A stretch of 63,332 nucleotides of DNA, taken from the NCBI GenBank assembly GCA_025359245.1, contig JANYGW010000037.1:1-63332 (forward strand), read 5' to 3'. Origin of the DNA: Massilia sp. GTDB lineage: Bacteria; Pseudomonadota; Gammaproteobacteria; Burkholderiales; Burkholderiaceae_D. The notes beneath the pieces were generated by a model that ran no database searches, was not told the origin of the DNA, and saw only the letters and a list, made by a program, of their open reading frames with translations. Position numbers and translations under genes: made by a program. Numbering within the stretch: the stretch's first letter is position 1; every line of letters starts with the position of its first letter. Positions 1-63,332 of this stretch are shown piece after piece.

Positions 1-966
1 ATCAACGAAGCGGGCGGCATGAGCTCGTGGATCGCCGCGGCGACGTCGTATTCGACCAACGACCGCATCATGATCCCGTTCTACACCTTCTATTCGATGT
101 TCGGCTTCCAGCGCATCGGCGACCAGGTCTGGGCCGCCAGCGACATGCGCGCCCGCGGTTTCCTGATGGGCGGCACCGCCGGCCGCACGACGCTGAACGG
201 CGAAGGCTTGCAGCACGAAGACGGCCACAGCCATATCTTCGCGGCGACGATTCCGACCTGCATGCCGTACGATCCGACCTACGCCCATGAAGTGGCCGTC
301 ATCATCCAGGACGGCTTGCGCCGCATGATCGCCAACCAGGAAGATGTGTTCTATTACATCACGATCATGAACGAGAACTATGCGCACCCGGGCCTGCAGG
401 CTGGCCAGGAAGAGGGCATCCTGAAGGGCATGTACCTGCTGTCGAAGGGTGCCGCTGGCGCCAAGCTGCGCGTGCAGCTGGTCGGCTGCGGCACCATCCT
501 GCGCGAGTCGATCGCTGCCGTCGACCTGCTGCTGGGCGACTGGGGCGTCGCTGCCGATGTCTGGTCGGCGCCGTCGCTGACGCTGGTGGCGCGCGACGGC
601 CAGGACGCCGAACGCTGGAACATGGTCAATCCTGCCCAGCCGCAGCGCGTGCCGTATATGACGGGCCTGATGCAGGACACGGCCGGCCCGATCATCGCCA
701 CCACCGACTACATGCGCGCTTTTGCAGAACAGATCCGCGCGTTCATGCCGAAGGGCCGCACCTACAAAGTGCTGGGCACCGATGGCTTTGGCCGTTCGGA
801 CAGCCGCGCCAAGCTGCGCGAGTTCTTCGAGGTCAACCGCTATTACATCACCGTGGCCGCACTCAAATCGCTGGCCGACGAAGGTGCGATTGCGGTGTCG
901 GTTGTGGAAGAGGCGATCGTCAAGTACGGCATCAATCCGGCCAAGCCGAACCCTGTGACCCTGTAA
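1..966 (+). CDS. aceE: Pyruvate dehydrogenase E1 component, homodimeric type (C-terminal 321 residues)
   Basis: This is the 3' part of the thiamine-diphosphate-dependent E1 subunit, which decarboxylates pyruvate and passes the acetyl group to the lipoyl arm of E2. The frame is open from the first base, so the gene starts outside the window; roughly the last third of a protein of about 890-900 residues is present. Recognisable family segments include INEAGGMSSW, MIPFYTFYSMFGFQR and TLNGEGLQHEDGHSH, all typical of proteobacterial AceE. It is followed after about 90 bases by aceF and then lpdA in the same direction, the standard order of the complex. Identification is secure; only the upstream part is unseen. 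Confidence 0.97.
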   Translation: MNEAGGMSSWIAAATSYSTNDRIMIPFYTFYSMFGFQRIGDQVWAASDMRARGFLMGGTAGRTTLNGEGLQHEDGHSHIFAATIPTCMPYDPTYAHEVAVIIQDGLRRMIANQEDVFYYITIMNENYAHPGLQAGQEEGILKGMYLLSKGAAGAKLRVQLVGCGTILRESIAAVDLLLGDWGVAADVWSAPSLTLVARDGQDAERWNMVNPAQPQRVPYMTGLMQDTAGPIIATTDYMRAFAEQIRAFMPKGRTYKVLGTDGFGRSDSRAKLREFFEVNRYYITVAALKSLADEGAIAVSVVEEAIVKYGINPAKPNPVTL

Positions 967-984
967 GACGCGACGTTAGAAAAC

Positions 985-1030
985 ATCGTCCCTGCGAAGG
1001 CGGGGACCCATGGCACCTATGGGTCCCCGT
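985..1030. repeat. REP-like palindromic element between aceE and aceF
   Basis: The gap between aceE and aceF holds two nested inverted repeats: GTCCC (988-992) against GGGAC (1003-1007), and GGGGACCCA (1002-1010) against TGGGTCCCC (1020-1028). There is no T-run, so it is not a normal intrinsic terminator. The layout resembles the short GC-rich interspersed palindromes common in intergenic DNA of this bacterial family. It may stabilise or attenuate the mRNA between the two genes. Only the palindromes are directly visible. Confidence 0.5.
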
Positions 1031-1057
1031 CGGCACAAATAAAAATACGGAGCAGCT

Positions 1058-2389
1058 ATGAGCATAGTGGAAGTCAAAGTCCCGGATATCGGCGACTTCA
1101 AGGAAGTGGAAGTGATCGAACTGATGGTCAAGCCGGGCGACACCATCAAGGTCGACCAGTCGCTGATCACGGTCGAATCGGACAAGGCCAGCATGGAGAT
1201 CCCATCCTCCCACGCTGGCGTGGTCAAGGAACTGCGTATCAAGGTCGGCGACAAGGTCAAGGAAGGATCGCTGTTGCTGATCCTCGAATCGTCCGATGCC
1301 GCCGCGCCGGCAGCCGAAGCACCGGCTGCAGCGCCGGCACCGGCACCGGCGGCAGCTGCCCCCGCGCCTGCCGCAGCGCCTGCCGCAGCGCCAGTTGCCG
1401 CGCCCGTAGCCGCGCCCGCGCCCGCAGCCGCTGCAGCGCCTGCGTTGTCGAACTCCAAGGCCCACGCATCGCCGTCGATCCGCAAGTTCGCGCGCGAACT
1501 GGGCGTGGACCTGATGCGCGTCGTTGGAACGGGTCCGAAAGGCCGCATCACTGAGGCCGACGTACAGAACTTCGTCAAGGGCGTGATGGCCAGCGCAGCG
1601 CCGGGCAACGGCAGCGAAGCGCCAAAAGGCGGCTCCGGCGCCGGCCTTGACCTGCTGCCATGGCCGTCGCTCGACTTCAGCAAATTCGGCCCGACCGAAC
1701 TGCTGCCGCTGTCGCGCATCAAGAAGATCAGCGGCCCGAACCTGCACCGCAACTGGGTGATGATCCCGCACGTGACCCAGTTCGACGAGTCCGACGTGAC
1801 CGACCTCGAACAGTTCCGCGTCGATTCGAACGCGGCGCTGGCGAAGGCCAAGTCGACCGTCAAGCTGACCATGCTCGCTTTCGTGATCAAGGCCAGCGTC
1901 GCCGCGCTCAAAAAGTACCCGGCCTTCAACGCGTCGATCGACGCCACCGGCGCCAATCTGATCCTCAAGCAGTACTACAGCATCGGCTTCGCGGCCGATA
2001 CGCCGAACGGCCTGATGGTCCCGGTGATCAAGGACGCGGACAAGAAATCGATCTCGCAGATCGCCGTCGAAATGGGCGAGCTGTCGGCCCAGGCGCGCGA
2101 CGGCAAGCTGAAACCGGCCGACATGCAGGGCGCGACCTTCACCATCTCGTCGCTGGGCGGGATCGGCGGCACGGCGTTCACACCGATCATCAACGCACCT
2201 GAAGTGGCGATCCTGGGCCTGTCCAAGTCGGCCATGAAGCCGGTGTGGGATGGCGCCGCCTTCCAGCCGCGCCTGATGCTGCCGCTGTCGCTGTCGTACG
2301 ACCACCGCGTGATCGACGGCGCGATGGCCGCCCGCTTCACCGCCTACCTGGCCGAAGTCATGGCCGACCTGCGCAAGACGCTGTTATAA
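1058..2389 (+). CDS. aceF: Dihydrolipoyllysine-residue acetyltransferase, E2 of pyruvate dehydrogenase
   Basis: The 443-residue E2 core protein transfers the acetyl group from E1 through a swinging lipoyl arm to coenzyme A. Order of domains: one lipoyl domain (about residues 2-78, lipoylated Lys in [10 protein letters not shown]), an Ala/Pro-rich flexible linker (about 85-128), a peripheral-subunit-binding domain (about 133-172, [12 protein letters not shown] and [13 protein letters not shown]), and the catalytic domain with the active-site motif [10 protein letters not shown] near the C terminus. It has a single lipoyl domain, where many E2 proteins have two or three; a further, nearly identical lipoyl domain sits at the start of the next gene product, LpdA. 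The gap to lpdA is 14 bases, so the two are clearly co-transcribed. Confidence 0.97.
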
Positions 2390-2403
2390 AAGGAGACCGA
2401 ACG

Positions 2404-4185
2404 ATGAGCACAATCGACGTCAAGGTCCCGAATATCGGCGACTTCAAGGAAGTGGAAGTAATTGAGTTGATGGTCAAGGTGGGCGACACGGTCAAGGTCG
2501 ACCAGTCGCTGATCACGGTCGAATCCGACAAGGCCAGCATGGAGATCCCATCCTCCCATGCCGGCGTGGTCAAGGAACTGAAAATCAAGGTCGGCGACAA
2601 AGTGGCCGAAGGTTCGCTGCTGCTGGTGCTGGAAGAGGGCGCCGGCGCAGCCGCCGCTCCTGCCGCCGCCCCGGCCGCGGCACCGGCAGCTGCTGCACCG
2701 GCCGCCGCCGCGCCCGCACCGGCCGCGCCGGCGCCGGCCATCGCCAGCTACGCCGGCAAGGTCGATGTCGAATGCGAGATGATGGTGCTCGGCGCCGGCC
2801 CCGGCGGCTATTCGGCCGCCTTCCGTTCGGCCGACCTGGGCATGAACACAGTATTGGTCGAGAAATACGCGGCGCTGGGCGGCGTGTGCCTGAACGTCGG
2901 CTGCATTCCGTCGAAGGCGCTGCTGCACGTGGCCGCCGTCATGGATGAAACGGCCAGCATGGCCAAGCATGGCGTCACGTTCGCCGCACCGCAGGTCGAC
3001 CTCGACCAGCTGCGCGGCTACAAGGACAAGGTCATCACCAAGATGACGGGCGGGCTGGCCGGCATGGCCAAGGCGCGCAAGGTCAGCGTGGTGACCGGTG
3101 TCGGCCAGTTCGTCAGCCCGAACCATATCGAGGTGACCGCGGCCGACGGCAGCAAGAAGGTGATCCAGTTCCAGAAGGCGATCATCGCCGCCGGTTCATC
3201 GGTGGTGAACCTGCCGTTCGTGCCGAAGGATCCGCGCATTGTCGATTCGACCGGCGCTTTGGCCCTGCGCCAGATCCCGAAACGCATGCTGGTCATCGGC
3301 GGCGGCATCATCGGCCTGGAAATGGCGACCGTCTACTCTACGCTGGGCGCGCGCATCGACGTCGTCGAAATGCTCGATGGCCTGATGCAGGGTGCCGACC
3401 GCGACATGGTCAAGGTCTGGCAGAAGTTCAACGAAAAGCGCTTCGACAACATCATGACCAAGACCAAAACGGTCGCGGTCGAGGCGCTGGCCGAAGGCAT
3501 CAAGGTATCGTTCGAAGCGGCCGAAGCAGGCGCCACGGCGCCCGAGCCGAAGATCTACGACATGGTGCTGGTGGCGGTTGGGCGCAGCCCGAACGGCAAG
3601 AAGATCGCCGCCGACAAGGCCGGCGTCATCGTCAGCGAGCGTGGCTTCATCCAGGTCGACGGCCAGATGCGCACCAACGTGCCGCACATTTTCGCCATCG
3701 GCGACCTGGTAGGCCAGCCGATGCTGGCCCACAAGGCGGTGCATGAAGCCCACGTGGCGGCCGAAGCGGCGCACGGCGAAAAAGCCTGGTTCGACGTCAA
3801 GGTGATTCCGTCGGTGGCCTACACCGATCCCGAGGTGGCATGGGTCGGCATCACCGAAGACGAAGCCAAGGCGCAGGGCATCAAGCTCGAAAAGGGCCAC
3901 TTCCCGTGGGCCGCCAGCGGACGCGCGGTGGCCAATGGCCGCGATGAAGGCTTCACCAAGCTGCTGTTCGATGCCGAGACCCATCGGATCGTCGGCGGCG
4001 GCATCGTGGGCACGCATGCGGGCGACATGATCGGCGAGATCGCGCTGGCCATCGAGATGGGCGCCGACGGCGTCGATATCGGCAAGACGATCCACCCGCA
4101 TCCGACCCTGGGCGAGTCGATCGGCATGGCCGCCGAGGTGTACAAGGGCGTGTGCACCGACCTGCCGCCGATGCGCAAGCGCTAA
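2404..4185 (+). CDS. lpdA: Dihydrolipoyl dehydrogenase (E3) with an N-terminal lipoyl domain
   Basis: A 593-residue flavoprotein that reoxidises dihydrolipoamide of the pyruvate dehydrogenase complex with NAD+. Residues 2-80 form a lipoyl domain almost the same as that of AceF, followed by an Ala/Pro linker to about 118. The E3 part begins with the FAD-binding motif [12 protein letters not shown], has the redox-active disulfide in [16 protein letters not shown], an NAD-binding GGGIIGLE and the C-terminal HPHPTLGE with the catalytic His. The ATG at 2404 is chosen because it is preceded by AAGGAGA and starts exactly like AceF; the open frame extends further upstream but only inside aceF. E3 with its own lipoyl domain is common in betaproteobacteria. 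Confidence 0.96.
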
Positions 4186-4208
4186 GCGCTGTCTGCGGCG
4201 TGCTCGCC

Positions 4209-4243
4209 AAAAACCCCGATTTCTGGCGAAGTCGGGGTTTTTT
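4209..4243 (+). terminator. Intrinsic terminator of the aceE-aceF-lpdA cluster
   Basis: AAAAACCCCGA and TCGGGGTTTTT form an 11-bp stem around a 12-base loop, ending in a T-run, 24 bases after the lpdA stop codon. Confidence 0.9.
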
Positions 4244-4377
4244 ACATTTTCCGTCCGTTGGCGCCATGAAGGCGGTTTTTGCCGGAAAAATGTCGGAATT
4301 CTTTACATTATTTTATCAAGCGCAAACGGGGCAGCCGTAGGTTATTGATTCTTAAAAAGATTTATTATTTGAAATAG

Positions 4378-4394
4378 TTGGCACGAATCATGCT
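4378..4394 (+). promoter_or_regulatory. Sigma-54 (-24/-12) promoter before a PEP-CTERM gene
   Basis: TTGGCACG-AATC-ATGCT matches the sigma-54 consensus TTGGCACG-N4-TTGCW except for one base in the -12 element. The invariant GG (4380-4381) and GC (4392-4393) are exactly ten bases apart. The predicted start of transcription is about 30 bases before the ATG of the PEP-CTERM gene at 4435. PEP-CTERM/exosortase genomes are known to carry the sigma-54-linked PrsK/PrsR two-component system, which fits. Confidence 0.7.
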
Positions 4395-4434
4395 GCAGAA
4401 GAGCGCATCGATAGCCTAACTTTTGGAATCCATC

Positions 4435-5106
4435 ATGAAACTGACCAAACTCCTCTCCAGCGCCGTCACCGCAGTGGCGCTGTTCATGGGCAGCCCAGCC
4501 CAGGCCGCATTCATCCCGACCGGCGTGCAAAACGACGTGTCCGTCGCCACCGTCACCGGCACCTGGGGCTGGACCATGATCAGCCAGGGCAACTACGGCG
4601 GCAGCATGTCGATCAACGACCTGTTCGCCGGCCACGGCCAGTACGTGATGGTCGGTGCGATGCACGCGAACTCGGGCATCATCGACGTGCTGGCAGCCGA
4701 TCTGTACGCCACCGTGACAACCCAGACCGCGCTGAACGCGACCACGGTCTCGAACGGCATCGGCTGGTACTACAACGGCTATTCGATGGGCTTCGCTGGC
4801 GACACCGACACCATCTGCCAGAACTCGGCCGACACCTGCGGCCTGGCCGAGCGCGATCGCCTCAGCTGGCATACCTCGTTGACCGCCAACACCTGGGACC
4901 AGGACAGCAGCGCGTTGCCGCTGTTCGTGTTCGACGGCTGGCGCAGTGGCGACAACTACAATATCTACGAAGGCACCGACTGGACCCGCGTCGTGTTCAC
5001 GCTCGACATGAACGGCCAAGTGCCTGAGCCGGCATCGCTGCTGCTGGTCAGCCTGGGGCTGGCCGGCCTCGGCCTGCGCCGCGCGCGCAAGAGCCGCCAG
5101 GCATAA
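4435..5106 (+). CDS. PEP-CTERM sorting-domain exported protein
   Basis: A 223-residue protein with a signal peptide (MKLTKLLSS... to the AQAA cleavage region, about residue 23) and a C-terminal sorting tag: VPEPASLLLVSLGLAGLGL followed by an Arg-rich tail. Such tags are processed by the exosortase XrtA, and the proteins go to the envelope or extracellular matrix. The body (about 25-190) shows no catalytic motif I recognise; it is rich in Gly, Asp and aromatic residues. The ATG at 4435 gives a clean signal peptide; an in-frame TTG at 4423 adds only four residues. It is a single-gene unit between a sigma-54-type promoter and an intrinsic terminator. Function beyond surface location is unknown. 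Confidence 0.88.
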   Translation: MKLTKLLSSAVTAVALFMGSPAQAAFIPTGVQNDVSVATVTGTWGWTMISQGNYGGSMSINDLFAGHGQYVMVGAMHANSGIIDVLAADLYATVTTQTALNATTVSNGIGWYYNGYSMGFAGDTDTICQNSADTCGLAERDRLSWHTSLTANTWDQDSSALPLFVFDGWRSGDNYNIYEGTDWTRVVFTLDMNGQVPEPASLLLVSLGLAGLGLRRARKSRQA

Positions 5107-5128
5107 CCCGGTACACCCGCTTGCAATG

Positions 5129-5160
5129 CAAAAAGGGAAGCTCGCGCTTCCCTTTTTTTC
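5129..5160 (+). terminator. Intrinsic terminator after the PEP-CTERM gene
   Basis: AAAAGGGAAGC and GCTTCCCTTTT form a tight hairpin with a very short loop and a T-run, about 25 bases after the stop codon. Confidence 0.9.
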
Positions 5161-5216
5161 GTGTCAGGGCGCCGTGGACGGCGCATCAACAGCATCTGGC
5201 TGTGTTTGTTCTTGGC

Positions 5217-5402
5217 TTAGTTGTAGCTGGTCCAGCGGGTAGGAATTTCCATATTGCCGCTACGGGCGGCATTGGCGTAGGCGTGCATGGTGGCCACCAG
5301 TGCTTCCAGTTGTTCGGGGTTCGGGTCCTGCAAGAACCCTTTCATGCGTTCGGTCAATGCGGCGTGCTGATCACGCCATTCGTAGCGAGCCGACTTGCTC
5401 AT
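5217..5402 (-). CDS. Small hypothetical protein, 61 residues
   Basis: This small soluble-looking protein begins MSKSARYEWRD and ends TRWTSYN. The start at 5402 is supported by a strong ribosome-binding site, GGAGG, six bases upstream on the minus strand; a longer frame to 5465 has no such site. Charged and helical in composition, with no signal peptide, membrane segment, Cys pair or known motif. It sits downstream of and in the same direction as the TetR gene that ends at 5482, so it may be co-transcribed with it. I do not recognise a family. Confidence 0.65.
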   Translation of the reverse strand: MSKSARYEWRDQHAALTERMKGFLQDPNPEQLEALVATMHAYANAARSGNMEIPTRWTSYN

Positions 5403-5481
5403 ATAGCCTCCAATAAAGACCATAGCTTGCCAGATGCGCGCGCCCGGCTCGGTGCGCTGCCGCACGTTCGCCGCGTTCGCC

Positions 5482-6111
5482 TCAGTTCTGCTTCAACACG
5501 CTCGCATAAAACAAGGCGAGGCGCTGGTGCAGGCGCGCGACCACGTCTTCGTTCGGCTGCGCGCCGGGGTCGAACAGGAAGCGCGAAAACTGGTCGCCGA
5601 TGATGCAGTTGAACAAAAAGGTCGGCAGCTGGTCGAGCGGCAGCTCGTCGCGCAGCTGGGCGCGGATGTCGGGCCGGGCGAAGAACTGCGCCAGCATCTC
5701 GCGCGACTGGCGCGGTCCGGCGTCGAAGAAGGAGTGCGCCACTTCCGGCGTGGTGCGCGCTTCGGCGATGACCATGCGCTGGATTTCCAGCGCGGCCGGG
5801 GCCGTGATCAGCGCCAGGAAGTGCTCGCTGAATTCGCCGATGATCACTGTCAACGGCCGCTTGTCGGCCTCCATTTGCTGGGGCGTGAAGAACTTGTCGC
5901 GGTTGGCCGTCAGCACGGCCTTGAACAGCCCCGACTTGCCGCCGAACTTGACATAGATCGTGCGCACGGCCACGTGCGCCTCGCGCGCGATCAGCTCCAG
6001 ACTGACCTTGCCGTACCCCATTTCCAGGAACAGGTTACCGGCTTTCTCGATCAGATTGTTGTTGCGCGCCTCAAGATCGGCGGCGCGCGGGCGTCCTGCT
6101 TGTTTAATCAT
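5482..6111 (-). CDS. TetR-family repressor, likely of the divergent efflux operon
   Basis: A 209-residue TetR-type regulator. The N-terminal helix-turn-helix is clear (about residues 20-60: LIEKAGNLFLEMGYGKVSLE, then IAREAHVAVRTIYVKFGGKSGLF). The remaining C-terminal part is the ligand-binding and dimer domain. The ATG at 6111 (MIKQAGRP) is preferred over 6129 because TetR proteins usually begin just before the RGRPR-like segment. It is divergent from the emrA/emrB/outer-membrane-factor operon starting at 6221, and a palindrome lies between the two starts, so autorepression and repression of the pump by a drug-responsive dimer is the likely circuit. The inducer cannot be told from the sequence. 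Confidence 0.9.
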   Translation of the reverse strand: MIKQAGRPRAADLEARNNNLIEKAGNLFLEMGYGKVSLELIAREAHVAVRTIYVKFGGKSGLFKAVLTANRDKFFTPQQMEADKRPLTVIIGEFSEHFLALITAPAALEIQRMVIAEARTTPEVAHSFFDAGPRQSREMLAQFFARPDIRAQLRDELPLDQLPTFLFNCIIGDQFSRFLFDPGAQPNEDVVARLHQRLALFYASVLKQN

Positions 6112-6133
6112 GGCAATACTGTAGGTCAAAATA

Positions 6134-6157
6134 AAATGAAATGCAAGCGTTTCATTT
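6134..6157. promoter_or_regulatory. Palindromic operator between the tetR gene and the efflux operon
   Basis: AAATGAAA (6134-6141) is the exact inverted repeat of TTTCATTT (6150-6157); the GC pairs inside the spacer extend the symmetry almost to the centre at 6145/6146. It lies between the divergent starts at 6111 and 6221, the expected place for a TetR dimer site that controls both genes. The protein-DNA pairing is inferred. Confidence 0.7.
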
Positions 6158-6220
6158 CTTGACTTGCCTCAAGGAATGAACAATAATGCGCTTACCCCAT
6201 TTCATTTTCGGAGTAGCACC

Positions 6221-7357
6221 ATGTCCCAGGCCAACACCAAGCCAGAGCCGCAGCTCGCCGCCGTCCCCCTCGCCACCGAGCCGGCCAAGGCGCCGCCCAA
6301 CTGGCGCGTGTGCGGCGTGCTGGCCGTCGTCGTGCTGGCCGCGCTCGGCTTTGGCGGCAAGATGTGGTACCACAGCAGCCATTTCGTGGAAACCGAAAAC
6401 GCCTATGTGTCCGGCCATGTGACCCCGGTCTCGGCGCGCATCGCCGGCGTCGTCACCAAGGTCATGGTCGAGGATAACCAGGTGGTCAAGGCCGGCGACG
6501 TGATCGCCGAACTCGATCCGGCCGACCAGCGCGTCAAGGTCGAACAGATCCAGGCCCAGATCGCCAGCGCCGAGCAGCAGGTGCTGCAGGCCGATGCCCA
6601 GGTGGCCCAGGTGCGCGCCCAGTCGCTGGCCGCCACCGCGCAAGTCGCGCAGTCGCAGGCCCAGCTGGTGCGCGCCAACCAGGACGCCGAGCGCTACAGC
6701 CAGTTGTATACGTCGACCATGAAGGCGGTCTCGAAAGCCGAAGTCGACGCCGCCACCGCCGGCCGCTCGGTCGCCACGGCCGACCTGTCGGCGCGGCGCG
6801 GCAATGTCGAAGCGGCCCAGGCCCAGATCGTCGCCGCCGCCGCTGCGCGCGACGTCGTCAAGGCCCAGGTCAAGGTGCTGCAGGCGCAACTGAAGGACGC
6901 CAGGCAGCAGCTGGGCTACAACAGCGTCGTCGCCCCGGTGGCCGGCCGCCTTGGCCGGCGCAGCGTCGAAGTGGGCGCGCGCGTCCAGCCCGGCCAGCAG
7001 CTGGCCGCCATCGTGCAGGACGAGATGTGGGTCACCGCCAATTTCAAGGAAACCCAGCTGGCCGGCCTGCAGCCCGGCCAGGAAGTCGTCGTCACCATCG
7101 ACGCGCTGGCCAAGCAGCCGATGATCGGCCGGATCGACAGCTTCTCGCCGGCCTCGGGCAACCAGTTCGCGCTGCTGCCGGCCGATAACGCGACCGGCAA
7201 CTTCACCAAGATCGTCCAGCGCGTGCCGGTCAAGATCGCGCTGCGCGCCGACGACGTCGCCAAGCTGCGCGGGCGCCTGGTGCCGGGCATGTCGGCCACC
7301 GCTGAAATCGCACTCAATCAAGCCGCTCCCGCCGCTGCCCCTGCCGCTGCCAAGTAA
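6221..7357 (+). CDS. HlyD-type periplasmic adaptor of a drug-efflux pump (EmrA family)
   Basis: A 378-residue membrane-fusion protein that connects an inner-membrane MFS pump to an outer-membrane channel. It has one N-terminal membrane anchor (about residues 27-46, WRVCGVLAVVVLAALGFGG), a barrel/lipoyl half (VETENAYVSGHVTPVSARIAG), a long alpha-hairpin rich in Gln and Ala (about 100-215), and the second half with APVAGRLGRRSVEVGARVQPGQ. The ATG at 6221 has GGAG upstream and gives the usual short cytosolic tail; an alternative start at 6164 would overlap the regulatory palindrome region. The pump gene follows after 9 bases. Family assignment is firm, substrate unknown. Confidence 0.93.
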   Translation: MSQANTKPEPQLAAVPLATEPAKAPPNWRVCGVLAVVVLAALGFGGKMWYHSSHFVETENAYVSGHVTPVSARIAGVVTKVMVEDNQVVKAGDVIAELDPADQRVKVEQIQAQIASAEQQVLQADAQVAQVRAQSLAATAQVAQSQAQLVRANQDAERYSQLYTSTMKAVSKAEVDAATAGRSVATADLSARRGNVEAAQAQIVAAAAARDVVKAQVKVLQAQLKDARQQLGYNSVVAPVAGRLGRRSVEVGARVQPGQQLAAIVQDEMWVTANFKETQLAGLQPGQEVVVTIDALAKQPMIGRIDSFSPASGNQFALLPADNATGNFTKIVQRVPVKIALRADDVAKLRGRLVPGMSATAEIALNQAAPAAAPAAAK

Positions 7358-7366
7358 GAGCGCGCC

Positions 7367-8971
7367 ATGACCAGTGCGACCACCAGCCTGAAAGGGGGCT
7401 ACCTGCCCCCGGTAATCTCCGAGAAGGTCGAACTGCGCACCTGGATCGCGGTGGCGGCCGGCATGCTCGGCGCCTTCATGGCGATCCTCGACATCCAGAT
7501 CACCAACGCCTCGCTGCGCGACATCCTCGGCACGCTGTCGGCCACCCAGGAAGAGGGCTCGTGGATTTCGACCGCCTACCTGTGCGCCGAAATCGTCGTC
7601 ATCCCGCTCACGGCCTTGCTGACCCAGGTGTTCAGCCTGCGCGGCTACATGATCGGCACCACCGCGCTGTTCCTGGTCTTCTCGACGCTGTGCGCCGCGG
7701 CCTGGAACCTGCCGAGCATGATCGTGTTCCGCATGCTGCAGGGGATTACCGGCGGCGCGCTCATTCCGATGGCGATGAGCCTGGTCATGGTCAAGCTGCC
7801 GGCCTCGAAGCGCGCGGCCGGCATGGCCATCTTCGGCCTGACCGCCACGCTGGCGCCGTCGATGGGGCCGACCGTGGGCGGCTACCTGACCGAGATCTAC
7901 GGCTGGCCGACGATTTTCTACATCAACTGGCTGCCTGGCCTGCTGCTGATCGGCGGCATCTGGTGGGGCCTGGACAAGCAGCCGCGCAAGCTGTCCCTGC
8001 TGGCCGACGCCGACTGGTTCGGTATCGCCCTGATGGCGCTCGGCCTCGGTTCGCTGACCATCATGCTCGAAGAGGGCAATTCGAAGGACTGGTTCGATTC
8101 GGCCTTCATCAATACCTTTGCCGTGCTGGCGGTGGTGGGCATCGCCGGCTGGATCATCACCAGCTTTCGCAGCGCCCATCCGTTCGTCAACCTGCGCCTG
8201 TACGGCCAGCGCAATTTCCTGGTCGCGACGGTGCTCTCGGGCGTGATCGGCATGGGCCTGTACGGCTCCTCGTTCCTGCTGCCGCTGTACCTGGGCCAGA
8301 TCTCCGGCTACACGCCGATGCAGATCGGCGAAGTGATCATGTGGGCTGGCCTGCCGCAGCTGTTCATCATGCCGTTTGCCGCGATCCTGTCGTCCAAGGT
8401 CGACAACCGCTTCCTGTGCGCTTTCGGCCTGACGCTGTTCGGCATTTCCTGCCTGATGAACAGCCACATGGATGCGACCACCGGCTACGACCAGCTGTTC
8501 TGGTCGCAGGTGGTGCGCGCCATGGGCCAGCCGTTCATCATGCTGACGCTGTCGCAGTTCGCCATGCACGGCGTCGCGCCCAAGGACACCGCCTCGGCAT
8601 CGAGCCTGTTCAACATGACGCGCAACCTGGGCGGCTCGGTCGGCATCGCGATGCTGGCCACCACGCTGACCAACCGCGAGCACTTCCATTCGGCCATCAT
8701 CGGCGAATCGATTTCCTCCCTGTCGGCGGCGACCCAGCTGCGCCTGGACCAGCTGACCCAGACCTTCATCAACAGCGGCATCGATCCGGCCACGGCGGCC
8801 AGCAAGGCGCTCGGCGTGATCGACCGCCTGGTGCGGCGCGAAGCGTATGTCATGGCCTACAACGATGGCTTTGTGATCATGGCCGTGTTCCTGTTCGCCT
8901 GCGTCGGCGCGCTGCTGTTCGCCGACAAAGTCAAATCCCCATCCGGTCCCGGCGCTGCCGGCGCCCACTAA
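7367..8971 (+). CDS. DHA2-family MFS drug:proton antiporter (EmrB-like)
   Basis: A 534-residue inner-membrane transporter with about 14 hydrophobic helices, the size and topology of the DHA2 family. Helix 1 carries LGAFMAILDIQITNASL, the family motif with the conserved Asp; the region RMLQGITGGALIPMAMSLV is motif C-like, followed by GPTVGGYLTEIYGWPTIFYIN. It exports lipophilic drugs with proton influx through the adaptor coded just upstream and the outer-membrane factor coded 19 bases downstream. The three genes form one operon facing away from the TetR gene. Confidence 0.94.
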   Translation: MTSATTSLKGGYLPPVISEKVELRTWIAVAAGMLGAFMAILDIQITNASLRDILGTLSATQEEGSWISTAYLCAEIVVIPLTALLTQVFSLRGYMIGTTALFLVFSTLCAAAWNLPSMIVFRMLQGITGGALIPMAMSLVMVKLPASKRAAGMAIFGLTATLAPSMGPTVGGYLTEIYGWPTIFYINWLPGLLLIGGIWWGLDKQPRKLSLLADADWFGIALMALGLGSLTIMLEEGNSKDWFDSAFINTFAVLAVVGIAGWIITSFRSAHPFVNLRLYGQRNFLVATVLSGVIGMGLYGSSFLLPLYLGQISGYTPMQIGEVIMWAGLPQLFIMPFAAILSSKVDNRFLCAFGLTLFGISCLMNSHMDATTGYDQLFWSQVVRAMGQPFIMLTLSQFAMHGVAPKDTASASSLFNMTRNLGGSVGIAMLATTLTNREHFHSAIIGESISSLSAATQLRLDQLTQTFINSGIDPATAASKALGVIDRLVRREAYVMAYNDGFVIMAVFLFACVGALLFADKVKSPSGPGAAGAH

Positions 8972-8990
8972 TATGTACGGAGAACCAACC

Positions 8991-10427
8991 ATGAAATCAT
9001 TGACCCTGTGCGCGCTGCTGGCGCTGGCCGGCTGCACCACTGTCGGAAAAGATTTTGTCGAACCGGCCGCCACTCCGGCCGCAGCCTGGCGCCATGCCGA
9101 GGCGGCGCGCGCCGACAGCGCCCGCCTGCCGGCCGCATGGTGGACCGTGTTCAACGACGCCACCCTGAACGCGCTCGAGCAGCGCGCCGTGCGCGACAAC
9201 GCCGGCGTCAAGGCCAGCGCGCAGCGCTTGCTGCAGGCGCAGGCCCAGCTGGGCACCTTGCGCGCCGCGCAGGCGCCGAGCGTGAACTTGTCCACCTCGG
9301 CCGCCAATACCCGTTCGTCGGCGCTGACGGCGCAGAGCCTGGCCCTGGGCGGGCGCTCGATCAAGGGCGACAACTACACGGTCGGCGCTGCGCTGTCGTA
9401 TGAGCTGGACCTGTGGGGACGGGTGCGGCGCGTGGTCGAAGCGGCCGACGCCCAGGCACTGGCCACCCAGGACGAACGCGATGGCGTGATCCTGCTGCTG
9501 TCGGCCCAGGTCGCGAGCACCTACTGGCAACTGCGCGGCATGGACGCCGAGCAGGCGATCCTCAAGGATGCGCTGGGCGCGCGCGTCGAAGCGCAGCAGG
9601 TGGTCGAGGCGCGCTTTAACGGCGGCCTGACCAACGAACTCGATGTTGCGCGCTCGCGCGTCGAACGCGCCAACGCCGAAGCCGACCTGGTCGAAGTGCA
9701 GCGCCAGCGTAGCCTGCTCGAACACAGCCTGGCGGTGCTGGCCGGCGTGTCGCCGTCGTCGCCGCTGGTGGCCGCCGCTGCCAGCCCGGCGCTGCCGCAG
9801 CCGCCGGCGATTCCGGTCGGCCTGCCGGCCAGCCTGCTGGCGCAGCGGCCCGACCTGGCCGCCAGCGTGGCCGGCCTGCGCGCGGCCAACGCCAACGTGG
9901 CCGTGGCCGAAGGCGCGTTCTATCCGTCGCTGTCGTTGACCGGCAATTTCGGCTACGCGTCCGAAAGCCTCGGCGACCTCGCCAAGAGCGGCGCGCGCCA
10001 GTTTTCGATCGGACCGCTGGCGCTGTCGCTGCCGCTGTTCGACGGCGGGCGCAACAAGGCCAACCTGGCGCTGTCGAAGGCGCGCTACGGCGAGGCGCTG
10101 GCCAATCATGAAGGCAAGCTGCTGACGGCGCTGCGCGAAGTCGAGGATGCGCTGTCGGACGTCGAGCAGCGCGCCAAGCAAGGCGACGTGCAGCAACTGT
10201 CGCAGCTGGCGGCCGCGCGCGCGGTGCTGGTGGCCAAGGCGCGCTACGAGCGCGGCCTGTCGACCTACCTGGACGTGACGGATGCGCAGCGCAGCTCGCT
10301 GGCCGCCGACCGCGCCGCCGCCCAGATCCGCACCCAGCGCCTGCTGGCCACGGTGGCGGTGGCCCGTTCGCTGGGCGGCGGCTGGACCCCGCAGGCGCCG
10401 CTGGCCACGATCGCCAACACGAAATAA
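8991..10427 (+). CDS. Outer-membrane efflux lipoprotein, NodT/OprM family
   Basis: A 478-residue TolC-like channel that completes the tripartite pump. It has a lipoprotein signal (MKSLTLCALLALAGC, lipobox LAGC), then two internally repeated outer-membrane-factor halves with long Ala/Gln/Arg-rich helices. Family marks are WWTVFNDATLNALEQRA near the start, SYELDLWGRVRR (the usual YEIDLWGR), and LPLFDGGR in the second half. The ATG at 8991 is used since it gives a proper lipoprotein signal; a start at 8973 would put six unlikely residues before it. Operon position directly after the MFS gene supports the role. Confidence 0.93.
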   Translation: MKSLTLCALLALAGCTTVGKDFVEPAATPAAAWRHAEAARADSARLPAAWWTVFNDATLNALEQRAVRDNAGVKASAQRLLQAQAQLGTLRAAQAPSVNLSTSAANTRSSALTAQSLALGGRSIKGDNYTVGAALSYELDLWGRVRRVVEAADAQALATQDERDGVILLLSAQVASTYWQLRGMDAEQAILKDALGARVEAQQVVEARFNGGLTNELDVARSRVERANAEADLVEVQRQRSLLEHSLAVLAGVSPSSPLVAAAASPALPQPPAIPVGLPASLLAQRPDLAASVAGLRAANANVAVAEGAFYPSLSLTGNFGYASESLGDLAKSGARQFSIGPLALSLPLFDGGRNKANLALSKARYGEALANHEGKLLTALREVEDALSDVEQRAKQGDVQQLSQLAAARAVLVAKARYERGLSTYLDVTDAQRSSLAADRAAAQIRTQRLLATVAVARSLGGGWTPQAPLATIANTK

Positions 10428-10465
10428 TTTGTAGCGCGGAACAGCGCCGGCCGGGGCCGCTCGGA

Positions 10466-10486
10466 TTACAATGCTCAACATTGCAA
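10466..10486 (+). promoter_or_regulatory. Inverted repeat with a -10-like box before the M49-like peptidase gene
   Basis: TTACAATG (10466-10473) is mirrored by CATTGCAA (10479-10486) with one mismatch. The left arm contains TACAAT, a good -10 element, which would start transcription about 28 bases before the ATG at 10506. A palindrome on the -10 box could be a repressor site. No -35 box is obvious. Confidence 0.4.
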
Positions 10487-10505
10487 TCTCGACCACCAAG
10501 GACCC

Positions 10506-12224
10506 ATGAAGACGCTTTTCCTTCCCCTGTGCTTTCTGCTCGGCGCCGGCACTGCCGCCGCCGCGCCTGTCGTCGGCCCGCACGTGGCCACCGTCGCCGA
10601 ACTCGATGTGATGGCCAGGCGCTACGCCCCGGTCGACCTGCGCGCCGATGTGGCCGCGCTGTCGGCGGGCGACCGCGCGGCGATCGTCAAGCTGATCGAA
10701 GCGGCCAAGATCGTCGACGTGCTGCAGCTGCGCCAGCGCTGGTCCGGCAACGAAGCCTTGTGGAACGTGCTGAAAAAAGACCACACGCCGCTGGGCAAGG
10801 CGCGCCTCGATTACTTCTGGCTGAACAAGGGACCGTGGTCCATCCTCGACAATAACCAGTCCTTCATGCCGGTCGACTTCAAGGGCATCAAGGTGCCGGC
10901 CAAGAAGCCCGAGGCGGGCAATTTCTATCCGGAAGGCGCCACCAAGGCCGCGCTGGAAACCTGGATCAATGCGCTGCCGGCCAAGGACAAGGAACAGGCC
11001 CAATGGTTCTTCACCACCATCCGCAGCAGCGCCGACGGCAAGTTCAAGACGGTCAAGTATTGCGACGAATACAAGGCCGAGCTGGACAAGCTGGCCAAGC
11101 TGCTGCACGAGGCGGCCGCGTCCACCGACAACGCATCGCTGAAAAAATTCCTGAACCTGCGCGCCGACGCCTTCCTGTCCAACGATTACCTGGCGTCGGA
11201 CTTCGCCTGGATGGACCTCGACTCGCCGGTCGACATCACGATCGGGCCGTACGAAACCTATAACGACGAGCTGTTCGGCTACAAGGCCGCGTTCGAAGCC
11301 TACGTCAATATCCGCGACCAGAAGGAAACCCAGAAGCTGGACTTCTTCAGCAAGCACATGCAGGAGCTGGAAGACAACCTGCCGCTCGAGAAGAAATACC
11401 GCAACGCCAAGGTCGGCGCGCTGGCGCCGATGGTGGTGGTCAACCAGGTGTACGGCGCCGGCGACGGCAACATGGGCGTGCAGACGGCCGCCTACAACCT
11501 GCCCAACGACGAGCGCATCATTAGCGCGCGCGGCTCCAAGCGCATCATGCTCAAGAACGTGCAGGAAGCCAAGTTCAAGTCGACCCTGACCCCGATCGCC
11601 AAGCTGGTGCTGCGACCGGATGCGCTGGCCGACCTCGACTTCGATGCCTTCTTCACGCACATCCTGGCCCATGAAATCACGCACGGCCTCGGTCCGCACA
11701 TCACCAGGAACAACGGCAAGGCATCGACGCCGCGCCAGGACTTGAAGGAAAGCTACGCGACGATCGAGGAAGCCAAGGCCGACATCGCCGGTTTGTGGGC
11801 GCTCGCTTACATGATGGACAAGGGCCAGCTGAAGGACACGCTGGGGCAGGGCGATGCAGCCGAGCACAAGCTGTACAACACCTTCCTGGCGTCGGCCTTC
11901 CGCACGCTGCATTTCGGGATGACCGATTCGCATGCGCGCGGCATGGCGATCCAGCTCAATTATCTGCTCGACAAGGGCGGCTTCGTGTCGCACGGCGATG
12001 GCACGTTCTCGACCGATTTCAAGAAGATCAAGCAGGCCGTGACGGACCTGAACCGCGAATTCCTGACCATCGAGGCGAGCGGCGACTATGCGCGCGCGAC
12101 CGCCCTGATGAGCAAATACGTCGTCATCCGGCCGGACGTGCAAAAGGCTTTGGACAAGATGAAAATCGTGCCGAACGACATACGGCCAACGTTTAGCACA
12201 GCCGCCACGCTGAAGGCCAAATAA
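10506..12224 (+). CDS. Exported M49-like zinc peptidase (dipeptidyl-peptidase III relative)
   Basis: A 572-residue protein with a signal peptide (MKTLFLPLCFLLGAGTAAAA). It is related to bacterial M49-like zinc hydrolases: HEITHGLGPH (about residues 389-398) gives two zinc-binding His and the catalytic Glu, and EEAKADIAGLWAL (about 421-433) gives the third ligand, in the same spacing as the two motifs of dipeptidyl-peptidase III. Classical M49 enzymes have HEXXXH; here it is the shorter HEXXH form seen in the bacterial branch. Substrates are probably short peptides in the periplasm, though some relatives have lost activity. It stands alone, with its own terminator at 12247. Confidence 0.8.
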   Translation: MKTLFLPLCFLLGAGTAAAAPVVGPHVATVAELDVMARRYAPVDLRADVAALSAGDRAAIVKLIEAAKIVDVLQLRQRWSGNEALWNVLKKDHTPLGKARLDYFWLNKGPWSILDNNQSFMPVDFKGIKVPAKKPEAGNFYPEGATKAALETWINALPAKDKEQAQWFFTTIRSSADGKFKTVKYCDEYKAELDKLAKLLHEAAASTDNASLKKFLNLRADAFLSNDYLASDFAWMDLDSPVDITIGPYETYNDELFGYKAAFEAYVNIRDQKETQKLDFFSKHMQELEDNLPLEKKYRNAKVGALAPMVVVNQVYGAGDGNMGVQTAAYNLPNDERIISARGSKRIMLKNVQEAKFKSTLTPIAKLVLRPDALADLDFDAFFTHILAHEITHGLGPHITRNNGKASTPRQDLKESYATIEEAKADIAGLWALAYMMDKGQLKDTLGQGDAAEHKLYNTFLASAFRTLHFGMTDSHARGMAIQLNYLLDKGGFVSHGDGTFSTDFKKIKQAVTDLNREFLTIEASGDYARATALMSKYVVIRPDVQKALDKMKIVPNDIRPTFSTAATLKAK

Positions 12225-12246
12225 GCGCATTTGGCAAGATTTCCGG

Positions 12247-12283
12247 AATGCCGTTCAGCGAATAACTGAACGGCATTTTTTTC
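12247..12283 (+). terminator. Intrinsic terminator after the M49-like gene
   Basis: AATGCCGTTCAG and CTGAACGGCATT form a perfect 12-bp stem with a 7-base loop, followed by a T-run. Confidence 0.93.
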
Positions 12284-12406
12284 GTCGGCAACGTGCTTGT
12301 CAGTGCGATATTGATGTTTTTCCATGTGGAAATATATTTTCAAAAAGGGCTGTAGTGCGCCAAAGAATTGCCGATAGGCATGTATGGACCTGATGAGGAA
12401 TCCGCC

Positions 12407-13075
12407 ATGTTCAAGCATATTCTGAGCGCGACGCTCTTTCTTTTTCCCGCCTTCGCCAGCGCCGGCGCGGCCTTGACCGACATGGAGATCCGCTGGCTGC
12501 AAGCGGCCGCGCCCGTGTTGGCCTATTCCCAGCGCATCAAGCTGCCGATCGACATCATCGTGCAACCGGTGGCGCGTCCGAATGACGTGCCGATGGCGAT
12601 GGGCTTTGCCGACGGCCGCTGCAAGCTGGTGCTGTCGATGCGCGGCAATCCGGACGCCGAGAAAGTGCTGGACCAGGTGCCGCAAGCCGAACGCACGGTG
12701 CTGATGGAAGCGATGGCCGCGCATGAGGTCGGCCACTGCTGGCGCTACGCCCAGGGCATCTGGCATGCGCTGCCGGCCGCGTTCGAACAGGCGGCAGATG
12801 CGCCCGCGCAGCAGGAAGTGCTGCAGACCCGGCGCGAGGAAGGCTTTGCCGACCTGGTCGCGCTGGCCTGGACCCGGCGCCAGCATCCGGACAACTACCA
12901 GCAGGTCTACGCCTGGCTGGCCACGCTGCGCAGCGAACAGAGCGTGGCCGGCGGCAGCCACGATACGCGCGCCTGGGTCCGGCTGGCCAGGGATGGCAGC
13001 GTGTTCAAGAGCGCCGCCACGCCCTTCGACGAGGCCGACCACACCTGGAGCGCCGGCGTGCGCGCCGATGAATAA
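12407..13075 (+). CDS. Secreted HEVGH protein, putative metallopeptidase (tandem copy 1)
   Basis: A 222-residue protein with a signal peptide (MFKHILSATLFLFPAFASAG). HEVGHCWRYAQG at about 106-117 is a zinc-peptidase motif (HEXXH), and EEGFADLVALAW at about 144-155 looks like the third-ligand helix. A Cys follows the second His, and another lies in the GRCKLVLSMR segment. The gene end overlaps the next gene by 8 bases; both products have HEVGHC at the same residue number, the same EE-FAD-AW helix and the same segment order, so they are paralogues from a tandem duplication. I know no named family; peptidase activity is inferred from the motif alone. Confidence 0.75.
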   Translation: MFKHILSATLFLFPAFASAGAALTDMEIRWLQAAAPVLAYSQRIKLPIDIIVQPVARPNDVPMAMGFADGRCKLVLSMRGNPDAEKVLDQVPQAERTVLMEAMAAHEVGHCWRYAQGIWHALPAAFEQAADAPAQQEVLQTRREEGFADLVALAWTRRQHPDNYQQVYAWLATLRSEQSVAGGSHDTRAWVRLARDGSVFKSAATPFDEADHTWSAGVRADE

Positions 13076-13721
13076 GCAGCTGGCCGTGCTGGCGCTGCTG
13101 GCCGCGGCGGCGCTGCCGGCGCTGGCCGGCGCGCCGGCCAGCGAAGCGCAATGGATCGCCGCCGCCAGCGCGGCAGTCGCGTTCGGCCAGGCCCAGGGCT
13201 TGCCGATCGCGCTCGACGTGCAGGGCGGCGCCGGCCTGCCCGGCCACACCCCGGTTGGCCTGCAGAGCGCGGTGGGGCGCTGCACGCTGGTGGTGTCGGT
13301 GCGCGACAATCCCAGCGCCGAGCGCGTCAGCGCGATGGTCGACCCGGCCCTGCTCGAGCTGTTCTTGGCCGGCGCCGCCATGCATGAGGTGGGGCATTGC
13401 TACCGGCGCCTGCATGGTTATCCGCACAACGAACAATTGCTGCCCATCGTCGCCTGGATCGGCCCGGTCAAAGCCTGGTTCGCGCAGCGCGTGCGCACCG
13501 AGGAAGCGTTTGCCGACCTGACCGAGGCGGCCTGGCTGGCGCGCTACCATCCACAGCAGTTCGGACCGGTGATGGGCGAAGTGCTGAAGGTGCGCACCCG
13601 CTTTCGCGAACCGAAGCACGACACGCTGGCCTGGATCGAAAATGCCATCGCGCAAGGCCCGCAGGATGACGGACAGGACTTGTTCTTGCTGGCTGATCAA
13701 CACCTGCTCGGATATCGCTGA
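13068..13721 (+). CDS. Secreted HEVGH protein, putative metallopeptidase (tandem copy 2)
   Basis: A 217-residue paralogue of the preceding gene product, starting within its last codons (ATG at 13068, 8-base overlap), which suggests translational coupling. It has a signal peptide (MNKQLAVLALLAAAALPALA), GRCTLVVSVRDNPSAE matching GRCKLVLSMRGNPDAE of copy 1, HEVGHCYRRLHG at about residue 106 and TEEAFADLTEAAW at about 144. The two proteins diverge elsewhere, so the duplication is not recent. They may work as a pair, possibly a heterodimer; this is a guess from the coupling. No database family is assigned. Confidence 0.75.
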   Translation: MNKQLAVLALLAAAALPALAGAPASEAQWIAAASAAVAFGQAQGLPIALDVQGGAGLPGHTPVGLQSAVGRCTLVVSVRDNPSAERVSAMVDPALLELFLAGAAMHEVGHCYRRLHGYPHNEQLLPIVAWIGPVKAWFAQRVRTEEAFADLTEAAWLARYHPQQFGPVMGEVLKVRTRFREPKHDTLAWIENAIAQGPQDDGQDLFLLADQHLLGYR

Positions 13722-13810
13722 TTTTTCCCTTTGTACGTACGTTCACGCACAGAGCCATCAGGCGCTTGTGCAGTTCAATGTCGTACCAACAACCGTCAAA
13801 GGGAAACACC

Positions 13811-14614
13811 ATGAAACCGATCCTAGCTACCGTGCTGGCCAGCGCGCTGGCCCTGGCCGTGTCCAGTGCCTACGCCATCGACAACAAACAGGATAGTGCC
13901 GCCTACCGCGCGATGACCCAGCAGGCTGCGGCAGACTACAAGGTGGCCGCCGCCAAGTGCACCGGCATGCGCGGCAACGAACGCGCCGTCTGCCTCGACG
14001 AAGCCAAGGTGGCGCGCGCCCGCGTCAATGCCGACGCGGTCGCCCAGCACAACAACACCCGCGCGCTGCGCATGTCGACCCGCACCGCGCTGGCCAACGC
14101 CGAGCATGCGCTGGCGACGGTCAGGTGCGCGGCGATGGCCGCTTCCGAAAAAGACAGCTGCCTGGCCGATGCCCGCTCGGTGCAGATGGCGGCGCTGGCC
14201 GACGCCAAGGCGGACCGCGATGTCCAGGTGGCCGCAACGGCCGCCCAGCCCGATCGCAGCGCCACCCCGACGCTGGCGCAAAAGACCGAGAATGCCGCTG
14301 ACACGGCCGTGCAGAAAACCAAGGATGCCGCCGCCACCGTGGCCGGCAAGACCGAGCGGGCCGGCGAGGCCGCCGGCAATATCGCCGCCAACACCGGCAA
14401 GGCGGTCGCCGACTCGGTCATCACCACCAAGGTCAAGGCCGACCTGTTCAAGGAGCCTGAGCTGAGCGCGATGGCGATCCACGTCGAGACCGAGAAAGGG
14501 GTCGTCATGCTGAGCGGCTTCGTCGACACCAAGGCCGATGCCGACAAGGCCGTGCAGCTGGCCAAGAGCGTCGAGGGCGTGACCCAGGTCAAGAGCGCGA
14601 TCAAGGTCAAATAA
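13811..14614 (+). CDS. Exported BON-domain protein
   Basis: A 267-residue protein with a signal peptide ending near AYAIDN (about residue 23). The middle is Ala/Lys/Thr-rich and helical, with repeated AxxKTxxAA units (about 155-200) like those of LEA-type or apolipoprotein-like proteins. The last 65 residues are a BON domain (DSVITTKVKADLFKEPELSA, then GVVMLSGFVDTKADADKAVQ), as in OsmY, which binds phospholipid and protects the envelope during stress. Two Cys pairs lie in the N-terminal part (KCTGMRGNERAVCLDEAK; RCAAMAASEKDSCLADAR), suggesting a duplicated disulfide hairpin. The start has a modest upstream AAAGGGAAA. It is likely a periplasmic stress protein. Confidence 0.85.
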   Translation: MKPILATVLASALALAVSSAYAIDNKQDSAAYRAMTQQAAADYKVAAAKCTGMRGNERAVCLDEAKVARARVNADAVAQHNNTRALRMSTRTALANAEHALATVRCAAMAASEKDSCLADARSVQMAALADAKADRDVQVAATAAQPDRSATPTLAQKTENAADTAVQKTKDAAATVAGKTERAGEAAGNIAANTGKAVADSVITTKVKADLFKEPELSAMAIHVETEKGVVMLSGFVDTKADADKAVQLAKSVEGVTQVKSAIKVK

Positions 14615-14630
14615 GCCTCCTTGGTCCGGC

Positions 14631-14654
14631 TGCAATGCCCGTTGTGGCATTGCA
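14631..14654 (+). terminator. Hairpin after the BON gene, without T-run
   Basis: TGCAATGCC and GGCATTGCA form a perfect 9-bp stem with a 6-base loop 17 bases after the stop codon. The missing U-tract makes it a weak terminator or an mRNA-stabilising hairpin. Confidence 0.45.
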
Positions 14655-14710
14655 GTCACCCGGCGCGCGCGTGCCCAGTACTTTTTTGCTTGGGCGCGTC
14701 TGGTCAAGGG

Positions 14711-14716
14711 TATAAT
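14711..14716 (+). promoter_or_regulatory. Consensus -10 box immediately before the HDOD gene
   Basis: TATAAT lies six bases before the GTG start codon at 14723, so transcription would begin at or beside the start codon. TTGCTT (14686-14691) or TTGGGC (14690-14695) could serve as -35, with spacings of 19 or 15 bases. No ribosome-binding site is visible, which fits a leaderless mRNA. Confidence 0.55.
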
Positions 14717-14722
14717 TTTCTC

Positions 14723-15562
14723 GTGAATAGACTAGAAGCCTTCGGATACATTGCCGCCCAAGCCGCGCGTGGGGAAATCAGCCTCCCGACCAGTGTCAAC
14801 GCCGCCTTGCGCCTGCAAATTGCCCTCGACAACCCCGATTGTCATATTGAAGACGCCATCAAGCTGGTGCTGGGCGAACCGCAACTGGCCGCGCGCACTG
14901 TCGCGCTGGCCAACTCGGCCGCCTTCAACCGCAACGGCGATTCCACCATCACCAACGTGCGCGCGGCGGTCATGCGGGTCGGCTACCGCAGCCTGCAAAC
15001 GCTGGTCGCCAGCCTGGTGGTGCGCCAGTTCGGCAGCCGCATCGTCGACCCGGCGCTGCGCGCCAAGGCCGAGCAGTTGTGGGAGCATACCGCCCACGTG
15101 GCGGCGCTGGCCCAGGTGATCGCGCGGCGCGTCACCTTCATCAATCCCGACACCGCCATGTTCGCCGCCATCGTGCACGAGGTGGGCGGCTTTTATCTGC
15201 TGTCGCGCGCCGATGAATTCCCCGGCTTGCTGGATGAAGATCCTGAAAAATGGGCCGAGCTGTGCGAGGAAGTGGTCAGCCGTGAAGTGCTCAAGAAACT
15301 CGCCGTGCCGGAACTGGTGGCCAATTCCATCCTGGCCTTGCGCGACGGCTGGCTGACCATGCCGCCGAGCACCTTGCTCGATACGCTGCTGCTGGCCAAC
15401 CAGTTCGCCCCGGTGCCGTCGCCGCTGGGCGGGCGCGTGTCGCAAATGCCCGAGCACGCCGATTCGGTGCTCGACTTCGTGATCGACGACGCCACGCTGC
15501 ACAGCATCCTGCTCGAATCCGAGGAAGAAGTGCGCTCGATGAGCGCGGCGCTGCTGGTTTAG
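14723..15562 (+). CDS. HDOD-domain signalling protein
   Basis: A 279-residue cytosolic protein made of a single HDOD domain, a degenerate relative of HD phosphohydrolases found in bacterial signalling. Typical segments are the start ISLPTSVNAALRLQIALDNP, ARTVALANSAAFNR, VGYRSLQTLVASLVV and FAAIVHEVGGFYLL, where the HD residues are replaced. The GTG at 14723 is chosen because the HDOD fold begins right after it; an upstream frame to 14621 has no family similarity. The 3' end overlaps the convergent DUF218 gene by four bases, so each stop codon lies inside the other gene. The partner is unknown; such proteins often act with GGDEF/EAL or chemotaxis-like systems. Confidence 0.85.
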   Translation: MNRLEAFGYIAAQAARGEISLPTSVNAALRLQIALDNPDCHIEDAIKLVLGEPQLAARTVALANSAAFNRNGDSTITNVRAAVMRVGYRSLQTLVASLVVRQFGSRIVDPALRAKAEQLWEHTAHVAALAQVIARRVTFINPDTAMFAAIVHEVGGFYLLSRADEFPGLLDEDPEKWAELCEEVVSREVLKKLAVPELVANSILALRDGWLTMPPSTLLDTLLLANQFAPVPSPLGGRVSQMPEHADSVLDFVIDDATLHSILLESEEEVRSMSAALLV

Positions 15563-16371
15563 GGTTTCACTGCATGCGGGCGCGCGGCGTCCGGCGCGGC
15601 GTCCGGCGCGGGACCGCGCACGCGCATCCAGGCCAGGCCAAGCCATTCGTGGAAGGCGTAAAACGAGCGGTGCAATCCTTCCGCAGTCGGCACCAGCATC
15701 GTCGGAGACCACTTCCTCCCTGAATAGAACAGCGTCGGCGCGGCCACCACTTCGATGCCGTTGCGTTCAAACTCGGCTTGCGAACGGGGCATGTGCAGCG
15801 CCTGGGTGACCAGCAGCACGCGCCGGATTCCGGCGGCCTTGAGCATACGCGCGCTGAGGACGGCATTGGCGGCCGTGTCGGCCGACTGGTCCTCGATCCA
15901 GGTCACCGGCGTCTTGAAGTCCTCGCGCAGCACGCGTGCCATCATGGCCGCCAGCGGCTGCACGCCGGGTGCGCCGAGGCCGCCGCTGACGAGCACCGGC
16001 AGGCCGGTCGCCTGCTGCAGGTGGGCCGCATAGTGCATGCGCACCAGCGTGACCTGGTCGGGCATGTCCAGGCCGCCATATTCGGGCGCGCCTTCGACAC
16101 TGCCGGCACTGAGCACCACGATGGCTTGCGCGCCGCCGGCGCGCCGCAGGTCGAGCGGGGCGGTGCGCTGCTCCAGCGGCGCGGCCAGCAGCAGCGCGCC
16201 CGCATTGGTGGAGATGATCAGCAGCGCGACGACGCTGGCGGCGGCCAGCGTGCGCCCGGTGCGCGGCCAGCGCCGCTGCAGCAGGTAGCCGATCCCGATC
16301 AGCAGGAACAGGTTGGCCGGCGGCATGATGGCCATCCGCAGCAGGGTGTTCGCAATGTGGCTCAGTTGCAT
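15559..16371 (-). CDS. DUF218 (YdcF/ElyC-like) membrane protein
   Basis: A 270-residue protein with two N-terminal membrane helices (about residues 15-32 and 42-60) followed by a DUF218 domain: AIVVLSAGSVEGAPEYGG at its start, VLVSGGLGAPG, then the conserved EDQSADTAANAVLSARML and VLLVTQALHMPRSQAEFE. ElyC and SanA relatives act in envelope polysaccharide or peptidoglycan lipid-carrier metabolism, but the reaction is not firmly known. The ATG at 16371 (MQLSHIANTLL) fits the membrane topology better than the ATG at 16428. It converges on the HDOD gene with a four-base overlap. Confidence 0.85.
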   Translation of the reverse strand: MQLSHIANTLLRMAIMPPANLFLLIGIGYLLQRRWPRTGRTLAAASVVALLIISTNAGALLLAAPLEQRTAPLDLRRAGGAQAIVVLSAGSVEGAPEYGGLDMPDQVTLVRMHYAAHLQQATGLPVLVSGGLGAPGVQPLAAMMARVLREDFKTPVTWIEDQSADTAANAVLSARMLKAAGIRRVLLVTQALHMPRSQAEFERNGIEVVAAPTLFYSGRKWSPTMLVPTAEGLHRSFYAFHEWLGLAWMRVRGPAPDAAPDAARPHAVKP

Positions 16372-16500
16372 GAATGGCCGTAGAGTAGTGGGTGTGCGAT
16401 TATCGCAGGAACGACGGCGGGCGGGCACTTAGCAAGCGCCAAGTTTTTGCCTTTCACGCTACCCTATTTGTAATTTGATAAAACCACGCAGGAGAGCAGC

Positions 16501-17385
16501 ATGAAATGGGAAGGCAATCGCGAAAGCGACAATGTGGACGACCGGCGCGGCGAGGATGGCGGCGGTGGTGGCGGCGGTTTCGGTCTGGGCGGGCGTTCGA
16601 TCGGCATCGGGACCATCGTCATTGCGCTGATCGGCTCGGCGGTGTTCGGCATCAATCCGCTGACCATGCTGAACATGCTCAGCGGCGGGGGCGGCGGCCA
16701 GGTGCCGCAGCAGCAGGCGCCAGCGCGCCAGGCGCCGGCCAACGACCGCCAGACCCATTTCGTCAGGACCGTGCTGGCCGATACCGAAGACGTCTGGACC
16801 GAGGTGTTCAAAGCGCGCGGCGCCAGCTATGTCAAGCCGCGGCTGGTCATCTATTCGGGCCAGACGGCGACCGACTGCGGGCGCGGCCAAAGCGCCAGCG
16901 GTCCGTTCTATTGCCCGGCCGACCAGAAGGTCTACATCGACCTGAGCTTTTATGCGCTGATGCAGCAGCGCTTCGGCGTCACCGGCGAATTCGCCCAGGC
17001 CTACGTCATCGCGCACGAGGTCGGCCACCATGTGCAGCAACAGCTCGGCATTTCCGACAAGGTCCAGCGCGCGCGCGACAGCGCCTCCGAGCGCCAGTCC
17101 AATGCGCTGTCGGTCAAGCTGGAATTGCAGGCGGACTGTTTCGCCGGGGTCTGGGCCTTCCATGGCAACCAGGCGCGCGCCATCCTCGAAACGGGCGACG
17201 TCGAGTCGGCCCTGAAGGCGGCCACCGCGATCGGCGACGATGCATTGCAGCGCCAGTCGCAGGGACGGGTGGTGCCCGATTCGTTCACGCACGGCACCTC
17301 CGAACAGCGTGCGCGCTGGTTCTCGAAGGGCTTGCAGAGCGGCCAGGTCGAGCAATGCGACACCTTCGGCGCGCGCCAGCTGTGA
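16501..17385 (+). CDS. ypfJ: YpfJ-type neutral zinc metallopeptidase, membrane-anchored
   Basis: A 294-residue protein of the YpfJ family. The order is typical: MKWEGNRESDNVDDRRG start, a poly-Gly stretch (about 21-33), one membrane helix (about 36-56, IGTIVIALIGSAVFGINPLT), a Gly/Gln/Pro linker, then the periplasmic domain with AYVIAHEVGHHVQQQLG (HEXXH zinc site, about residues 166-170), ELQADCFAGVWA (third ligand) and DSFTHGTSEQRARWF. The length agrees with the family. The biological substrate is unknown. An AGGAGAGC ribosome-binding site precedes the ATG. Confidence 0.94.
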   Translation: MKWEGNRESDNVDDRRGEDGGGGGGGFGLGGRSIGIGTIVIALIGSAVFGINPLTMLNMLSGGGGGQVPQQQAPARQAPANDRQTHFVRTVLADTEDVWTEVFKARGASYVKPRLVIYSGQTATDCGRGQSASGPFYCPADQKVYIDLSFYALMQQRFGVTGEFAQAYVIAHEVGHHVQQQLGISDKVQRARDSASERQSNALSVKLELQADCFAGVWAFHGNQARAILETGDVESALKAATAIGDDALQRQSQGRVVPDSFTHGTSEQRARWFSKGLQSGQVEQCDTFGARQL

Positions 17386-17521
17386 GCGCGCTGCTGCCGC
17401 CGCCGTAACATCAGGGGCTGGTGGCCATGGCCGGTCCTTTTTTCTTGTGCGAATGGCATGCTTGGGCAATACTCTGGCGGCTTGCCATACCGATGTTTCC
17501 TCCATTTAGAAGAGCTCAATC

Positions 17522-17953
17522 ATGACACCACGCTTATCCGCCCTTGTTTTCGGACTCACGCTCGGCTGCGCGTTCGCGCCGGCCGTCTCCACGGCCGCCG
17601 ACGCCATGTCCGGCAAGACGCTGCAGAAAATCGATACGCTGGTCGGCAAGGGCCCGGTGGTCAGGCAAGGCAGTACCGTCACCATGCACTACACGGGCTG
17701 GCTATTCGCGCCGAAAAGCCCGAAGCAGCATGGCGCCCAGTTCGACAGCTCGCGTAACGGCGAGCCGATCACCTTTAAAGTCGGCGCCGGCAGCGTGATC
17801 AAGGGCTGGGAGGAAGGCGTGCGCGGCATGCAAGTGGGCGGCAAGCGGACCCTGATCGTGCCGGCCAGCATGGCGTTCGGCAAGGCCGGCCTGGGCCCGG
17901 TGCCATCGACCGCCAACCTGATTTTCGACGTCGAATTGATAGACCTAAAGTAG
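17522..17953 (+). CDS. Periplasmic FKBP-type peptidyl-prolyl isomerase
   Basis: A 143-residue prolyl isomerase with a signal peptide (MTPRLSALVFGLTLGCAFAP, cleaved near TAADA). The FKBP domain shows VTMHYTGWLF, FDSSRNGEPITFKVGAG, VIKGWEEGVRGMQVGGKR and the terminal NLIFDVELIDL, all core residues of the drug-binding pocket (Tyr, Phe, Asp, Val-Ile, Trp). It helps fold exported proteins in the periplasm. It is a single gene; the following 236 bases are AT-rich and hold a sigma-54-like site for the next gene. Confidence 0.93.
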   Translation: MTPRLSALVFGLTLGCAFAPAVSTAADAMSGKTLQKIDTLVGKGPVVRQGSTVTMHYTGWLFAPKSPKQHGAQFDSSRNGEPITFKVGAGSVIKGWEEGVRGMQVGGKRTLIVPASMAFGKAGLGPVPSTANLIFDVELIDLK

Positions 17954-18101
17954 ATAATTTGGTGTCATATTTACCATAAGAAATAAAGATTGCCGATATC
18001 AAATGTTCAATTTTAGACATCCTTGTCGAGGATCTTTACACTTGCCGAAGCCGCACTTTTCTTGTCAAATTAACTCCTTGAATTAACTAATTATTTTCCT
18101 T

Positions 18102-18118
18102 TAGGCATGGTTCCTGCT
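18102..18118 (+). promoter_or_regulatory. Sigma-54-like promoter before the PEP-CTERM protease
   Basis: TAGGCATG-GTTC-CTGCT has GG (18104-18105) and GC (18116-18117) exactly ten bases apart, and shares GGCAyG...TGCT with the site at 4378. It lies about 70 bases before the ATG at 18190 in an AT-rich gap of 236 bases that otherwise holds nothing I recognise. Confidence 0.55.
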
Positions 18119-18189
18119 ACACACGTGGCATGCACTTGGAGTGCTGTAATTAGGGATGTGATTTAGCTAAATAATTAAAAGGAAAAAAA

Positions 18190-19260
18190 ATGCGAGTTCG
18201 GAAACTGTCTTTGAATAAATTGGTGGGTTTTGCCCTGGTTGCTGGCGCATTGGTGGGGACCGCGTCGGCCCAGGCTTCGGTCTTGACGGATGGCATTTTC
18301 ACCCCGGTCATTACCGCTGGTGCCTTGCCTGATAGCCCGGCCGCACGTGTCGATCCGAACGTTCCAGGATCGCCTTATTCGGGCGTTGTCAGCCTGAACA
18401 TCCGCTACAGCGGCCAGTCGTTCATCTGCTCCGGCGCGCTGGTTGGCGCACGGACCGTCATTTCGGCCGGCCACTGCGTCGACACCGACGGCAACGGCCA
18501 TGTCGTCGACATCCATGCCCCAGGCAGCGATGTACGCGTGATTTTCAACACCGGCCTGTCGGGCGCTGTCATGACCGCCGTCAAGGTATCGATGAACCCG
18601 GACTACGCTGGCTTCGGTCACTGCCCGGCCGGCGTGAACTCGTTCTGCGTCAACGATGACATCTCGGTCATCACGCTCGGCGCCGACGCGCCAGCCAGCG
18701 CCAAGATCTACAAAGTGGCGACCAACCCGGTCGGCGAAGGCACGCACATCATGATGGCCGGCTACGGTACTTCGGGCGATGGCGTCAACGGTTACACGGT
18801 CAGCCCGGATTTCCGCATCAAGCGCAGCGGCGAGAACTACATGGACCTGTTTGACGGCGACGACGAGCAAGGTTTCGCGGGCCCTAAGGAAGTCTATTAC
18901 GCTGACTTCGACGGCGGCGGCAAGGACACCTTCTGCACCAACTACGGCGTGTGCACGCCGCAACTGGCGAACAACAAGGAAGCTGGCATTGGCGGCGGCG
19001 ATTCCGGCGGTCCATCGTTCGTGATGATGAATGGCGAACTGACGCTGGTTGCCAACAACACCTTCAGCGGCACCTTCACCGGCCAGGTTGCCGGCACTTT
19101 CGGCACCTACTTCGGTGGCGTCATCCTCGGCAGCTATGAGAACTTCCTGCAATCGGCAGCCAATGGCGACATCACCTTCGTTCCTGAGCCAGGCAGCTTC
19201 GCGCTGTTCGGCCTGGGCGCGCTGGCGCTGCTGGGCGCACGCCGCCGTTCGCAAAAGTAA
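18190..19260 (+). CDS. PEP-CTERM trypsin-like serine protease
   Basis: A 356-residue secreted S1 protease with a surface-sorting tag. Signal peptide to about residue 30 (ASAQAS). The catalytic triad is visible: His95 in SAGHC, Asp156 or Asp157 in NDDISVITL, and Ser272 in GGGDSGGPS. Four Cys probably make disulfides (SFICSG with AGHC; CTNYGVC). The tail VPEPGSFALFGLGALALLG with a final RRRSQK is the exosortase signal. A terminator follows directly. The region after it carries a broken second copy of the same gene, so a tandem duplication took place here. The physiological substrate is unknown; matrix or surface processing is plausible. Confidence 0.92.
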   Translation: MRVRKLSLNKLVGFALVAGALVGTASAQASVLTDGIFTPVITAGALPDSPAARVDPNVPGSPYSGVVSLNIRYSGQSFICSGALVGARTVISAGHCVDTDGNGHVVDIHAPGSDVRVIFNTGLSGAVMTAVKVSMNPDYAGFGHCPAGVNSFCVNDDISVITLGADAPASAKIYKVATNPVGEGTHIMMAGYGTSGDGVNGYTVSPDFRIKRSGENYMDLFDGDDEQGFAGPKEVYYADFDGGGKDTFCTNYGVCTPQLANNKEAGIGGGDSGGPSFVMMNGELTLVANNTFSGTFTGQVAGTFGTYFGGVILGSYENFLQSAANGDITFVPEPGSFALFGLGALALLGARRRSQK

Positions 19261-19281
19261 GCGCAGTCCGGTTGTCACAAG

Positions 19282-19306
19282 AAGCGGCCTGCGGGCCGCT
19301 TTTTTT
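19282..19306 (+). terminator. Intrinsic terminator after the protease gene
   Basis: AGCGGCC and GGCCGCT surround a short loop and are followed by TTTTTT. The group II intron remnant starts three bases further on. Confidence 0.92.
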
Positions 19307-19308
19307 AC

Positions 19309-19514
19309 GTGCGCCCAGCATGGGCGCACTCTTGTGGGTGAAAGTCCCGCCGCAAGCTGACCACAGCGAGCGAAGCGAAGCGCAACTGCGGAAGGGCGAC
19401 CGACCGTGGAGAGGAAGCGTGGAGCGAAACTGCGAGCCGATGTACAAGAATCGGATAGAAGGCGCTGCCGAGCGGGGCGAGCGGGCGTAAAACCGCGAAG
19501 CTCTTGTGGTCAAG
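19309..19514 (+). mobile_element. 5' remnant of a bacterial group II intron
   Basis: The segment begins GTGCGCCCAGCATGGGCGC, a typical 5' end of bacterial group II introns (GUGYG), folding at once into the first domain I hairpin. Further intron-like pieces follow: GTGGGTGAAAGTCCCGCC, GAGAGGAAGCGTGGAGCGAA and ACCGCGAAGCTCTTGTGGTC. Only about 200 bases remain; there is no reverse transcriptase, domain V or 3' end. It starts three bases after the T-run of an intrinsic terminator, the insertion style known for class C introns. The right boundary, set where protease-like coding sequence resumes, is approximate. Confidence 0.7.
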
Positions 19515-19805
19515 GACCTGGACGACGAGCAAGGCTTCAGCGGCGGCGATTCCGGCGGGCCGGCCTTCGTCATGCTGAATGGCGAGCTGATGCTGGCGGC
19601 CAACAACGCCTTCAGCGGCACCTTTGGCGGCGAGGTGCCAGGCACCTTCGGCACCTTTTTTGGCGGCGTCATCATGAGCAGTTATGCGGCCTACCTGCAA
19701 GTTGCCACTGCGGGCGACATCACCTTCGTGCCCGAACCTGGCAGCCTGGCGCTGGTCGGGCTGTGCATGCTGGCGCCGCTGGGTGTGCGCCGCCGCGCGG
19801 TGTAG
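19515..19805 (+). pseudogene. 3' fragment of a second PEP-CTERM serine protease gene
   Basis: About 95 codons matching the end of the protease encoded at 18190-19260. It opens with DDEQGF, then jumps straight to SGGDSGGPAFVMLNGELMLA, so the roughly 35 residues between these two segments in the intact copy are missing. It keeps the catalytic Ser motif, FGTFFGGVIMSSY and the sorting tag VPEPGSLALVGLCMLAPLG, but lacks the signal peptide and the His and Asp of the triad. Its 5' part was replaced by the group II intron remnant. It cannot make an active enzyme and is not expected to be exported. Confidence 0.8.
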
Positions 19806-19830
19806 TAAAGCGTGTTTTTCGGCAGGCAGA

Positions 19831-19855
19831 AGGCGGCCGCCAGGCCGCTTTTTTG
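19831..19855 (+). terminator. Intrinsic terminator after the protease fragment
   Basis: GCGGC and GCCGC form a short GC-rich stem followed by TTTTTT, similar in place and sequence to the terminator of the intact copy; it was probably duplicated with the gene. Confidence 0.8.
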
Positions 19856-19966
19856 TCGTCTATGCGCGGCGCATGCGGATTCGCCCCAAGCAGGTTGCGG
19901 TTTGCGATGCGTCAATGCCACGCTTTTTCCCCTTGTTATCCTCCTCTCTCCAGAGCGCGGTTCGAT

Positions 19967-19980
19967 TTGATTTTGATCAA
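19967..19980. promoter_or_regulatory. FNR/Anr-type box upstream of the patatin gene
   Basis: TTGATTTTGATCAA is a perfect match to the FNR/Anr consensus TTGAT-N4-ATCAA, 51 bases before the patatin ATG. Oxygen-responsive control of the patatin gene is inferred; whether it activates depends on the transcription start, which is not visible. Confidence 0.6.
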
Positions 19981-20031
19981 GCGCGCGCTGGCGCCGTTCA
20001 CTATCTACCGCAACACCAACTAGGAGCAGGC

Positions 20032-21099
20032 ATGAAACCGATGGCATTGATACTGCAGGGCGGGGGCGCGCTTGGCGCTTTCGAATACGGCGTGGTGACC
20101 AAGCTGGTCGAACTCGGTTGGCACCCTACGGCGGTGACCGGCGTGTCGATCGGCGCCGTCAATGCGGCGGCCATCGCGGGCGCACCTGACGGCGACATCG
20201 GCGCCAGCCTGCGCGCCGTGTGGGACGCGATCACCTTGCCGCAGCTGCCCTGGCTGCCGGCGTCGATGCAGGGCAGCTTGTCCTTGCTGGGCAATCCGAA
20301 TTTCTGGCGCTCGCGCTCCGATTATTTCGACGTGGCGCGCTGGACCAGCCTGTGCGACACCTCCCCGATGTACAGGACGCTGGGCCGGCTGTGCGACTTC
20401 GAGCAGATCAACGACAAGGAGCACATGCGCTTTGCGGTGACGGCCACCAACTTGCATACGGGCGGGCCGACCACCTTCTGCAACCATCACGCGGCCGGCG
20501 CCCACTCCCACGCGGGAGACCACACGTCGACCATGACGGCGCTGACGCCGGCCCACATCCTGGCCAGCGGCAGCCTGCCGCCGGGCTTCCCCGCGACCGA
20601 CATCGAGGGGCGCCAGTTCTGGGACGGCGGCCTGTTCAGCAATACGCCGATCGACGCGCTGCTCAATATGCTCGAACCGTCCGAGATCGATACCCTGCCG
20701 ATTTTCGTGGTGGACCTGTTTCCGACCGAAGGCCTGCCGGCGCCGGCCAACCTGCTCGAAGTCCAGACCCGGGCCATGGCGCTGCAATACCAGAATCGCT
20801 TCTGGGCCCAATACGGTGGCGATGGACAGCTCGACGGCTTCGTGGCGATGCTGGAAGAACTCGATAGCGAGCTGCCGGCCGCCAGCGCGCTGCGCAAGCA
20901 ACCGGCGTTCCAATGGCTTACGCGGCTGCGGGCACTGAAGAATATCCGCGTCATCGCCAGTGCGGCAGCACCGGCCGGGGGCGACCATGATTTTTCCAGG
21001 TATGGCGTGAACAAGGCATGCGAGGCCGGGCGCGCCGCGGTCGTCCAGTATTTTGCCGCCGCCGCGCGCGCCGCCCCGGCGCTGCGCGACGCCGCCTGA
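20032..21099 (+). CDS. Patatin-like phospholipase family protein
   Basis: A 355-residue cytosolic hydrolase of the patatin fold. Oxyanion motif GGGALGAFEYG (about residues 9-19), nucleophile elbow GVSIGAVNA (GXSXG, Ser near 42), and the catalytic Asp in WDGGLFSNTP. The C-terminal part (VIASAAAPAGGDHDFSRYG, then ACEAGRAAV) resembles the DUF3734 extension found in proteobacterial members. The enzyme releases fatty acids from lipids, and relatives act in membrane or polyhydroxyalkanoate metabolism. The ATG at 20032 has AGGAGCAGGC upstream; longer frames have no homology. It is a single gene under a likely FNR/Anr site. Confidence 0.9.
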   Translation: MKPMALILQGGGALGAFEYGVVTKLVELGWHPTAVTGVSIGAVNAAAIAGAPDGDIGASLRAVWDAITLPQLPWLPASMQGSLSLLGNPNFWRSRSDYFDVARWTSLCDTSPMYRTLGRLCDFEQINDKEHMRFAVTATNLHTGGPTTFCNHHAAGAHSHAGDHTSTMTALTPAHILASGSLPPGFPATDIEGRQFWDGGLFSNTPIDALLNMLEPSEIDTLPIFVVDLFPTEGLPAPANLLEVQTRAMALQYQNRFWAQYGGDGQLDGFVAMLEELDSELPAASALRKQPAFQWLTRLRALKNIRVIASAAAPAGGDHDFSRYGVNKACEAGRAAVVQYFAAAARAAPALRDAA

Positions 21100-21120
21100 G
21101 CGCTCACGACAGGCATTGAA

Positions 21121-21150
21121 AATACCACCGGCGCCCTGCCGGTGGTAAAA
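21121..21150. terminator. Bidirectional hairpin between the patatin and ceramidase genes
   Basis: TACCACCGGC and GCCGGTGGTA form a perfect 10-bp stem flanked by AAAA on both sides, placed between two convergent stop codons. The adjoining T-run is short on the minus strand and absent on the plus strand, so efficiency is uncertain. Confidence 0.7.
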
Positions 21151-21182
21151 CCATGCGCTGCAATCCTGCCGCCGGCGCTCTT

Positions 21183-23192
21183 CTAATTGACCTGAAACGT
21201 GCGGCTGGTGCCGGTCAGCGCGTGAATGCTGCCATCCCAGCCATTCTTGTAATCGCCGTAATGGCGGATCCGGTATTGGCCGGTTGCGGCGGTGGCCGGA
21301 ATATCCCACGAAATGGCGGCCTTCGAGCTGCCCCATACCGGGTCGACCCGCACCCAGCGATAGATGGTGCTCCAGTCGCCGTCGGTGGCCACCGTGCGCC
21401 AGGCCGCGCCGTCCCAGCGCTGCACTTCAAGGAAGGTGCCGTTCTGGTGCAGGTTGTTTTTCGGATGTCCGGTCCAGAACTCGACATCGACCCGCGTGCC
21501 GCGCGCATAGCTCGCGTTGGCCTGGCGCGCAACGTCGCCGAAGCTGGTGAACAGCGGCGTGTTGTCGAGCACGACGCCGGTCTGGAACGACATTTGCGCG
21601 TTGGCCAGGTCGCGCGGCGTGGCGCTGGCGTAGGCCGGCACGCCCTGGCGCAGCGCGTTGGCCAGTTCGAAGTAGCTTTGCTGGTAGGCGCCCAGCGTCC
21701 ATTTGCCGAAATGGGTCGAGGCGCCCTCGTAGTGCTGCGCGTCGTATTCCTCGGGCGTGGTCACATAGCCGGCGTAGGCGTTCGCATAGCCGGCGAAGAT
21801 GACGTACTTGACGCCATCGCCCAGCGCGGCCTTGACGGTGTCGCGCACGCGCCGCCCCGCCATGATGGTGAATTCGCCCGGCGCAGCGATGATCGCCAGT
21901 TGGCCGATGCGCACGATCGAGACCGGCAGCACCTCGGGCGACCAGGGATACGGCTTCTGCACGCCGGTGGCCAGCAGCACCGGCTTGACGCCGTGGCAGT
22001 CGCGCACCCATTGCGGCGCGGGCGCGATGATGGCGCCCAGCGCATTGAAGAAGGGGTTTCCCGCCAGGTCGCCCTCATTGAAGCCGTCCAGGCCGCGCCC
22101 GTCCTCGGTGCCGGCGGCGAACGCGTCGCCCAGCGCGGCCGGGCAGGTGGTGCGCGCCACGCCGTCGGTGAAATTGGCCGCCACGTTCACATGTGAGAAA
22201 TCGATGAAGCGCTGGCGGTAGTCGACCGGCCCGGCCAGCGTTTCGAGCGCGCCGTCGTAGATCGCCAGCGCTTTTTGCAGCTGGCGTTCGCCAATGATGC
22301 GTGTATTGTCGAATTCGTTGGCGGTCGGGCCGGTGCCGTCGAGGTTCAAATTGGGCGTCATGTCGCCCGCGTTCGACTGCGCGAACGCGGCCACGAAATC
22401 GCTGTCGGCGTTGTAGCGCACGCCCTTGAGTTCATGTTCCCAGCGCCACGCCGCATAGCCCTTGTTGTCGGGGCTGAGCAGATGGTTCGACGGCGTCATC
22501 GACACGCCGTGGGTGGCGAACCAGCTGATCGCGCCGACGTCGGTGGCGCCTTGCTTAAAGCGCAGTACCGTCATCTCGGGATCGATGATGCTGTTCCAGC
22601 GATTGCGCTCGGCCAGCGGATTGCGCTGGTAGGCCGGCAGCGAGCGGTTGTTGCTGGCGTCAGTCAGCTGGCCCTTGCCAATCGCGATCGAGCCGGGTTT
22701 CAGGTCGCGGTGCGCCTTGTCGATCGCCTGCACGATGCCGCTGACGACGGCGTCGAAGGTGCGCTTGTTGTAGCCGTAGGTGGTCATGTTGTACAGCGCG
22801 TAGTGCGAGAAGCCGCCGGCGCCGCTGTGCGTATGGGTGGCCGCCAGGATCACGTTGTCGGCGCCGTACAGGGCGCCGTACTTGGCCTGCAATTGGCGGA
22901 TGACGGCCTGCTGCACCCCCTGGAACACCATGCCCAGGTCGTTGTTGACGAACACCATGCGCTTGCCGCCGGCCTGGTCCTGCACGATGAAGGCGCGCGC
23001 GCGCTGGCGCATGTGGATGCCCGCGCTCACCTGCGAAGGCGAGGCATAGCCCATCATGCCCACTTCGGCGGCCTCGCCGGTGATGTCGGCCATGCCGCGC
23101 CCGACCAGGAAGGGATCGGCGCTGGCGGCGCCGCAGATCAGGCTTGCGCCCAGTGCCAGTGTGAAGCGGTGAAACAGCATGTTCGTCGTCAT
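21183..23192 (-). CDS. Neutral ceramidase, exported
   Basis: A 669-residue neutral/alkaline ceramidase that splits ceramide into sphingosine and a fatty acid. It has a signal peptide (MLFHRFTLALGASLICGAAS ending before ADPFLVG), the zinc site HTHSGAGG (His120, His122), and the nucleophile segment NNRSLPAYQRNP (Ser184; the family usually has RSP, here RSL). ATHGVSMTPSNHLLSPDNKG is the strongly conserved second zinc region. The last 130 residues form the usual immunoglobulin-like C-terminal domain. The start at 23192 has GGAGACTGCT upstream. It is the last gene of a long same-strand cluster with a porin, DUF2147, PLP enzyme, FAD oxidase, cytochrome and TetR, which points to a sphingolipid-use operon. 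Confidence 0.93.
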   Translation of the reverse strand: MTTNMLFHRFTLALGASLICGAASADPFLVGRGMADITGEAAEVGMMGYASPSQVSAGIHMRQRARAFIVQDQAGGKRMVFVNNDLGMVFQGVQQAVIRQLQAKYGALYGADNVILAATHTHSGAGGFSHYALYNMTTYGYNKRTFDAVVSGIVQAIDKAHRDLKPGSIAIGKGQLTDASNNRSLPAYQRNPLAERNRWNSIIDPEMTVLRFKQGATDVGAISWFATHGVSMTPSNHLLSPDNKGYAAWRWEHELKGVRYNADSDFVAAFAQSNAGDMTPNLNLDGTGPTANEFDNTRIIGERQLQKALAIYDGALETLAGPVDYRQRFIDFSHVNVAANFTDGVARTTCPAALGDAFAAGTEDGRGLDGFNEGDLAGNPFFNALGAIIAPAPQWVRDCHGVKPVLLATGVQKPYPWSPEVLPVSIVRIGQLAIIAAPGEFTIMAGRRVRDTVKAALGDGVKYVIFAGYANAYAGYVTTPEEYDAQHYEGASTHFGKWTLGAYQQSYFELANALRQGVPAYASATPRDLANAQMSFQTGVVLDNTPLFTSFGDVARQANASYARGTRVDVEFWTGHPKNNLHQNGTFLEVQRWDGAAWRTVATDGDWSTIYRWVRVDPVWGSSKAAISWDIPATAATGQYRIRHYGDYKNGWDGSIHALTGTSRTFQVN

Positions 23193-23223
23193 AGCAGTCT
23201 CCAGTTTTTGTGAGTGTGTATCG

Positions 23224-24129
23224 TCAAAAACGCTTCGCCAGCGACAGGATTATCGTGGCCCGGTCTACCTTTTTGCTGTTTCCCGCGCTGTCGAGCACGA
23301 CCGCCAGTTCGCGGTTGCGCAGGAAGGCGCCGGCCAGTTCGGCGCCAAAATCGAGCCCCCAGCGCGCGTGCACGACGCCGGCCCGGTAGTCGACCAGGTC
23401 GCCGTCGCGGAAATTGTGCAGCTTCTGGAAGCCCAGGTGGCCAACCAGTTTGGTCTGGCCGGTCAGCGGATGCTTGACGTCGATGTCGAGCAGGTGCGAG
23501 CCGCCGGAATGCTTGAAGCCGCCGTCGTAGCAGGCGATCGCCTTGCCCGGGTCGCCGCCCGCCAGCACCGCCGGCATGTAGGTCGAGCCGCAGATCGTGG
23601 CCGTGTTATTGCCGCGCAGGTCCTGGCTGAGCACATACAGGTAGCGCGCTTCGACGATACCGTAGGCGAATTCGAACACCGCGTAGGTGGTGTCGAACCT
23701 GGTGTTGGTGACGCCGGTCGGCGCGCCGGTGGTCCAGTCGATGCCGGTGGGCGCATCGTTGACCTTCGCGCCCGGGAACCATTCTTGCGCCAGGCCGACG
23801 CCGTAGTGCCAGCCATCCGGCTTGCCCCAGCGGTAGCCGAACGCGCCGGTCACCTGCAAGCCGTTCGTGTCCGGGAAAATCTCCTTGCGCACGGTGCCCA
23901 GCTGCAGATAGCCGAGCAAGCCCGTTTCGTGCACCGCCTCGATGGTCAGCTGGGCGCCGGGCCGGTTGTAGGTATCGGAGACGCCGCGATTTTTTCGGTC
24001 GGTCAGCACCTTGGCCTCGATGTCGAGGGAGTAGCTCTGCACCACCGGCTCCTCGGCGCGCGCTTGCGTGGCGGGGATGGTGCTGGCGAATACGGCAAGG
24101 CCGAAGGCGCGGACAAACAAGGTGCTCAT
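23224..24129 (-). CDS. TorF-like outer-membrane porin
   Basis: A 301-residue outer-membrane beta-barrel. A signal peptide ends at about residue 26 (TQARAEEP). The mature protein alternates polar and aromatic residues and ends with the barrel signature LSLAKRF (terminal Phe). Similarity to TorF-type putative porins is visible in SLDIEAKVLTDRKNRGVSD and TNGLQVTGAFGYRWGKPDG. The upstream frame beyond 24129 overlaps the DUF2147 gene and has no homology. It lies between the ceramidase and DUF2147 genes, with gaps of 31 and 20 bases, so uptake of a ceramidase product or a related lipid is the likely job. Substrate is inferred from context. Confidence 0.75.
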   Translation of the reverse strand: MSTLFVRAFGLAVFASTIPATQARAEEPVVQSYSLDIEAKVLTDRKNRGVSDTYNRPGAQLTIEAVHETGLLGYLQLGTVRKEIFPDTNGLQVTGAFGYRWGKPDGWHYGVGLAQEWFPGAKVNDAPTGIDWTTGAPTGVTNTRFDTTYAVFEFAYGIVEARYLYVLSQDLRGNNTATICGSTYMPAVLAGGDPGKAIACYDGGFKHSGGSHLLDIDVKHPLTGQTKLVGHLGFQKLHNFRDGDLVDYRAGVVHARWGLDFGAELAGAFLRNRELAVVLDSAGNSKKVDRATIILSLAKRF

Positions 24130-24149
24130 GAAGTCTCCTGGTATCGTTT

Positions 24150-24581
24150 TTATGGTTTGCTCTTGCAGCCGGGCGGGATGGTTTGCACCCGGGTCATGAC
24201 CTCGGTCTCGCCCAGCAATTCGGTACCGATGAAGGCGCGCACCAGCAGCGTGTCGTTCCTGGTGCGCACGATGCCCTTGTAATTTTTCTTGGTGCGCGGA
24301 TCGTGGACCCAGCCGTTGCGCCAGGCATCGTCCTCCCAGGTTTTCAGCTTGGCGATGGTGACGCCGCACGCATCGTCGGGCGTGCCGGCATCCTTGTCCC
24401 AGACGATGGTGCCGCACAGCGCGCCTTTCAGATCGGCGCAGGTCTTGAATTCGATCACGGCCGCCTTGTCGGCGCTGAGCCACAGGCCGGTCGCGGCATC
24501 CTGGTTGGCCCAGGCCGGCGCCGGAACGGTGCAGGACAGGACCAGCGCCAGCGCCAGCGGCCGCAATAGGTGAGCATGCAT
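24150..24581 (-). CDS. Exported DUF2147 protein
   Basis: A 143-residue secreted protein: signal peptide to AWANQD (about residue 26) and a DUF2147 domain (ATGLWLSADKAAVIEFKTC, CGTIVWDKDAG, WVHDPRTKKNYKG, and the terminal TRVQTIPPGC). Two or three Cys probably form a disulfide. DUF2147 proteins are small beta-sandwiches, some of which bind lipids. From memory, the sphingosine-induced gene sphA of Pseudomonas aeruginosa codes for such a protein, and the neighbours here match the rest of that set, so sphingoid-base binding or transfer is the working idea. Confidence 0.85.
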   Translation of the reverse strand: MHAHLLRPLALALVLSCTVPAPAWANQDAATGLWLSADKAAVIEFKTCADLKGALCGTIVWDKDAGTPDDACGVTIAKLKTWEDDAWRNGWVHDPRTKKNYKGIVRTRNDTLLVRAFIGTELLGETEVMTRVQTIPPGCKSKP

Positions 24582-24606
24582 CTTGTCTCCTTGTCGTCGA
24601 AAAATC

Positions 24607-25878
24607 CTATGGCATGGCCGCCAGTACCGGCCAGCGCTGCGTGATGCGGCCCGCCTCCATGACGGCGATGTCGCCGAATTGCTGGAGCACCGCTTCGCTC
24701 AGGCGCGGCCGGAAAAAAATGAAGTCATCCACCTGCAGTTGCTGTGCGCCCGAACCGAGCAAGGCTTGCTGGTTCGACGAGGTGCCATACAAGCCGCTGG
24801 CGGCGATGCCCGCCGGCGAGACCGGATCGGCCAGCCAGTTGCCGCCGTAGATGAAGTACACGCGGCGCTGATTGACGTCCCACGTGCGCGCCAGCGTGCC
24901 GATCCACTCGACGCCGTCGGGCATCTGGAATTGCGGCGGCGCTTTCAATACCGGCGTGGCGATGAAGGCGGCCGGCGCCAGGTCGGCCAGCGCGTCGATC
25001 TCGAAGTCGCCCGGCTTGAGCAAGGCCGAGCCGAGCGCCACCTCGTTGGCGGTGGCGCTGCCGTCGTGAAGCCGGTAGGTCGGCGAACCGCCCGCATTGA
25101 GGATCAAGCCGGCCGGCTGCAGCGTGCGCGTGGCCAGCGCCGCATATTCCTGGTAAATGCGCTTGGCATCGGCCAGCGCGCCGGCGCGCACGCCGGGCAG
25201 GTCGGGCAGCTTGGATAAATGGGCGTCGTAGCCCATCATGCCGGACCACTGCAGGCGCGGCTCCGACTGGAAGATGGCCAGCATCTGCTGCAGCGTCTCG
25301 GCGCTGGCGACGCCGCCGCGGTGCAGGCCGACGTCGATTTCGATATTGACGCGCAGCTGCAGCTGGCGCTGGCGGGCCAGGTCGCGATACTGGGCCAGCC
25401 GTTGCGGGCTGTCGACCAGCCATTGCAACTGGCGCGCGGGATCGAACGCGCCGCCTTTGAAGCCTGTATAGAACGCGCTTGCCGCGGCCACCGGCAAGGG
25501 CTTGCCGAGCAACAGGTCCAGCTCGGGACGCTGCCCTGCCAGCTGCTGCAGATAGGGCAGGTTGAATACCATCAGCCGGCGCGTGTGCATTCTGTCGACC
25601 AGGTCGTCGAGCAAGGGCAGGCAGGGCAGCGACTTGGCCACCAGCCGCAGCTGCATGCGCGGATCGATGTTGCGCCGGACCTGGCGGGCATTTGCCAACA
25701 GGCGGTCGCGGTCGATCACCATGGTCGGTGTGGCGATGCCGGCTGCGCGCAGGGCATTTGACAAGCGCGCGAAATAGGCCCCATGGGGCGCGCCGCGCTG
25801 GCGCGGGTGCAGCGTGAGCGCGCCCGCCCCCAGCAGGCCGGCGCCGATCGCCGAGAGCAGCGTGCGCCGCTTGATCAT
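24607..25878 (-). CDS. Tat-exported PLP enzyme of the D-threonine aldolase/DSD1 family
   Basis: A 423-residue fold-type III PLP enzyme (alanine-racemase-like barrel) related to D-threonine aldolase and D-serine dehydratase. The start MIKRRTLLSAIGAGLLGAGA is a twin-arginine signal, so it works folded in the periplasm. TPTMVIDRDRLLANARQVRR begins the barrel; VAKSLPCLPL holds the PLP lysine; LRVNIEIDVGLHRGG and AGGSPTYRLH are family segments. The ATG at 25878 shares one base with the stop of the upstream oxidase gene (TGATG), so translation is coupled. Next to a ceramidase it may cleave an oxidised sphingoid base (a beta-hydroxy D-amino acid) into glycine and an aldehyde; this is inference. Confidence 0.85.
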   Translation of the reverse strand: MIKRRTLLSAIGAGLLGAGALTLHPRQRGAPHGAYFARLSNALRAAGIATPTMVIDRDRLLANARQVRRNIDPRMQLRLVAKSLPCLPLLDDLVDRMHTRRLMVFNLPYLQQLAGQRPELDLLLGKPLPVAAASAFYTGFKGGAFDPARQLQWLVDSPQRLAQYRDLARQRQLQLRVNIEIDVGLHRGGVASAETLQQMLAIFQSEPRLQWSGMMGYDAHLSKLPDLPGVRAGALADAKRIYQEYAALATRTLQPAGLILNAGGSPTYRLHDGSATANEVALGSALLKPGDFEIDALADLAPAAFIATPVLKAPPQFQMPDGVEWIGTLARTWDVNQRRVYFIYGGNWLADPVSPAGIAASGLYGTSSNQQALLGSGAQQLQVDDFIFFRPRLSEAVLQQFGDIAVMEAGRITQRWPVLAAMP

Positions 25879-27275
25879 CAAGCTGCTCCGAACAGCGCGC
25901 GCAAGTGGGGATTGAGCATGCGCCCGCGCGGATCCAGGCTGCGCCGCACGGCCTGGAAGTCGTTCCAGCGCGGGTATAGCGCGGCCAGTTCGGCGCCGCT
26001 GAAATTGTGCAGCTTGCCCCAATGCGGCCGGCCGCCGTGCTTGCGAAACACCGGGCCGATTTCGGACAGCAGGTAGTCGTACGCTTCGCCGTGCGCCGCA
26101 TGCACCGAGATCGAGCAGCTGTCGCGCTGGTAGAAAGGACTGAGCCAGGCATCGTCGCCTTTGACGAAGCGGAACTCCATCGGGAAGAACACGTCGTTGC
26201 GGCGTTCCAGCGTGCGGATCACGTCGCGCACACAGGCGATGCCGGCTTCGCGCGGCACGTGCGACTCGGTTTCGTAGAAACGGGTCGGGCGCACGCTCGA
26301 CAGCAAACGCCAGGAGCGGTTGGTCGCATGTTCGGCCAAGGCTGGATCGATCAGTTTGGAGGCGCTCCAGCGCCGCAGTTGCGGATACTTTCCCAGCCAG
26401 TCGCGCAAGCGGCGCAGGTCGCGCAGCATGTCTTCGTCCTGCGATGGCGGCATCAGCACGTCGCTGCCGGCATAGGCGTCGTGGGTAATGGCGGCGGCGT
26501 AACCGGTAAAAGGCAAGTAATAGAATTCGAAATGGCGGTGCGTGCGCGCCAGTTCGGGCGCGCGTTCCAGCATCTCTTCGATCGGGCGCAGCCAGACCTT
26601 GCGGGTCAGGTTATGCGCCGCGACCACGCGCATCGTCACCTGCGTGATGACGCCCAGGCTGCCCAGCGACACGCGCGCGGCCGCCATCAGGTCGGCGTCG
26701 CGCCCCTGTTCATAGTCGATCACGTCGCCCTGGGGCGTGACCAGGCGCAGCGCCGTGACGTCGGCATGCAGGGCCGGCAAATCGGCGCCGGTGCCGTGGG
26801 TGGCGGTGCTGATCGCGCCGGCCAGCGATTGCATGTCGATGTCGGGCAGGTTGCGCAGCGCCAGCCCGGCGGCGTCGAGCTGGCGCGACACCTGGGCCAG
26901 CCGCGTGCCTGCCTGCAGCGTGGCGCTCAGGCCCGCCTTGTCATAGGTGCGCAGGCCGGCCAGGCGGTCCAGCGACAGAATCGTGCCGTCGGTCGGCACC
27001 AGCGCGCTGAATGAATGGCCGGCGCCGACGCAGCGCACCGCGCCGGTCGACGCGCGCAGCAGCGCGGCGATGGCGGCTTCGTCGGCCGGCGCGGCCAGCG
27101 CACGCGGCCGGCACTGCTGATTGGCCGACCAGTTTTGCCAGCTCATGGCGGGCGCGCCTGATGCAGCAGGCGCGAGGGCAAGCACGTGCGCGCTGCGCGA
27201 AGTCAGCAGGCCGGCTGCGACGGCCAGCGCGCCGGATTTGAGGAACAGGCGGCGACGCCGCAGCGGGGCGCTCAC
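25878..27275 (-). CDS. Tat-exported FAD-dependent oxidase (alditol/aldonolactone oxidase family)
   Basis: A 465-residue VAO-type flavoprotein. The GTG at 27275 gives a twin-arginine signal (RRRRLFLKSGALAVAAGLL) and overlaps the stop of the cytochrome gene by four bases (GTGA), so I prefer it to the longer frame. The FAD domain starts at ASTGAVRCVGAGHSFSALVP, where the His of GHSFS is the usual covalent FAD site, followed by ISTATHGTG. The C-terminal D-arabinono-lactone-oxidase domain ends with RPHWGKLHNFSGAELAALYP and PHLRALFGAA. Relatives oxidise primary alcohols of polyols or lactones. Coupled to a cytochrome c, it likely passes electrons to the respiratory chain. The C1 alcohol of sphingosine is a plausible substrate. 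Confidence 0.88.
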   Translation of the reverse strand: MSAPLRRRRLFLKSGALAVAAGLLTSRSAHVLALAPAASGAPAMSWQNWSANQQCRPRALAAPADEAAIAALLRASTGAVRCVGAGHSFSALVPTDGTILSLDRLAGLRTYDKAGLSATLQAGTRLAQVSRQLDAAGLALRNLPDIDMQSLAGAISTATHGTGADLPALHADVTALRLVTPQGDVIDYEQGRDADLMAAARVSLGSLGVITQVTMRVVAAHNLTRKVWLRPIEEMLERAPELARTHRHFEFYYLPFTGYAAAITHDAYAGSDVLMPPSQDEDMLRDLRRLRDWLGKYPQLRRWSASKLIDPALAEHATNRSWRLLSSVRPTRFYETESHVPREAGIACVRDVIRTLERRNDVFFPMEFRFVKGDDAWLSPFYQRDSCSISVHAAHGEAYDYLLSEIGPVFRKHGGRPHWGKLHNFSGAELAALYPRWNDFQAVRRSLDPRGRMLNPHLRALFGAA

Positions 27276-27631
27276 GGGGCTTCCTTGGCGCTCATGAACT
27301 GCGTCAGGGCGCGCAGGTCGTCGGCCGAGCAATCGTTGCACTGGCCCCTGGCCGGCATCGCGTTGAAGCCGTCAGCGGCATGCTTTTGCAGCAGCGCCAT
27401 GCCTTGCGCGAGGCGCGCGTTCCAGTGCGGCGCGTAGCCGGTCAGCGGGGCGCCGCTGGCGCGCGCCGTGTGGCACAGCATGCACGAGCGTTCATAGCGT
27501 TCGGCCAGATGGCTGTCGCGCGGACGCATGGCCTGGGCGCGCTGCAAGTCGGCCGCGGCCGGCTCCGCGGTCGATGCCGAACAGCCCCACAAGCCGGTGA
27601 CGATCAGCGCCATGCCCACACCTGTACGCAT
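27272..27631 (-). CDS. Small c-type cytochrome lipoprotein (c5-like)
   Basis: A 119-residue monohaem cytochrome with a lipoprotein signal (MRTGVGMALIVTGLWGCS, lipobox LWGC). The haem site is CMLCH (about residues 50-54); NAMPARGQCNDCSADDLRAL is the c5-type C-terminal segment with the axial Met and an extra Cys pair. It should be anchored to a membrane on the periplasmic side. Its stop overlaps the start of the FAD oxidase by four bases, so the two act together: the oxidase reduces this cytochrome. First structural gene after the TetR gene and two repeat motifs. Confidence 0.9.
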   Translation of the reverse strand: MRTGVGMALIVTGLWGCSASTAEPAAADLQRAQAMRPRDSHLAERYERSCMLCHTARASGAPLTGYAPHWNARLAQGMALLQKHAADGFNAMPARGQCNDCSADDLRALTQFMSAKEAP

Positions 27632-27663
27632 CGGTTTCCCTTTCGCAGCGACGTAAGTAACAG

Positions 27664-27717
27664 AACAACGTTACAGATAATAACGATGTATCAAAAATAA
27701 AACAACGTTTTATTTTT
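27664..27717. promoter_or_regulatory. Palindrome and repeated AACAACGTT motif before the ceramidase cluster
   Basis: AAAAATAAAAC (27693-27703) and GTTTTATTTTT (27707-27717) are a perfect inverted repeat with three bases between. AACAACGTT occurs at 27664 and 27701, 37 bases apart. The block lies between the TetR gene (ending 27746) and the first structural gene (starting 27631), so it may be a TetR operator. The A/T-only stem would make a poor terminator, although it could also end the tetR transcript. Confidence 0.5.
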
Positions 27718-27745
27718 CTGTTGTGCGAAGGAAAAAACGGACAGA

Positions 27746-28396
27746 TCAGGGACGAAAGTGGTGCAGGATGCCAGTCATCAAGACATCCAGCAGTGCATCG
27801 AGGTGGGTGTTGAATTCGGCGTGTTCGAACCAGTTTTCGGTCTCGCCGAAGACCAGCCGCAGCGACGTCATGCCATGGATGCCTTCCCAGAAAATCTGGC
27901 CCATCGATTCCAGCTGGTCGGATCGCACTTGCCCGGACTCGGCCAGGGAGACGAACAGCTGGCGGCCGAACGCATATGGATCCTGGACCTGGTTGCCGTG
28001 TTCGATCATCGCGCTTTCGATCGGCGCGTGGGGCCGGCGCTCCAGGAACACCAGCGCGTACTGGTCCGGATGCTGCATGCCGAAGGTGACATAGGCGCGG
28101 CCGGCGCGCTTGATGTTGTCGACCGGCGCCAGGGCCGGGTCGGTCGCGTCGCGCATGGCCTTGGCCAGTTCGAGCAAGTCGCTGTCCATGGCCTGGGTGA
28201 TCAGGGTGGCCTTGTCCTTGAACAGGGCGTACACGACGGTGGTCGAAAAGCCCGCTTGCTCGGCCACCTTGCGCAAGGTAATGGCACGTGCACCGCCGGC
28301 CTTGATCAGCTTGCGGACAGCCTTGATGATGTCTTTGCGGCGCAGGTCGGATTCCCTCTGTTTGCGGTCCTGGACGCTGCTTGTAGCCTTAACCAT
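27746..28396 (-). CDS. TetR-family regulator of the ceramidase cluster
   Basis: A 216-residue TetR protein. The helix-turn-helix is at about residues 20-65 (DIIKAVRKLIKAGGARAITL, then RKVAEQAGFSTTVVYALFKD). The C-terminal region (RAYVTFGMQHPDQYALVFLE, QIFWEGIHGMTSLRL) is like the WHG-type ligand domain. It is transcribed in the same direction as the cytochrome, oxidase, PLP enzyme, DUF2147, porin and ceramidase genes and is 114 bases upstream of the first, with palindromic DNA in the gap. Local control with a lipid or sphingoid inducer is likely. In Pseudomonas the corresponding genes answer to an AraC-type regulator (SphR), so this would be a different sensor for the same pathway. Confidence 0.85.
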   Translation of the reverse strand: MVKATSSVQDRKQRESDLRRKDIIKAVRKLIKAGGARAITLRKVAEQAGFSTTVVYALFKDKATLITQAMDSDLLELAKAMRDATDPALAPVDNIKRAGRAYVTFGMQHPDQYALVFLERRPHAPIESAMIEHGNQVQDPYAFGRQLFVSLAESGQVRSDQLESMGQIFWEGIHGMTSLRLVFGETENWFEHAEFNTHLDALLDVLMTGILHHFRP

Positions 28397-28615
28397 GTGG
28401 TCGATTCCTAAAATAAATGCTTGGTGCGCGGCCCGAGCCTATCAGAAATATCAGCCTGATGTGAAGGCGCTTGTGGTGGCGATGGTGACGCCGGGGCCGG
28501 ATATCCGCAGGCCGTGCCGCCCAAAGTGCAGCCTGTCGCATGGAAAGGGAAGGCCCAAAGCCGCTTTGATAAGCTGACATCATTGACGCTCAACCAACTA
28601 CAGAACGGAGCCACC

Positions 28616-29371
28616 ATGTCAACACAAGATCACCCGCCAGCCCAGCACGCCACCATGCAAGCCTATGCCCGCACCGGGGGCGCGCTGTACCTGATCATCA
28701 TCGTGATCGGCATCGTCTGCGAAGCGCTGATACGGGGCAGCCTGATCGTGTCGGGCGACGCCGCTGCGACCGCGCAGCACATCATCGCGTCGGAAACGCT
28801 GTGGCGCGTCGGCGCCGCCGCGCAGCTCGTGCTGCTGATGTGCGCAACCGCGCTGACCTACATCTGGTACGTGCTGCTGCGGCCCGTGAACCGGAATATC
28901 ACGCTGCTGGCGGTCTTTTTTGCGCTGGTCTCGATCGCCCTCGAAGGCGTCAGCGCGCTGCACCTGCAGGCGGTGCTGGTGCCGCTGACCAGCGTGTCCA
29001 TGCAGGGCATGGCGCCGCAACAGCTGCACGCGCTGGCGTATTTGTCGGTCGCTGCGTATTCACAGACGTTCGGGGCGGCGCTGATTTTCTTCGGCGTGCA
29101 GTGCGTGATTGTCGGCTACCTGATACGCCAGTCGGGATTCCTCCCGAAGCTGATCGGCACCATGCTGCAAATTGCGGGCCTGTGCTACCTGGCCAACAGC
29201 TTTTGCGGCATTGTCTATCCGCCCCTGGCGCACGCACTGTTCCCGGCGATCATGCTGCCGGCGCTGATCGGGGAATTGTCCTTTTGCCTGTGGCTGCTGT
29301 TCAAGGGCGTCAATATAGACGCATGGGCGCGCCAGCATGCCCGCGCGGATATTTACATGATAAACAGTTAA
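28616..29371 (+). CDS. DUF4386 integral membrane protein
   Basis: A 251-residue protein with six or so membrane helices and the DUF4386 layout: YARTGGALYLIIIVIGIVCE near the start, RVGAAAQLVLLMCATALTYI, GVQCVIVGYLIRQSGFLPK and LGELSFCLWLLFKGVN-like end (here IGELSFCLWLLFKGVN). No enzymatic function is known for the family. The ATG at 28616 has CGGAG upstream and begins a short polar tail before the first helix; an earlier frame from 28514 lacks homology. It is divergent from the TetR gene; the shared 219-base gap shows no clear operator. Confidence 0.83.
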   Translation: MSTQDHPPAQHATMQAYARTGGALYLIIIVIGIVCEALIRGSLIVSGDAAATAQHIIASETLWRVGAAAQLVLLMCATALTYIWYVLLRPVNRNITLLAVFFALVSIALEGVSALHLQAVLVPLTSVSMQGMAPQQLHALAYLSVAAYSQTFGAALIFFGVQCVIVGYLIRQSGFLPKLIGTMLQIAGLCYLANSFCGIVYPPLAHALFPAIMLPALIGELSFCLWLLFKGVNIDAWARQHARADIYMINS

Positions 29372-29505
29372 CGCCTTCGCCTTCCTGGTCGGCCGTCGGC
29401 GCATTTATCAATGGATAAGCTTTTCTTTTGCATATACCATGGCTGCGCCGCTGCCGCGTAGCCGGGTCGGCATAGCGCCCCGATCAACTGGCAAGGATGC
29501 GAACC

Positions 29506-30264
29506 ATGACCATCGCACGGCAGGCCGAGCTCGACAAACGCATCATGACCGTGCTGGTCGAATGCACGGGCGTGCACACTGCCGACGAATTCTCGCGCGT
29601 CATGAACGGTTCATTTCGCGCCGTGCTGCCGCACGAGATGATGCTGTGCGGCGTAGGCGGCATCAGCCGCCAGGGCAATCACGTGCGCAAGATCATCAAC
29701 TTCAATTACCCGCTCGACTACTTTGAACCGCTGCGCGACGCGGACGGGCGGCTCGACAGTCCGTTGATGAAGCGCTGGCGCGAGACCCAGGAGCCGCAGC
29801 TGTTCCAGAGCGGGCGCGACGACCATGGATTTCCGGACGATTGGGTGCGCCTGTTCAACAAGTACGATTTGCGCAACACGCTCGCGCATGGCGTGCTCGA
29901 TGTCGGCGGCGTGTTCTCGAGCTTCTTTATTTTTTCGCGCATGCCGGGCGAAATCGGGCCGCAGCACGCCTTCCTGATGAAGCTGCTGACGCCGCATTTG
30001 CATTTTGCGCTGGCGCGCGTGCTGGCCACGGTCGAGGAATATCAGGGCGCGCTGTGCAAGAGCAAGAAGGCACTGAGCGAACGCCAGCGCGAGATACTCC
30101 ATTGGCTGCATGAAGGCAAGACCAATTGGGAAATCGCCAAGATCCTGAACCTGTCCGAACTGAACGTCAAATATCACATCGACCAGATCTTCCATAAGCT
30201 CGAGGTGCGCAGCCGCGCGCAAGCCGTGGCCAAGGGGCGCGACCTGGCCGCGCATCGTGCCTAA
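29506..30264 (+). CDS. LuxR-family transcriptional regulator, EpsA-like
   Basis: A 252-residue regulator with a C-terminal LuxR helix-turn-helix (about residues 186-245: LSERQREILHWLHEGKTNWE, IAKILNLSELNVKYHIDQIF). The N-terminal 180 residues (VLPHEMMLCGVGGISRQGNH, GGVFSSFFIFSRMPGE) resemble EpsA, the regulator linked to PEP-CTERM/exosortase and exopolysaccharide genes. The ATG at 29506 has AAGG at the right distance; an ATG at 29497 adds three residues. No exopolysaccharide genes are nearby, but PEP-CTERM genes are in the window. The EpsA link is likely but not certain. Confidence 0.78.
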   Translation: MTIARQAELDKRIMTVLVECTGVHTADEFSRVMNGSFRAVLPHEMMLCGVGGISRQGNHVRKIINFNYPLDYFEPLRDADGRLDSPLMKRWRETQEPQLFQSGRDDHGFPDDWVRLFNKYDLRNTLAHGVLDVGGVFSSFFIFSRMPGEIGPQHAFLMKLLTPHLHFALARVLATVEEYQGALCKSKKALSERQREILHWLHEGKTNWEIAKILNLSELNVKYHIDQIFHKLEVRSRAQAVAKGRDLAAHRA

Positions 30265-30444
30265 TCGCAAGCTATTTCGAGACGGTGACTCCCCGAACAG
30301 GGAGTGGCGCCCGGCGGCGCTTGCCACTAGAGTTCCCTAGCCCAAGGAGCTTGCCGCAGGTTCAGTCACGCTCCGACGGTACATAAACGGACGCAGCGAT
30401 GACAATCGCGTCCGACAAAAAACCATCAACACGGAGGAGATGCC

Positions 30445-31152
30445 ATGTTCCACAATCTGCTGTCTGTACGCCGCCTGCTTGTCGCAGCCACCCTTGCCAT
30501 TGCCGCCGTCGGTGCGCAAGCGGCCTGCTGGGATAATGTCGTTCTCGTGCATGGCAACACCGGCACGCCATCCCAGTGGAACAACACGGTCAGTACGCTG
30601 CAGAGCCGCGGTTACCTGGCGTCCCAGCTGTTCCTGCCGAGCTGGGGATCAAAGACCAACGCGGCCATCAACGACCATGGCGCCGCCAACACCAATCCGG
30701 TCAAGAGCGCGATGCAAGCGGCGCTGGCCAGTTCGTGCACCGGCAAGATCGACGTGGTCGGCCATTCGATGGGCGTGACGCTGGCGATGAAGGCCATCAA
30801 CGAGCTCGGCTATGCCGGCAAGGTCAATTCCTTCATCGGGATCGCGGGCGCCCAGCACGGCTTGAACTCCTGCGGCCTCTACCCGTTCAATGTGGCCAGC
30901 GCCACGTGCGGCGCGAACGGCCTGTCGATCGACAGCCCGCTGATCATGTCGGTGCGCGGCAAACGCTACGGCGCCAAGATGTATTCGATCAAGAGCTGGA
31001 TCGACGAACTGGTCTGTATTGGCAGCTGCTATGTGTACGGCTCGCACACCAGCAACATCGATGGGCAAAACATCAGCTACGATTTTTCGCTGGGACACTT
31101 CGGACTGATGAGCCTGACGACCATTACCCAAGCCGATCTGATCATGAACTAG
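30445..31152 (+). CDS. Secreted lipase, alpha/beta hydrolase
   Basis: A 235-residue extracellular lipase with a signal peptide ending at AQAACW (about residue 27). VVLVHGNTGTPSQWNN holds the HG oxyanion motif, and DVVGHSMGVTLAM the nucleophile (Ser108 in GHSMG). The rest resembles small class 2 (Bacillus LipA/EstA-like) lipases; the catalytic Asp is probably in the C-terminal third and the His in LGHFGLMS. Six Cys could make three disulfides. Start supported by GGAGGAGATGCC upstream. It ends at a strong terminator. Confidence 0.88.
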   Translation: MFHNLLSVRRLLVAATLAIAAVGAQAACWDNVVLVHGNTGTPSQWNNTVSTLQSRGYLASQLFLPSWGSKTNAAINDHGAANTNPVKSAMQAALASSCTGKIDVVGHSMGVTLAMKAINELGYAGKVNSFIGIAGAQHGLNSCGLYPFNVASATCGANGLSIDSPLIMSVRGKRYGAKMYSIKSWIDELVCIGSCYVYGSHTSNIDGQNISYDFSLGHFGLMSLTTITQADLIMN

Positions 31153-31183
31153 GGAGTGGCTTTTCCTGCTATCTGCAGCTCTC

Positions 31184-31222
31184 AAAAAAACCCCACGGAC
31201 CAGCAATACGTGGGGATTTTTT
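31184..31222 (+). terminator. Intrinsic terminator after the lipase gene
   Basis: AAAACCCCACG and CGTGGGGATTTT form a strong stem flanked by an A-run and a T-run, so it can work for both strands; the broken toxin gene ends just beyond on the other strand. Confidence 0.92.
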
Positions 31223-31242
31223 CATTCGCGAGCTCGTGCAAA

Positions 31243-31518
31243 TCAAGGGTACTGCTGTCGGGCATGCAGTACTGCGACAATTTCGATTTCACTATCGGTG
31301 ACGCTATAGACGACAATATGATTTGGATGAGCAATGAGTTCCCGCGTGTTGGCTACCCGCCCAATGCGGTACAGATACGGATGGCCTGGAAGTTGCGAAA
31401 CGACGCGTTCGATGTTGTCGACAAGGTCGAGCGCGGATTACGGGCTGCGCTCCGCAAGATAGTCGAGAATTGTTGCAAGATCTGCCTGCGCTTCAGCGCG
31501 CCACAGGATCGGAAGCAT
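31243..31518 (-). pseudogene. ParE/RelE-family toxin gene with one premature stop
   Basis: Read on the minus strand from ATG at 31518, 92 codons encode a ParE-like toxin: MLPILWRAEAQADLATILDY at the start, then VVSQLPGHPYLYRIGRVANT, ELIAHPNHIVVYSV and IEIVAVLHARQQYP before TGA. Codon 27 (31438-31440) is TAA, where relatives have Gln (CAA), in the segment LAERSP-stop-SALDLVDNIER. Everything else is intact and in frame, so a single nonsense change inactivated it. No in-frame ATG follows the stop. The gene begins inside the antitoxin gene (26-base overlap), the usual layout of such pairs. Confidence 0.85.
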
Positions 31519-31696
31519 GGGCGCGGCGCTTTGCTTCGATGATTTTCCGCAATGCAGTCATCACTTGATCATGGGGTGCAAGTGGGCGCTGATCGTCAAG
31601 CGACGCTTGAACTTTCGCGCGAAACCAGCGATCGTGCGCTTCGGCTTATGCGACAGTGGCGAACTCTGACTCAATCGTTGGCTGGACGTTACTCAT
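31493..31696 (-). pseudogene. Antitoxin gene of the ParE pair with one premature stop
   Basis: From ATG at 31696, 68 codons encode a type II antitoxin of the RelB/StbD-like kind often paired with ParE: MSNVQPTIESEFATVA, then TAA as codon 17 (31646-31648), then AEAHDRWFRAKVQASLDDQR, PLAPHDQVMTALRKIIEAKR and a short tail to TGA. Relatives read through this position with an amino acid, most likely Glu or Gln, so it is a nonsense mutation. The rest of the frame is intact. An in-frame ATG at codon 46 could at most make a 22-residue tail. Upstream, 31697-31943 holds nothing else I recognise. Confidence 0.82.
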
Positions 31697-31943
31697 AGTC
31701 TGGTAATTATACGGCACGATCGCAGCGGGGAGCTGTCGTCTATCGAGGCACTTCGCCGCGTGTCCGTTTTCGCACACGTTTTGCCCGATAGCGGGCACCC
31801 TACAAACATCCAGCGACGCCAAATGATATCGCCCGTGTATAGGCTGGCGCATTTTGCGTGGCTGGCACGATGCTTGCAAAGCAATGTTCCATTGGATCGC
31901 ATTCGATCGCAGAAACATCCCGCCACTCACGATGAGGAAATCA

Positions 31944-32900
31944 ATGACATTAATCCGCACTCTGGCACGCGCATGCCTCCTTGCCGCCGGTATCGTCACT
32001 GCCGGCGCAGCCCAGTCGGCGCCGGCCTTGCTGGGACAATGGAATTTCCAGACCGTCACGGGCGCCACCAGCAACAATGGCGTCACGGTCGACCTGATCG
32101 GCAAGGGCGTGCTCAATATTGCCCAGGGCCCGACCGGGCTGAGCGCGACGATCTGCTGGCTCGACGAGAACGGACTGATCACGAGCACGCGCAAGATCGA
32201 AGGAAGTTACAGCGCCGGCGGCGCCATCTTCACGCACCCTGGCACACGCACGACCACCGGCCGCGCCGGCAAGGAAACCAGCACCGACGTGCGGATCAGC
32301 TGGACTTTGCAGGCAAACGGCGATGTGTTGCGCGGCCAGCGCCTGGTTGAAACCGACGAGGACGAACCCAAGCCGGTCAGCGGAGCCCGCGCCCCGTACG
32401 GCGCGGCGTTGCCGGCCAAGGCCCCGGTAGTCGAGCAGGGCAGTGCACCCGAGAACGCCGGCGAGCGCGGGCCATCGACGCCGGCCGAGCGCGCGCGCGT
32501 GTTGCAGATGGCGCTCGATGCGGAGAAAAATCCGCGCCAGGTCCAGGCCCGCGACGGCGCGTGGCTGGCCACCTGGGTCAACGATATTCCCGACCTCAAT
32601 TACAACAATGGCGCGCTGGCCAACTGGCTCGGTGCGGTCGCCAAACATGGCACGCGCGATGCCATCCAGTTTCAATACAAGGCTGGCGTGATGGCGTTCC
32701 AGATCAACCATCCGAAGCAGGCGGAGCTGCAGCCTGCGGTCGACCTGGCGGCCATGGAGAGCGTGTTGCGCGCCTACGAAATGCTGGTGCGAACGAACGC
32801 CCAGGATCGCTCGGCGAAGCTGGATGCGGCACTGAAGGCGCGCAATCGCGGCGAGCTGCCGGCCTTCCTGGCGGCGCTGTCCGGCCGCGACCAGGACTGA
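31944..32900 (+). CDS. Exported hypothetical protein, 318 residues
   Basis: The signal peptide is clear (MTLIRTLARACLLAAGIVTA, cleaved near AQSAPA). The first 120 mature residues look like a beta-rich domain (LLGQWNFQTVTGATSNNGVT; VRISWTLQANGDVLRGQRLV), similar in style to lipocalin-like or avidin-like extracellular domains. An acidic, Pro/Ala-rich linker follows (about 125-170), then a helical C-terminal part (about 180-315). I know no family for the whole. The ATG at 31944 is used because GAGGAAA precedes it; an ATG at 31932 would add four residues. A 49-base gap separates it from the M28 peptidase gene, so both are probably in one transcript. Confidence 0.7.
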   Translation: MTLIRTLARACLLAAGIVTAGAAQSAPALLGQWNFQTVTGATSNNGVTVDLIGKGVLNIAQGPTGLSATICWLDENGLITSTRKIEGSYSAGGAIFTHPGTRTTTGRAGKETSTDVRISWTLQANGDVLRGQRLVETDEDEPKPVSGARAPYGAALPAKAPVVEQGSAPENAGERGPSTPAERARVLQMALDAEKNPRQVQARDGAWLATWVNDIPDLNYNNGALANWLGAVAKHGTRDAIQFQYKAGVMAFQINHPKQAELQPAVDLAAMESVLRAYEMLVRTNAQDRSAKLDAALKARNRGELPAFLAALSGRDQD

Positions 32901-32949
32901 GCCGCCCCCGCCACACCGGAATTTCCCCACCGATTTTTTGGAGTCACCC

Positions 32950-34377
32950 ATGCTGCGCAAACTGTTTTTACTATCCCTATTGATTGTCGGCCACGCGGCC
33001 CAGGCGCAGGATGCGACGGCGCGCCACATCGTCGCGCTGAGCAAGAACGATCCGCGCGTCATGAACTGGCTCGACGTGCTGAGCAACCGCTTCGGCGGCC
33101 GCATCGCCGGCAGCGATGCCTACACCCACGCGGCGGCATGGACCTGCACCCAGTTGCAGCAATGGGGCGTGCACGCCGAGCTCGAAGAGGCGGGGCAGGT
33201 GACGCTGGGATTTAACCGCGGCCCGTGGTCCGGCCGGATCGTGGCGCCGCTCGAACAACAGCTGCGCTTTGCAACGCCGGCCTACACGGCCGGTACCAAA
33301 GGCGTGCAGCGCGGCCTGGCTGCCATCGGGCCGGCCACGCTGGCGGAGGCGCAAGCGCGCGCGGCCCAGTTCAAGGGCAAGTGGGTACTGATCGGCGGCG
33401 ACGCCGGCGGCATCGGGCGCGACGGCCTGGACGACTACAAACCGAAGGCCATCACGCTTGCCCTGATCGAGGCCGGCGCGCTGGGAACGATCCAGTCGGC
33501 CGAAGAGCCCTTGTATGCAGGCACCGGAGCGCCCGGCACCTGGGCCGCGCTGCCGACGCTGCCCGATATCAAACTGGCGGCGCCCCAATACGCCGCGCTC
33601 AAGCAGCAGCTCGCGGCAGGCGAGGCGGTGACGCTGGAGTTCGACATCCGCAACTGGTACTACCCGGGCCCGGTGGCGTACCACAATGTCGTGGCGACCA
33701 TTCCCGGCACCGGGAAACCGGAAGAGATCGTCATCCTCGGCGCCCATCTCGACAGCTTCGATAGCGCCACGGGCGCGGCCGACAACGGCAGCGGCGTGGC
33801 GACGATGCTGGAGGCGATGCGCCTGCTGGCCGCGTCCGGCGCCAAGCCGCGCCGTACCATCATGATGGTCGCGTTCGGCGCGGAAGAACAGGGCCGCAAG
33901 GGTTCGTTCGCCTTCGTCGAACGCCATGCCGGGCAGGTCAAGCGCACCGTCATGATGCTCAACCGCGATTCCGGACCCGGCGCCATCAGCGGCATCACCA
34001 TCCCGTCGGCCTGGAAAGGCGTGTTCGCGCGGGTCGAGCAGGATCTGCAAGGCGTCCACCCGATCTTCGACTTCGCGCCCGCGTTCGACGACACGCCGCG
34101 CGACCGGCGCAGCGCGATGACGCGGCGCGCCGGCAGCGACGAGGCGGTGTTTGCCTTGCAGGGCGTGCCGACGCCGAGGCTGAGCGCGATCAGCGACTTC
34201 GACTATCCGCGCGTGCTGCATACGGTCCTCGATACGTACGAGAACGTGGTGCCATTCAGGTCGGCGCAGCAGTATTCGGCCGTCGCCATCGCCTTGATGG
34301 CCTACGAGGTGGCCAACGCGCCGGAGCCCATCAGCGCAGACGGCTACTACCTTCCCGACAGTACGGGCCGCAACTGA
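32950..34377 (+). CDS. Exported M28-family metallopeptidase with PA-type insert
   Basis: A 475-residue aminopeptidase or carboxypeptidase of the M28 family, with a signal peptide (MLRKLFLLSLLIVGHAAQAQ). A protease-associated domain lies at about 120-230. The co-catalytic zinc site is complete: His266 (GAHLDSFD), Asp278 (AADNGSG), Glu312/Glu313 (GAEEQG), Asp340 (NRDSGP) and His424 (VLHTVLD). The length and order match periplasmic plasma-glutamate-carboxypeptidase-like enzymes. It follows the exported hypothetical gene by 49 bases. The in-frame TTG at 32938 adds only four residues and was not used. Confidence 0.92.
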   Translation: MLRKLFLLSLLIVGHAAQAQDATARHIVALSKNDPRVMNWLDVLSNRFGGRIAGSDAYTHAAAWTCTQLQQWGVHAELEEAGQVTLGFNRGPWSGRIVAPLEQQLRFATPAYTAGTKGVQRGLAAIGPATLAEAQARAAQFKGKWVLIGGDAGGIGRDGLDDYKPKAITLALIEAGALGTIQSAEEPLYAGTGAPGTWAALPTLPDIKLAAPQYAALKQQLAAGEAVTLEFDIRNWYYPGPVAYHNVVATIPGTGKPEEIVILGAHLDSFDSATGAADNGSGVATMLEAMRLLAASGAKPRRTIMMVAFGAEEQGRKGSFAFVERHAGQVKRTVMMLNRDSGPGAISGITIPSAWKGVFARVEQDLQGVHPIFDFAPAFDDTPRDRRSAMTRRAGSDEAVFALQGVPTPRLSAISDFDYPRVLHTVLDTYENVVPFRSAQQYSAVAIALMAYEVANAPEPISADGYYLPDSTGRN

Positions 34378-34386
34378 CGGGTATGC

Positions 34387-36522
34387 TCAGGGCTGGCCCA
34401 CGCCGAGCATCTCGGTAAAGCGGTCCGACGAGGCGGCCTCGGAAAACAAAAAGCCTTGCGCGTAATCGCAATCCATCGATTTGAGCCAGTCGCGCTGCTC
34501 GACCGTCTCGACCCCTTCGGCGATGACCTTCAGGCCGAGCTTGTGCGCCATGACAATAATGGTCTCGGCAAAAATGCCGTTGTCGGCGTTCTGCATGACG
34601 TCCTTGATGAAGGACTGGTCGATCTTCAGAAAATCGACCTTGAATTTTTTCAGGTACGACATCGATGAATAGCCGATGCCGAAGTCGTCGATCGTGAACT
34701 GCACGCCGGCCCGCTTGAGCATGGCGAGCCGCTCCCTGACCGCCAGCGAATCATTGAGCAGCACGCCTTCGGTGATCTCGACGGCGATCTGGTCGCGCGC
34801 CAGCCCCAGCACATCGAGGTCGCTGTCCCAGCTTTTCATCATGGTCAGGCTCATGAACTCGATCGGCGATTTATTGATGCTGATCTGGAACGGCCGGCCC
34901 AGCAGCGCGCTCCAGCGGCGCGCGTGCTCGACCGCCTCGCCCAGCACCCACGAACCGATCTCGCCTATCAGGCCGGTCTGCTCGGCCAGCACGATAAACG
35001 CGTCGGGCAGGATCAGGCTGCCCTGCGGGTGATGCCATCGTACCAGCGCTTCGGCCTTGACGATCGCGCCGCTGTCCAGGTCGATGATCGGCTGGTAATA
35101 CACTTCGAGCTGATGCAGCGGCAGCGCCTGGCGCAACTCGTCGATGATCTTCAGGCGCGCCCAGGCCGAATCGCGCATTTCGGCGGTGAAAAAACTGAAG
35201 CGGTTGCGGCCCGCGTGCTTGGCCACATACATAGCCTGGTCGGCATTGCGCAACAGCTCGTCCGGCGTGCGCCCGTCCTGCGGACACAAGGTGATTCCCA
35301 TGCTGCCCGAAACAAAGTAGTTCGCCGCGTCGATGACGAACGGCTTGGCCAGCGCGTCAAGGATGGTCTGCGCCAGGATTTCGATATGCAGCATGTCGTT
35401 GATGTCGGAGAGGATCACGGTAAATTCATCACCGCCTATCCTGGCCACGGTGTCGCTGCCGCGTACGCAGGCACGGATCCGGCGTGCGCCCTCCTGTAGC
35501 AGCTGGTCGCCCGCCGCGTGGCCCGAGCGGTCGTTGACTTCCTTGAAGCCGTCGAGGTCGATGAACAGCAAGGCCAGCGGATGTCCCGTGCGCTCCGCAT
35601 GCTTGACGTTCTGCTCGAGGCGGTCGTGAAACAAGGCGCGGTTGGGTAATTGCGTCAGGCTGTCGTAGTAGGCGTTGCGGTGGATTTTTTCCTCGGATGC
35701 TTTCAGTTCCGATATATTGCGCGCCGTTCCCGCGATCGCGTCGATCTGTCCCACGTCATTGAGCACGGGTAAAAATACGTAGCGATATGTGTCATCGTCG
35801 CCGTTTGATCCGGGCAGGCGCGCTTCGGCGCGCAGCGGTTCGCGCGATGCGATCACCTTGCGCAGGTCGGACATGAGGCGTGGCACCAAGTTGTGGCTTA
35901 GGGACTGGAGGTTCACGCCGACCAGTTGATCTTGCGGTATGCCGAGCTTGTGGCTCAAGGCTTGATTAACGTAAATCAGGCTGCCGTCGACGTCGAGGAT
36001 GCAATGCAGGTCAGGCGACGACGACAGCAGCGTGTCGAAGCGACGCGTGTATTCGTCCTTTTCCAGGGCAAAGCGTTCGACCGACTCGGCCAGCGCTTGG
36101 TCGATCGCTTCGTTGAAGCGGGTTAGTTCCCCGCTGGCGATGGCCGACGCGTCCGTATTGGCTTCGCTCCACAGCTGCAGGACACTTGCGCGCAGCGCAC
36201 GGAACTCGGAGATGGCATCGTTGACCGTAAAGCCGACGGCAAGCCGTTCGGCGCCGTGCAGCTCGGCCTGGGTGTCGCGCGTGGGGCGCGGCGCCCGTCC
36301 CTTCGATTTCTCGGCCTGTTCGAACGGGGTTTGCGTGACTTTGAGGTCGGCCACGATGTCGCGCAGCATGCCCGTCGCATGGTCGCGCAGCACGACGCCG
36401 CCGAGACGGCGCGCCGAAGGAATGCTGCGAGCGAATCGCTCCCAGTGTTCGAGTATTGCATCGAGGTTGCGCTCGATGAACGTCAATAGACTGGTATCGC
36501 CTGCGTCCTTTTTCGCGTCCAT
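34387..36522 (-). CDS. RsbRD-PAS-GGDEF-EAL cyclic-di-GMP protein
   Basis: A 711-residue cytosolic signalling protein. Residues about 1-150 resemble the RsbRD N-terminal sensor (LLTFIERNLDAILEHWERFA); about 165-285 is a PAS domain (LHCILDVDGSLIYVNQALS); about 290-450 is a GGDEF domain with an intact active-site loop (ARIGGDEFTVIL); about 465-705 is an EAL domain with intact AEALVRWHHP, FTIDDFGIGYSSMSYLK and KVIAEGVETVEQ. Both the making and the breaking of cyclic-di-GMP therefore look possible. No membrane helix is visible. It converges with the M28 gene with nine bases between stops. Confidence 0.93.
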   Translation of the reverse strand: MDAKKDAGDTSLLTFIERNLDAILEHWERFARSIPSARRLGGVVLRDHATGMLRDIVADLKVTQTPFEQAEKSKGRAPRPTRDTQAELHGAERLAVGFTVNDAISEFRALRASVLQLWSEANTDASAIASGELTRFNEAIDQALAESVERFALEKDEYTRRFDTLLSSSPDLHCILDVDGSLIYVNQALSHKLGIPQDQLVGVNLQSLSHNLVPRLMSDLRKVIASREPLRAEARLPGSNGDDDTYRYVFLPVLNDVGQIDAIAGTARNISELKASEEKIHRNAYYDSLTQLPNRALFHDRLEQNVKHAERTGHPLALLFIDLDGFKEVNDRSGHAAGDQLLQEGARRIRACVRGSDTVARIGGDEFTVILSDINDMLHIEILAQTILDALAKPFVIDAANYFVSGSMGITLCPQDGRTPDELLRNADQAMYVAKHAGRNRFSFFTAEMRDSAWARLKIIDELRQALPLHQLEVYYQPIIDLDSGAIVKAEALVRWHHPQGSLILPDAFIVLAEQTGLIGEIGSWVLGEAVEHARRWSALLGRPFQISINKSPIEFMSLTMMKSWDSDLDVLGLARDQIAVEITEGVLLNDSLAVRERLAMLKRAGVQFTIDDFGIGYSSMSYLKKFKVDFLKIDQSFIKDVMQNADNGIFAETIIVMAHKLGLKVIAEGVETVEQRDWLKSMDCDYAQGFLFSEAASSDRFTEMLGVGQP

Positions 36523-36679
36523 GCCTGCCTCCTGCCCCTTTTTTTGAGACCGGGATAACGGCGATTAGTTCAGCGCATCCGTACTGGCAGCCATGCAGAA
36601 GTGGCCCTGTCGCATGCGCGCCCTGAAATGATACGGCTGGGTCATTGGGGTGGCCATTCCTGTATCGTGATTCCCGGCA

Positions 36680-37033
36680 TCAGCGGCGCAACAAGCCAAT
36701 CGCCGGCGGGAAGCATAGCCAGAATCCGGACATCGGCACCAGCACGACGCCGACCACGGTCAGCATCAGCGTGCCGATGCCGAGCGAACGGGCGGCGCCA
36801 AAGTCGGCGCTGCGTTCGAGCGCGGTGATCGCAATGCCCAGCAAAGCCAGCATGGCGCCAAACATCAGGAACCACAGGGCGATGTTGGCGCCGGGATCGG
36901 CGCCCACGCTGCTGACGAAGCCGCGCTCAAGCATGCGCGCGAATACCTTGCCGAACATGGCAATGCCAAACAGCGTGTGCCCCATGGCCACCACGACCAG
37001 CCAACGGCCTATCCAGATTTTTTTGTTTTGCAT
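36680..37033 (-). CDS. Small membrane protein, DUF6463-like
   Basis: A 117-residue protein with four predicted membrane helices: MQNKKIWIGRWLVVVAMGHT starts the first, then ANIALWFLMFGAMLALLGIA, and LGIGTLMLTVVGVVLVPMSG near the end. The pattern fits small DUF6463-type membrane proteins. The ATG at 37033 is used since it lies right before the first helix and has GGAC upstream on the minus strand; the longer frame to 37150 has no membrane character. The role is unknown. The next 207 bases (37034-37240) hold nothing I recognise. Confidence 0.65.
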   Translation of the reverse strand: MQNKKIWIGRWLVVVAMGHTLFGIAMFGKVFARMLERGFVSSVGADPGANIALWFLMFGAMLALLGIAITALERSADFGAARSLGIGTLMLTVVGVVLVPMSGFWLCFPPAIGLLRR

Positions 37034-37240
37034 GACATGTCCTTGACGGTGAATCGAGCGGGTGCCGTTCCTTGTTCGGGGCCGAGCTTGCCGGGGCCGT
37101 TTGAAACGCACTGCAATGTAAGCGCTGGCGAGCGCGTTCGGGCAGTCCATGCGACAGAATGCGAATCTGGTGGCATGAAACGCATACGGACGTATTTGGC
37201 GCCCGCGCCCATGTAGGCGGTGTCTAGAACGCTTGTAATT

Positions 37241-37468
37241 TCAGGTCATAACGGTATGGGCGCCGTACCAAAAATACCGGGATGTTCCGTTCCGATGCTT
37301 TCCAATCTTCAAATCGAATGGATCATTGAATGTTGCCGGATCTGAGATCCAGATTGCATCACGGCTCAAGTCGTTTAGATACGTCATGCCCATGAACTTG
37401 TATCTGCCCACAGCCCCTTCTAGGCGTACCTTCCGAGCAGCCTCCATTGCTCGGGTGGTGTAGGCCAT
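37241..37468 (-). pseudogene. Truncated DUF2971 gene (N-terminal part)
   Basis: About 75 codons carry the DUF2971 opening motif YKFMGMTYLNDLSRDAIWIS followed by DPATFNDPFDLKIG, then unrelated residues and a stop. Complete DUF2971 proteins have some 230-300 residues, so only the first fifth remains. These proteins often sit in defence or mobile regions. Together with the neighbouring S9 fragment it marks a region of deletions at the edge of the helicase-peptidase unit. Confidence 0.55.
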
Positions 37469-37575
37469 ATGTTCTCGCGAGGTAGCCGGCCACAGATGAG
37501 CGGCATGCGTTTGGGACGGTGGGATGGCAGGATGCCACGCATGAGTGCTGCCTCCTTCCTGCTCCATCGCCGAAG

Positions 37576-37738
37576 GCTATTCGTCAAACCCGGCGGTGGG
37601 GTAGAACTTGTCGTCGGCCAGGTCGATCACGGCCAGGCTGTCGCGCTTGCCCTGCGCGCCGACCACCACCGCCAGCAGCCGGCCGTTGGGCGACAAGGTG
37701 GCGCTGCCGAACTGAGCGTGCCCGAAGAAGCTCGGAAG
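37576..37738 (-). pseudogene. Fragment of an S9-family prolyl oligopeptidase-like gene
   Basis: Reading the minus strand from 37738 to the TAG at 37576-37578 gives about 53 residues that look like the first beta-propeller blade of S9 peptidases: FFGHAQFGSATLSPNGRLLA, then GKRDSLAVIDLADDKFYP and TAGFDE. No signal peptide or catalytic domain is left. It begins directly at the stop codon of the large helicase gene, so the breakpoint of an insertion or deletion lies at about 37738. Confidence 0.6.
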
Positions 37739-40700
37739 TCATGCTTGGGTTCCAGCTGAGGGCGGGTCTTCGATATAGCCCTTGCGCAGCTTTTCGTCCA
37801 CCAGCTTGCTCAGCTCTCGCAGCGCACGTTCTGCGCTGTCGAACTGCTTGTTGTTGTTTTGGCCCGCGCTGCCTATCCTGCCGTATGTCACGCGCAATTC
37901 GTCGCCCTGCACGCTGGCGCGCCAGAACTTGCGCGATGTGCCCTGTTCGTAACGCAGGCTGCGCACAGGCCCGTCCGCGGCCGCGGGCGGTGGTGGCGTC
38001 TCCTGCGGCGCCGCGGGCGGGTCCATCGGCGCCAGCACCGGGAGCGGCGCGATCTCGACATCCAGCGCACGATCCTCGCCGCCGGCAAGCATGCACTCGA
38101 TGCGGGTCAAGACGCCGTCCGCATCGTCGAGCCAGTCCTTGCCTGGCACGTCGAGCACGCGCCAGCCGAAGCTGCGCAAGATCGCCGGCCGGAACACGTA
38201 ACGTTCCTGCGTGTCGCGCACCGCGTCGGCCGGGCTATCGAGCAGGATCGCCAGGGCATAGCCTGCACCGGACGGATCAACGATCGCCAGGTCGCAGCGC
38301 AACTGCGAGCGCCCCACGTGGACATGCACGTCGTGCCCACGTCCGCGCAGCGCGGCGGCGAGCGCGTCGCGGATGCTGTCGTGCGGCGCCGGCCGCGTGA
38401 ATGCGTCGCCGGCGGCCGGGTTCAGTGCACCGAGCACGCCGCGCGCGCGTTCGCCCTGGCCGGCAGCGCTGGCCTTGGCGAATTCGAGGAAGCCGCGCAG
38501 GGCTGCGGCGCCATCGTTGTGCACATTGGTGATTGCCTGCGGGTCGATCGATGCCACCACCGCCATGCGATGGCGCGCGCGGCTGAAAATGACGTTCAGG
38601 CGCTTTTCGCCGCCACGCTGATTGATCGGGCCGAAGTTCATCAGCATCTTGCCGTCCGCTCCCGGCGCGTAGCAAATGCTCAGGATGATGATGTCGCGCT
38701 CGTCGCCCTGGACGTTTTCCAGGTTCTTCACGAACAGGCCATTGAACTGCTCGTCGTCCTCGCGCACGTAGGCTAGCTCGAGCAGGGCGCCGAAGTCCGG
38801 GTCGTCCGCGCCCAGCGTCTCGAGCGCGCTTTCGATCTCGCTTTGCTGCGCTTCCGAAAAGGCGACGATGCCGATGCTGAGCGGGCATTCGCGCAGCAGC
38901 AGTTCGCGCACGGTGTGGGCGATGTAGCGCGCTTCGGCGCTGTTGCGCCGGTCCGCATATACGCCGTCGTCGAGCCGGTGGTAGCTGATCGGGAGGGCGA
39001 GCAGGGTGTCGGCACCGGTGGCGCCGGCATCGATCATGTCGGAGCGGCGCGCCGGCGCTTCGCCGGCCACCAGGTCGAGCCGGGTGTCGGGAATGGTAAC
39101 CAGGCGGCCGTCGTAGAACGCGGCGTTCGAAAAGCTGATCAGGGACTCGTGGCGGCTGCGGTAGTGCCAGGCCAGCAGCGTGGCCGGCAGGCTGCGCGCG
39201 GCCTGGGCCAGCAGGCTGTCCGAATCGAGGTTGATGGCGATCCGTTCGCCGTCTTCCTCGACCACGATTTCGTCGTCGCCCGTCGTGCCGCCGGTGCTGA
39301 AGAAGCTCGTCGGCGGCAGTTGCATCTCGTCGCCGACGACGATGATCTGGCGCGCGCGGCTCAGCGCCGGCACCGCTTCCTCGACCGGAATCTGGCTCGC
39401 TTCGTCGAAGATGACGACGTCGAACAGCGCGGGCGCGAGCGGCAGCGTGTCCGATACCGACAAGGGGCTCATCAGCCAGACCGGCTTGAGGTCATTGATC
39501 ACCATGCCGGTTTCGTCGTCGCTCAGGTCGCGAATCGAGCGGTAGCGCATGCTCTTGCCGAATTCGTGCTCCAGCTCGCGCCGGCCGGCCGCGTAATTTT
39601 TCTTGAATTGTTTGCCGGCTTCGTCGAGCTGGGTGGCGCCAGGGCCGGACAGGCGCACATGCTCGGCGAACTGCTTGTGCAGCGTGGAGCGGATCACTTG
39701 TGCGTCGAGCGCCAGCAGGTCGCGCTGATGCTGCGTGACCGCGCGCGCCGCCTGCGCCAGGGCGGCGCCGCCGAAGTGCGCCAGCACCGGGCTGTCGCGT
39801 TCGACGCGGCGCAGCGCTTCGCTGGCCACCAGCGCGTCCAGCTGGGCGGGCGCGTGGTCGAGCTGCTGCAGCATGCGCGCCACGCCCGGATCGCCCGCAT
39901 GCAGCGCGCGCAGCATGGGCAGCAGGTCGGGCAGGTCGTCGAGCGATTCGCGCAGGTCGCGCAGCACTTCCTCGATCTGCTCCAGGCGGGCATTGGGTTC
40001 GCACGTCAGTTCGGGGCCGAGCAGCGTGCGCAGCGCGGCGAGCGACTGGCGCGCGGCGGCGGCGGCGCCGGCGGCCGCCAGCGCGTCCGGGTGCGCACGC
40101 AGGGCGGCGACCAGCGCGCGTGGTCCCTGGCCGGCGCGCAGCTGCTGCGCCAGTTGCTCCAGCGCGTTGATGAAGGCGCGCATGTCGGGCACGTCGTAAC
40201 GCTGGCCCAGGGCGGCGTCGGCGCTGTTGAATGCCGCCGCCGCGGCGTGTTCGTCGGCCAGGCTTTCCAGCACCTTGACGAAGCCCGGGTGGACCACGTG
40301 CTGGCCGAAATCGTAGCGGCGCTGCAGTTCGCCGCGCAGGCGCCACCATTGCGGCTGCAGCCAGCGCAGGGCGGACGGCGCCAGGCGGCGCATCAGTGCC
40401 AGGGCAGAGGCTGTATCGATGGCGGTGAGCTTGTCGCGCCAGTGGGCATTGGCGGCCTGCGCCGCCGCCAGCACGGCCGCATTGGCGTCGAGCGCCATGC
40501 GCGCCTCGCGCAACGCGGCGGCCGCTTGCGAGTCCGGTTCGAGCAGGTCCAGGTGGCCGGCCAGCCGCGCTTCGAGCAGCGCGGCGCTGTCGGCGGCAAT
40601 CGTACAGGCCAGCGCGAGCCCGGTGTCAGGGCTGATCAGGGCGCCGGACGCTTCCAGCTGCGGCGTGAGCGCGTCGAATAGCGCTTCGGCCTGGCGGCAC

Positions 40701-43213
40701 AGGGTATCGGCCCGGTGGAACGCCCGCTCGTCGGTCACCAGCGCGGCCGACAGGCAGGCAAACGGATGGGCTGCCAGGCTTTGCAGGCCGAAGCGCTCGC
40801 GCACCAGCTGATGCAAGCGCTGGACCAGGTCGCGCTGGGCATCCCAGGCGGACAATGGCGGCAGCTGTTCGAGCACGGCGTGCGTGGCCTGCGGCGCGGG
40901 CGGCAGCGCGGCGATGCGGCGCAACAGCGTGCGCACGGAGGCGCCCAGTGCATCGGGCGCGGCGGCCACCGCCTGTTCGAACCGGTCGATGCTGCGCTGG
41001 TATCGGGCCAGCGCGCCCACCAAAACCGTACGCCGCGCGTGCAGCGCCTCGCTGTCGTGGGCTTGGCCGATCCACGCTTCATAGCAGCCCTTCAGGTCGG
41101 CGATGAAGGCTTTCTTGTCGCTCTGGGAATCGTGGATCAGCGAGCATAGCGGCGCCAGTCCGGACTGCTTCAGGCGGTTGAACACCACGTCCAGCGCGGC
41201 CCGCTTTTCGCACACGAACAGCACCCGCTTGCCGCGTCCGGCGTAGTCGGCGATCAGGTTGGTGATGGTCTGTGACTTGCCGGTGCCCGGCGGCCCCTGG
41301 ATGATGAAGCTGCGTGCGCTGCGCGCCAGGCCGACGGCGGCGTTCTGCGTCGCGTCGGCGGCCACCACGCTCCATAGTTCGCCCGCGGCGAGCGGCGCCG
41401 GCATGGCCGTTTCCACGGCCCGCGGCTCGATCGAGAACACCTGGTCGAACGACGCATTGGCGGCGGGATCGGCCAGCAGCTGGGCGTAGTCGCGCACCAG
41501 CGACATTTTCTTGTAGTTGAAATTGGCCAGCGACACCTGGGTCAGGTCGAGATCCCAGGCGTAGCGGTGGCCTTCGGACTCCTGCAGCGCATAGCCGGTG
41601 CGCTGCTCGGCGTCGGCGGCCATTTGCGGCTGGCGCAATGCGGGGCTGGGCGGCGCGCCGGCCTCGAATCGCTGCGGCAGCGGACTTGGGCGCACCCACT
41701 GTTCGAACAGGACCCGTCCCAGAGGCCGGTAATCGCCGCGATCATAACTGTATGACGGCAAGCCGGCGCCGGCGCGCATGCGCTGCCCGCTTGTCTTGCG
41801 GCGCTGGTACTGCTGCATGCGCTGCAGGGCCTTGTGGCGCACCAGCTGGATCGAGGCCTGGGACACCAGGCGCAGCTCGACGGCCGGTTCGGAACGGCGG
41901 ATCTGCGCCAGGATGTCGGCGTGGATCGCGGCAATCGACGTCTGTTCGAGCGACACCTTGTCGGGCAGGCGGATGTCGTACAGCTGCGCCAACTGGTGGC
42001 GCAGCACGGGATTGAATTCCGCCTCCGCTTCGCTGGCCTGCAGCAGGTACTGGTCGCGTACGCCCTTGCGCTTGGTCAGCTCGACGGGTAACCACAGCAG
42101 CGGGGTGACGATGCGTTCGTCGGGCGCCTCCTTCAGGTTGTGCCAGCGCAGGAACGCGACCACCAGGCGCAGGTTGTTGGAGCCGAATTCGGCGCGGTCG
42201 CGCCGCGTTTCGACCAGCAATTGGTCCAGCGACGCGGGCAAATACGTCTGCTCGTCAAAGCGCAGCCAGCGCTGCAGCGTGACCGGCTTTCCGGCCAGGA
42301 TCTCGTCGGCGAACGGGCCGCCCCAGGTGCAGATTTGTTCGGCGCGCACGGCGGCGGCCTGCAGCACCAGCGGCACGCTGGCCACGGTCAGGTTGACGGT
42401 GGATGCATTCGGCTTGAAGTACAGCAGGCGGTTGCGGCGCGACAGATCGAACAGGCGGTCGCGCAGGTGCATCAGCACCGCGCTGCGGCGCGAGACGCTG
42501 CCGGTGGCGCCGGCCATGGCGCGTTCGACGTCGAGTGCCGCGGGCTGGTCGCGCCAGCTGCGCAGGCGCAGCGCCAACGCCGCAACTTCGGTGGCGCGCT
42601 TGTGGCGGTTCAGTTCCGTCATCTCGACGATCACCGCGGCGAACACCGGGTGCAGGCGTTCCTGCAGCGTAAACAGGTTGCTGCGGTGGGCAGCGAAGGT
42701 GCGCAGGTCGTCTTCGTCGGCAAAATCGAGTCCGCACGATAACGCCGCCAGGATCATGCCGAGGACGAAAACGTCGGTGCGGTCGTCGTGGTGGCCGATG
42801 CGCTGTTCCCAGCTGCCAGGGCCCGGCAAATACACCGGGCGATCGATGGGCGCATCCGGGTTGGCCTGCAAGACGTCATCGGTGACCGTTTCGCGGCCGT
42901 TCGCATCGCGTTCGCGGTGCAGTGTGCCAAGGATGTTCAGGCCGGACGACGGCATCGGTTGCACCCGGTTGACGGCCTGTATGTCGAGCGACGGCTGCTG
43001 GCCCTCCGGGCGGCGCAGTTCGAGCGCGCCGGACGGGCCGAGAATGACGCTGTTGGGGCCGAGCGCGGCCACCTTGCCTTCGGCGTGCAACGCGGCGAGC
43101 TGTTCGAACAAGGGCAGCATCAGCAGCAGCACGTCGTCGGCGGGGAATGCGATGCCGGCCTGCGCGGCGATCAGGCTGCGCAGGGTGGCTGGTTCGGTGA
43201 TGGCGTCGCTCAT
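37739..43213 (-). CDS. Kinase-like/DUF4011 SF1 helicase/Vsr-like nuclease/WGR fusion, candidate antiphage protein
   Basis: An 1824-residue cytosolic protein. Residues 20-215 resemble a protein-kinase C-lobe (LHAEGKVAALGPNSVILGPS; RTDVFVLGMILAAL) but lack the P-loop, catalytic Lys and HRD Asp, so a pseudokinase is likely. DUF4011 follows (about 240-480, LFDLSRRNRLLYFKP). The SF1 (UPF1/DNA2-type) helicase has Walker A GPPGTGKS (640-647), Walker B FDEASQIP (about 1269-1276), VVGDEMQLPP, motif V NVQGDERD and motif VI NVIFSRARHR. About 1610-1710 is a Vsr/MTES_1575-like nuclease fold (RCDLAIVDPSG, RSFGWRVLDVPGKDW). A Pro-rich linker leads to a C-terminal WGR domain (about 1750-1815, FWRASVQGDELRVTYGRIGS). 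DUF4011-helicase-Vsr proteins are known defence genes. Its ATG overlaps the M48 gene stop by four bases. Confidence 0.85.
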   Translation of the reverse strand: MSDAITEPATLRSLIAAQAGIAFPADDVLLLMLPLFEQLAALHAEGKVAALGPNSVILGPSGALELRRPEGQQPSLDIQAVNRVQPMPSSGLNILGTLHRERDANGRETVTDDVLQANPDAPIDRPVYLPGPGSWEQRIGHHDDRTDVFVLGMILAALSCGLDFADEDDLRTFAAHRSNLFTLQERLHPVFAAVIVEMTELNRHKRATEVAALALRLRSWRDQPAALDVERAMAGATGSVSRRSAVLMHLRDRLFDLSRRNRLLYFKPNASTVNLTVASVPLVLQAAAVRAEQICTWGGPFADEILAGKPVTLQRWLRFDEQTYLPASLDQLLVETRRDRAEFGSNNLRLVVAFLRWHNLKEAPDERIVTPLLWLPVELTKRKGVRDQYLLQASEAEAEFNPVLRHQLAQLYDIRLPDKVSLEQTSIAAIHADILAQIRRSEPAVELRLVSQASIQLVRHKALQRMQQYQRRKTSGQRMRAGAGLPSYSYDRGDYRPLGRVLFEQWVRPSPLPQRFEAGAPPSPALRQPQMAADAEQRTGYALQESEGHRYAWDLDLTQVSLANFNYKKMSLVRDYAQLLADPAANASFDQVFSIEPRAVETAMPAPLAAGELWSVVAADATQNAAVGLARSARSFIIQGPPGTGKSQTITNLIADYAGRGKRVLFVCEKRAALDVVFNRLKQSGLAPLCSLIHDSQSDKKAFIADLKGCYEAWIGQAHDSEALHARRTVLVGALARYQRSIDRFEQAVAAAPDALGASVRTLLRRIAALPPAPQATHAVLEQLPPLSAWDAQRDLVQRLHQLVRERFGLQSLAAHPFACLSAALVTDERAFHRADTLCRQAEALFDALTPQLEASGALISPDTGLALACTIAADSAALLEARLAGHLDLLEPDSQAAAALREARMALDANAAVLAAAQAANAHWRDKLTAIDTASALALMRRLAPSALRWLQPQWWRLRGELQRRYDFGQHVVHPGFVKVLESLADEHAAAAAFNSADAALGQRYDVPDMRAFINALEQLAQQLRAGQGPRALVAALRAHPDALAAAGAAAAARQSLAALRTLLGPELTCEPNARLEQIEEVLRDLRESLDDLPDLLPMLRALHAGDPGVARMLQQLDHAPAQLDALVASEALRRVERDSPVLAHFGGAALAQAARAVTQHQRDLLALDAQVIRSTLHKQFAEHVRLSGPGATQLDEAGKQFKKNYAAGRRELEHEFGKSMRYRSIRDLSDDETGMVINDLKPVWLMSPLSVSDTLPLAPALFDVVIFDEASQIPVEEAVPALSRARQIIVVGDEMQLPPTSFFSTGGTTGDDEIVVEEDGERIAINLDSDSLLAQAARSLPATLLAWHYRSRHESLISFSNAAFYDGRLVTIPDTRLDLVAGEAPARRSDMIDAGATGADTLLALPISYHRLDDGVYADRRNSAEARYIAHTVRELLLRECPLSIGIVAFSEAQQSEIESALETLGADDPDFGALLELAYVREDDEQFNGLFVKNLENVQGDERDIIILSICYAPGADGKMLMNFGPINQRGGEKRLNVIFSRARHRMAVVASIDPQAITNVHNDGAAALRGFLEFAKASAAGQGERARGVLGALNPAAGDAFTRPAPHDSIRDALAAALRGRGHDVHVHVGRSQLRCDLAIVDPSGAGYALAILLDSPADAVRDTQERYVFRPAILRSFGWRVLDVPGKDWLDDADGVLTRIECMLAGGEDRALDVEIAPLPVLAPMDPPAAPQETPPPPAAADGPVRSLRYEQGTSRKFWRASVQGDELRVTYGRIGSAGQNNNKQFDSAERALRELSKLVDEKLRKGYIEDPPSAGTQA

Positions 43214-44424
43214 GCCGGGGATTCCTTGTCCAGTTGTCGCTTGTATTTATCCAGCTCACGCTTGCCCATCGCGGCGTCGCGCCGCAAGCTCGCTTCGAAG
43301 CCGTCGAACGTGCCAAGTTCGCGCGCCAGGCGGCCGGCGCGCAGCAGCGCGCTGTCCTGCTGGTCCGGATCGGCCAGGGCCAGGTCGATCAGTAGCGCAT
43401 TCAAATAGGTCGACACGGCGGCGGCGCCAACGCCGGGCGACAGCGCGGCCGCCAGTTCGGATGGCGCCAGCGCGGGTTCGGCGCCGCTCCAGTCGGGGAA
43501 CATGGCGCGTACCTGGGTCAGCACGGCCTCGCTGGCAAAGTCGGCGTCGGCCAGGAAATGGGCGATGAAGCCGCGCGTGAGGTGCTGCAGATGCAGCTGG
43601 CCCGGCAAATCGAGCCGGTCCAGGGCCAGCGGCCCGTGCAGCCGGGTGGCCAGCCATTCCTGTATGTCGTGCGTTCCTTCCCACCACAGCGCCAGGGCGC
43701 GGGCGCGGATGAAGGTTTCGGGGTGGCTGTGCGCGTTGCTGGCTTGCGCCTCTTGCGCTTCGATTTCGGCGGCCTGGCGCAGGTAGGCGGCGGCATCGAC
43801 GGTGCCGATGCCGGTTTGTATTTTCACCAGGGCGGCAACGGCCGGGCCGACCGCGCCGGCGGCGATGGCCGCGCCGCGGTCGGCGAACAGTTCGGTATGC
43901 AGCGCGTAGCGGCGGTAGGTCTCCTGGTGGCTGGCGTGGGCGCTGCCGCTGGCCAGGCTGTCGTACAGGATGCGGTCGGCCACCAGCAGCTGGCCATCGT
44001 CGCGCGACCAGAGCAGGTAGTGGGACAGCTCATGCCCCAGCACGGCGAGCAGCTCGTCGTGCGACAGGCGTTCGAGCAAGGGGCCCTGCAGCAGGATGTG
44101 GACTTCGCCGGGCACGTAAAAAATCGACGCGTTCATGTCCTGCCCGGGCGACTGGTACAGCGTGGCGGGTGCGTCGATCCCGAGGCGCTCGAGCGCCAGG
44201 TCCAGCGCAGCGTGCACGTCGGCGTGAGCGTCGCGCTCGATGCGGTAGGTGTCGCGCAGCAGCGCCGCACGCAGGGCATCGCGCTGCTCGGCGCCGGTGG
44301 AGCGCGCGCTGGCCCAGTTCCAGACCTCGGGTTCGTGCTGGCGCAAGTAGTCGGCAATCGTGTTGTGATAAGGCAGCGGCGAGAGGGTGGTCCGGTCCGG
44401 GGAAGACATTGACATGCCTGGCAT
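43210..44424 (-). CDS. Cytosolic M48-type metallopeptidase, partner of the helicase fusion
   Basis: A 404-residue zinc peptidase without signal peptide or membrane helices. LLAVLGHELSHYLLW contains HEXXH (131-135), and HTELFADRGAAI the third-ligand Glu (about 178), the M48 arrangement. Usual M48 proteins (HtpX, BepA, Oma1) are membrane or periplasmic, so a soluble cytosolic form is unusual. The C-terminal 180 residues are helical and without known motif. Its stop codon overlaps the ATG of the 1824-residue helicase gene (ATGA), so the products are made together. In-frame ATGs at 44424, 44415 and 44409 are all possible starts; none has a strong ribosome-binding site. A protease that acts when the helicase part detects foreign nucleic acid is a possible model. 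Confidence 0.85.
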   Translation of the reverse strand: MPGMSMSSPDRTTLSPLPYHNTIADYLRQHEPEVWNWASARSTGAEQRDALRAALLRDTYRIERDAHADVHAALDLALERLGIDAPATLYQSPGQDMNASIFYVPGEVHILLQGPLLERLSHDELLAVLGHELSHYLLWSRDDGQLLVADRILYDSLASGSAHASHQETYRRYALHTELFADRGAAIAAGAVGPAVAALVKIQTGIGTVDAAAYLRQAAEIEAQEAQASNAHSHPETFIRARALALWWEGTHDIQEWLATRLHGPLALDRLDLPGQLHLQHLTRGFIAHFLADADFASEAVLTQVRAMFPDWSGAEPALAPSELAAALSPGVGAAAVSTYLNALLIDLALADPDQQDSALLRAGRLARELGTFDGFEASLRRDAAMGKRELDKYKRQLDKESPA

Positions 44425-44550
44425 CTATCGTTGACGAGCGTTGAGTTTACTTGGTAATTCAATGCGGCAGGGGCGCGCGAGGGTAAATATGGATCATATC
44501 CCCTAACCACGGTTACAATTGCCGCCGAATTCGCAGCTTTCCCCTTCCCT

Positions 44551-45666
44551 ATGATCTTGACGACGAGTGTTGAATTATGCACGGCCGTGCTGGGCTTGTT
44601 CCTCGCACTGCCGCTGATCGCGCTGGCGCGCCAGCGCAAGGCCAATGCATGGCTCGGCATGTTCGTGCTCTCGCTGTCGCTGTTGTCGCTGACGGACTGC
44701 CTGCGCACCCTGGGCGTGTATGAGCGCTTTCCGCAGCTGTGGGGCTTGTGCGATTGGCCGCTGGCAGCCATCGGCACGTTCTACTACCTGTATGTGCGGG
44801 CCATGACCGGGCCAGGCAACGGCCGGCGCCAGTGCTGGCACGCGCTGCCGCTGGCGCTGTGGCTGGTGCTGATGATGCAGGTGCGCATATCGGGCTCGCC
44901 GTGGCTGCCGATGTGGCTGTTCCTGCTCTCGTTCCAGCTCGTCGCCGTCGGCTATGCGGCGGCCGTGCTGTACCGCCTGCACGTTTACCGCCGCCGCCTG
45001 CGCGAGAGCTATTCGTCGACCAAGAACCGCGACCTTGCCTGGCTCACGTGGCTCACGTGGCTCACCGTCGTGATCATCGCGCTGCTGGCGCTGTGGCTGC
45101 CCGCAGTGCTCTTCGGCGAACTCGGGGCGTGGATCCTGATCGCTGGCCGCCTGGCGGTGCTCTATTTCGCCGGCTGGTACGGCATGCGCCAGGCGGTGGT
45201 GTTTCTGCCGCCGGCGCCAGCGCAGAGCGTACCGGCACCGGCGCCGCTGGCGCGAGCTGCGGCAGGGGATGGCAAATACGCGCACTCGGGCATGACGCAG
45301 GCGGCGCAACAACTGATCGGCGAGCGCCTCGCGCGGCGCGCGGCGAACGAAGACGACCATCTCGATAGCGAAGTCAAACTGACCGACCTTGCCGCGCGTA
45401 TCGGTACGTCGCCGCAATTGCTGTCGCAATATCTCAATCACGTGCAGGGTGTGAATTTTTTCGACTACATCAACGGCCTGCGCGTGGCGCACGTTCAGAA
45501 AATGATGCGCGTGCCTGCCGGTGCTGGCCAGCCCCTGATGGACCTCGCCTTTGGCGCGGGTTTCAACAGCCGTTCCACATTCAACGCCGCATTCAAGAAA
45601 ATGAGCGGCGTGGCGCCTTCCGCCTGGCGAAAACTGCATGTCCGGACGTCCGGCCCGATCGGCTAG
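44551..45666 (+). CDS. Membrane-anchored AraC-family regulator
   Basis: A 371-residue protein: about seven membrane helices (residues 1-215) and a cytosolic C-terminal AraC DNA-binding domain (about 265-365: VKLTDLAARIGTSPQLLSQY, FFDYINGLRVAHVQKMM, LAFGAGFNSRSTFNAAFKKM). This layout is seen in a family of sensor-regulators that read membrane or extracellular cues. A nine-base unit (TGGCTCACG) is repeated three times at 45040-45066, giving WLTWLTWLT in a helix. It is divergent from the M48/helicase unit, with 126 bases between starts; whether it controls that unit is unknown. It is followed after 80 bases by the FGE-domain gene. Confidence 0.88.
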   Translation: MILTTSVELCTAVLGLFLALPLIALARQRKANAWLGMFVLSLSLLSLTDCLRTLGVYERFPQLWGLCDWPLAAIGTFYYLYVRAMTGPGNGRRQCWHALPLALWLVLMMQVRISGSPWLPMWLFLLSFQLVAVGYAAAVLYRLHVYRRRLRESYSSTKNRDLAWLTWLTWLTVVIIALLALWLPAVLFGELGAWILIAGRLAVLYFAGWYGMRQAVVFLPPAPAQSVPAPAPLARAAAGDGKYAHSGMTQAAQQLIGERLARRAANEDDHLDSEVKLTDLAARIGTSPQLLSQYLNHVQGVNFFDYINGLRVAHVQKMMRVPAGAGQPLMDLAFGAGFNSRSTFNAAFKKMSGVAPSAWRKLHVRTSGPIG

Positions 45667-45746
45667 GGCAAAAAAACACGCGCGCGACGCGATACTGACG
45701 GCCTCCCAACCACCGTGTTGGGCAACTTAAATCAGTCGAGGTCGCT

Positions 45747-46790
45747 TTGAAAAAAATCGCTTTCACCCCCACGCTCATCATCGTATTGATGTTGCCGCTC
45801 GCCGCACAGGCCGCCCACGTCATCGAACCCGTCATGGTGGCCATCCCGGCCGGGCAGTTCATGATGGGCAGCGCCACCCCGACGCCGGCGCAACCGGGTT
45901 CGCCGTCGGACGGTCCGGCCCACAAGGTCGCCGTCAAGGCCTTCAAGATCTCCAAATATGAATTGACGGTCGGAGAATTTCGCCAGTTTGTCGACGCAAC
46001 GTCGTATTCGCCGGCTGGCATGGGCGACGCCAAAGACGGCTGCTGGAAATGGGTGAAGCCGGGCGACGGTCCGTGGCCCGGCATGCCGATGGCGGTCACG
46101 CCGGGGCGCTGGAATACGCCCGCCTACGCGCCTGGCGAGCACCATCCGGTCATGTGCGTGAGTTGGGACGATGCGCATGCGTACGCGGCGTGGCTGTCCA
46201 AGCGCACCGGTAAGAAATACCGCTTGCCGAGCGAAGCCGAATGGGAATACGCGGCGCGTGCCGGCGGCGATGCCGAATTCCCTTCCGGCGCCGACTTGAA
46301 AGGCATTTGCCACGTCGCCAATATCATGGACAAGTCGGGCAAGGCCGCATTCCTGCGCGACCTTGGCTGGAACCGCAAGGATGCCGAGTGCGATGACCTG
46401 GCCGAGTACACGACGGTGGTGGGCATGTACCAGCCGAACGCCTTCGGCCTGTACGACATGGCAGGCAACGTCGGCGAATATGTCGAAGACTGCGAGCACC
46501 TCGATTACGTCGGTGCGCCGGCTGACGGTTCGGCGTGGACGGCCAATTGCACCGCCGGCGAGGGCGGGGGGATGATCATGACGCGCGGTGGCAGCTATGG
46601 TTCGCGCGACGCTGATTTGCGCTGGAGCACGCGCGGCCACGCTGGACCATCGAACCTCAGCAGCATGGGCGAGGGGATCCGCCTGGTGCAGCAAATCGAC
46701 AGCCGCGCCGACCTGCGCACGGCGCCGAACCGGTTCGAGGCCGAACTGGCGAAGGCGCAGCAAGCCGAACGCGCGCGCCGGGGGAAATAA
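45747..46790 (+). CDS. Exported formylglycine-generating-enzyme (SUMF1) domain protein
   Basis: A 347-residue exported protein, with signal peptide MKKIAFTPTLIIVLMLPLAA ending at QAAHVI. The FGE-sulfatase domain shows MVAIPAGQFMMGSATPTPAQ, KYELTVGEFRQFVDATSY, MCVSWDDAHAYAAWLSKRTG, YRLPSEAEWEYAARAGG, LYDMAGNVGEYVEDC and TRGGSYGSRDADLRWSTRG. The two catalytic Cys of true formylglycine-generating enzymes are not evident in the usual place, so it is more likely a binding or structural member of the fold. The substrate is unknown. No sulfatase is nearby. Confidence 0.85.
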   Translation: MKKIAFTPTLIIVLMLPLAAQAAHVIEPVMVAIPAGQFMMGSATPTPAQPGSPSDGPAHKVAVKAFKISKYELTVGEFRQFVDATSYSPAGMGDAKDGCWKWVKPGDGPWPGMPMAVTPGRWNTPAYAPGEHHPVMCVSWDDAHAYAAWLSKRTGKKYRLPSEAEWEYAARAGGDAEFPSGADLKGICHVANIMDKSGKAAFLRDLGWNRKDAECDDLAEYTTVVGMYQPNAFGLYDMAGNVGEYVEDCEHLDYVGAPADGSAWTANCTAGEGGGMIMTRGGSYGSRDADLRWSTRGHAGPSNLSSMGEGIRLVQQIDSRADLRTAPNRFEAELAKAQQAERARRGK

Positions 46791-46821
46791 TCGGTCCGCA
46801 GTGCGGACCCGGATCTCCAAA

Positions 46822-46856
46822 CAAAAAAAGCAGTTACGATTGCTCGTAACTGCTTC
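46822..46856 (-). terminator. Terminator that ended the tRNA-Lys transcript before the island inserted
   Basis: AGCAGTTACGA and TCGTAACTGCT form a perfect 11-bp stem with a T-run on the minus strand (the A-run at 46822-46828). It lies just beyond the distal att repeat, where the tRNA-Lys transcript would have ended in the empty site; it can also limit the FGE gene from the other side. Confidence 0.75.
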
Positions 46857-46872
46857 ATTTGGCTTGCTGCGC

Positions 46873-46923
46873 ATTCGTGGTAGGCCGTGCGGGATTCGAA
46901 CCTGCGACCAACGGATTAAAAGT
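46873..46923 (-). repeat. Distal att repeat: 3' end of tRNA-Lys duplicated
   Basis: These 51 bases are identical to 53341-53391. They contain the 3' 46 bases of tRNA-Lys (from the anticodon loop to CCA) plus five bases downstream, but no 5' half, so this is not a functional tRNA. It marks the far end of the restriction-modification island. Confidence 0.93.
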
Positions 46924-47300
46924 TCCTGAATCACTCCCTATCGCGTTAGAGTTTCTCGGCGCTCCTGAATCCGTTGCGGCAGTGACTTCCTTGCCGCGCC
47001 TAAATCATCGCCGAATAATTTGATTTTATTCTGTTCGACCCGAGATTGACGATGATGGATACCGTTTGACCCTGATGTGTCTGGCTCCGACCAGAGAGCG
47101 ACCAGACGTGTCGTTTTTGATATTACTAGTCGCGCCCGGCTTGCCGATTGACGACGAAGTGCTGTTGATGACGTGTTCGCCAACAATTTGCACATCTTGC
47201 ACACCAGTTTTGGAGTAACCGCGAGGTCGCTGCCTCTGCATAGGAGTGCCATCCATTCAACGTCGAACAGATCTCGATACGCGCGTATCAATGTTCCACC
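46924..47300. other. Island end without a secure gene
   Basis: These 377 bases between the distal att repeat and hsdS hold no gene I can support. A minus-strand ATG overlaps the hsdS stop (ATGA) but meets a stop after 15 codons; two further minus-strand frames (47291-46938 and 47256-47026) run in different phases and resemble nothing I know. It may be a frameshifted remnant of a gene that followed hsdS. TCCTGAATC occurs twice (46924-46932 and 46963-46971), 39 bases apart, perhaps recombinase arm sites. Confidence 0.4.
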
Positions 47301-48974
47301 TCATCCAATAACAGCGTGCTCAACTAACACATCTGCCAACTTTTTCTGTTGTTGGTTGGTGGCAATAATGCGCGTTCTCAGCTGGTCGCACATCTCTATC
47401 AATTTTTCTATCTTGGAGACGATGCGGAGTTGCTCTGCGAGGGGGGGGAGCGCTATTTGTGCGTGCAGGACATCCTCACGTGAAATGCCCGGAATAGCTA
47501 TCCCAACTGTAGAATCCTGAAATACTTTCGCTAAAGTCAATAGTAATTTATCGACAAAATTAATGTTAACGAGTATCGGCCGTATAGCCATCAATTGACG
47601 ACTAATTGCGAGTTCGTCTTGAAAGACTGAATTTGTCTTTCCGACCCCCGAGCCTTTCACTGTCACCAGAATATCGCCACAGCATGCAATCGCTCTTCGT
47701 TCTCTTGTATGTCTGGTTGGAATCGGACCATTTTCGCTAAAGTCAGCTGGACCTGTAATGTAGGGTATTGAATCATTTTCTGTTGTTTCGAAATATTCAC
47801 TGGGATTTAAATGCTGTCCCGAAATAAGTTCAATGATTTGGCCAAAATTAATTATTTCCCAGCCGCGTGGTTGATTATAAATTTTTCTGTCTTCGGCAAT
47901 CTTTGGAAATGGTTTCGCTTTCTTTGCTTTGACATCAGAAATTAATCTTGCCTTTTCAGCCTGTACGCGTTTGAGTAGTTCTCTGGCTGGCTCGTCGTTG
48001 GCGTCTTGTGCAACAAGTTTCCCCATGACCGCCAATTGCAGCAAGGTTTGCTTAAGAGCGTCGATACTTGCTTCCGTGGTGAATAATGTGTCAAAATGCG
48101 CGGCCATGCGTTGCCAGTTGGTATGGAGGACTGCTGCGCTTTGCGACTGCGTGAGCGTGCCGAGCAAGTGGCTGACGAGTTGTTCGTGGGCATCGGCGGC
48201 GTCGCTGTGTTGGGCTTCCAGTCGGTCGCACAGGTCCATCAGTTCATCGATTTTAGCGACGATGCGAGTCTGTTCCAAGATTGGCGGTACGGCAAAAAGA
48301 CAATCATTTAAGACTTTATAATGTCGTGCGTAACCGCGGCCTTCGAGTTTTAAACTTACCAATTGTAACCAGAAAAATCTTTCATTTATTGCTATTGGAC
48401 GAAGTATTTTTACGCCATCTGCGCCCGCAACGAAATCGAAATCGATATATTTTCTTGCTGTAGTGTGATCACCAAATACTATAACTGGTCCAGGAATTCG
48501 AATCAGCAAATTTTCATCATCGGTATAACCAGCGACGAACCGTTGCCCCTGATCAATAACGGGAAAACTGCCTGACGTTCTTATATCTGATGATAGTAAT
48601 TGATTGCCGCTAACAGGAATCGGATAGTAGCTATCAGGGAGACGCATCCATTCCCAGCTGTTTGGTATCTTATAAGGAATTTCTTTGTTAAAAATTACAG
48701 AAGGCGATTTGCCTTTTTTGATTTTTCCCGAAGCAATTAATTTTGCTTTCTCGATGTTCATGAACTTGAGCAATTCACTGGCTGGTTCATCGCTTGCATC
48801 CTGCGGAACCAACTTTCCCTGCATGGCGAGTTCTAGAATTAACTCGCGCAGTTTCCTAATGCCGTACACGCTTGAGGCGTTACCGGACGCGCGGCCCCGT
48901 CCTGATTTTTTCTCGGTTTCTGCTGCTGTCCAGATGTCGATGTGATCAGTCAACAGTTGCTGAATCGCGCTCAT
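47301..48974 (-). CDS. hsdS: Type I restriction-modification specificity subunit
   Basis: A 557-residue HsdS with two target-recognition domains. After a 30-residue lead come conserved repeats: LRELILELAMQGKLVPQDAS (about 42-61) and LKQTLLQLAVMGKLVAQDAN (about 308-327), each followed by DEPA-ELLK and a Lys-rich segment, then TRD1 (about 95-235) and TRD2 (about 365-510). Each half ends with the coiled-coil conserved region (EQTRIVAKIDELMDLCDRLE; EQLRIVSKIEKLIEMCDQLR). The two TRDs differ, so the target is a bipartite asymmetric site that cannot be read from sequence. The ATG overlaps the hsdM stop by four bases. The TRDs are notably A/T-rich. Confidence 0.95.
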   Translation of the reverse strand: MSAIQQLLTDHIDIWTAAETEKKSGRGRASGNASSVYGIRKLRELILELAMQGKLVPQDASDEPASELLKFMNIEKAKLIASGKIKKGKSPSVIFNKEIPYKIPNSWEWMRLPDSYYPIPVSGNQLLSSDIRTSGSFPVIDQGQRFVAGYTDDENLLIRIPGPVIVFGDHTTARKYIDFDFVAGADGVKILRPIAINERFFWLQLVSLKLEGRGYARHYKVLNDCLFAVPPILEQTRIVAKIDELMDLCDRLEAQHSDAADAHEQLVSHLLGTLTQSQSAAVLHTNWQRMAAHFDTLFTTEASIDALKQTLLQLAVMGKLVAQDANDEPARELLKRVQAEKARLISDVKAKKAKPFPKIAEDRKIYNQPRGWEIINFGQIIELISGQHLNPSEYFETTENDSIPYITGPADFSENGPIPTRHTRERRAIACCGDILVTVKGSGVGKTNSVFQDELAISRQLMAIRPILVNINFVDKLLLTLAKVFQDSTVGIAIPGISREDVLHAQIALPPLAEQLRIVSKIEKLIEMCDQLRTRIIATNQQQKKLADVLVEHAVIG

Positions 48975-50446
48975 ACCTTGACCTCGCGTTGCAGCGCCTC
49001 AGCCAGTACGTCTTTGAGTTGTCCGCGCAGCGTGGCGATATCATCCTGCATGGACTTGTATTGCGCCAGTAGCAGGTCAGGGTCATGAATTTCCTGCTCG
49101 CCGATGTGTGGGTTCTTGCAATCTAGGTTGTAGTTACGTGCCTTGATTTCTTCTAGGCTGACCTTCCACGCTTGTTCGTTCTCGACACGTTGCTTGAAGT
49201 CGTCAGACTCCATTCCCCACCACGCCGACTCTGTATCGAATTCTTCGATCTTCATCGGCTTGGTCTTGTTGTAGCTTTTTACGCCGGGCGGGTAAGGGTG
49301 CTCGTAGAACCAGATGTGCTGCGTTGGCGTGCCCTTGCTGAAGAAAAGCAGGTTGGTCTTGATGCCGGTGTACGGGGAGAATACGCCATTGGGCAGGCGG
49401 ACAATGGTGTGCAGGTTGCAGTCTTCCAGCAGCTTTTCCTTGATGCGCGACTTGATGCCTTCGCCGAAGAGGAAGCCGTCCGGCAAAACCAGTGCGGCGC
49501 GGCCACCGGCCTTGAGCATTTGCATGATCAGTACCAGGAACAGGTCGGCGGTTTCGCGTGTACGGAAAGCGGCGGGGAAATTGGTCTCGATGCCGTCTTC
49601 TTCCATGCCGCCAAAAGGTGGATTGGTGACGATGACATCGACGCGCTGCTGGGGACCCCAGCTGATTAGCGGGTAAGACAAGGTGTTGTCGTGGCGGATA
49701 TTGATTGGCACGTCGATGCCGTGCAGGATCATGTTGGTGGTGCAGAGCAGGTGCGGCATCGGCTTCTTCTCGATGCCATGAATGCCCGCTTGCAGTCGGC
49801 CTTCGTCTTCGACGGTCTTCACATCTTGCTTGCGGATGTGTTCAATCGAACAGGTCAGGAAGCCGCCCGTGCCGCAGGCCGGATCCATCACTTTTTCGCC
49901 AAGGCGCGGGTTCACCATGCGGACCATGAATTCGGTCACGGCGCGTGGCGTGTAGAACTCGCCCGCGTTGCCTGCGGCCTGCAGGTCGCGCAGCAATTGT
50001 TCGTACATGTCGCCAAACAGGTGGCGCTCCTGCGCTTTGTTGAAGTCAACGCCTTCCTGGATCTTGTTCACGACCTGCCTGATCAGCTGGCCGGACTTCA
50101 TGTAGTTGTAGGCATCCTCGAACACGGAGCGGATCACGTACGCGCGCTGGTCGCCACCCTTTGCTTCTAGCTGTTGAAGGGCGGGGAACATGTCGTTGTC
50201 GAGAAACTGCTTGAGCGCTTCGCCGGTCATGCCTTCTGCGTCGGCAGCCCAGTTACGCCAGCGGTATTTTTCCGGCAGTGGCGATTTGTAGTTGTCTTGC
50301 AGTAGTTCCCATTCGCTCTCGCGGTCGTCGAAGATTTTCAGGAAAAGCATCCAGACCAGCTGGCTAAGACGCTGGGCGTCGCCATCGACGCCGACGTCCT
50401 TGCGCATGATGTCCTGGATGGATTTGATGGTGCTGGAAATACTCAT
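48971..50446 (-). CDS. hsdM: Type I restriction-modification DNA methyltransferase
   Basis: A 491-residue N6-adenine methyltransferase. It has the HsdM N-terminal helical domain (LSQLVWMLFLKIFDDRESEW), the AdoMet-binding motif DPACGTGGF (188-196) and the catalytic NPPF (275-278), with GDMYEQLLRDL and AGEFYTPRAV between. It pairs with HsdS to methylate host sites and with HsdR to restrict foreign DNA. It follows hsdR by 46 bases and is coupled to hsdS by a four-base overlap; the order R-M-S on one strand makes a single operon. Confidence 0.96.
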   Translation of the reverse strand: MSISSTIKSIQDIMRKDVGVDGDAQRLSQLVWMLFLKIFDDRESEWELLQDNYKSPLPEKYRWRNWAADAEGMTGEALKQFLDNDMFPALQQLEAKGGDQRAYVIRSVFEDAYNYMKSGQLIRQVVNKIQEGVDFNKAQERHLFGDMYEQLLRDLQAAGNAGEFYTPRAVTEFMVRMVNPRLGEKVMDPACGTGGFLTCSIEHIRKQDVKTVEDEGRLQAGIHGIEKKPMPHLLCTTNMILHGIDVPINIRHDNTLSYPLISWGPQQRVDVIVTNPPFGGMEEDGIETNFPAAFRTRETADLFLVLIMQMLKAGGRAALVLPDGFLFGEGIKSRIKEKLLEDCNLHTIVRLPNGVFSPYTGIKTNLLFFSKGTPTQHIWFYEHPYPPGVKSYNKTKPMKIEEFDTESAWWGMESDDFKQRVENEQAWKVSLEEIKARNYNLDCKNPHIGEQEIHDPDLLLAQYKSMQDDIATLRGQLKDVLAEALQREVKV

Positions 50447-50492
50447 GAAATGGACGGCTTTACGGTAATGGGTAAGGAGGAAAAACTGACAA

Positions 50493-52868
50493 CTATGCGT
50501 AGAGGTGCTTCTCTAGCTCGTGCAGGGCGGTAGTATAGCCCTGCTTGCCGCCGAAGACCGATACCAGTTCGCTGGCGGTGCCCATGTTCTTGAACGGATC
50601 GAGCGTAAGGATTTTGATGTCTTCAATGTTCTCGATACCGGTGTCGGCGTATTTTTCGAGCAGCGTTTCGAGCACCTTTCGCGCTAGCTCGCCGTATTTA
50701 GCAAAGTAGTTGCGTTTCTTGACGTTGTCGGCACGCTCGCGGCGGGTCAGCGGCGGTTGGTCGAAGGCGACATGGCAGATCAGATCGAAGGCGTCGAAAT
50801 GCTTACCGACTTCTTCGGCCAGCGGTTCGAGCAGGACGCCATGTTCTTCCAGTTCGCGCAGGATAGCGGCCTTGCGCTCGGTCTTGTCCCACCGGCGCAG
50901 GAAGTCATCAAGGGATGAGTAATCCTTGCGCACGGTCTGGCGCGTGTAGTCCTTGAGTGACTCGGTGATTAGCTTGCCTTCTGGGCCGTAATACTGCACA
51001 CGCTCTGCGACGACGTACACCGTCACATCGCCGAGCACGTATTTGACGCGTCCGGGGCCAGGTTCGCCGTCGTCGCCTAGTCCGCCGGTGCCGGTATCTG
51101 TGCCACCAGGTGGTATTGGCTTGCCGTCTTCGCCTATGACTACTTCGTCTGGATCGTTCTCCGGCGGCACGGGCGATTCATCGCCCTTGGGCTCGTAGAT
51201 GATCACGGGTTCGCCATCGAACGCGGGATCGGCAAACAGCTCGGTGGCCTTCTTGAAGTCCATGATGGTGAACCAGAATTTGCCGTAGTCCTCGTTGATG
51301 CGCGTGCCGCGCCCGATCATCTGCTTGAACTCGGTCATCGACTTGATGTGCTGGTCCAGCACCACCAGCTTGCAGGTCTGCGCATCCACACCGGTTGTCA
51401 TCAGCTTGGAGGTAGTAGCGATCACCGGGTAGCGTTCTTCGGGGTTTATGAAGTTGTCCAGCTCTGCCTTGCCTTCGATTTCGTCGCCGGTGATGCGCAT
51501 GACGTATTTGCGGCTTTCCTTGACCCGTTCGGGATTCAGGTTGACCAAGGCTTGGCGCATGCGCTCGGCGTGGTCGATGTCGTCACAGAATACGATGGTC
51601 TTGGCGTAGGGATCAGTCGCGGTTAGAAACTCGGTGATCTTCTTGGCCACCAACTCCGTGCGTTGCTTTAGGATCAGCGTGCGGTCCATGTCGATCTGGT
51701 TGTACACGCGGTCTTCTATTGGCTGGCCTTTGTCGTCAACCTGGCCCTTGCTGGGACGCCAGCCCTGCACATCCCTGTCGATGTCGATACGCACGACTTT
51801 GTACGGCGCGAGAAAACCGTCTTCGATCCCTTGCTTGAGCGTGTAGCTGTAGACCGGTTCGCCAAAATACACGATGCTCGACACATCCTTGGTTTCCTTC
51901 GGTGTCGCCGTCAAGCCGACGTGCGTGGCCGAAGAAAAATAGGCCAGGATTTCGCGCCAAGCCGAGTCTTCAGCGGCACTGCCGCGATGGCACTCGTCGA
52001 TCACGATCAGATCAAAGAAATCCGGCGAGAACTGCTTGTAGATGTTTTGCTCTTCCTCGCTGCCGGTGACGGCCTGATACAAGGACAGGTAGATTTCATA
52101 GCTCTTGTCGATCTGGCGCTTGCTGATTTTCGTCATCGCCGCGCCGAACGGCTTGAAGTCGTTGTTCTTGGTTTGATCCACCAAAATATTGCGGTCAGCC
52201 AGGAACAGTATACGTTTCTTGGTACCCGACTTCCACAAGCGCCAGATGATCTGGAACGCGGTGTATGTTTTTCCGGTGCCTGTTGCCATGACCAGCAATA
52301 TGCGCTGCTGCCCCTTAGCGACGGCTTCCACTGTGTTGTTGATGGCATTGGCCTGATAGTAGCGCGGGGCACGTCCGCTGCCATCGTCGTAGTACGGCAT
52401 CTCAACCGTATGGCGCGCTTCTGCGGTTTCCAGTCCCTTCCATTTGCAATAGCGTTGCCAAAGTTCAGTAGGTGAGGGGAAGGCGTCCAGCGTCAGTTCT
52501 CGTTCGACCTTGTCGGCAAATCCTGTACGGTCATGCATCAAGAATGCGTCGCCGTTGGAGCTGAATACAAACGGAACGCCCAGCGCCTCAGCATAGTTCA
52601 GCGCTTGCTGCATTCCGGACCCAACACTGTGGCCGTTTTCCTTGGCTTCGATGACGGCGATCGGGATGTTGGATTTGTAGTACAGAATGTAGTCGGCGCG
52701 CTTCTGTTCGCCACGCGTATGGAGCTTGCCACGAACGATGACGCGGCCCTTGGTGAAGCTCACTTCTTCGCGAATCTGCGTGTGGAGATCCCAGCCAGCT
52801 GTGGTGATGGCCGGGGTGATGTACTTGGTGCAGATGTCGCGTTCAGAAAGGCTTTTCTTGTCGGTCAT
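50493..52868 (-). CDS. hsdR: Type I restriction-modification endonuclease/translocase subunit
   Basis: A 791-residue HsdR of the shorter EcoEI-like type. The N-terminal nuclease shows Asp59 (RADYILYY) and IEAKE (74-78, the ExK of PD-ExK). The SF2 motor has Walker A MATGTGKT (195-202), DECH (291-294), GLTATPKET, and the motif VI region [12 protein letters not shown]. After an acidic Gly/Pro linker (about 575-620, with [20 protein letters not shown]), the EcoEI-type C-terminal domain runs to the end. All key residues look intact, so restriction activity is expected. First gene of the R-M-S operon. Confidence 0.95.
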
Positions 52869-52913
52869 TGGGATTTATGTCCTTGAACCAGCTTGCTTCG
52901 GTGTTTTAAGCTC

Positions 52914-53105
52914 ATGCAGGATCATAGCTCAAAAGCAATACTTGACCTGAACATTACTAATTCAACCTTTGCTGACGTAAGTACATGGTTATCCGAAACT
53001 TCGCGTGAATCGCTTTTCGTTTGGATAATTGAGATTACTATTGATTTATTGATAGTTGCCCATATTTCTTTACTTGTGGTCATTGAGAAGGTTTGGCCGC
53101 GCTGA
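52914..53105 (+). CDS. Possible small membrane protein, 63 residues
   Basis: An A/T-rich frame in the island, divergent from hsdR. The product starts MQDHSSKAILDLN and has one strong membrane segment (SLFVWIIEITIDLLIVAHIS and further to VVIEKV). The start has no good ribosome-binding site; a TTG at 52893 is an alternative. It resembles no family I know. Position beside a defence system makes a small toxin or accessory peptide conceivable, but it may not be translated. Confidence 0.35.
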   Translation: MQDHSSKAILDLNITNSTFADVSTWLSETSRESLFVWIIEITIDLLIVAHISLLVVIEKVWPR

Positions 53106-53154
53106 AATTGTTTCAAAATTCAATAATAAAATTCACATTTTTATAGGATGAAAC

Positions 53155-53292
53155 ATGTCAAACTGCATTAACCCAGGTCCAAAGCCCAAGAAAGAAGATG
53201 GTAGCGATGATCGACGCCATCATGTGAACCCGCCGACCAGACCGAAGCATCCAACGCTCCCCATCCATAATCCGACGCCCACAAAAAAATAG
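53155..53292 (+). CDS. Small Pro/Lys/His-rich protein, 45 residues
   Basis: A short frame with a good ribosome-binding site (TAGGAT, five to eight bases before ATG) and an intrinsic terminator 11 bases after the stop. The product begins MSNCINPGPKPKKEDGSDD and ends HNPTPTKK: highly charged, Pro-rich, no hydrophobic core, likely disordered. I know no family. The clean start and stop signals argue that it is real. It lies between the small membrane frame and the tRNA-Lys att site within the island. Confidence 0.5.
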   Translation: MSNCINPGPKPKKEDGSDDRRHHVNPPTRPKHPTLPIHNPTPTKK

Positions 53293-53302
53293 TGCCAAAC
53301 GC

Positions 53303-53336
53303 AAAAAGCCCACGAACGTAAATTCGTGGGCTTTTT
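53303..53336. terminator. Strong bidirectional terminator beside tRNA-Lys
   Basis: AAAAAGCCCACGAA and TTCGTGGGCTTTTT form a perfect 14-bp stem with a short loop. It can end the small plus-strand gene and, from the other side, the tRNA-Lys transcript, replacing the original terminator now 6.5 kb away. Confidence 0.93.
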
Positions 53337-53340
53337 GGGT

Positions 53341-53391
53341 ATTCGTGGTAGGCCGTGCGGGATTCGAACCTGCGACCAACGGATTAAAAGT
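53341..53391 (-). repeat. Proximal att repeat inside tRNA-Lys
   Basis: 51 bases identical to 46873-46923. They run from the tRNA anticodon loop to five bases beyond the CCA end; the island insertion has thus restored an intact tRNA. Confidence 0.93.
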
Positions 53392-53421
53392 CCGCTGCTC
53401 TACCAGCTGAGCTAACGACCC
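53346..53421 (-). tRNA. tRNA-Lys (anticodon TTT)
   Basis: 76 bases with encoded CCA. The acceptor stem GGGTCGT pairs with ACGGCCT; the D-arm has AGCTCAGCTGGTAGAGC, the anticodon loop is CTTTTAA with TTT, and the T-arm has GGTTCGAATCC. A -10-like TACAAT lies 11 bases upstream (53433-53438, minus strand). The 3' half is the integration site of the adjoining island. Confidence 0.97.
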
Positions 53422-53481
53422 GAAGAGGCAGCATTGTATATGACGGATGCGATTTGCGCTAGGGTGTTTCGAATCTGCCTG

Positions 53482-55302
53482 CTAATTGGTCAGCTTGGCC
53501 GTTACTTTCAGCACTTCCTCGGCCGTCGTCGTGCCCTCGATGATCTTGTACGCGCCGGCGATGCGCAGCGGCTTCATGCCATCGGCGACGGCCTGCTTGC
53601 GCAGCGCGATCAGGTCGGTCTCGGCGCGGATCATGCTGGTGAAGCCTTCCGATATCGTCAGCAGCTCGTACAGGCCGGTACGGCCGCGAAAGCCCGTCTG
53701 GCGGCATTCTGGACAGCCGATCGGACGGTACACCTTGGCCGGCTTGGGGATGTGCCAGGCGCCGCCGATGCTGTCCCAGATATCGTCGCTCAGTTCACCG
53801 TCCTGCAGCTTGCAGTGCACACACAGCGTGCGCACCAGGCGCTGCGCCATGATGCCGATCAGCGTCGCTTCGAGCAGGTAGTAGGGCACGCCCAGCTCGA
53901 GCAGCCGCATCACGGCCGACGGCGCGTCGTTGGTGTGCAGCGTCGACAGCACCAGGTGGCCGGTCAGCGCGGCCTGGATCGCCATCTCGGCGGTGGCCAG
54001 GTCGCGGATCTCGCCGACCATGATGATGTCCGGATCCTGCCGCATCAGCGCCTTGACGCCGTCGGCGAAGGTCAGGTCGTTCCCCGGCTGCACCTGCATC
54101 TGGTTGAACGAGGCCTCGACCATCTCGATCGGGTCCTCCACCGTGCACACGTTCACTTCGGACGTGGCCAGCGCCTTGAGCGTGGTGTAGAGCGTGGTGG
54201 TCTTGCCCGAGCCGGTCGGGCCGGTCACCAGGATGATGCCGTGCGGACGGCTGGTCAGCCCGTCCCAGCGCTTGGCGTCGTCGATCGGGAAGCCCAGTTC
54301 CGGCAGCGTCTTGACGACGACGTCGGGATCGAAAATGCGCATCACCAGCTTTTCGCCGAACGCGGTCGGCATGGTCGACAGGCGCAGCTCGACTTCCTGG
54401 CCGCCGGTGGTGCGGGTCTTGATGCGGCCATCCTGCGGGCGCCGCTTCTCGATCACGTCCATCCGTCCCAGCAGCTTGATGCGGCTCGTCATGGCCAGCA
54501 TCACCACGGCCGGCACCTGGTAGACCTGGTGCAGCACGCCGTCGATGCGAAAGCGCACCGAGGCGATCTCGCGCTTCGGTTCGAGGTGGATGTCCGAGGC
54601 GCGCTGCTCGAACGCATACTGCCACAGCCAGTCGACGATGTTGACCACGTGCTGGTCGTTGGCATCGAGCTTGTTCGACTTGCCCAGTTCGACCAGCTGC
54701 TCGAAGTTGTTGCGCAGCGCCAGGTCCTGGCCCTTGGACTTGTTGGCGTCCTTGATCGACTTGGCCAGGCTGAAGAACTGCGAGATGTACTGCGAGATGT
54801 CGAGCGGATTGGCGATCACCAGCTCGATCTGGCGCCGCGAAATCTTGGCGATTTCGGCTTCCCAGTCGGTGGCGAACGGATCGGACGTGGCCACCACCAG
54901 GCGCGTGCCGGTCAGCTCGACCGGCAGGATGTTAAAGCGCGCCGCGTAGTTGGCCGACATGACGTCGGCCACCTTGGTGAAATCGATCTTCAACGGGTCG
55001 ATGCGGATGAAGGGCAGGTTGACTTTGCCGGCCGCCCATTCGGACAGCGCATCGAGCGTCAGCATCCGGTTCGGCGGCAGCGCCGAGACCAGCTTGCACT
55101 GGGCCACGGCCGACAGCGGGTGCATCGAGCCGACCGCATTCTTGAGGATGAACTGGGCCTGCGCGAACAGCGCCTTGACGTTGGCCTTGTCGATGATGCC
55201 GTCGGCCAGCAGCCAGCTGAAAATGACCTGCAGGTCGAGTGTCTTCGGCCTAGTCTTCGGTGCGGCTGGGGCGGGTGCTGCTTTTTTCAGTTCTGCGTTC
55301 AA
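53482..55302 (-). CDS. GspE/PilB-type secretion ATPase
   Basis: A 606-residue hexameric ATPase that powers type II secretion or type IV pili. It has a MshEN/GspE N-terminal domain, then the motor: Walker A GPTGSGKTTTLY, Asp box TVEDPIEM, Walker B LMRQDPDIIMVGEIRD, His box TGHLVLSTLHTNDA, and a four-Cys zinc module (CVHCKL, CPEC). The TTG at 55302 is chosen because GGAG lies eight bases upstream and the codons before it have no similarity; ATG codons downstream would cut into the first domain. No other secretion genes are adjacent; the neighbouring gene upstream is a spermidine-synthase-like gene. Pilus or secretion assignment is open. Confidence 0.9.
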   Translation of the reverse strand: MNAELKKAAPAPAAPKTRPKTLDLQVIFSWLLADGIIDKANVKALFAQAQFILKNAVGSMHPLSAVAQCKLVSALPPNRMLTLDALSEWAAGKVNLPFIRIDPLKIDFTKVADVMSANYAARFNILPVELTGTRLVVATSDPFATDWEAEIAKISRRQIELVIANPLDISQYISQFFSLAKSIKDANKSKGQDLALRNNFEQLVELGKSNKLDANDQHVVNIVDWLWQYAFEQRASDIHLEPKREIASVRFRIDGVLHQVYQVPAVVMLAMTSRIKLLGRMDVIEKRRPQDGRIKTRTTGGQEVELRLSTMPTAFGEKLVMRIFDPDVVVKTLPELGFPIDDAKRWDGLTSRPHGIILVTGPTGSGKTTTLYTTLKALATSEVNVCTVEDPIEMVEASFNQMQVQPGNDLTFADGVKALMRQDPDIIMVGEIRDLATAEMAIQAALTGHLVLSTLHTNDAPSAVMRLLELGVPYYLLEATLIGIMAQRLVRTLCVHCKLQDGELSDDIWDSIGGAWHIPKPAKVYRPIGCPECRQTGFRGRTGLYELLTISEGFTSMIRAETDLIALRKQAVADGMKPLRIAGAYKIIEGTTTAEEVLKVTAKLTN

Positions 55303-55330
55303 GCCGGATTCTCCGTGTGGCGCTGCGCGA

Positions 55331-56113
55331 TTAGGTTGCTGCCCTGATGCCCTTGACCCACGACTTGGCGGGCAGCTTGGTCGCGCCGACGATCTGCGCG
55401 GCGCGCGCGTCGAGCGCGTCGAAGTCGACCACGGGACGCTGCTTGAAGCAGATCGCCACCACATTGCCGTCGTGGACCTCGGGCAGGCAGATGACGTGGC
55501 CGAAGGCGAATTTCATGGCCTTGATGTTCTTGGCAAAGCTGGGGTGGTCGCCGAACAGGTTGACCGTCATGATGCCGCCGTCGGCCAGGCAGGCGTTGCA
55601 GGCGAGGTAGAACTCGGGCGTGTCGAGCACCGGGCCGCGCGCGGTGGCGTCGTACAGGTCGCATTGCAGCACGTCGAACGCTTCCAGGTTGTCCGGATCG
55701 TTGACGAAGTCGAGCGCGTCCATTTCGAGCACGCGCAGGCGTTCGTCGTCGGGCGGCAGCTTGAACATCGAGGCGCAGATGGTGATGACGGACGCATTCA
55801 GTTCGACCGCGGTCACGCGCGCGTCGGGAAATTGGCGGTAGCAGTATTTGGTCAGGGTGGCGGTGCCCAGGCCCAGCTGGGCGATGGCGCGCGGCTGTTC
55901 GAGGAACAGCATCCAGGCCATCATCTGCTGCGCGTATTCGAGTTCGGGCCAGTCGGGTTTGCGGATGCGCATCGCGCCCTGGACCCATTCGGTGCCGAAG
56001 TGCAGATAGCGCACGCCGTCCTGTTCGGACAGCGTGACCGGGGCAAATTTGGGTTTGCGCGGCGGACGGCGCGAGGATTCGACTTGTTCGATGGATTTTC
56101 GTTTGATGAGCAT
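55331..56113 (-). CDS. Spermidine-synthase-like methyltransferase-fold protein
   Basis: A 260-residue Rossmann-fold protein. YLHFGTEWVQGAMRIRKPDW and PELEYAQQMMAWMLF resemble the substrate-entry region of spermidine synthases, followed by IAQLGLGTATLTKYCY (nucleotide-binding loop), VTAVELNASVITICASMF and the acidic DVLQCDLYDA. The polyamine-binding Asp residues of true SpeE enzymes are only partly recognisable, so polyamine synthesis is not certain. It ends 28 bases before the GspE-type gene on the same strand. Confidence 0.8.
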   Translation of the reverse strand: MLIKRKSIEQVESSRRPPRKPKFAPVTLSEQDGVRYLHFGTEWVQGAMRIRKPDWPELEYAQQMMAWMLFLEQPRAIAQLGLGTATLTKYCYRQFPDARVTAVELNASVITICASMFKLPPDDERLRVLEMDALDFVNDPDNLEAFDVLQCDLYDATARGPVLDTPEFYLACNACLADGGIMTVNLFGDHPSFAKNIKAMKFAFGHVICLPEVHDGNVVAICFKQRPVVDFDALDARAAQIVGATKLPAKSWVKGIRAAT

Positions 56114-56229
56114 AGGGTGGCCTGATTCGATCGCCCTATTATCGGCCGATGACTTACCCTAGTGCAAGCGAAAGCGGCGAGGACAGAGCGGAACTGGCGC
56201 GATCGGTGTTCCGCGCCCACCAAACACCA

Positions 56230-56254
56230 TCGTCCTCGCGTTCGCAGAGGACGA
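56230..56254. repeat. REP-like palindrome
   Basis: TCGTCCTC (56230-56237) and GAGGACGA (56247-56254) are perfect inverted repeats with a nine-base loop. The element begins CATCGTCC like the one before aceF. A second small palindrome (CGGGCG/CGCCCG) follows at about 56269-56285. No T-run. Confidence 0.45.
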
Positions 56255-56291
56255 CGTTGGTGAGGCAGCGGGCGCGTAACGCCCGCGATTT

Positions 56292-56828
56292 TTACTGATT
56301 GCGGTCCGGCTCGACCGACACGCGCAGGCGCACACGCTGGCCCGGGTCGCGGTCCATGATGCTGGTGTAGCTGCGGCCGCGGTAATCATAGGTCACGTCG
56401 TAACCGACGGTGCGCGACTGGTAGGCGTCGACGGTGCGGCACTGGCGCACCGCCTGCTCCTGCGTTTGCGCATACTGCGGATCATTGACTGGCCGTCCCT
56501 GGTTGTCGACCTTGTCGCCGATCACCGCGCCGGCCACTGCGCCGACCGCGGTCGCTGCCGCGCGTCCGTTGCCGCGGCCGACCTGGTTGCCCAGCACGCC
56601 GCCGGCGATCGCGCCGATGATGGCGCCGCCCGCGCTGCGCTGTTGCGGCTGCTGATAGACGGGCGCCTGCACGTATTCGGTGCGGCACTCTTCGCGCGGC
56701 TGGCGAACCTGTTCGACGCGCGGCTGGACCCGGGTCACGTGGCCGAATTCTTCGAATTCAGCGGCCTGGGTGGCGGGCAGGGCGCCGGCGCCCAATACTG
56801 CCAATAACATTGCGATCTGCGTTTTCAT
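56292..56828 (-). CDS. Glycine-zipper 2TM outer-membrane protein
   Basis: A 178-residue exported protein. After the signal peptide (MKTQIAMLLAVLGAGALPAT, cleaved near QAAEFE) and a Gln/Arg-rich segment, the glycine-zipper domain lies at about 68-106 (GGAIIGAIAGGVLGNQVGRG, then AVGAVAGAVIGDKV), as in 17-kDa surface antigens. The C-terminal part (CRTVDAYQSRTVGYDVTYDY, SIMDRDPGQRVRLRV) is the typical companion beta segment. Probably in the outer membrane or periplasm; role structural or stress-related. Transcribed away from the barstar-like gene. Confidence 0.88.
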   Translation of the reverse strand: MKTQIAMLLAVLGAGALPATQAAEFEEFGHVTRVQPRVEQVRQPREECRTEYVQAPVYQQPQQRSAGGAIIGAIAGGVLGNQVGRGNGRAAATAVGAVAGAVIGDKVDNQGRPVNDPQYAQTQEQAVRQCRTVDAYQSRTVGYDVTYDYRGRSYTSIMDRDPGQRVRLRVSVEPDRNQ

Positions 56829-57186
56829 GATGACCTCTAGTAGTAAGTAGTGGTGGTGAACCGTTGCGTAAGCGGGTTCGCCATGATTGATATGGTATCC
56901 CTGTCTGAAGCAATTTACCCATCCCTATGGCAACAAGATGTAACAACGGCCTGCCATCTTGATAAGCCGCAGCAGAATGGAAATACGCCGAAAGCCCATC
57001 AAATTTAGGTAAAACCTTCTGTTTATTAACAAATATTGCGTTTGAAATCACATTCGGGTTGATTCAGCTTACACAACACGTTACCCTTATACGGTTAAGG
57101 GGTATATTGGCGGGTGGCAACCAATTGCATGGGCATGCAGGCAGCATGAGCGCCCACCCGACACATTAGTCCGACTGAGGGGAAAA
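56829..57186. promoter_or_regulatory. Divergent intergenic region, 358 bases
   Basis: Lies between the glycine-zipper and barstar-like genes, is richer in A/T than the flanks, and presumably holds both promoters. ACCCTTA (57083-57089) and TAAGGGGT (57096-57103) form an imperfect hairpin, and TATATT (57103-57108) could be a -10 box for the plus strand. I see no gene in it. Confidence 0.4.
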
Positions 57187-57585
57187 ATGAGTTTGTTGAT
57201 AACAGTGCCGCCCAACCTGGTGCAATCGATCCGTGCTTTCCGTGTCGTGGAATTGCAGGAGGAAGCAGTGCGCCTCGGGCAGCATTTCTTATACGCCCAT
57301 TGTGCCAATACGCTGACCAAGCAACAGGTGTGCGGCCGCATCGGCGAAAGTTTCCATTTCCCCAAGCCGTGCGGCAAAAATTTCCTGGTGCTCAAGGAAT
57401 GCCTGACCGAGACCATCAACAAGGCCGGGCCGCAGCCGGGCTTCATCGTCGTCATCGAGCAATTGCCCAATACCCAGAAATTCGACAAGGAAGCGCGCGA
57501 GACCCTGCTCGACGTGTTCCGCGACGCGGCCGACTACTGGGCCGAAAAGAAGGTGCCGTTCCGGGTGTTTTACTCGTTCGAATAA
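57187..57585 (+). CDS. Barstar-like protein
   Basis: A 132-residue cytosolic protein whose C-terminal two thirds resemble the barstar family of ribonuclease inhibitors (FHFPKPCGKNFLVLKECLTE, FIVVIEQLPN, LLDVFRDAADYWAEKKVPFR, VFYSFE). Barstar blocks barnase-type RNases by covering the active site. No barnase-like RNase gene is within the window. In many betaproteobacteria a lone barstar-like gene stands near housekeeping genes, so it may have another role. The next gene is purN, with its own promoter. Confidence 0.8.
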   Translation: MSLLITVPPNLVQSIRAFRVVELQEEAVRLGQHFLYAHCANTLTKQQVCGRIGESFHFPKPCGKNFLVLKECLTETINKAGPQPGFIVVIEQLPNTQKFDKEARETLLDVFRDAADYWAEKKVPFRVFYSFE

Positions 57586-57629
57586 GGCCGCAGGCAGCTG
57601 CTGCACTGCAACATATTTCTCCCGGTTTC

Positions 57630-57658
57630 TTGGTTCACCCAGCCGCACAGGGTACAAT
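57630..57658 (+). promoter_or_regulatory. Sigma-70 promoter of purN, near-leaderless
   Basis: TTGGTT (57630-57635) and TACAAT (57653-57658) are 17 bases apart. Transcription would start about 57664-57666, right at the purN ATG at 57667. Confidence 0.65.
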
Positions 57659-57666
57659 GCCGCCTT

Positions 57667-58284
57667 ATGAAAAACATTGTGATCCTTATTTCCGGTCGCG
57701 GAAGCAACATGGAAGCGGTCGTGCGTGCAGCGCAGGCCGAGCAATGGCCGGCCCGGATTGCGGCAGTCATCAGCAACAAGGCCGACGCCGGCGGGCTTGA
57801 GTTTGCCCACGCGCATGGCATCGCGACCGCGGTCGTGGCCAACCAGGAGTTCGCCAGCCGCGCCGAATTCGATGCCGCCTTGCAGCAGGAAATCGACCGT
57901 TTTGCGCCCGATCTGGTCGTGCTGGCCGGCTTCATGCGCATCCTCACGCCGGGCTTCGTTGCCCATTATGAGGGGCGGCTGCTGAATATCCACCCGTCGC
58001 TGCTGCCGCTGTTTCCGGGGTTGCACACGCACCAGCAGGCGCTGGACGCGGGCGAAACCGAGCACGGCGCGACGGTCCATTTCGTCACCGCCGAACTGGA
58101 CCACGGTCCGGTGGTCGCCCAGGCGAAGGTCGCGGTACTGCCGGGCGACACCGAACACACACTGGCCGCGCGCGTGCTGGTGCAGGAACACCAGCTCTAC
58201 CCACGCGCGATCCGCCTGTTCATCGAGGACCGGCTGAGCATTCAAGACGGCCTCGTTAGCATCGCCGAAACAACCAGTCATTAA
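57667..58284 (+). CDS. purN: Phosphoribosylglycinamide formyltransferase
   Basis: A 205-residue GART enzyme that transfers a formyl group from 10-formyltetrahydrofolate to glycinamide ribonucleotide, the third step of purine synthesis. Visible motifs: VILISGRGSNMEAVV (phosphate loop), FMRILTPGFV, NIHPSLLPLFPG (catalytic Asn and His) and VTAELDHGPVVAQ (catalytic Asp). Length is normal. No ribosome-binding site stands out before the ATG, in line with a near-leaderless transcript. The methyltransferase gene follows after 12 bases. Confidence 0.96.
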   Translation: MKNIVILISGRGSNMEAVVRAAQAEQWPARIAAVISNKADAGGLEFAHAHGIATAVVANQEFASRAEFDAALQQEIDRFAPDLVVLAGFMRILTPGFVAHYEGRLLNIHPSLLPLFPGLHTHQQALDAGETEHGATVHFVTAELDHGPVVAQAKVAVLPGDTEHTLAARVLVQEHQLYPRAIRLFIEDRLSIQDGLVSIAETTSH

Positions 58285-58296
58285 CCAAGGAATTCC

Positions 58297-59604
58297 ATGA
58301 GATTGCCACCAGCGATACTCGGCAATACAGAAGAAGTATTGCGCGAGATTTTGCGTTTTTCGGCCCCCGCCGACACCACCTTGTCGCGCTACTTCAAGGA
58401 CCACCCGCGCCTGGGCTCGCGCGAGCGCGGCGCCGTTGCCGAAGGCATCTACGCGATCCTGCGCAACAAGTCCTTCTTCACCGACTTCGCCGAAGCGGGC
58501 CAGAGCCCGACCATGCGCCGCCTGACCATCCTCGGCCTGGCCGAAGCGGTGGGCGTTGAATCGCTGGGCGGCCTGACCGAAGAAGAAACCGCCTTCCTCG
58601 AACGCATCAAGGAAATCGACCGCACGCTGATGCCGGCGCAAATGCGTTCGAACCTGCCGAAGTGGCTGTTCGACAAATTCGTCGCCCAGTATGGCGAAGC
58701 AGAAACGCTGGCCCTGGCCGATGCGCTGAACCAGCCGGCGCCGCTCGACCTGCGCGTCAACTCGATCAAGGCCACCCGCGACGAAGTCCAGGCCGGCCTG
58801 CTGGACGCGCCGATCAAGTCCGAGCCGATGCCGTACGCGCCGCTGGGCTTGCGCGTGCTGCGCAAGCCGGCACTGCAAAACCTGCCGCTGTTCAAGAGCG
58901 GCGCCATCGAAGTGCAGGACGAGGGTAGCCAGGTGCTGTCGCAGATCGTCGGCGCCAAGCGCGGCGAGATGGTGGTCGACTTCTGCGCCGGCGCGGGCGG
59001 CAAGACGCTGGCGCTGGGCGCGCTGATGCGCAATACCGGCCGCTTGTACGCGTTCGATATTTCCGAGAAGCGCCTCGCCAAGCTCAAGCCGCGCCTGGCG
59101 CGCAGCGGGCTGTCGAACGTGCATCCGGTGCAGATCGCGCACGAGCGCGATGCCAAGATCAAGCGCCTGGCCGGCAAGATCGACCGCGTGCTGGTCGACG
59201 CGCCGTGCAGCGGCCTGGGCACGCTGCGCCGCAATCCGGACGTCAAATGGCGCCAGAAGATCGACGCCATCGCCGAGATGCAAGTCAAGCAAGCGTCGAT
59301 CCTGGACGGCGCGGCGCGCCTGCTCAAGGGCGGCGGCCGTCTCGTGTATGCGACCTGCAGCCTGCTCGACGAAGAAAATGATTTCATCGTCGAACAGTTC
59401 CTGGCCGCGCATCCGGAATTCGACCTCGTTCCGATGAGCCAGGTCCTGGCCGAACAGAAGATCGAGCTTGAGATGGGCGACTACCTGAAACTGCTGCCGC
59501 ACAAGCACCAGACCGACGGCTTCTTCGCTGCCGTCATGCAGCGCAAGCCGATCGAGAAGAAGGCCCCGAAAGAAGCGCCCGCCGACGCGGAAACCGAAGA
59601 CTAA
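58297..59604 (+). CDS. RsmB/NOP-family RNA m5C methyltransferase
   Basis: A 435-residue SAM-dependent RNA methyltransferase. The N-terminal helical part (about 1-140) is followed by the catalytic domain with motif I DFCAGAGGKTLALG, LYAFDISEKRLAKLKPRL, motif IV VDAPCSGLGTLRRNPD (Cys that releases the product) and motif VI VYATCSLLDEEND (catalytic Cys). RsmB of Escherichia coli modifies C967 of 16S rRNA; this protein may be the same or a relative with another site. An acidic tail of about 20 residues ends the protein. It sits between purN and the mechanosensitive channel gene with gaps of 12 and 15 bases, so the three form an operon. Confidence 0.92.
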   Translation: MRLPPAILGNTEEVLREILRFSAPADTTLSRYFKDHPRLGSRERGAVAEGIYAILRNKSFFTDFAEAGQSPTMRRLTILGLAEAVGVESLGGLTEEETAFLERIKEIDRTLMPAQMRSNLPKWLFDKFVAQYGEAETLALADALNQPAPLDLRVNSIKATRDEVQAGLLDAPIKSEPMPYAPLGLRVLRKPALQNLPLFKSGAIEVQDEGSQVLSQIVGAKRGEMVVDFCAGAGGKTLALGALMRNTGRLYAFDISEKRLAKLKPRLARSGLSNVHPVQIAHERDAKIKRLAGKIDRVLVDAPCSGLGTLRRNPDVKWRQKIDAIAEMQVKQASILDGAARLLKGGGRLVYATCSLLDEENDFIVEQFLAAHPEFDLVPMSQVLAEQKIELEMGDYLKLLPHKHQTDGFFAAVMQRKPIEKKAPKEAPADAETED

Positions 59605-59619
59605 GCGACCGGCCTGCCC

Positions 59620-60930
59620 ATGCCCTTATCGAACCTGCTGTCCGACCTGCTCGAAGATATCAACAAGCCAGTGATACTCTGGCAGGCGGGCATCATCGCC
59701 GTGTGCGTGGCGCTGGGTTGGATGATGGCAAGGCTGGTGCGGGGCGCTTACGCCGATCCGGCGGATCACAGCGTGATGCGGGCCGGCGTGGTCAACTTCG
59801 GCTATGTGCTGACGCCGGTCCTGATCGCCGGCCTGATTGCGCTGGCACCGCTGTTCGCCGTGCCGCTGCTCGGCAAGGTGCGTTTGCTGCGGGTGGCCTT
59901 GCCGCTGGTCGGCTCGATGGCGGTGATCCGCATGGGCTTCTTCCTGCTGCGGCGCGTGTTCGCGCGGCGCGGCCCGCTGGGCGCGGCGCTGGTCACCTTC
60001 GAAAAGATTTTCTCCCTGCTGGTGTGGCTGGCGGTTGCGCTATACCTGTGCGGCCTGTGGCCCGACATCTTCCATTTCCTCGACAACACCACGCTGCCTT
60101 TGGGTGCCCATAAAGTGGCGCTGTCGGCGGTCGGCCAGGCGGTCGTGTCGGTGGTGGTGCTGCTGATGCTGGCGCTGTGGGCCGGCAGCGCGATCGAGGA
60201 ACGCCTGATGGGCGTGGCGGGGCTGCATACCTCGCTGCGCGTGGTGATGGCGCGCATGAGCAAGTCGGTGCTGATCGTGGCGGCCGTGCTGGTCAGCCTG
60301 TCGCTGGTGGGCATCGACCTGACCGTGCTGTCGGTGTTTGGCGGCGCGCTCGGCGTGGGCCTGGGCCTGGGCATGCAGAAGATCGCCAGCAATTATGTGT
60401 CCGGTTTCGTGATCCTGCTCGAGCGCAGCCTGACCATCGGCGACATGATTTCGGTCGACAAGTATTCCGGCAAGGTTACCCAAATTAATACGCGCTACAC
60501 GATCCTGCAGGGACTCGACGGTGTCGAGACGGTATTGCCGAACGAGATGCTCATTTCCGGACCGGTACAGAACCAGTCGCTGACGAATCGCGTGGTGCAG
60601 GTGGCGACCCATTTGACGGTTGCCTACGACAGCGACCTGAACGCGGTGTTCGCGCTGCTCGAAGCGGCGCCGCAGGGCGTGCCGCGCGTGCTGGAAGAGC
60701 CGGCGCCGGGCGTGGCGCTGAAGAAATTCGGCGCCGACGGTTACGAACTCGACCTCGCATTCTGGATCGCCGACCCGGAGAATGGCCGCGGCAACGTGAT
60801 TTCCGAAGTGAACAAGAAAGTGTATGCGCTGATCGATGCTGGAAAAATCAAGCTTGCTTATCCGGCACGTGACACGCGTGCATTGGATGCGCAAATGGTG
60901 GCCGTATTGACGGGGCTTGCGCGTACATAA
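59620..60930 (+). CDS. MscS-family mechanosensitive channel
   Basis: A 436-residue inner-membrane channel. Five or six N-terminal helices are followed by the pore helix TM3 (VFGGALGVGLGLGMQKIASN, GXXXG-rich), the conserved VSGFVILLERSLTIGDMISV, then the beta domain (GKVTQINTRYTILQGLDGVE, VLPNEMLIS) and the alpha/beta C-terminal vestibule. It opens under membrane tension during osmotic downshock. Longer than E. coli MscS (286 residues), with extra helices before the core. Confidence 0.93.
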   Translation: MPLSNLLSDLLEDINKPVILWQAGIIAVCVALGWMMARLVRGAYADPADHSVMRAGVVNFGYVLTPVLIAGLIALAPLFAVPLLGKVRLLRVALPLVGSMAVIRMGFFLLRRVFARRGPLGAALVTFEKIFSLLVWLAVALYLCGLWPDIFHFLDNTTLPLGAHKVALSAVGQAVVSVVVLLMLALWAGSAIEERLMGVAGLHTSLRVVMARMSKSVLIVAAVLVSLSLVGIDLTVLSVFGGALGVGLGLGMQKIASNYVSGFVILLERSLTIGDMISVDKYSGKVTQINTRYTILQGLDGVETVLPNEMLISGPVQNQSLTNRVVQVATHLTVAYDSDLNAVFALLEAAPQGVPRVLEEPAPGVALKKFGADGYELDLAFWIADPENGRGNVISEVNKKVYALIDAGKIKLAYPARDTRALDAQMVAVLTGLART

Positions 60931-61051
60931 GGCGAAATGATTGGTGACAATCGTGCCGTACGTCATCGTATGCGCGTAAAATAGAGGGATTCCTCAGTCC
61001 GCTTCGTTTGACGTTGCCTGGGCCGGTGGAAGCCACTATTTTGGAGTAGTA

Positions 61052-62251
61052 ATGAATTTGTTAAGTTCGATTCTCGCATTCCTGTCGCACGGCATCGTTG
61101 GTCTCACTGCCTGGCAGGTTGTCATCTACACGCTGGTCGTCACCCACATCACCATTGCCAGCGTCACCATCTATTTGCACCGCCACCAGGCGCACCGCGC
61201 GCTGGACCTGCACGCCATTCCGAGTCATTTTTTCCGCTTCTGGCTGTGGCTGACCACGGGCCAGGTCACCAAGGAGTGGGCCGCGATCCACCGCAAGCAC
61301 CACGCCAAATGCGACACCGCCGAAGATCCGCACAGCCCGGTCACGCGCGGCATCCGCAAGGTCCTGTTTGAAGGCGCGGAACTGTACCGCACCGAATCGA
61401 AGAATATGGAAACCATGGAGAAGTATGGCCATGGCACGCCGGACGACTGGATGGAGCGCAATGTGTACACCCGCTTCAGCTGGCAGGGCGTGAGCATTTT
61501 GCTGGTCATCAATTTCGCGCTGTTCGGCGTCATCGGCGTGACGATCTGGGCGATCCAGATGGCCTGGATCCCGATCACCGCCGCCGGCATCATCAACGGC
61601 ATCGGCCACTACTGGGGCTACCGCAACTACGACTGCGCCGACGCGGCGACCAACATCATCCCGTTCGGCATCCTGATCGGCGGCGAAGAGCTGCATAACA
61701 ATCACCACACGTTTGCGACCTCGGCCAAGCTGTCGTCGAAATGGTATGAATTCGACATTGGCTATTTCTATATCCGCTGCCTGGAAACGCTGGGCCTGGC
61801 CAAAGTCAAGAAGCTGCCGCCCAAGCCAGCCTTCGACACGGCCAAGATGGTGGCCGACCTCGATACGCTGCAATCGGTGATCGCCAACCGCTACGACGTG
61901 ATGGCCAAGTATGCGAAGTCGCTCAAGCACACCTGGCGCGAAGAGCTGGCGAGCCTGAAGGACAAGGCGGAACTGGAATCGCGCTTCCTGAAATCGTCGC
62001 GCAAGCTGTTGCAGCGCGAGCCGGGCAAGCTGGAGGCATCGCACAAACAGCAGCTGGTCGAGCTGTTCCAGCATAGCAAGGCACTCGAGACGATGCACCA
62101 GATGCGGGTCGAGCTGGGCGCCATCTGGGAGCGTTCGCACTTCACGCGCGACCAGTTGCTGCAGCAGCTGCAAGACTGGTGCAACCGCGCCGAAGCGTCG
62201 GGCATCAAGTCGCTGCAAGAGTTTTCGTTCCGCTTGCGCAGCTACGCGTAA
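61052..62251 (+). CDS. Acyl-CoA/fatty-acid desaturase, DesC/OLE1 type
   Basis: A 399-residue integral-membrane di-iron desaturase. The three His clusters are present: LHRHQAHRAL (about 44-53), HRKHHAKCDT (about 80-89) and ELHNNHHTFATS (about 214-225). Four membrane helices surround them. The region from about 275 to the end is a long helical, charged extension (about 120 residues) beyond the usual core. The enzyme introduces a cis double bond in saturated acyl chains, adjusting membrane fluidity. The start has GGAGTAGTA upstream. Confidence 0.93.
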   Translation: MNLLSSILAFLSHGIVGLTAWQVVIYTLVVTHITIASVTIYLHRHQAHRALDLHAIPSHFFRFWLWLTTGQVTKEWAAIHRKHHAKCDTAEDPHSPVTRGIRKVLFEGAELYRTESKNMETMEKYGHGTPDDWMERNVYTRFSWQGVSILLVINFALFGVIGVTIWAIQMAWIPITAAGIINGIGHYWGYRNYDCADAATNIIPFGILIGGEELHNNHHTFATSAKLSSKWYEFDIGYFYIRCLETLGLAKVKKLPPKPAFDTAKMVADLDTLQSVIANRYDVMAKYAKSLKHTWREELASLKDKAELESRFLKSSRKLLQREPGKLEASHKQQLVELFQHSKALETMHQMRVELGAIWERSHFTRDQLLQQLQDWCNRAEASGIKSLQEFSFRLRSYA

Positions 62252-62272
62252 CGCGTTTCAAGCGAACAAAAT

Positions 62273-62296
62273 CGGCTCCTTCGGGGGCCGTTTTTG
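62273..62296 (+). terminator. Intrinsic terminator with UUCG loop after the desaturase gene
   Basis: CGGCTCC pairs with GGGGCCG around a TTCG tetraloop and is followed by TTTTT. Confidence 0.9.
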
Positions 62297-62309
62297 TCTA
62301 TCATGAGCG

Positions 62310-63011
62310 ATGAAAAAAACTTCCATCCTGTTCGTCTGCATGGGCAATATCTGCCGTTCCCCGACTGCGGAGGGCGTGTTCCGTGTGCGCGCCGAACGGG
62401 CCGGCCTGGCGCAAGGCCTGCACATCGATTCGGCCGGCACCCACGCCTACCATGTGGGCCACCAGCCCGATCCGCGTTCGACCGAGTTCGCCGCCCGGCG
62501 CGGCTATGACCTGTCGACCCAGCGCGCGCGCCAGGTCGATGCCAGCGACTTTGCCGGCTTTGACCGCATCTATGCGATGGACCGCGACAACCTGGCGCGC
62601 CTGACGGCGGCCTGCCCGCCGGAGCACCGCCACAAGCTGGGCCTGTTCATGCAGCTGGCCACGCACAGCGACGCGGACGTGGTGCCGGATCCGTACTACG
62701 GCGATGGCAATGGCTTCGACCTGGTGCTCGACTATATCGAAGACGCTTCGGACGGGCTGATCGAGGCCCTGGCGGCACCTGCTGCCGGTCGCGCGACTGT
62801 GCGTGTCAGCAAGGCCGGTTTCCATGCATTCGGGCGCGACATGCTGTTGTTCGATGAATTGGCGGCCCTGTTGGCCGAGCGCGATATCGTCACCATCGAC
62901 GTGCGCTACGATGCCGACGCCGGCTACGAGGGCATCGGCAAGCTGATTTACGGCTGCACGCGGATGGGCGTGAAGGTCAACGAAGTCGCGGCACCCGCGC
63001 CTGCGCCTTAA
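62310..63011 (+). CDS. Low-molecular-weight protein-tyrosine phosphatase with a C-terminal extension
   Basis: A 233-residue protein. The first 155 or so residues are a complete low-molecular-weight phosphatase: P-loop VCMGNICRSPTAEG (Cys and Arg of CX5R), DSAGTHAYHVGHQPDPRS, and the general-acid Asp in VPDPYYGDGNGFD. A linker (ALAAPAAGRAT) leads to a further 65 residues (VRVSKAGFHAFGRDMLLFDE, VTIDVRYDADAGYEGIGKLI, then GCTRMGVKVNEV) not found in usual members of 150-165 residues. Such phosphatases act on BY-kinases of polysaccharide export. The extension is of unknown use. Confidence 0.9.
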   Translation: MKKTSILFVCMGNICRSPTAEGVFRVRAERAGLAQGLHIDSAGTHAYHVGHQPDPRSTEFAARRGYDLSTQRARQVDASDFAGFDRIYAMDRDNLARLTAACPPEHRHKLGLFMQLATHSDADVVPDPYYGDGNGFDLVLDYIEDASDGLIEALAAPAAGRATVRVSKAGFHAFGRDMLLFDELAALLAERDIVTIDVRYDADAGYEGIGKLIYGCTRMGVKVNEVAAPAPAP

Positions 63012-63014
63012 AAC

Positions 63015-63048
63015 AAAAGAGCCGCGCACTTGCGTGGGCGGCTCTTTC
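63015..63048. terminator. Bidirectional terminator between the phosphatase gene and rpmG
   Basis: AAAGAGCCGC and GCGGCTCTTT form a 10-bp stem, with A-rich and T-rich flanks, between two convergent genes. Confidence 0.88.
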
Positions 63049-63070
63049 GGTACTGAATTCGAGATCGCGA

Positions 63071-63238
63071 TTACTTGATCTTGGTTTCTTTGTACATCAC
63101 GTGCTTGCGTGCTTTAGGATCGAACTTCATGATCTCCATTTTTGCAGGCATCGTGCGCTTGTTCTTGTCGGTGGTGTAGAAGTGACCCGTACCTGCGGTC
63201 GATTCCAGCTTGATTTTGTCGCGGCCAGTTTTTGCCAT
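63071..63238 (-). CDS. rpmG: 50S ribosomal protein L33
   Basis: A 55-residue ribosomal protein: [20 protein letters not shown] at the start, then [16 protein letters not shown] and [19 protein letters not shown]. This is the Cys-free form that does not bind zinc. It lies 13 bases after the stop of rpmB on the same strand, the conserved rpmB-rpmG order. Confidence 0.97.
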
Positions 63239-63251
63239 GATAGCTCCCTAA

Positions 63252-63332
63252 TTAAACTTTTTCGCCACGGGCGCGCATGTCGACCAGGACGGCATCGATG
63301 CCGACTTTGTCGATGACGCGCAGACCGGCGTT
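63252..63332 (-). CDS. rpmB: 50S ribosomal protein L28 (C-terminal 26 residues)
   Basis: The reading frame at the right edge encodes NAGLRVIDKVGIDAVLVDMR followed by ARGEKV and TAA, the C terminus of L28. The start lies outside the window. Order and spacing with rpmG are as usual. Confidence 0.93.
   Translation of the reverse strand, partial: NAGLRVIDKVGIDAVLVDMRARGEKV

Follow-up and report, generated by a model that had tools for sequence, protein, structure and literature searches.

A conserved M48 metallopeptidase and DUF4011 helicase gene pair, a candidate helicase-gated protease of Pseudomonadota and Planctomycetota

Two overlapping genes in a 63,332-nucleotide stretch of Massilia sp. 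DNA (the whole stretch analyzed, hereafter the window) encode an M48 metallopeptidase (gene A) and a giant multidomain helicase protein (gene B), and comparison with their relatives indicates that the pair is a real unit (Table 1). The best explanation, to which we give a probability of roughly 0.5, is that the two proteins act as one machine, a helicase-gated metalloprotease, most likely used in defense against invading DNA.

Table 1. Features of the gene pair, in positions of the window
Feature	Position	Strand	Basis
Gene A (404 aa), soluble metallopeptidase of the M48 family	43210..44424	minus	ORF and Pfam Peptidase_M48
Zinc-site motif HELSH, residues 131-135 of gene A	44020..44034	minus	Aligned M48 comparison
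C-terminal part of gene A (residues 273-401), all helices, possibly TerB-like	43222..43608	minus	AlphaFold2 helices
ATGA overlap of genes A and B	43210..43213	minus	Found again at 25 of 26 related junctions
Gene B, encoding 1824 aa with pseudokinase, DUF4011, SF1 helicase, degenerate nuclease and WGR	37739..43213	minus	ORF and Pfam
Degenerate kinase C-lobe, about residues 25-225 of gene B	42539..43141	minus	AlphaFold2 and Foldseek to PknB
DUF4011, residues 252-407 of gene B	41993..42460	minus	Pfam, 57.8 bits
SF1 helicase core, about residues 612-1560 of gene B, with long insertion	38534..41380	minus	Pfam AAA_11, AAA_12; conserved motifs
Catalytically degenerate nuclease fold (MTES_1575), residues 1606-1709 of gene B	38087..38398	minus	Pfam, 44.5 bits (cut-off 38.2)
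WGR domain, residues 1756-1815 of gene B	37769..37948	minus	Pfam, 56.2 bits; PDB 2ra8 match

The pairing and its natural fusion are demonstrated at the level of sequence. Both open reading frames lie where the sequence-only reading had placed them and share the ATGA it described. Because a 4-base overlap is repeated at 25 of the 26 related junctions examined (the 26th overlaps by 13 bases), the arrangement goes beyond chance, and purifying selection acts on gene A and gene B alike. A genome-wide scan with short peptide patterns, which was not exhaustive, returned 68 stretches, 30 of them confirmed as M48 loci (L025 and L007 being stretches of one genome). At 28 of these 30 the helicase is on the M48's own contig, and the remaining two are only pieces of split M48 genes. 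Conservation past close relatives, set beforehand as a test of the idea, thus extends to two phyla, Pseudomonadota and Planctomycetota. Within the window's family, M48 occurs in 4 of 195 genomes and the full-length helicase in 4 of 190, the same four genomes carrying both, and all five strong planctomycete M48 proteins are accompanied by the helicase, which is adjacent in four. Had the M48 commonly stood alone in housekeeping contexts, this would have spoken against the unit; no intact member of the gene A subfamily was found in a genome without the helicase class, nor was the helicase class of gene B found without M48. One M48 that seemed to stand alone (L037) shares its contig and strand with the helicase, at a distance of 7.8 kb. 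In G125, assembly error or decay is likelier than recoding of the in-frame TAG codons, because the stops hit unrelated residues.

In one gammaproteobacterial lineage (G664 and one relative), M48, TerB, DUF4011, helicase and nuclease fold are joined in a single chain. A full-length profile comparison shows homology between this chain and gene A across 324 columns (E = 1.1e-20). Distances among M48 proteins and among helicases correlate closely (Mantel r = 0.96 over 21 pairs), as shared descent can also produce. It is hardly credible, then, that a housekeeping M48 has merely come to lie beside an Hhe-type helicase: five distant planctomycete M48 homologues (44-75 bits) do have no such helicase within 5-20 kb, but chance neighborhood is already contradicted by linkage in two phyla, the conserved overlap, the fusion and co-presence in the same four family genomes.

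Gene A matches Peptidase_M48 at 37.2 bits (curated Pfam cut-off, 20.3). Its third zinc ligand is E178, with D182 further on, and the pattern HExxH ... ExxAD/CD is present in 23 of 23 aligned M48 proteins. With a profile score above the cut-off and an HEXXH motif completed by a third Glu ligand, gene A is assigned to the M48 family by profile and motif and is a predicted protease, in which no transmembrane stretch is indicated. A sequence search for solved structural relatives found none. In the full-length profile comparison, the C-terminal part aligns with the fusion's TerB region. A TerB-like C-terminus is only suggested for the stand-alone M48 by this full-length match, because the C-terminal part compared alone with the fused TerB region gave no significant match (hhalign probability 0.6, E = 0.098).

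Searches of each domain by HMM and structure recovered M48, DUF4011, the SF1 helicase, MTES_1575 and WGR through Pfam and the kinase C-lobe, which has no Pfam match, through Foldseek. The AlphaFold2 model of gene B residues 1-250 (mean pLDDT 81.3) resembles protein kinases in the PDB, PknB 3orl being the best (Foldseek E = 4.8e-5, probability 1.00, TM about 0.5). HRD is found in none of 21 relatives and the letters DFG in one, there away from the expected place, in agreement with the degenerate kinase C-lobe proposed from the letters alone. The complete SF1 helicase and DUF4011 that had been claimed are likewise confirmed by scores above curated cut-offs (AAA_11, 67.4; AAA_12, 61.1; AAA_19, 36.4 bits) and by motif I (GPPGTGKSQT) and motif II (DEASQ) in 21 of 21 aligned relatives. 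By sequence, the core matches SMUBP-2, UPF1, SEN1 and DNA2 in the PDB; the helicase tree is a quick one with long branches.

In the nuclease fold of gene B, the Glu of ECDG is replaced by Leu 1657. This key residue is lost in 27 of 27 M48-linked helicases and retained in 71 of 71 ordinary relatives, in whose genomes M48 presence was checked for the family and phylum samples and, in part, for the order sample through 13-14-kb stretches (20 loci in all). The first-helix Glu and the RDRD block are also gone from the M48-linked folds. Because the catalytic Glu is missing, the region is probably inactive: the Vsr/MTES_1575-like fold reported earlier stands, and an active nuclease does not. The RxD Asp is retained in 21 of 21 proteobacterial copies, so that some nuclease activity is conceivable, and the M48 could then cut protein B to activate its nuclease in the manner of HamMAB, DNA cleavage being the effector step. 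Nuclease-protease pairs of such logic are described in part of PMC12799240, but with the Glu, the first-helix Glu and the RDRD block all gone, and the RxD Asp itself lost in two of five planctomycete copies and in the fused protein, we consider activation of this kind very improbable. As for WGR, its presence in gene B holds, though not its status as an essential sensor; among proteobacterial copies 1 of 21 lacks it, and among those of planctomycetes 4 of 5 do. What is conserved is M48 with the DUF4011 helicase and, optionally, WGR. Judged from sequence, then, kinase and nuclease are degenerate, and only the helicase motor and the M48 zinc site are intact across the pair.

We propose that the gene B protein would use its SF1 motor, its dead nuclease fold and any WGR it carries to load on an abnormal nucleic-acid structure, and that ATP-driven movement of the motor would either activate the M48 subunit or bring it to its substrate. 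With both kinase and nuclease degenerate, the sole plausible effector would be the protease, and a Hhe-like nuclease effector would thus have been replaced by a protease; this one swap may have arisen separately in the two-gene pair and in the single-chain M48-TerB-helicase. We infer the physical complex of the two proteins, its trigger, its substrate and its purpose, which would most likely be defense against invading DNA, the protein cut belonging either to the phage or to the essential proteins of the host. An improbable alternative is that the protease regulates rather than executes, removing a repressor or processing or limiting a helicase that alone does the work. CapP-CapH, named in PMC12255303, is a known example of a protease paired with a repressor, but across 28 loci the pair has no recurrent third neighbor, hence no linked repressor, and no helicase of this class was found without an M48.

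Among known systems, the anti-phage DUF4011 protein Hhe (NCBIfam NF042953, PADLOC PDLC02194) has the DUF4011, SF1 helicase and MTES_1575/Vsr-like fold of gene B in the same order, and gene B scores 444.9 bits with NF042953, below the equivalog cut-off of 2000. Unlike Hhe, gene B has a degenerate nuclease (Leu for Glu), an M48 partner, and an extra pseudokinase and usually WGR. The best-scoring models are the PADLOC candidate PDC-S37 (682 bits, against 1233-1813 for ordinary DUF4011 helicases) and ProA (NCBIfam NF058533; 686 bits, or 685.9 against an equivalog cut-off of 1500). We found no published work on ProA or PDC-S37 in the open PMC literature. Mokosh (MkoA/MkoC), which includes a kinase, matches gene B only in the UPF1-type helicase region (E = 5e-33) and differs in that the gene B kinase is degenerate (HRD again in 0 of 21) and an M48 is added. 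By the membership tests made, the pair thus appears to lie outside Hhe, ProA and Mokosh; the kinship that the sequence-only reading drew to Hhe and Mokosh survives as relatedness of gene B regions, not as membership. The best reading is an effector-swapped relative of Hhe/PDC-S37.

Hachiman HamMAB, as described in part of PMC12799240, is a precedent in which a DNA-sensing helicase system triggers a protease; there a trypsin-like protease forms one protein with HamA, the MBL pro-nuclease is separate and the helicase is HamB, in contrast to the M48 protease, DUF4011/SF1 helicase and lack of a linked third gene in 28 loci of our pair. Part of PMC12255303 places an M48 metallopeptidase in the EPEC RRDM island alongside defense genes, and this protein can be likened to gene A by description, both being M48, although its partners are type I R-M and DarTG. 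An M48-DUF4011 helicase pair was not found in open PMC, judged mostly by title and the start of the abstract, with subscription papers mostly outside coverage. In Pseudomonas aeruginosa a large DUF4011 gene is a core gene (in part of PMC10250203), so that kinship to Hhe-type proteins is no proof of defense.

The surroundings of the pair lend no support to the defense neighborhood that had been argued for it. Just 1 of 116 neighbors at 23 pair loci (leaving aside L009, L026, L027, L036 and L039) matches a defense model, against matches to 42 defense models among 95 neighbors at 19 positive-control loci (leaving aside four neighbors of L139); neighbor genes were predicted from length and GC3, a rule under which at least one antisense ORF (L011) was counted as a gene. 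Pair loci are therefore not enriched in known defense genes, and the type I R-M system, real and near the window, looks incidental as a defense context. The loci lie at different genomic sites. M48 relatives were found neither on the plasmids nor in the viral contigs searched, and no plasmid match to the helicase covered 80%. An empty site in the window's genus could not be cleanly defined, because the AraC gene adjoining the pair found no counterpart at E = 1e-40 when 16 other genomes of the genus were searched. Moreover, five relatives carry the GGDEF/EAL gene, but near it they have none of the 18 further window genes that were compared. SOS control was also considered and set aside, as no LexA-like box with at most one mismatch occurs in 26 upstream regions.

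Genome maintenance offers an alternative that is possible but unlikely. The helicase would travel along DNA and the M48 would cut crosslinked or stalled proteins, similar in function to SPRTN/Wss1, crosslink proteases that are gluzincins acting on DNA with DNA-binding parts and belong to a different peptidase family from gene A. The scarcity of defense neighbors, the lack of plasmid or viral carriage in our search and the WGR of most proteobacterial copies are consistent with such a role, as are SprT-like Pfam matches in several M48 proteins, weak and below cut-off, and a weak fold match to the DPC-repair protease 6mdw (E = 2.4). Against it, the pair is rare and patchy in its family, the LexA-like box is missing and relatives of the gene B helicase lie among defense genes. 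We counted for defense the kinship to Hhe, ProA and PDC-S37, the patchy distribution and the different sites, and against it the nondefense neighbors, the lack of plasmid or viral M48 relatives and the core DUF4011 gene of P. aeruginosa. On this weighing, we consider defense somewhat more probable than the clearance of protein-DNA complexes. More tentatively, the pair could be a new two-gene immune system of Pseudomonadota and Planctomycetota, in which a defense protein of the helicase-nuclease kind, its kinase and nuclease activities lost, has come to regulate a cytosolic M48 by nucleic-acid sensing and infection is answered by proteolysis, not DNA cleavage.

Two clear active sites, Walker A and HEXXH, make the idea of the pair testable with a few mutants. 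If its role were repair instead, bacteria would have in it a protease-helicase dedicated to protein-DNA complexes, of which we know no described system. If the defense reading is true, a metalloprotease effector driven by an SF1 helicase would join the small group of bacterial conflict systems that work through proteases, and the pair would represent an effector swap in which the nuclease fold was kept as a scaffold and its active site lost just in the lineages that gained a protease.

The peptidase gene and the giant helicase gene share an ATGA overlap on the minus strand of the window, and both this overlap and the 1824-residue length that the sequence-only reading had assigned to the second gene agree with coordinates and open reading frames. 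A pattern scan of species-representative contigs (one genome per species, 84,980 species), queried with three M48 sequences, returned 30 M48 loci. The helicase, whole or broken by frame breaks, follows M48 in 26 of these, and the overlap was 4 bases at 25 of 26 junctions examined and 13 bases at the other. At L034 the helicase starts after M48 and the contig then ends, while at L037, from a planctomycete, it lies 7.8 kb away on the same contig and strand. L038 carries M48 residues 2 to 174 followed by 525 bases of other sequence, with the remainder of that M48 and then the helicase on another contig of that genome (L009). L040 carries residues 4 to 105 near a contig end, and in that strain a different contig (L031) opens with residues 88 to 401, followed by the helicase. 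Such a survey for conserved pairs had been proposed as a check, and it placed the helicase on the same contig in 28 of 30 loci.

The pair is rare. Four genomes in the window's family carry M48 (of 195 searched), and the same four carry the full-length helicase class (of 190 searched); remaining helicase matches were partial (at most 259 bits compared to at least 1,200). The helicase class was found in the window's own genome alone in a 300-genome order sample, in the window's genome and G775 only in a 349-genome phylum sample (G775 has M48 in front), and in G775 alone among 198 genomes of G775's family. The M48 profile found one further place in the phylum sample, the N-terminus of a 2,073-residue ORF in genome G664. 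This fusion exceeds Pfam cut-offs for M48 (22.7 bits), TerB (26.1), DUF4011 (32.1), AAA_11, and AAA_12, with MTES_1575 below cut-off (31.9 versus 38.2 bits). The alignment for the window's M48 matches its residues 1 to 430 across 324 columns (E = 1.1e-20, hhalign probability 99.3). A second fused copy, 80% identical over its full length and with one in-frame TGA stop, lies in another genus; among 120 genomes sampled from the family, 2 have the fused form. A table in PMC10952713 lists TerB for the defense systems Shango and Bunzi.

Restriction to close relatives, which the sequence-only reading held would count against the proposed defense unit, was not observed, as the pair occurs in Planctomycetota as well. 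Among 246 genomes of that phylum, the M48 profile gave five strong matches (300 to 496 bits) and five weak ones (44 to 75 bits). All five strong matches come with the helicase class, which is immediately adjacent in four and 7.8 kb away in the fifth (G1116). The weak matches had no helicase within the 5- to 20-kb stretches examined, two of them match the fusion by way of its TerB region, and all five mark the edge of the M48 subfamily. The pair helicases group together in a single clade (SH-aLRT = 99), and the fused helicase, on a very long branch, is unplaced. M48 distances track those of the helicases (Mantel r = 0.96, P = 0.0001, 21 pairs), although common descent could give the same result. 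Six sister comparisons indicated purifying selection on both genes (dN/dS of 0.106 to 0.458 for M48 and 0.084 to 0.334 for the helicase).

Several irregular copies were also seen. In G125, M48 is split near residue 173 across two contigs (L009, L010, L155), two TAG stops fall in the aligned part of the helicase, and the GGDEF/EAL gene has a TAG as well, reflecting either decay or assembly errors. The helicase is broken into several frames in Cupriavidus sp. UYMMa02A (L036) and in Massilia sp. H-1 (L039), whose M48 is the nearest relative (82%). In Herbaspirillum sp. RV1423, the intact pair is preceded by a second M48 fragment (residues 4 to 153; L014, 217-729), and a 713-aa ORF separates the two. 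The stretch around an ordinary DUF4011 helicase (L129) contains an open frame of 602 residues that carries an HEVSH peptidase motif.

Features of the window in and around the gene pair
Feature	Coordinates	Strand	Basis
M48 peptidase, 404 aa	44424-43210	minus	ORF and Pfam
Helicase, 1824 aa	43213-37739	minus	ORF and Pfam
108-aa ORF adjoining the pair	37241-37567		best Pfam match, E = 0.068
Type I R-M system (HsdS, HsdM, HsdR), complete-looking	47301-52868		Pfam
WGR part of the helicase	37769-37948		Pfam; NCBIfam NF047464 match far below cut-off

The peptidase carries HELSH and a downstream ELFAD; HEXXH and a third ligand are present in 23/23 aligned M48 sequences, in the four adjacent planctomycete copies, and in the fusion. 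From hydropathy we read it as lacking a membrane helix (top 19-residue mean of 1.74 compared to 1.27 to 1.62 in 20 relatives). Its AlphaFold2 model (pLDDT = 88.5) had no PDB match at E < 0.001; the top fold matches were BepA (E = 0.024), ZMPSTE24 (E = 0.033, probability 1.00), and abylysin (E = 0.085).

The helicase exceeds Pfam cut-offs for DUF4011, AAA_11, AAA_12, MTES_1575, and WGR. Residues 1 to 250 are predicted to adopt a kinase fold (best match PknB, E = 4.8e-5). HRD is found in 0/21 aligned relatives, and the letters DFG occur only in L008, in a variable stretch off the expected place; the kinase is therefore degenerate, as first read. In the nuclease fold, the ECDG Glu is present in 71/71 ordinary DUF4011 helicases (72 distinct loci minus L079, the fused gene) and in 0/27 M48-linked helicases, being Leu in 21/21 pair copies and 5/5 planctomycete copies and Met in the fusion. 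Pair copies have likewise lost the YHS...RDRD block and the first-helix Glu, the latter being present in 68/71 ordinary helicases and 0/21 pair copies. The RxD Asp (70/71 ordinary helicases) is kept in 21/21 pair copies and gone from two of five planctomycete copies and the fusion. The MTES_1575 nuclease is thus probably dead. WGR, present in 20/21 proteobacterial and 1/5 planctomycete copies, is an add-on, so the proposed WGR-centered sensing model cannot describe the core. NF047464 gives the WGR part a Leptospira fibronectin-binding protein name, a naming trap.

As the SF1 ATPase and the protease are the intact active sites in sequence, the pair may be a helicase-gated protease. The nearest precedent is Hachiman HamMAB, in which a nuclease is activated by proteolysis once DNA has been sensed (PMC12799240). 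A defense role is favored by the kinship of the helicase to Hhe, ProA, and PDC-S37 and by patchy distribution at varied genomic sites, with the caution that a large DUF4011 gene is core in Pseudomonas aeruginosa (PMC10250203). The supposed defense neighborhood did not hold up. The nearby type I R-M system is real (its hsdS has a third-position GC of 0.43 compared to ~0.8 around it), and the 108-aa ORF may be the gene remnant named earlier, but PADLOC matched only 1 of 116 neighbors at 23 pair loci, a subtilase. Listed Pfam families of these neighbors were ordinary chromosomal genes and two transposases. Across 28 loci, two neighbor families recur in three loci each and none in more; two Duganella loci have most listed neighbors in common. 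By the same procedure, 42 models found a match among 95 neighbors of ordinary DUF4011 helicases at 19 loci (not a gene count, since one protein can match several), the 25 listed including type IV restriction, HEC-01, SoFic, Gabija GajB, AriA, and Nhi-unrelated candidates. The neighborhood test therefore works, and the pair is not located in defense islands. This lack of defense neighbors, together with the absence of plasmid or viral carriage in the plasmid and viral contigs searched, favors genome maintenance as the role. Among 26 regions preceding the M48 start, 11 contain GTAGAATC (shuffled maximum of 4), which looks like a conserved promoter element; many of these regions come from related strains.

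The helicase falls below the curated cut-offs of both Hhe and ProA and fails the catalytic test, and so the pair is classed as neither. We regard it instead as a protease-coupled, effector-swapped branch of DUF4011 helicases.
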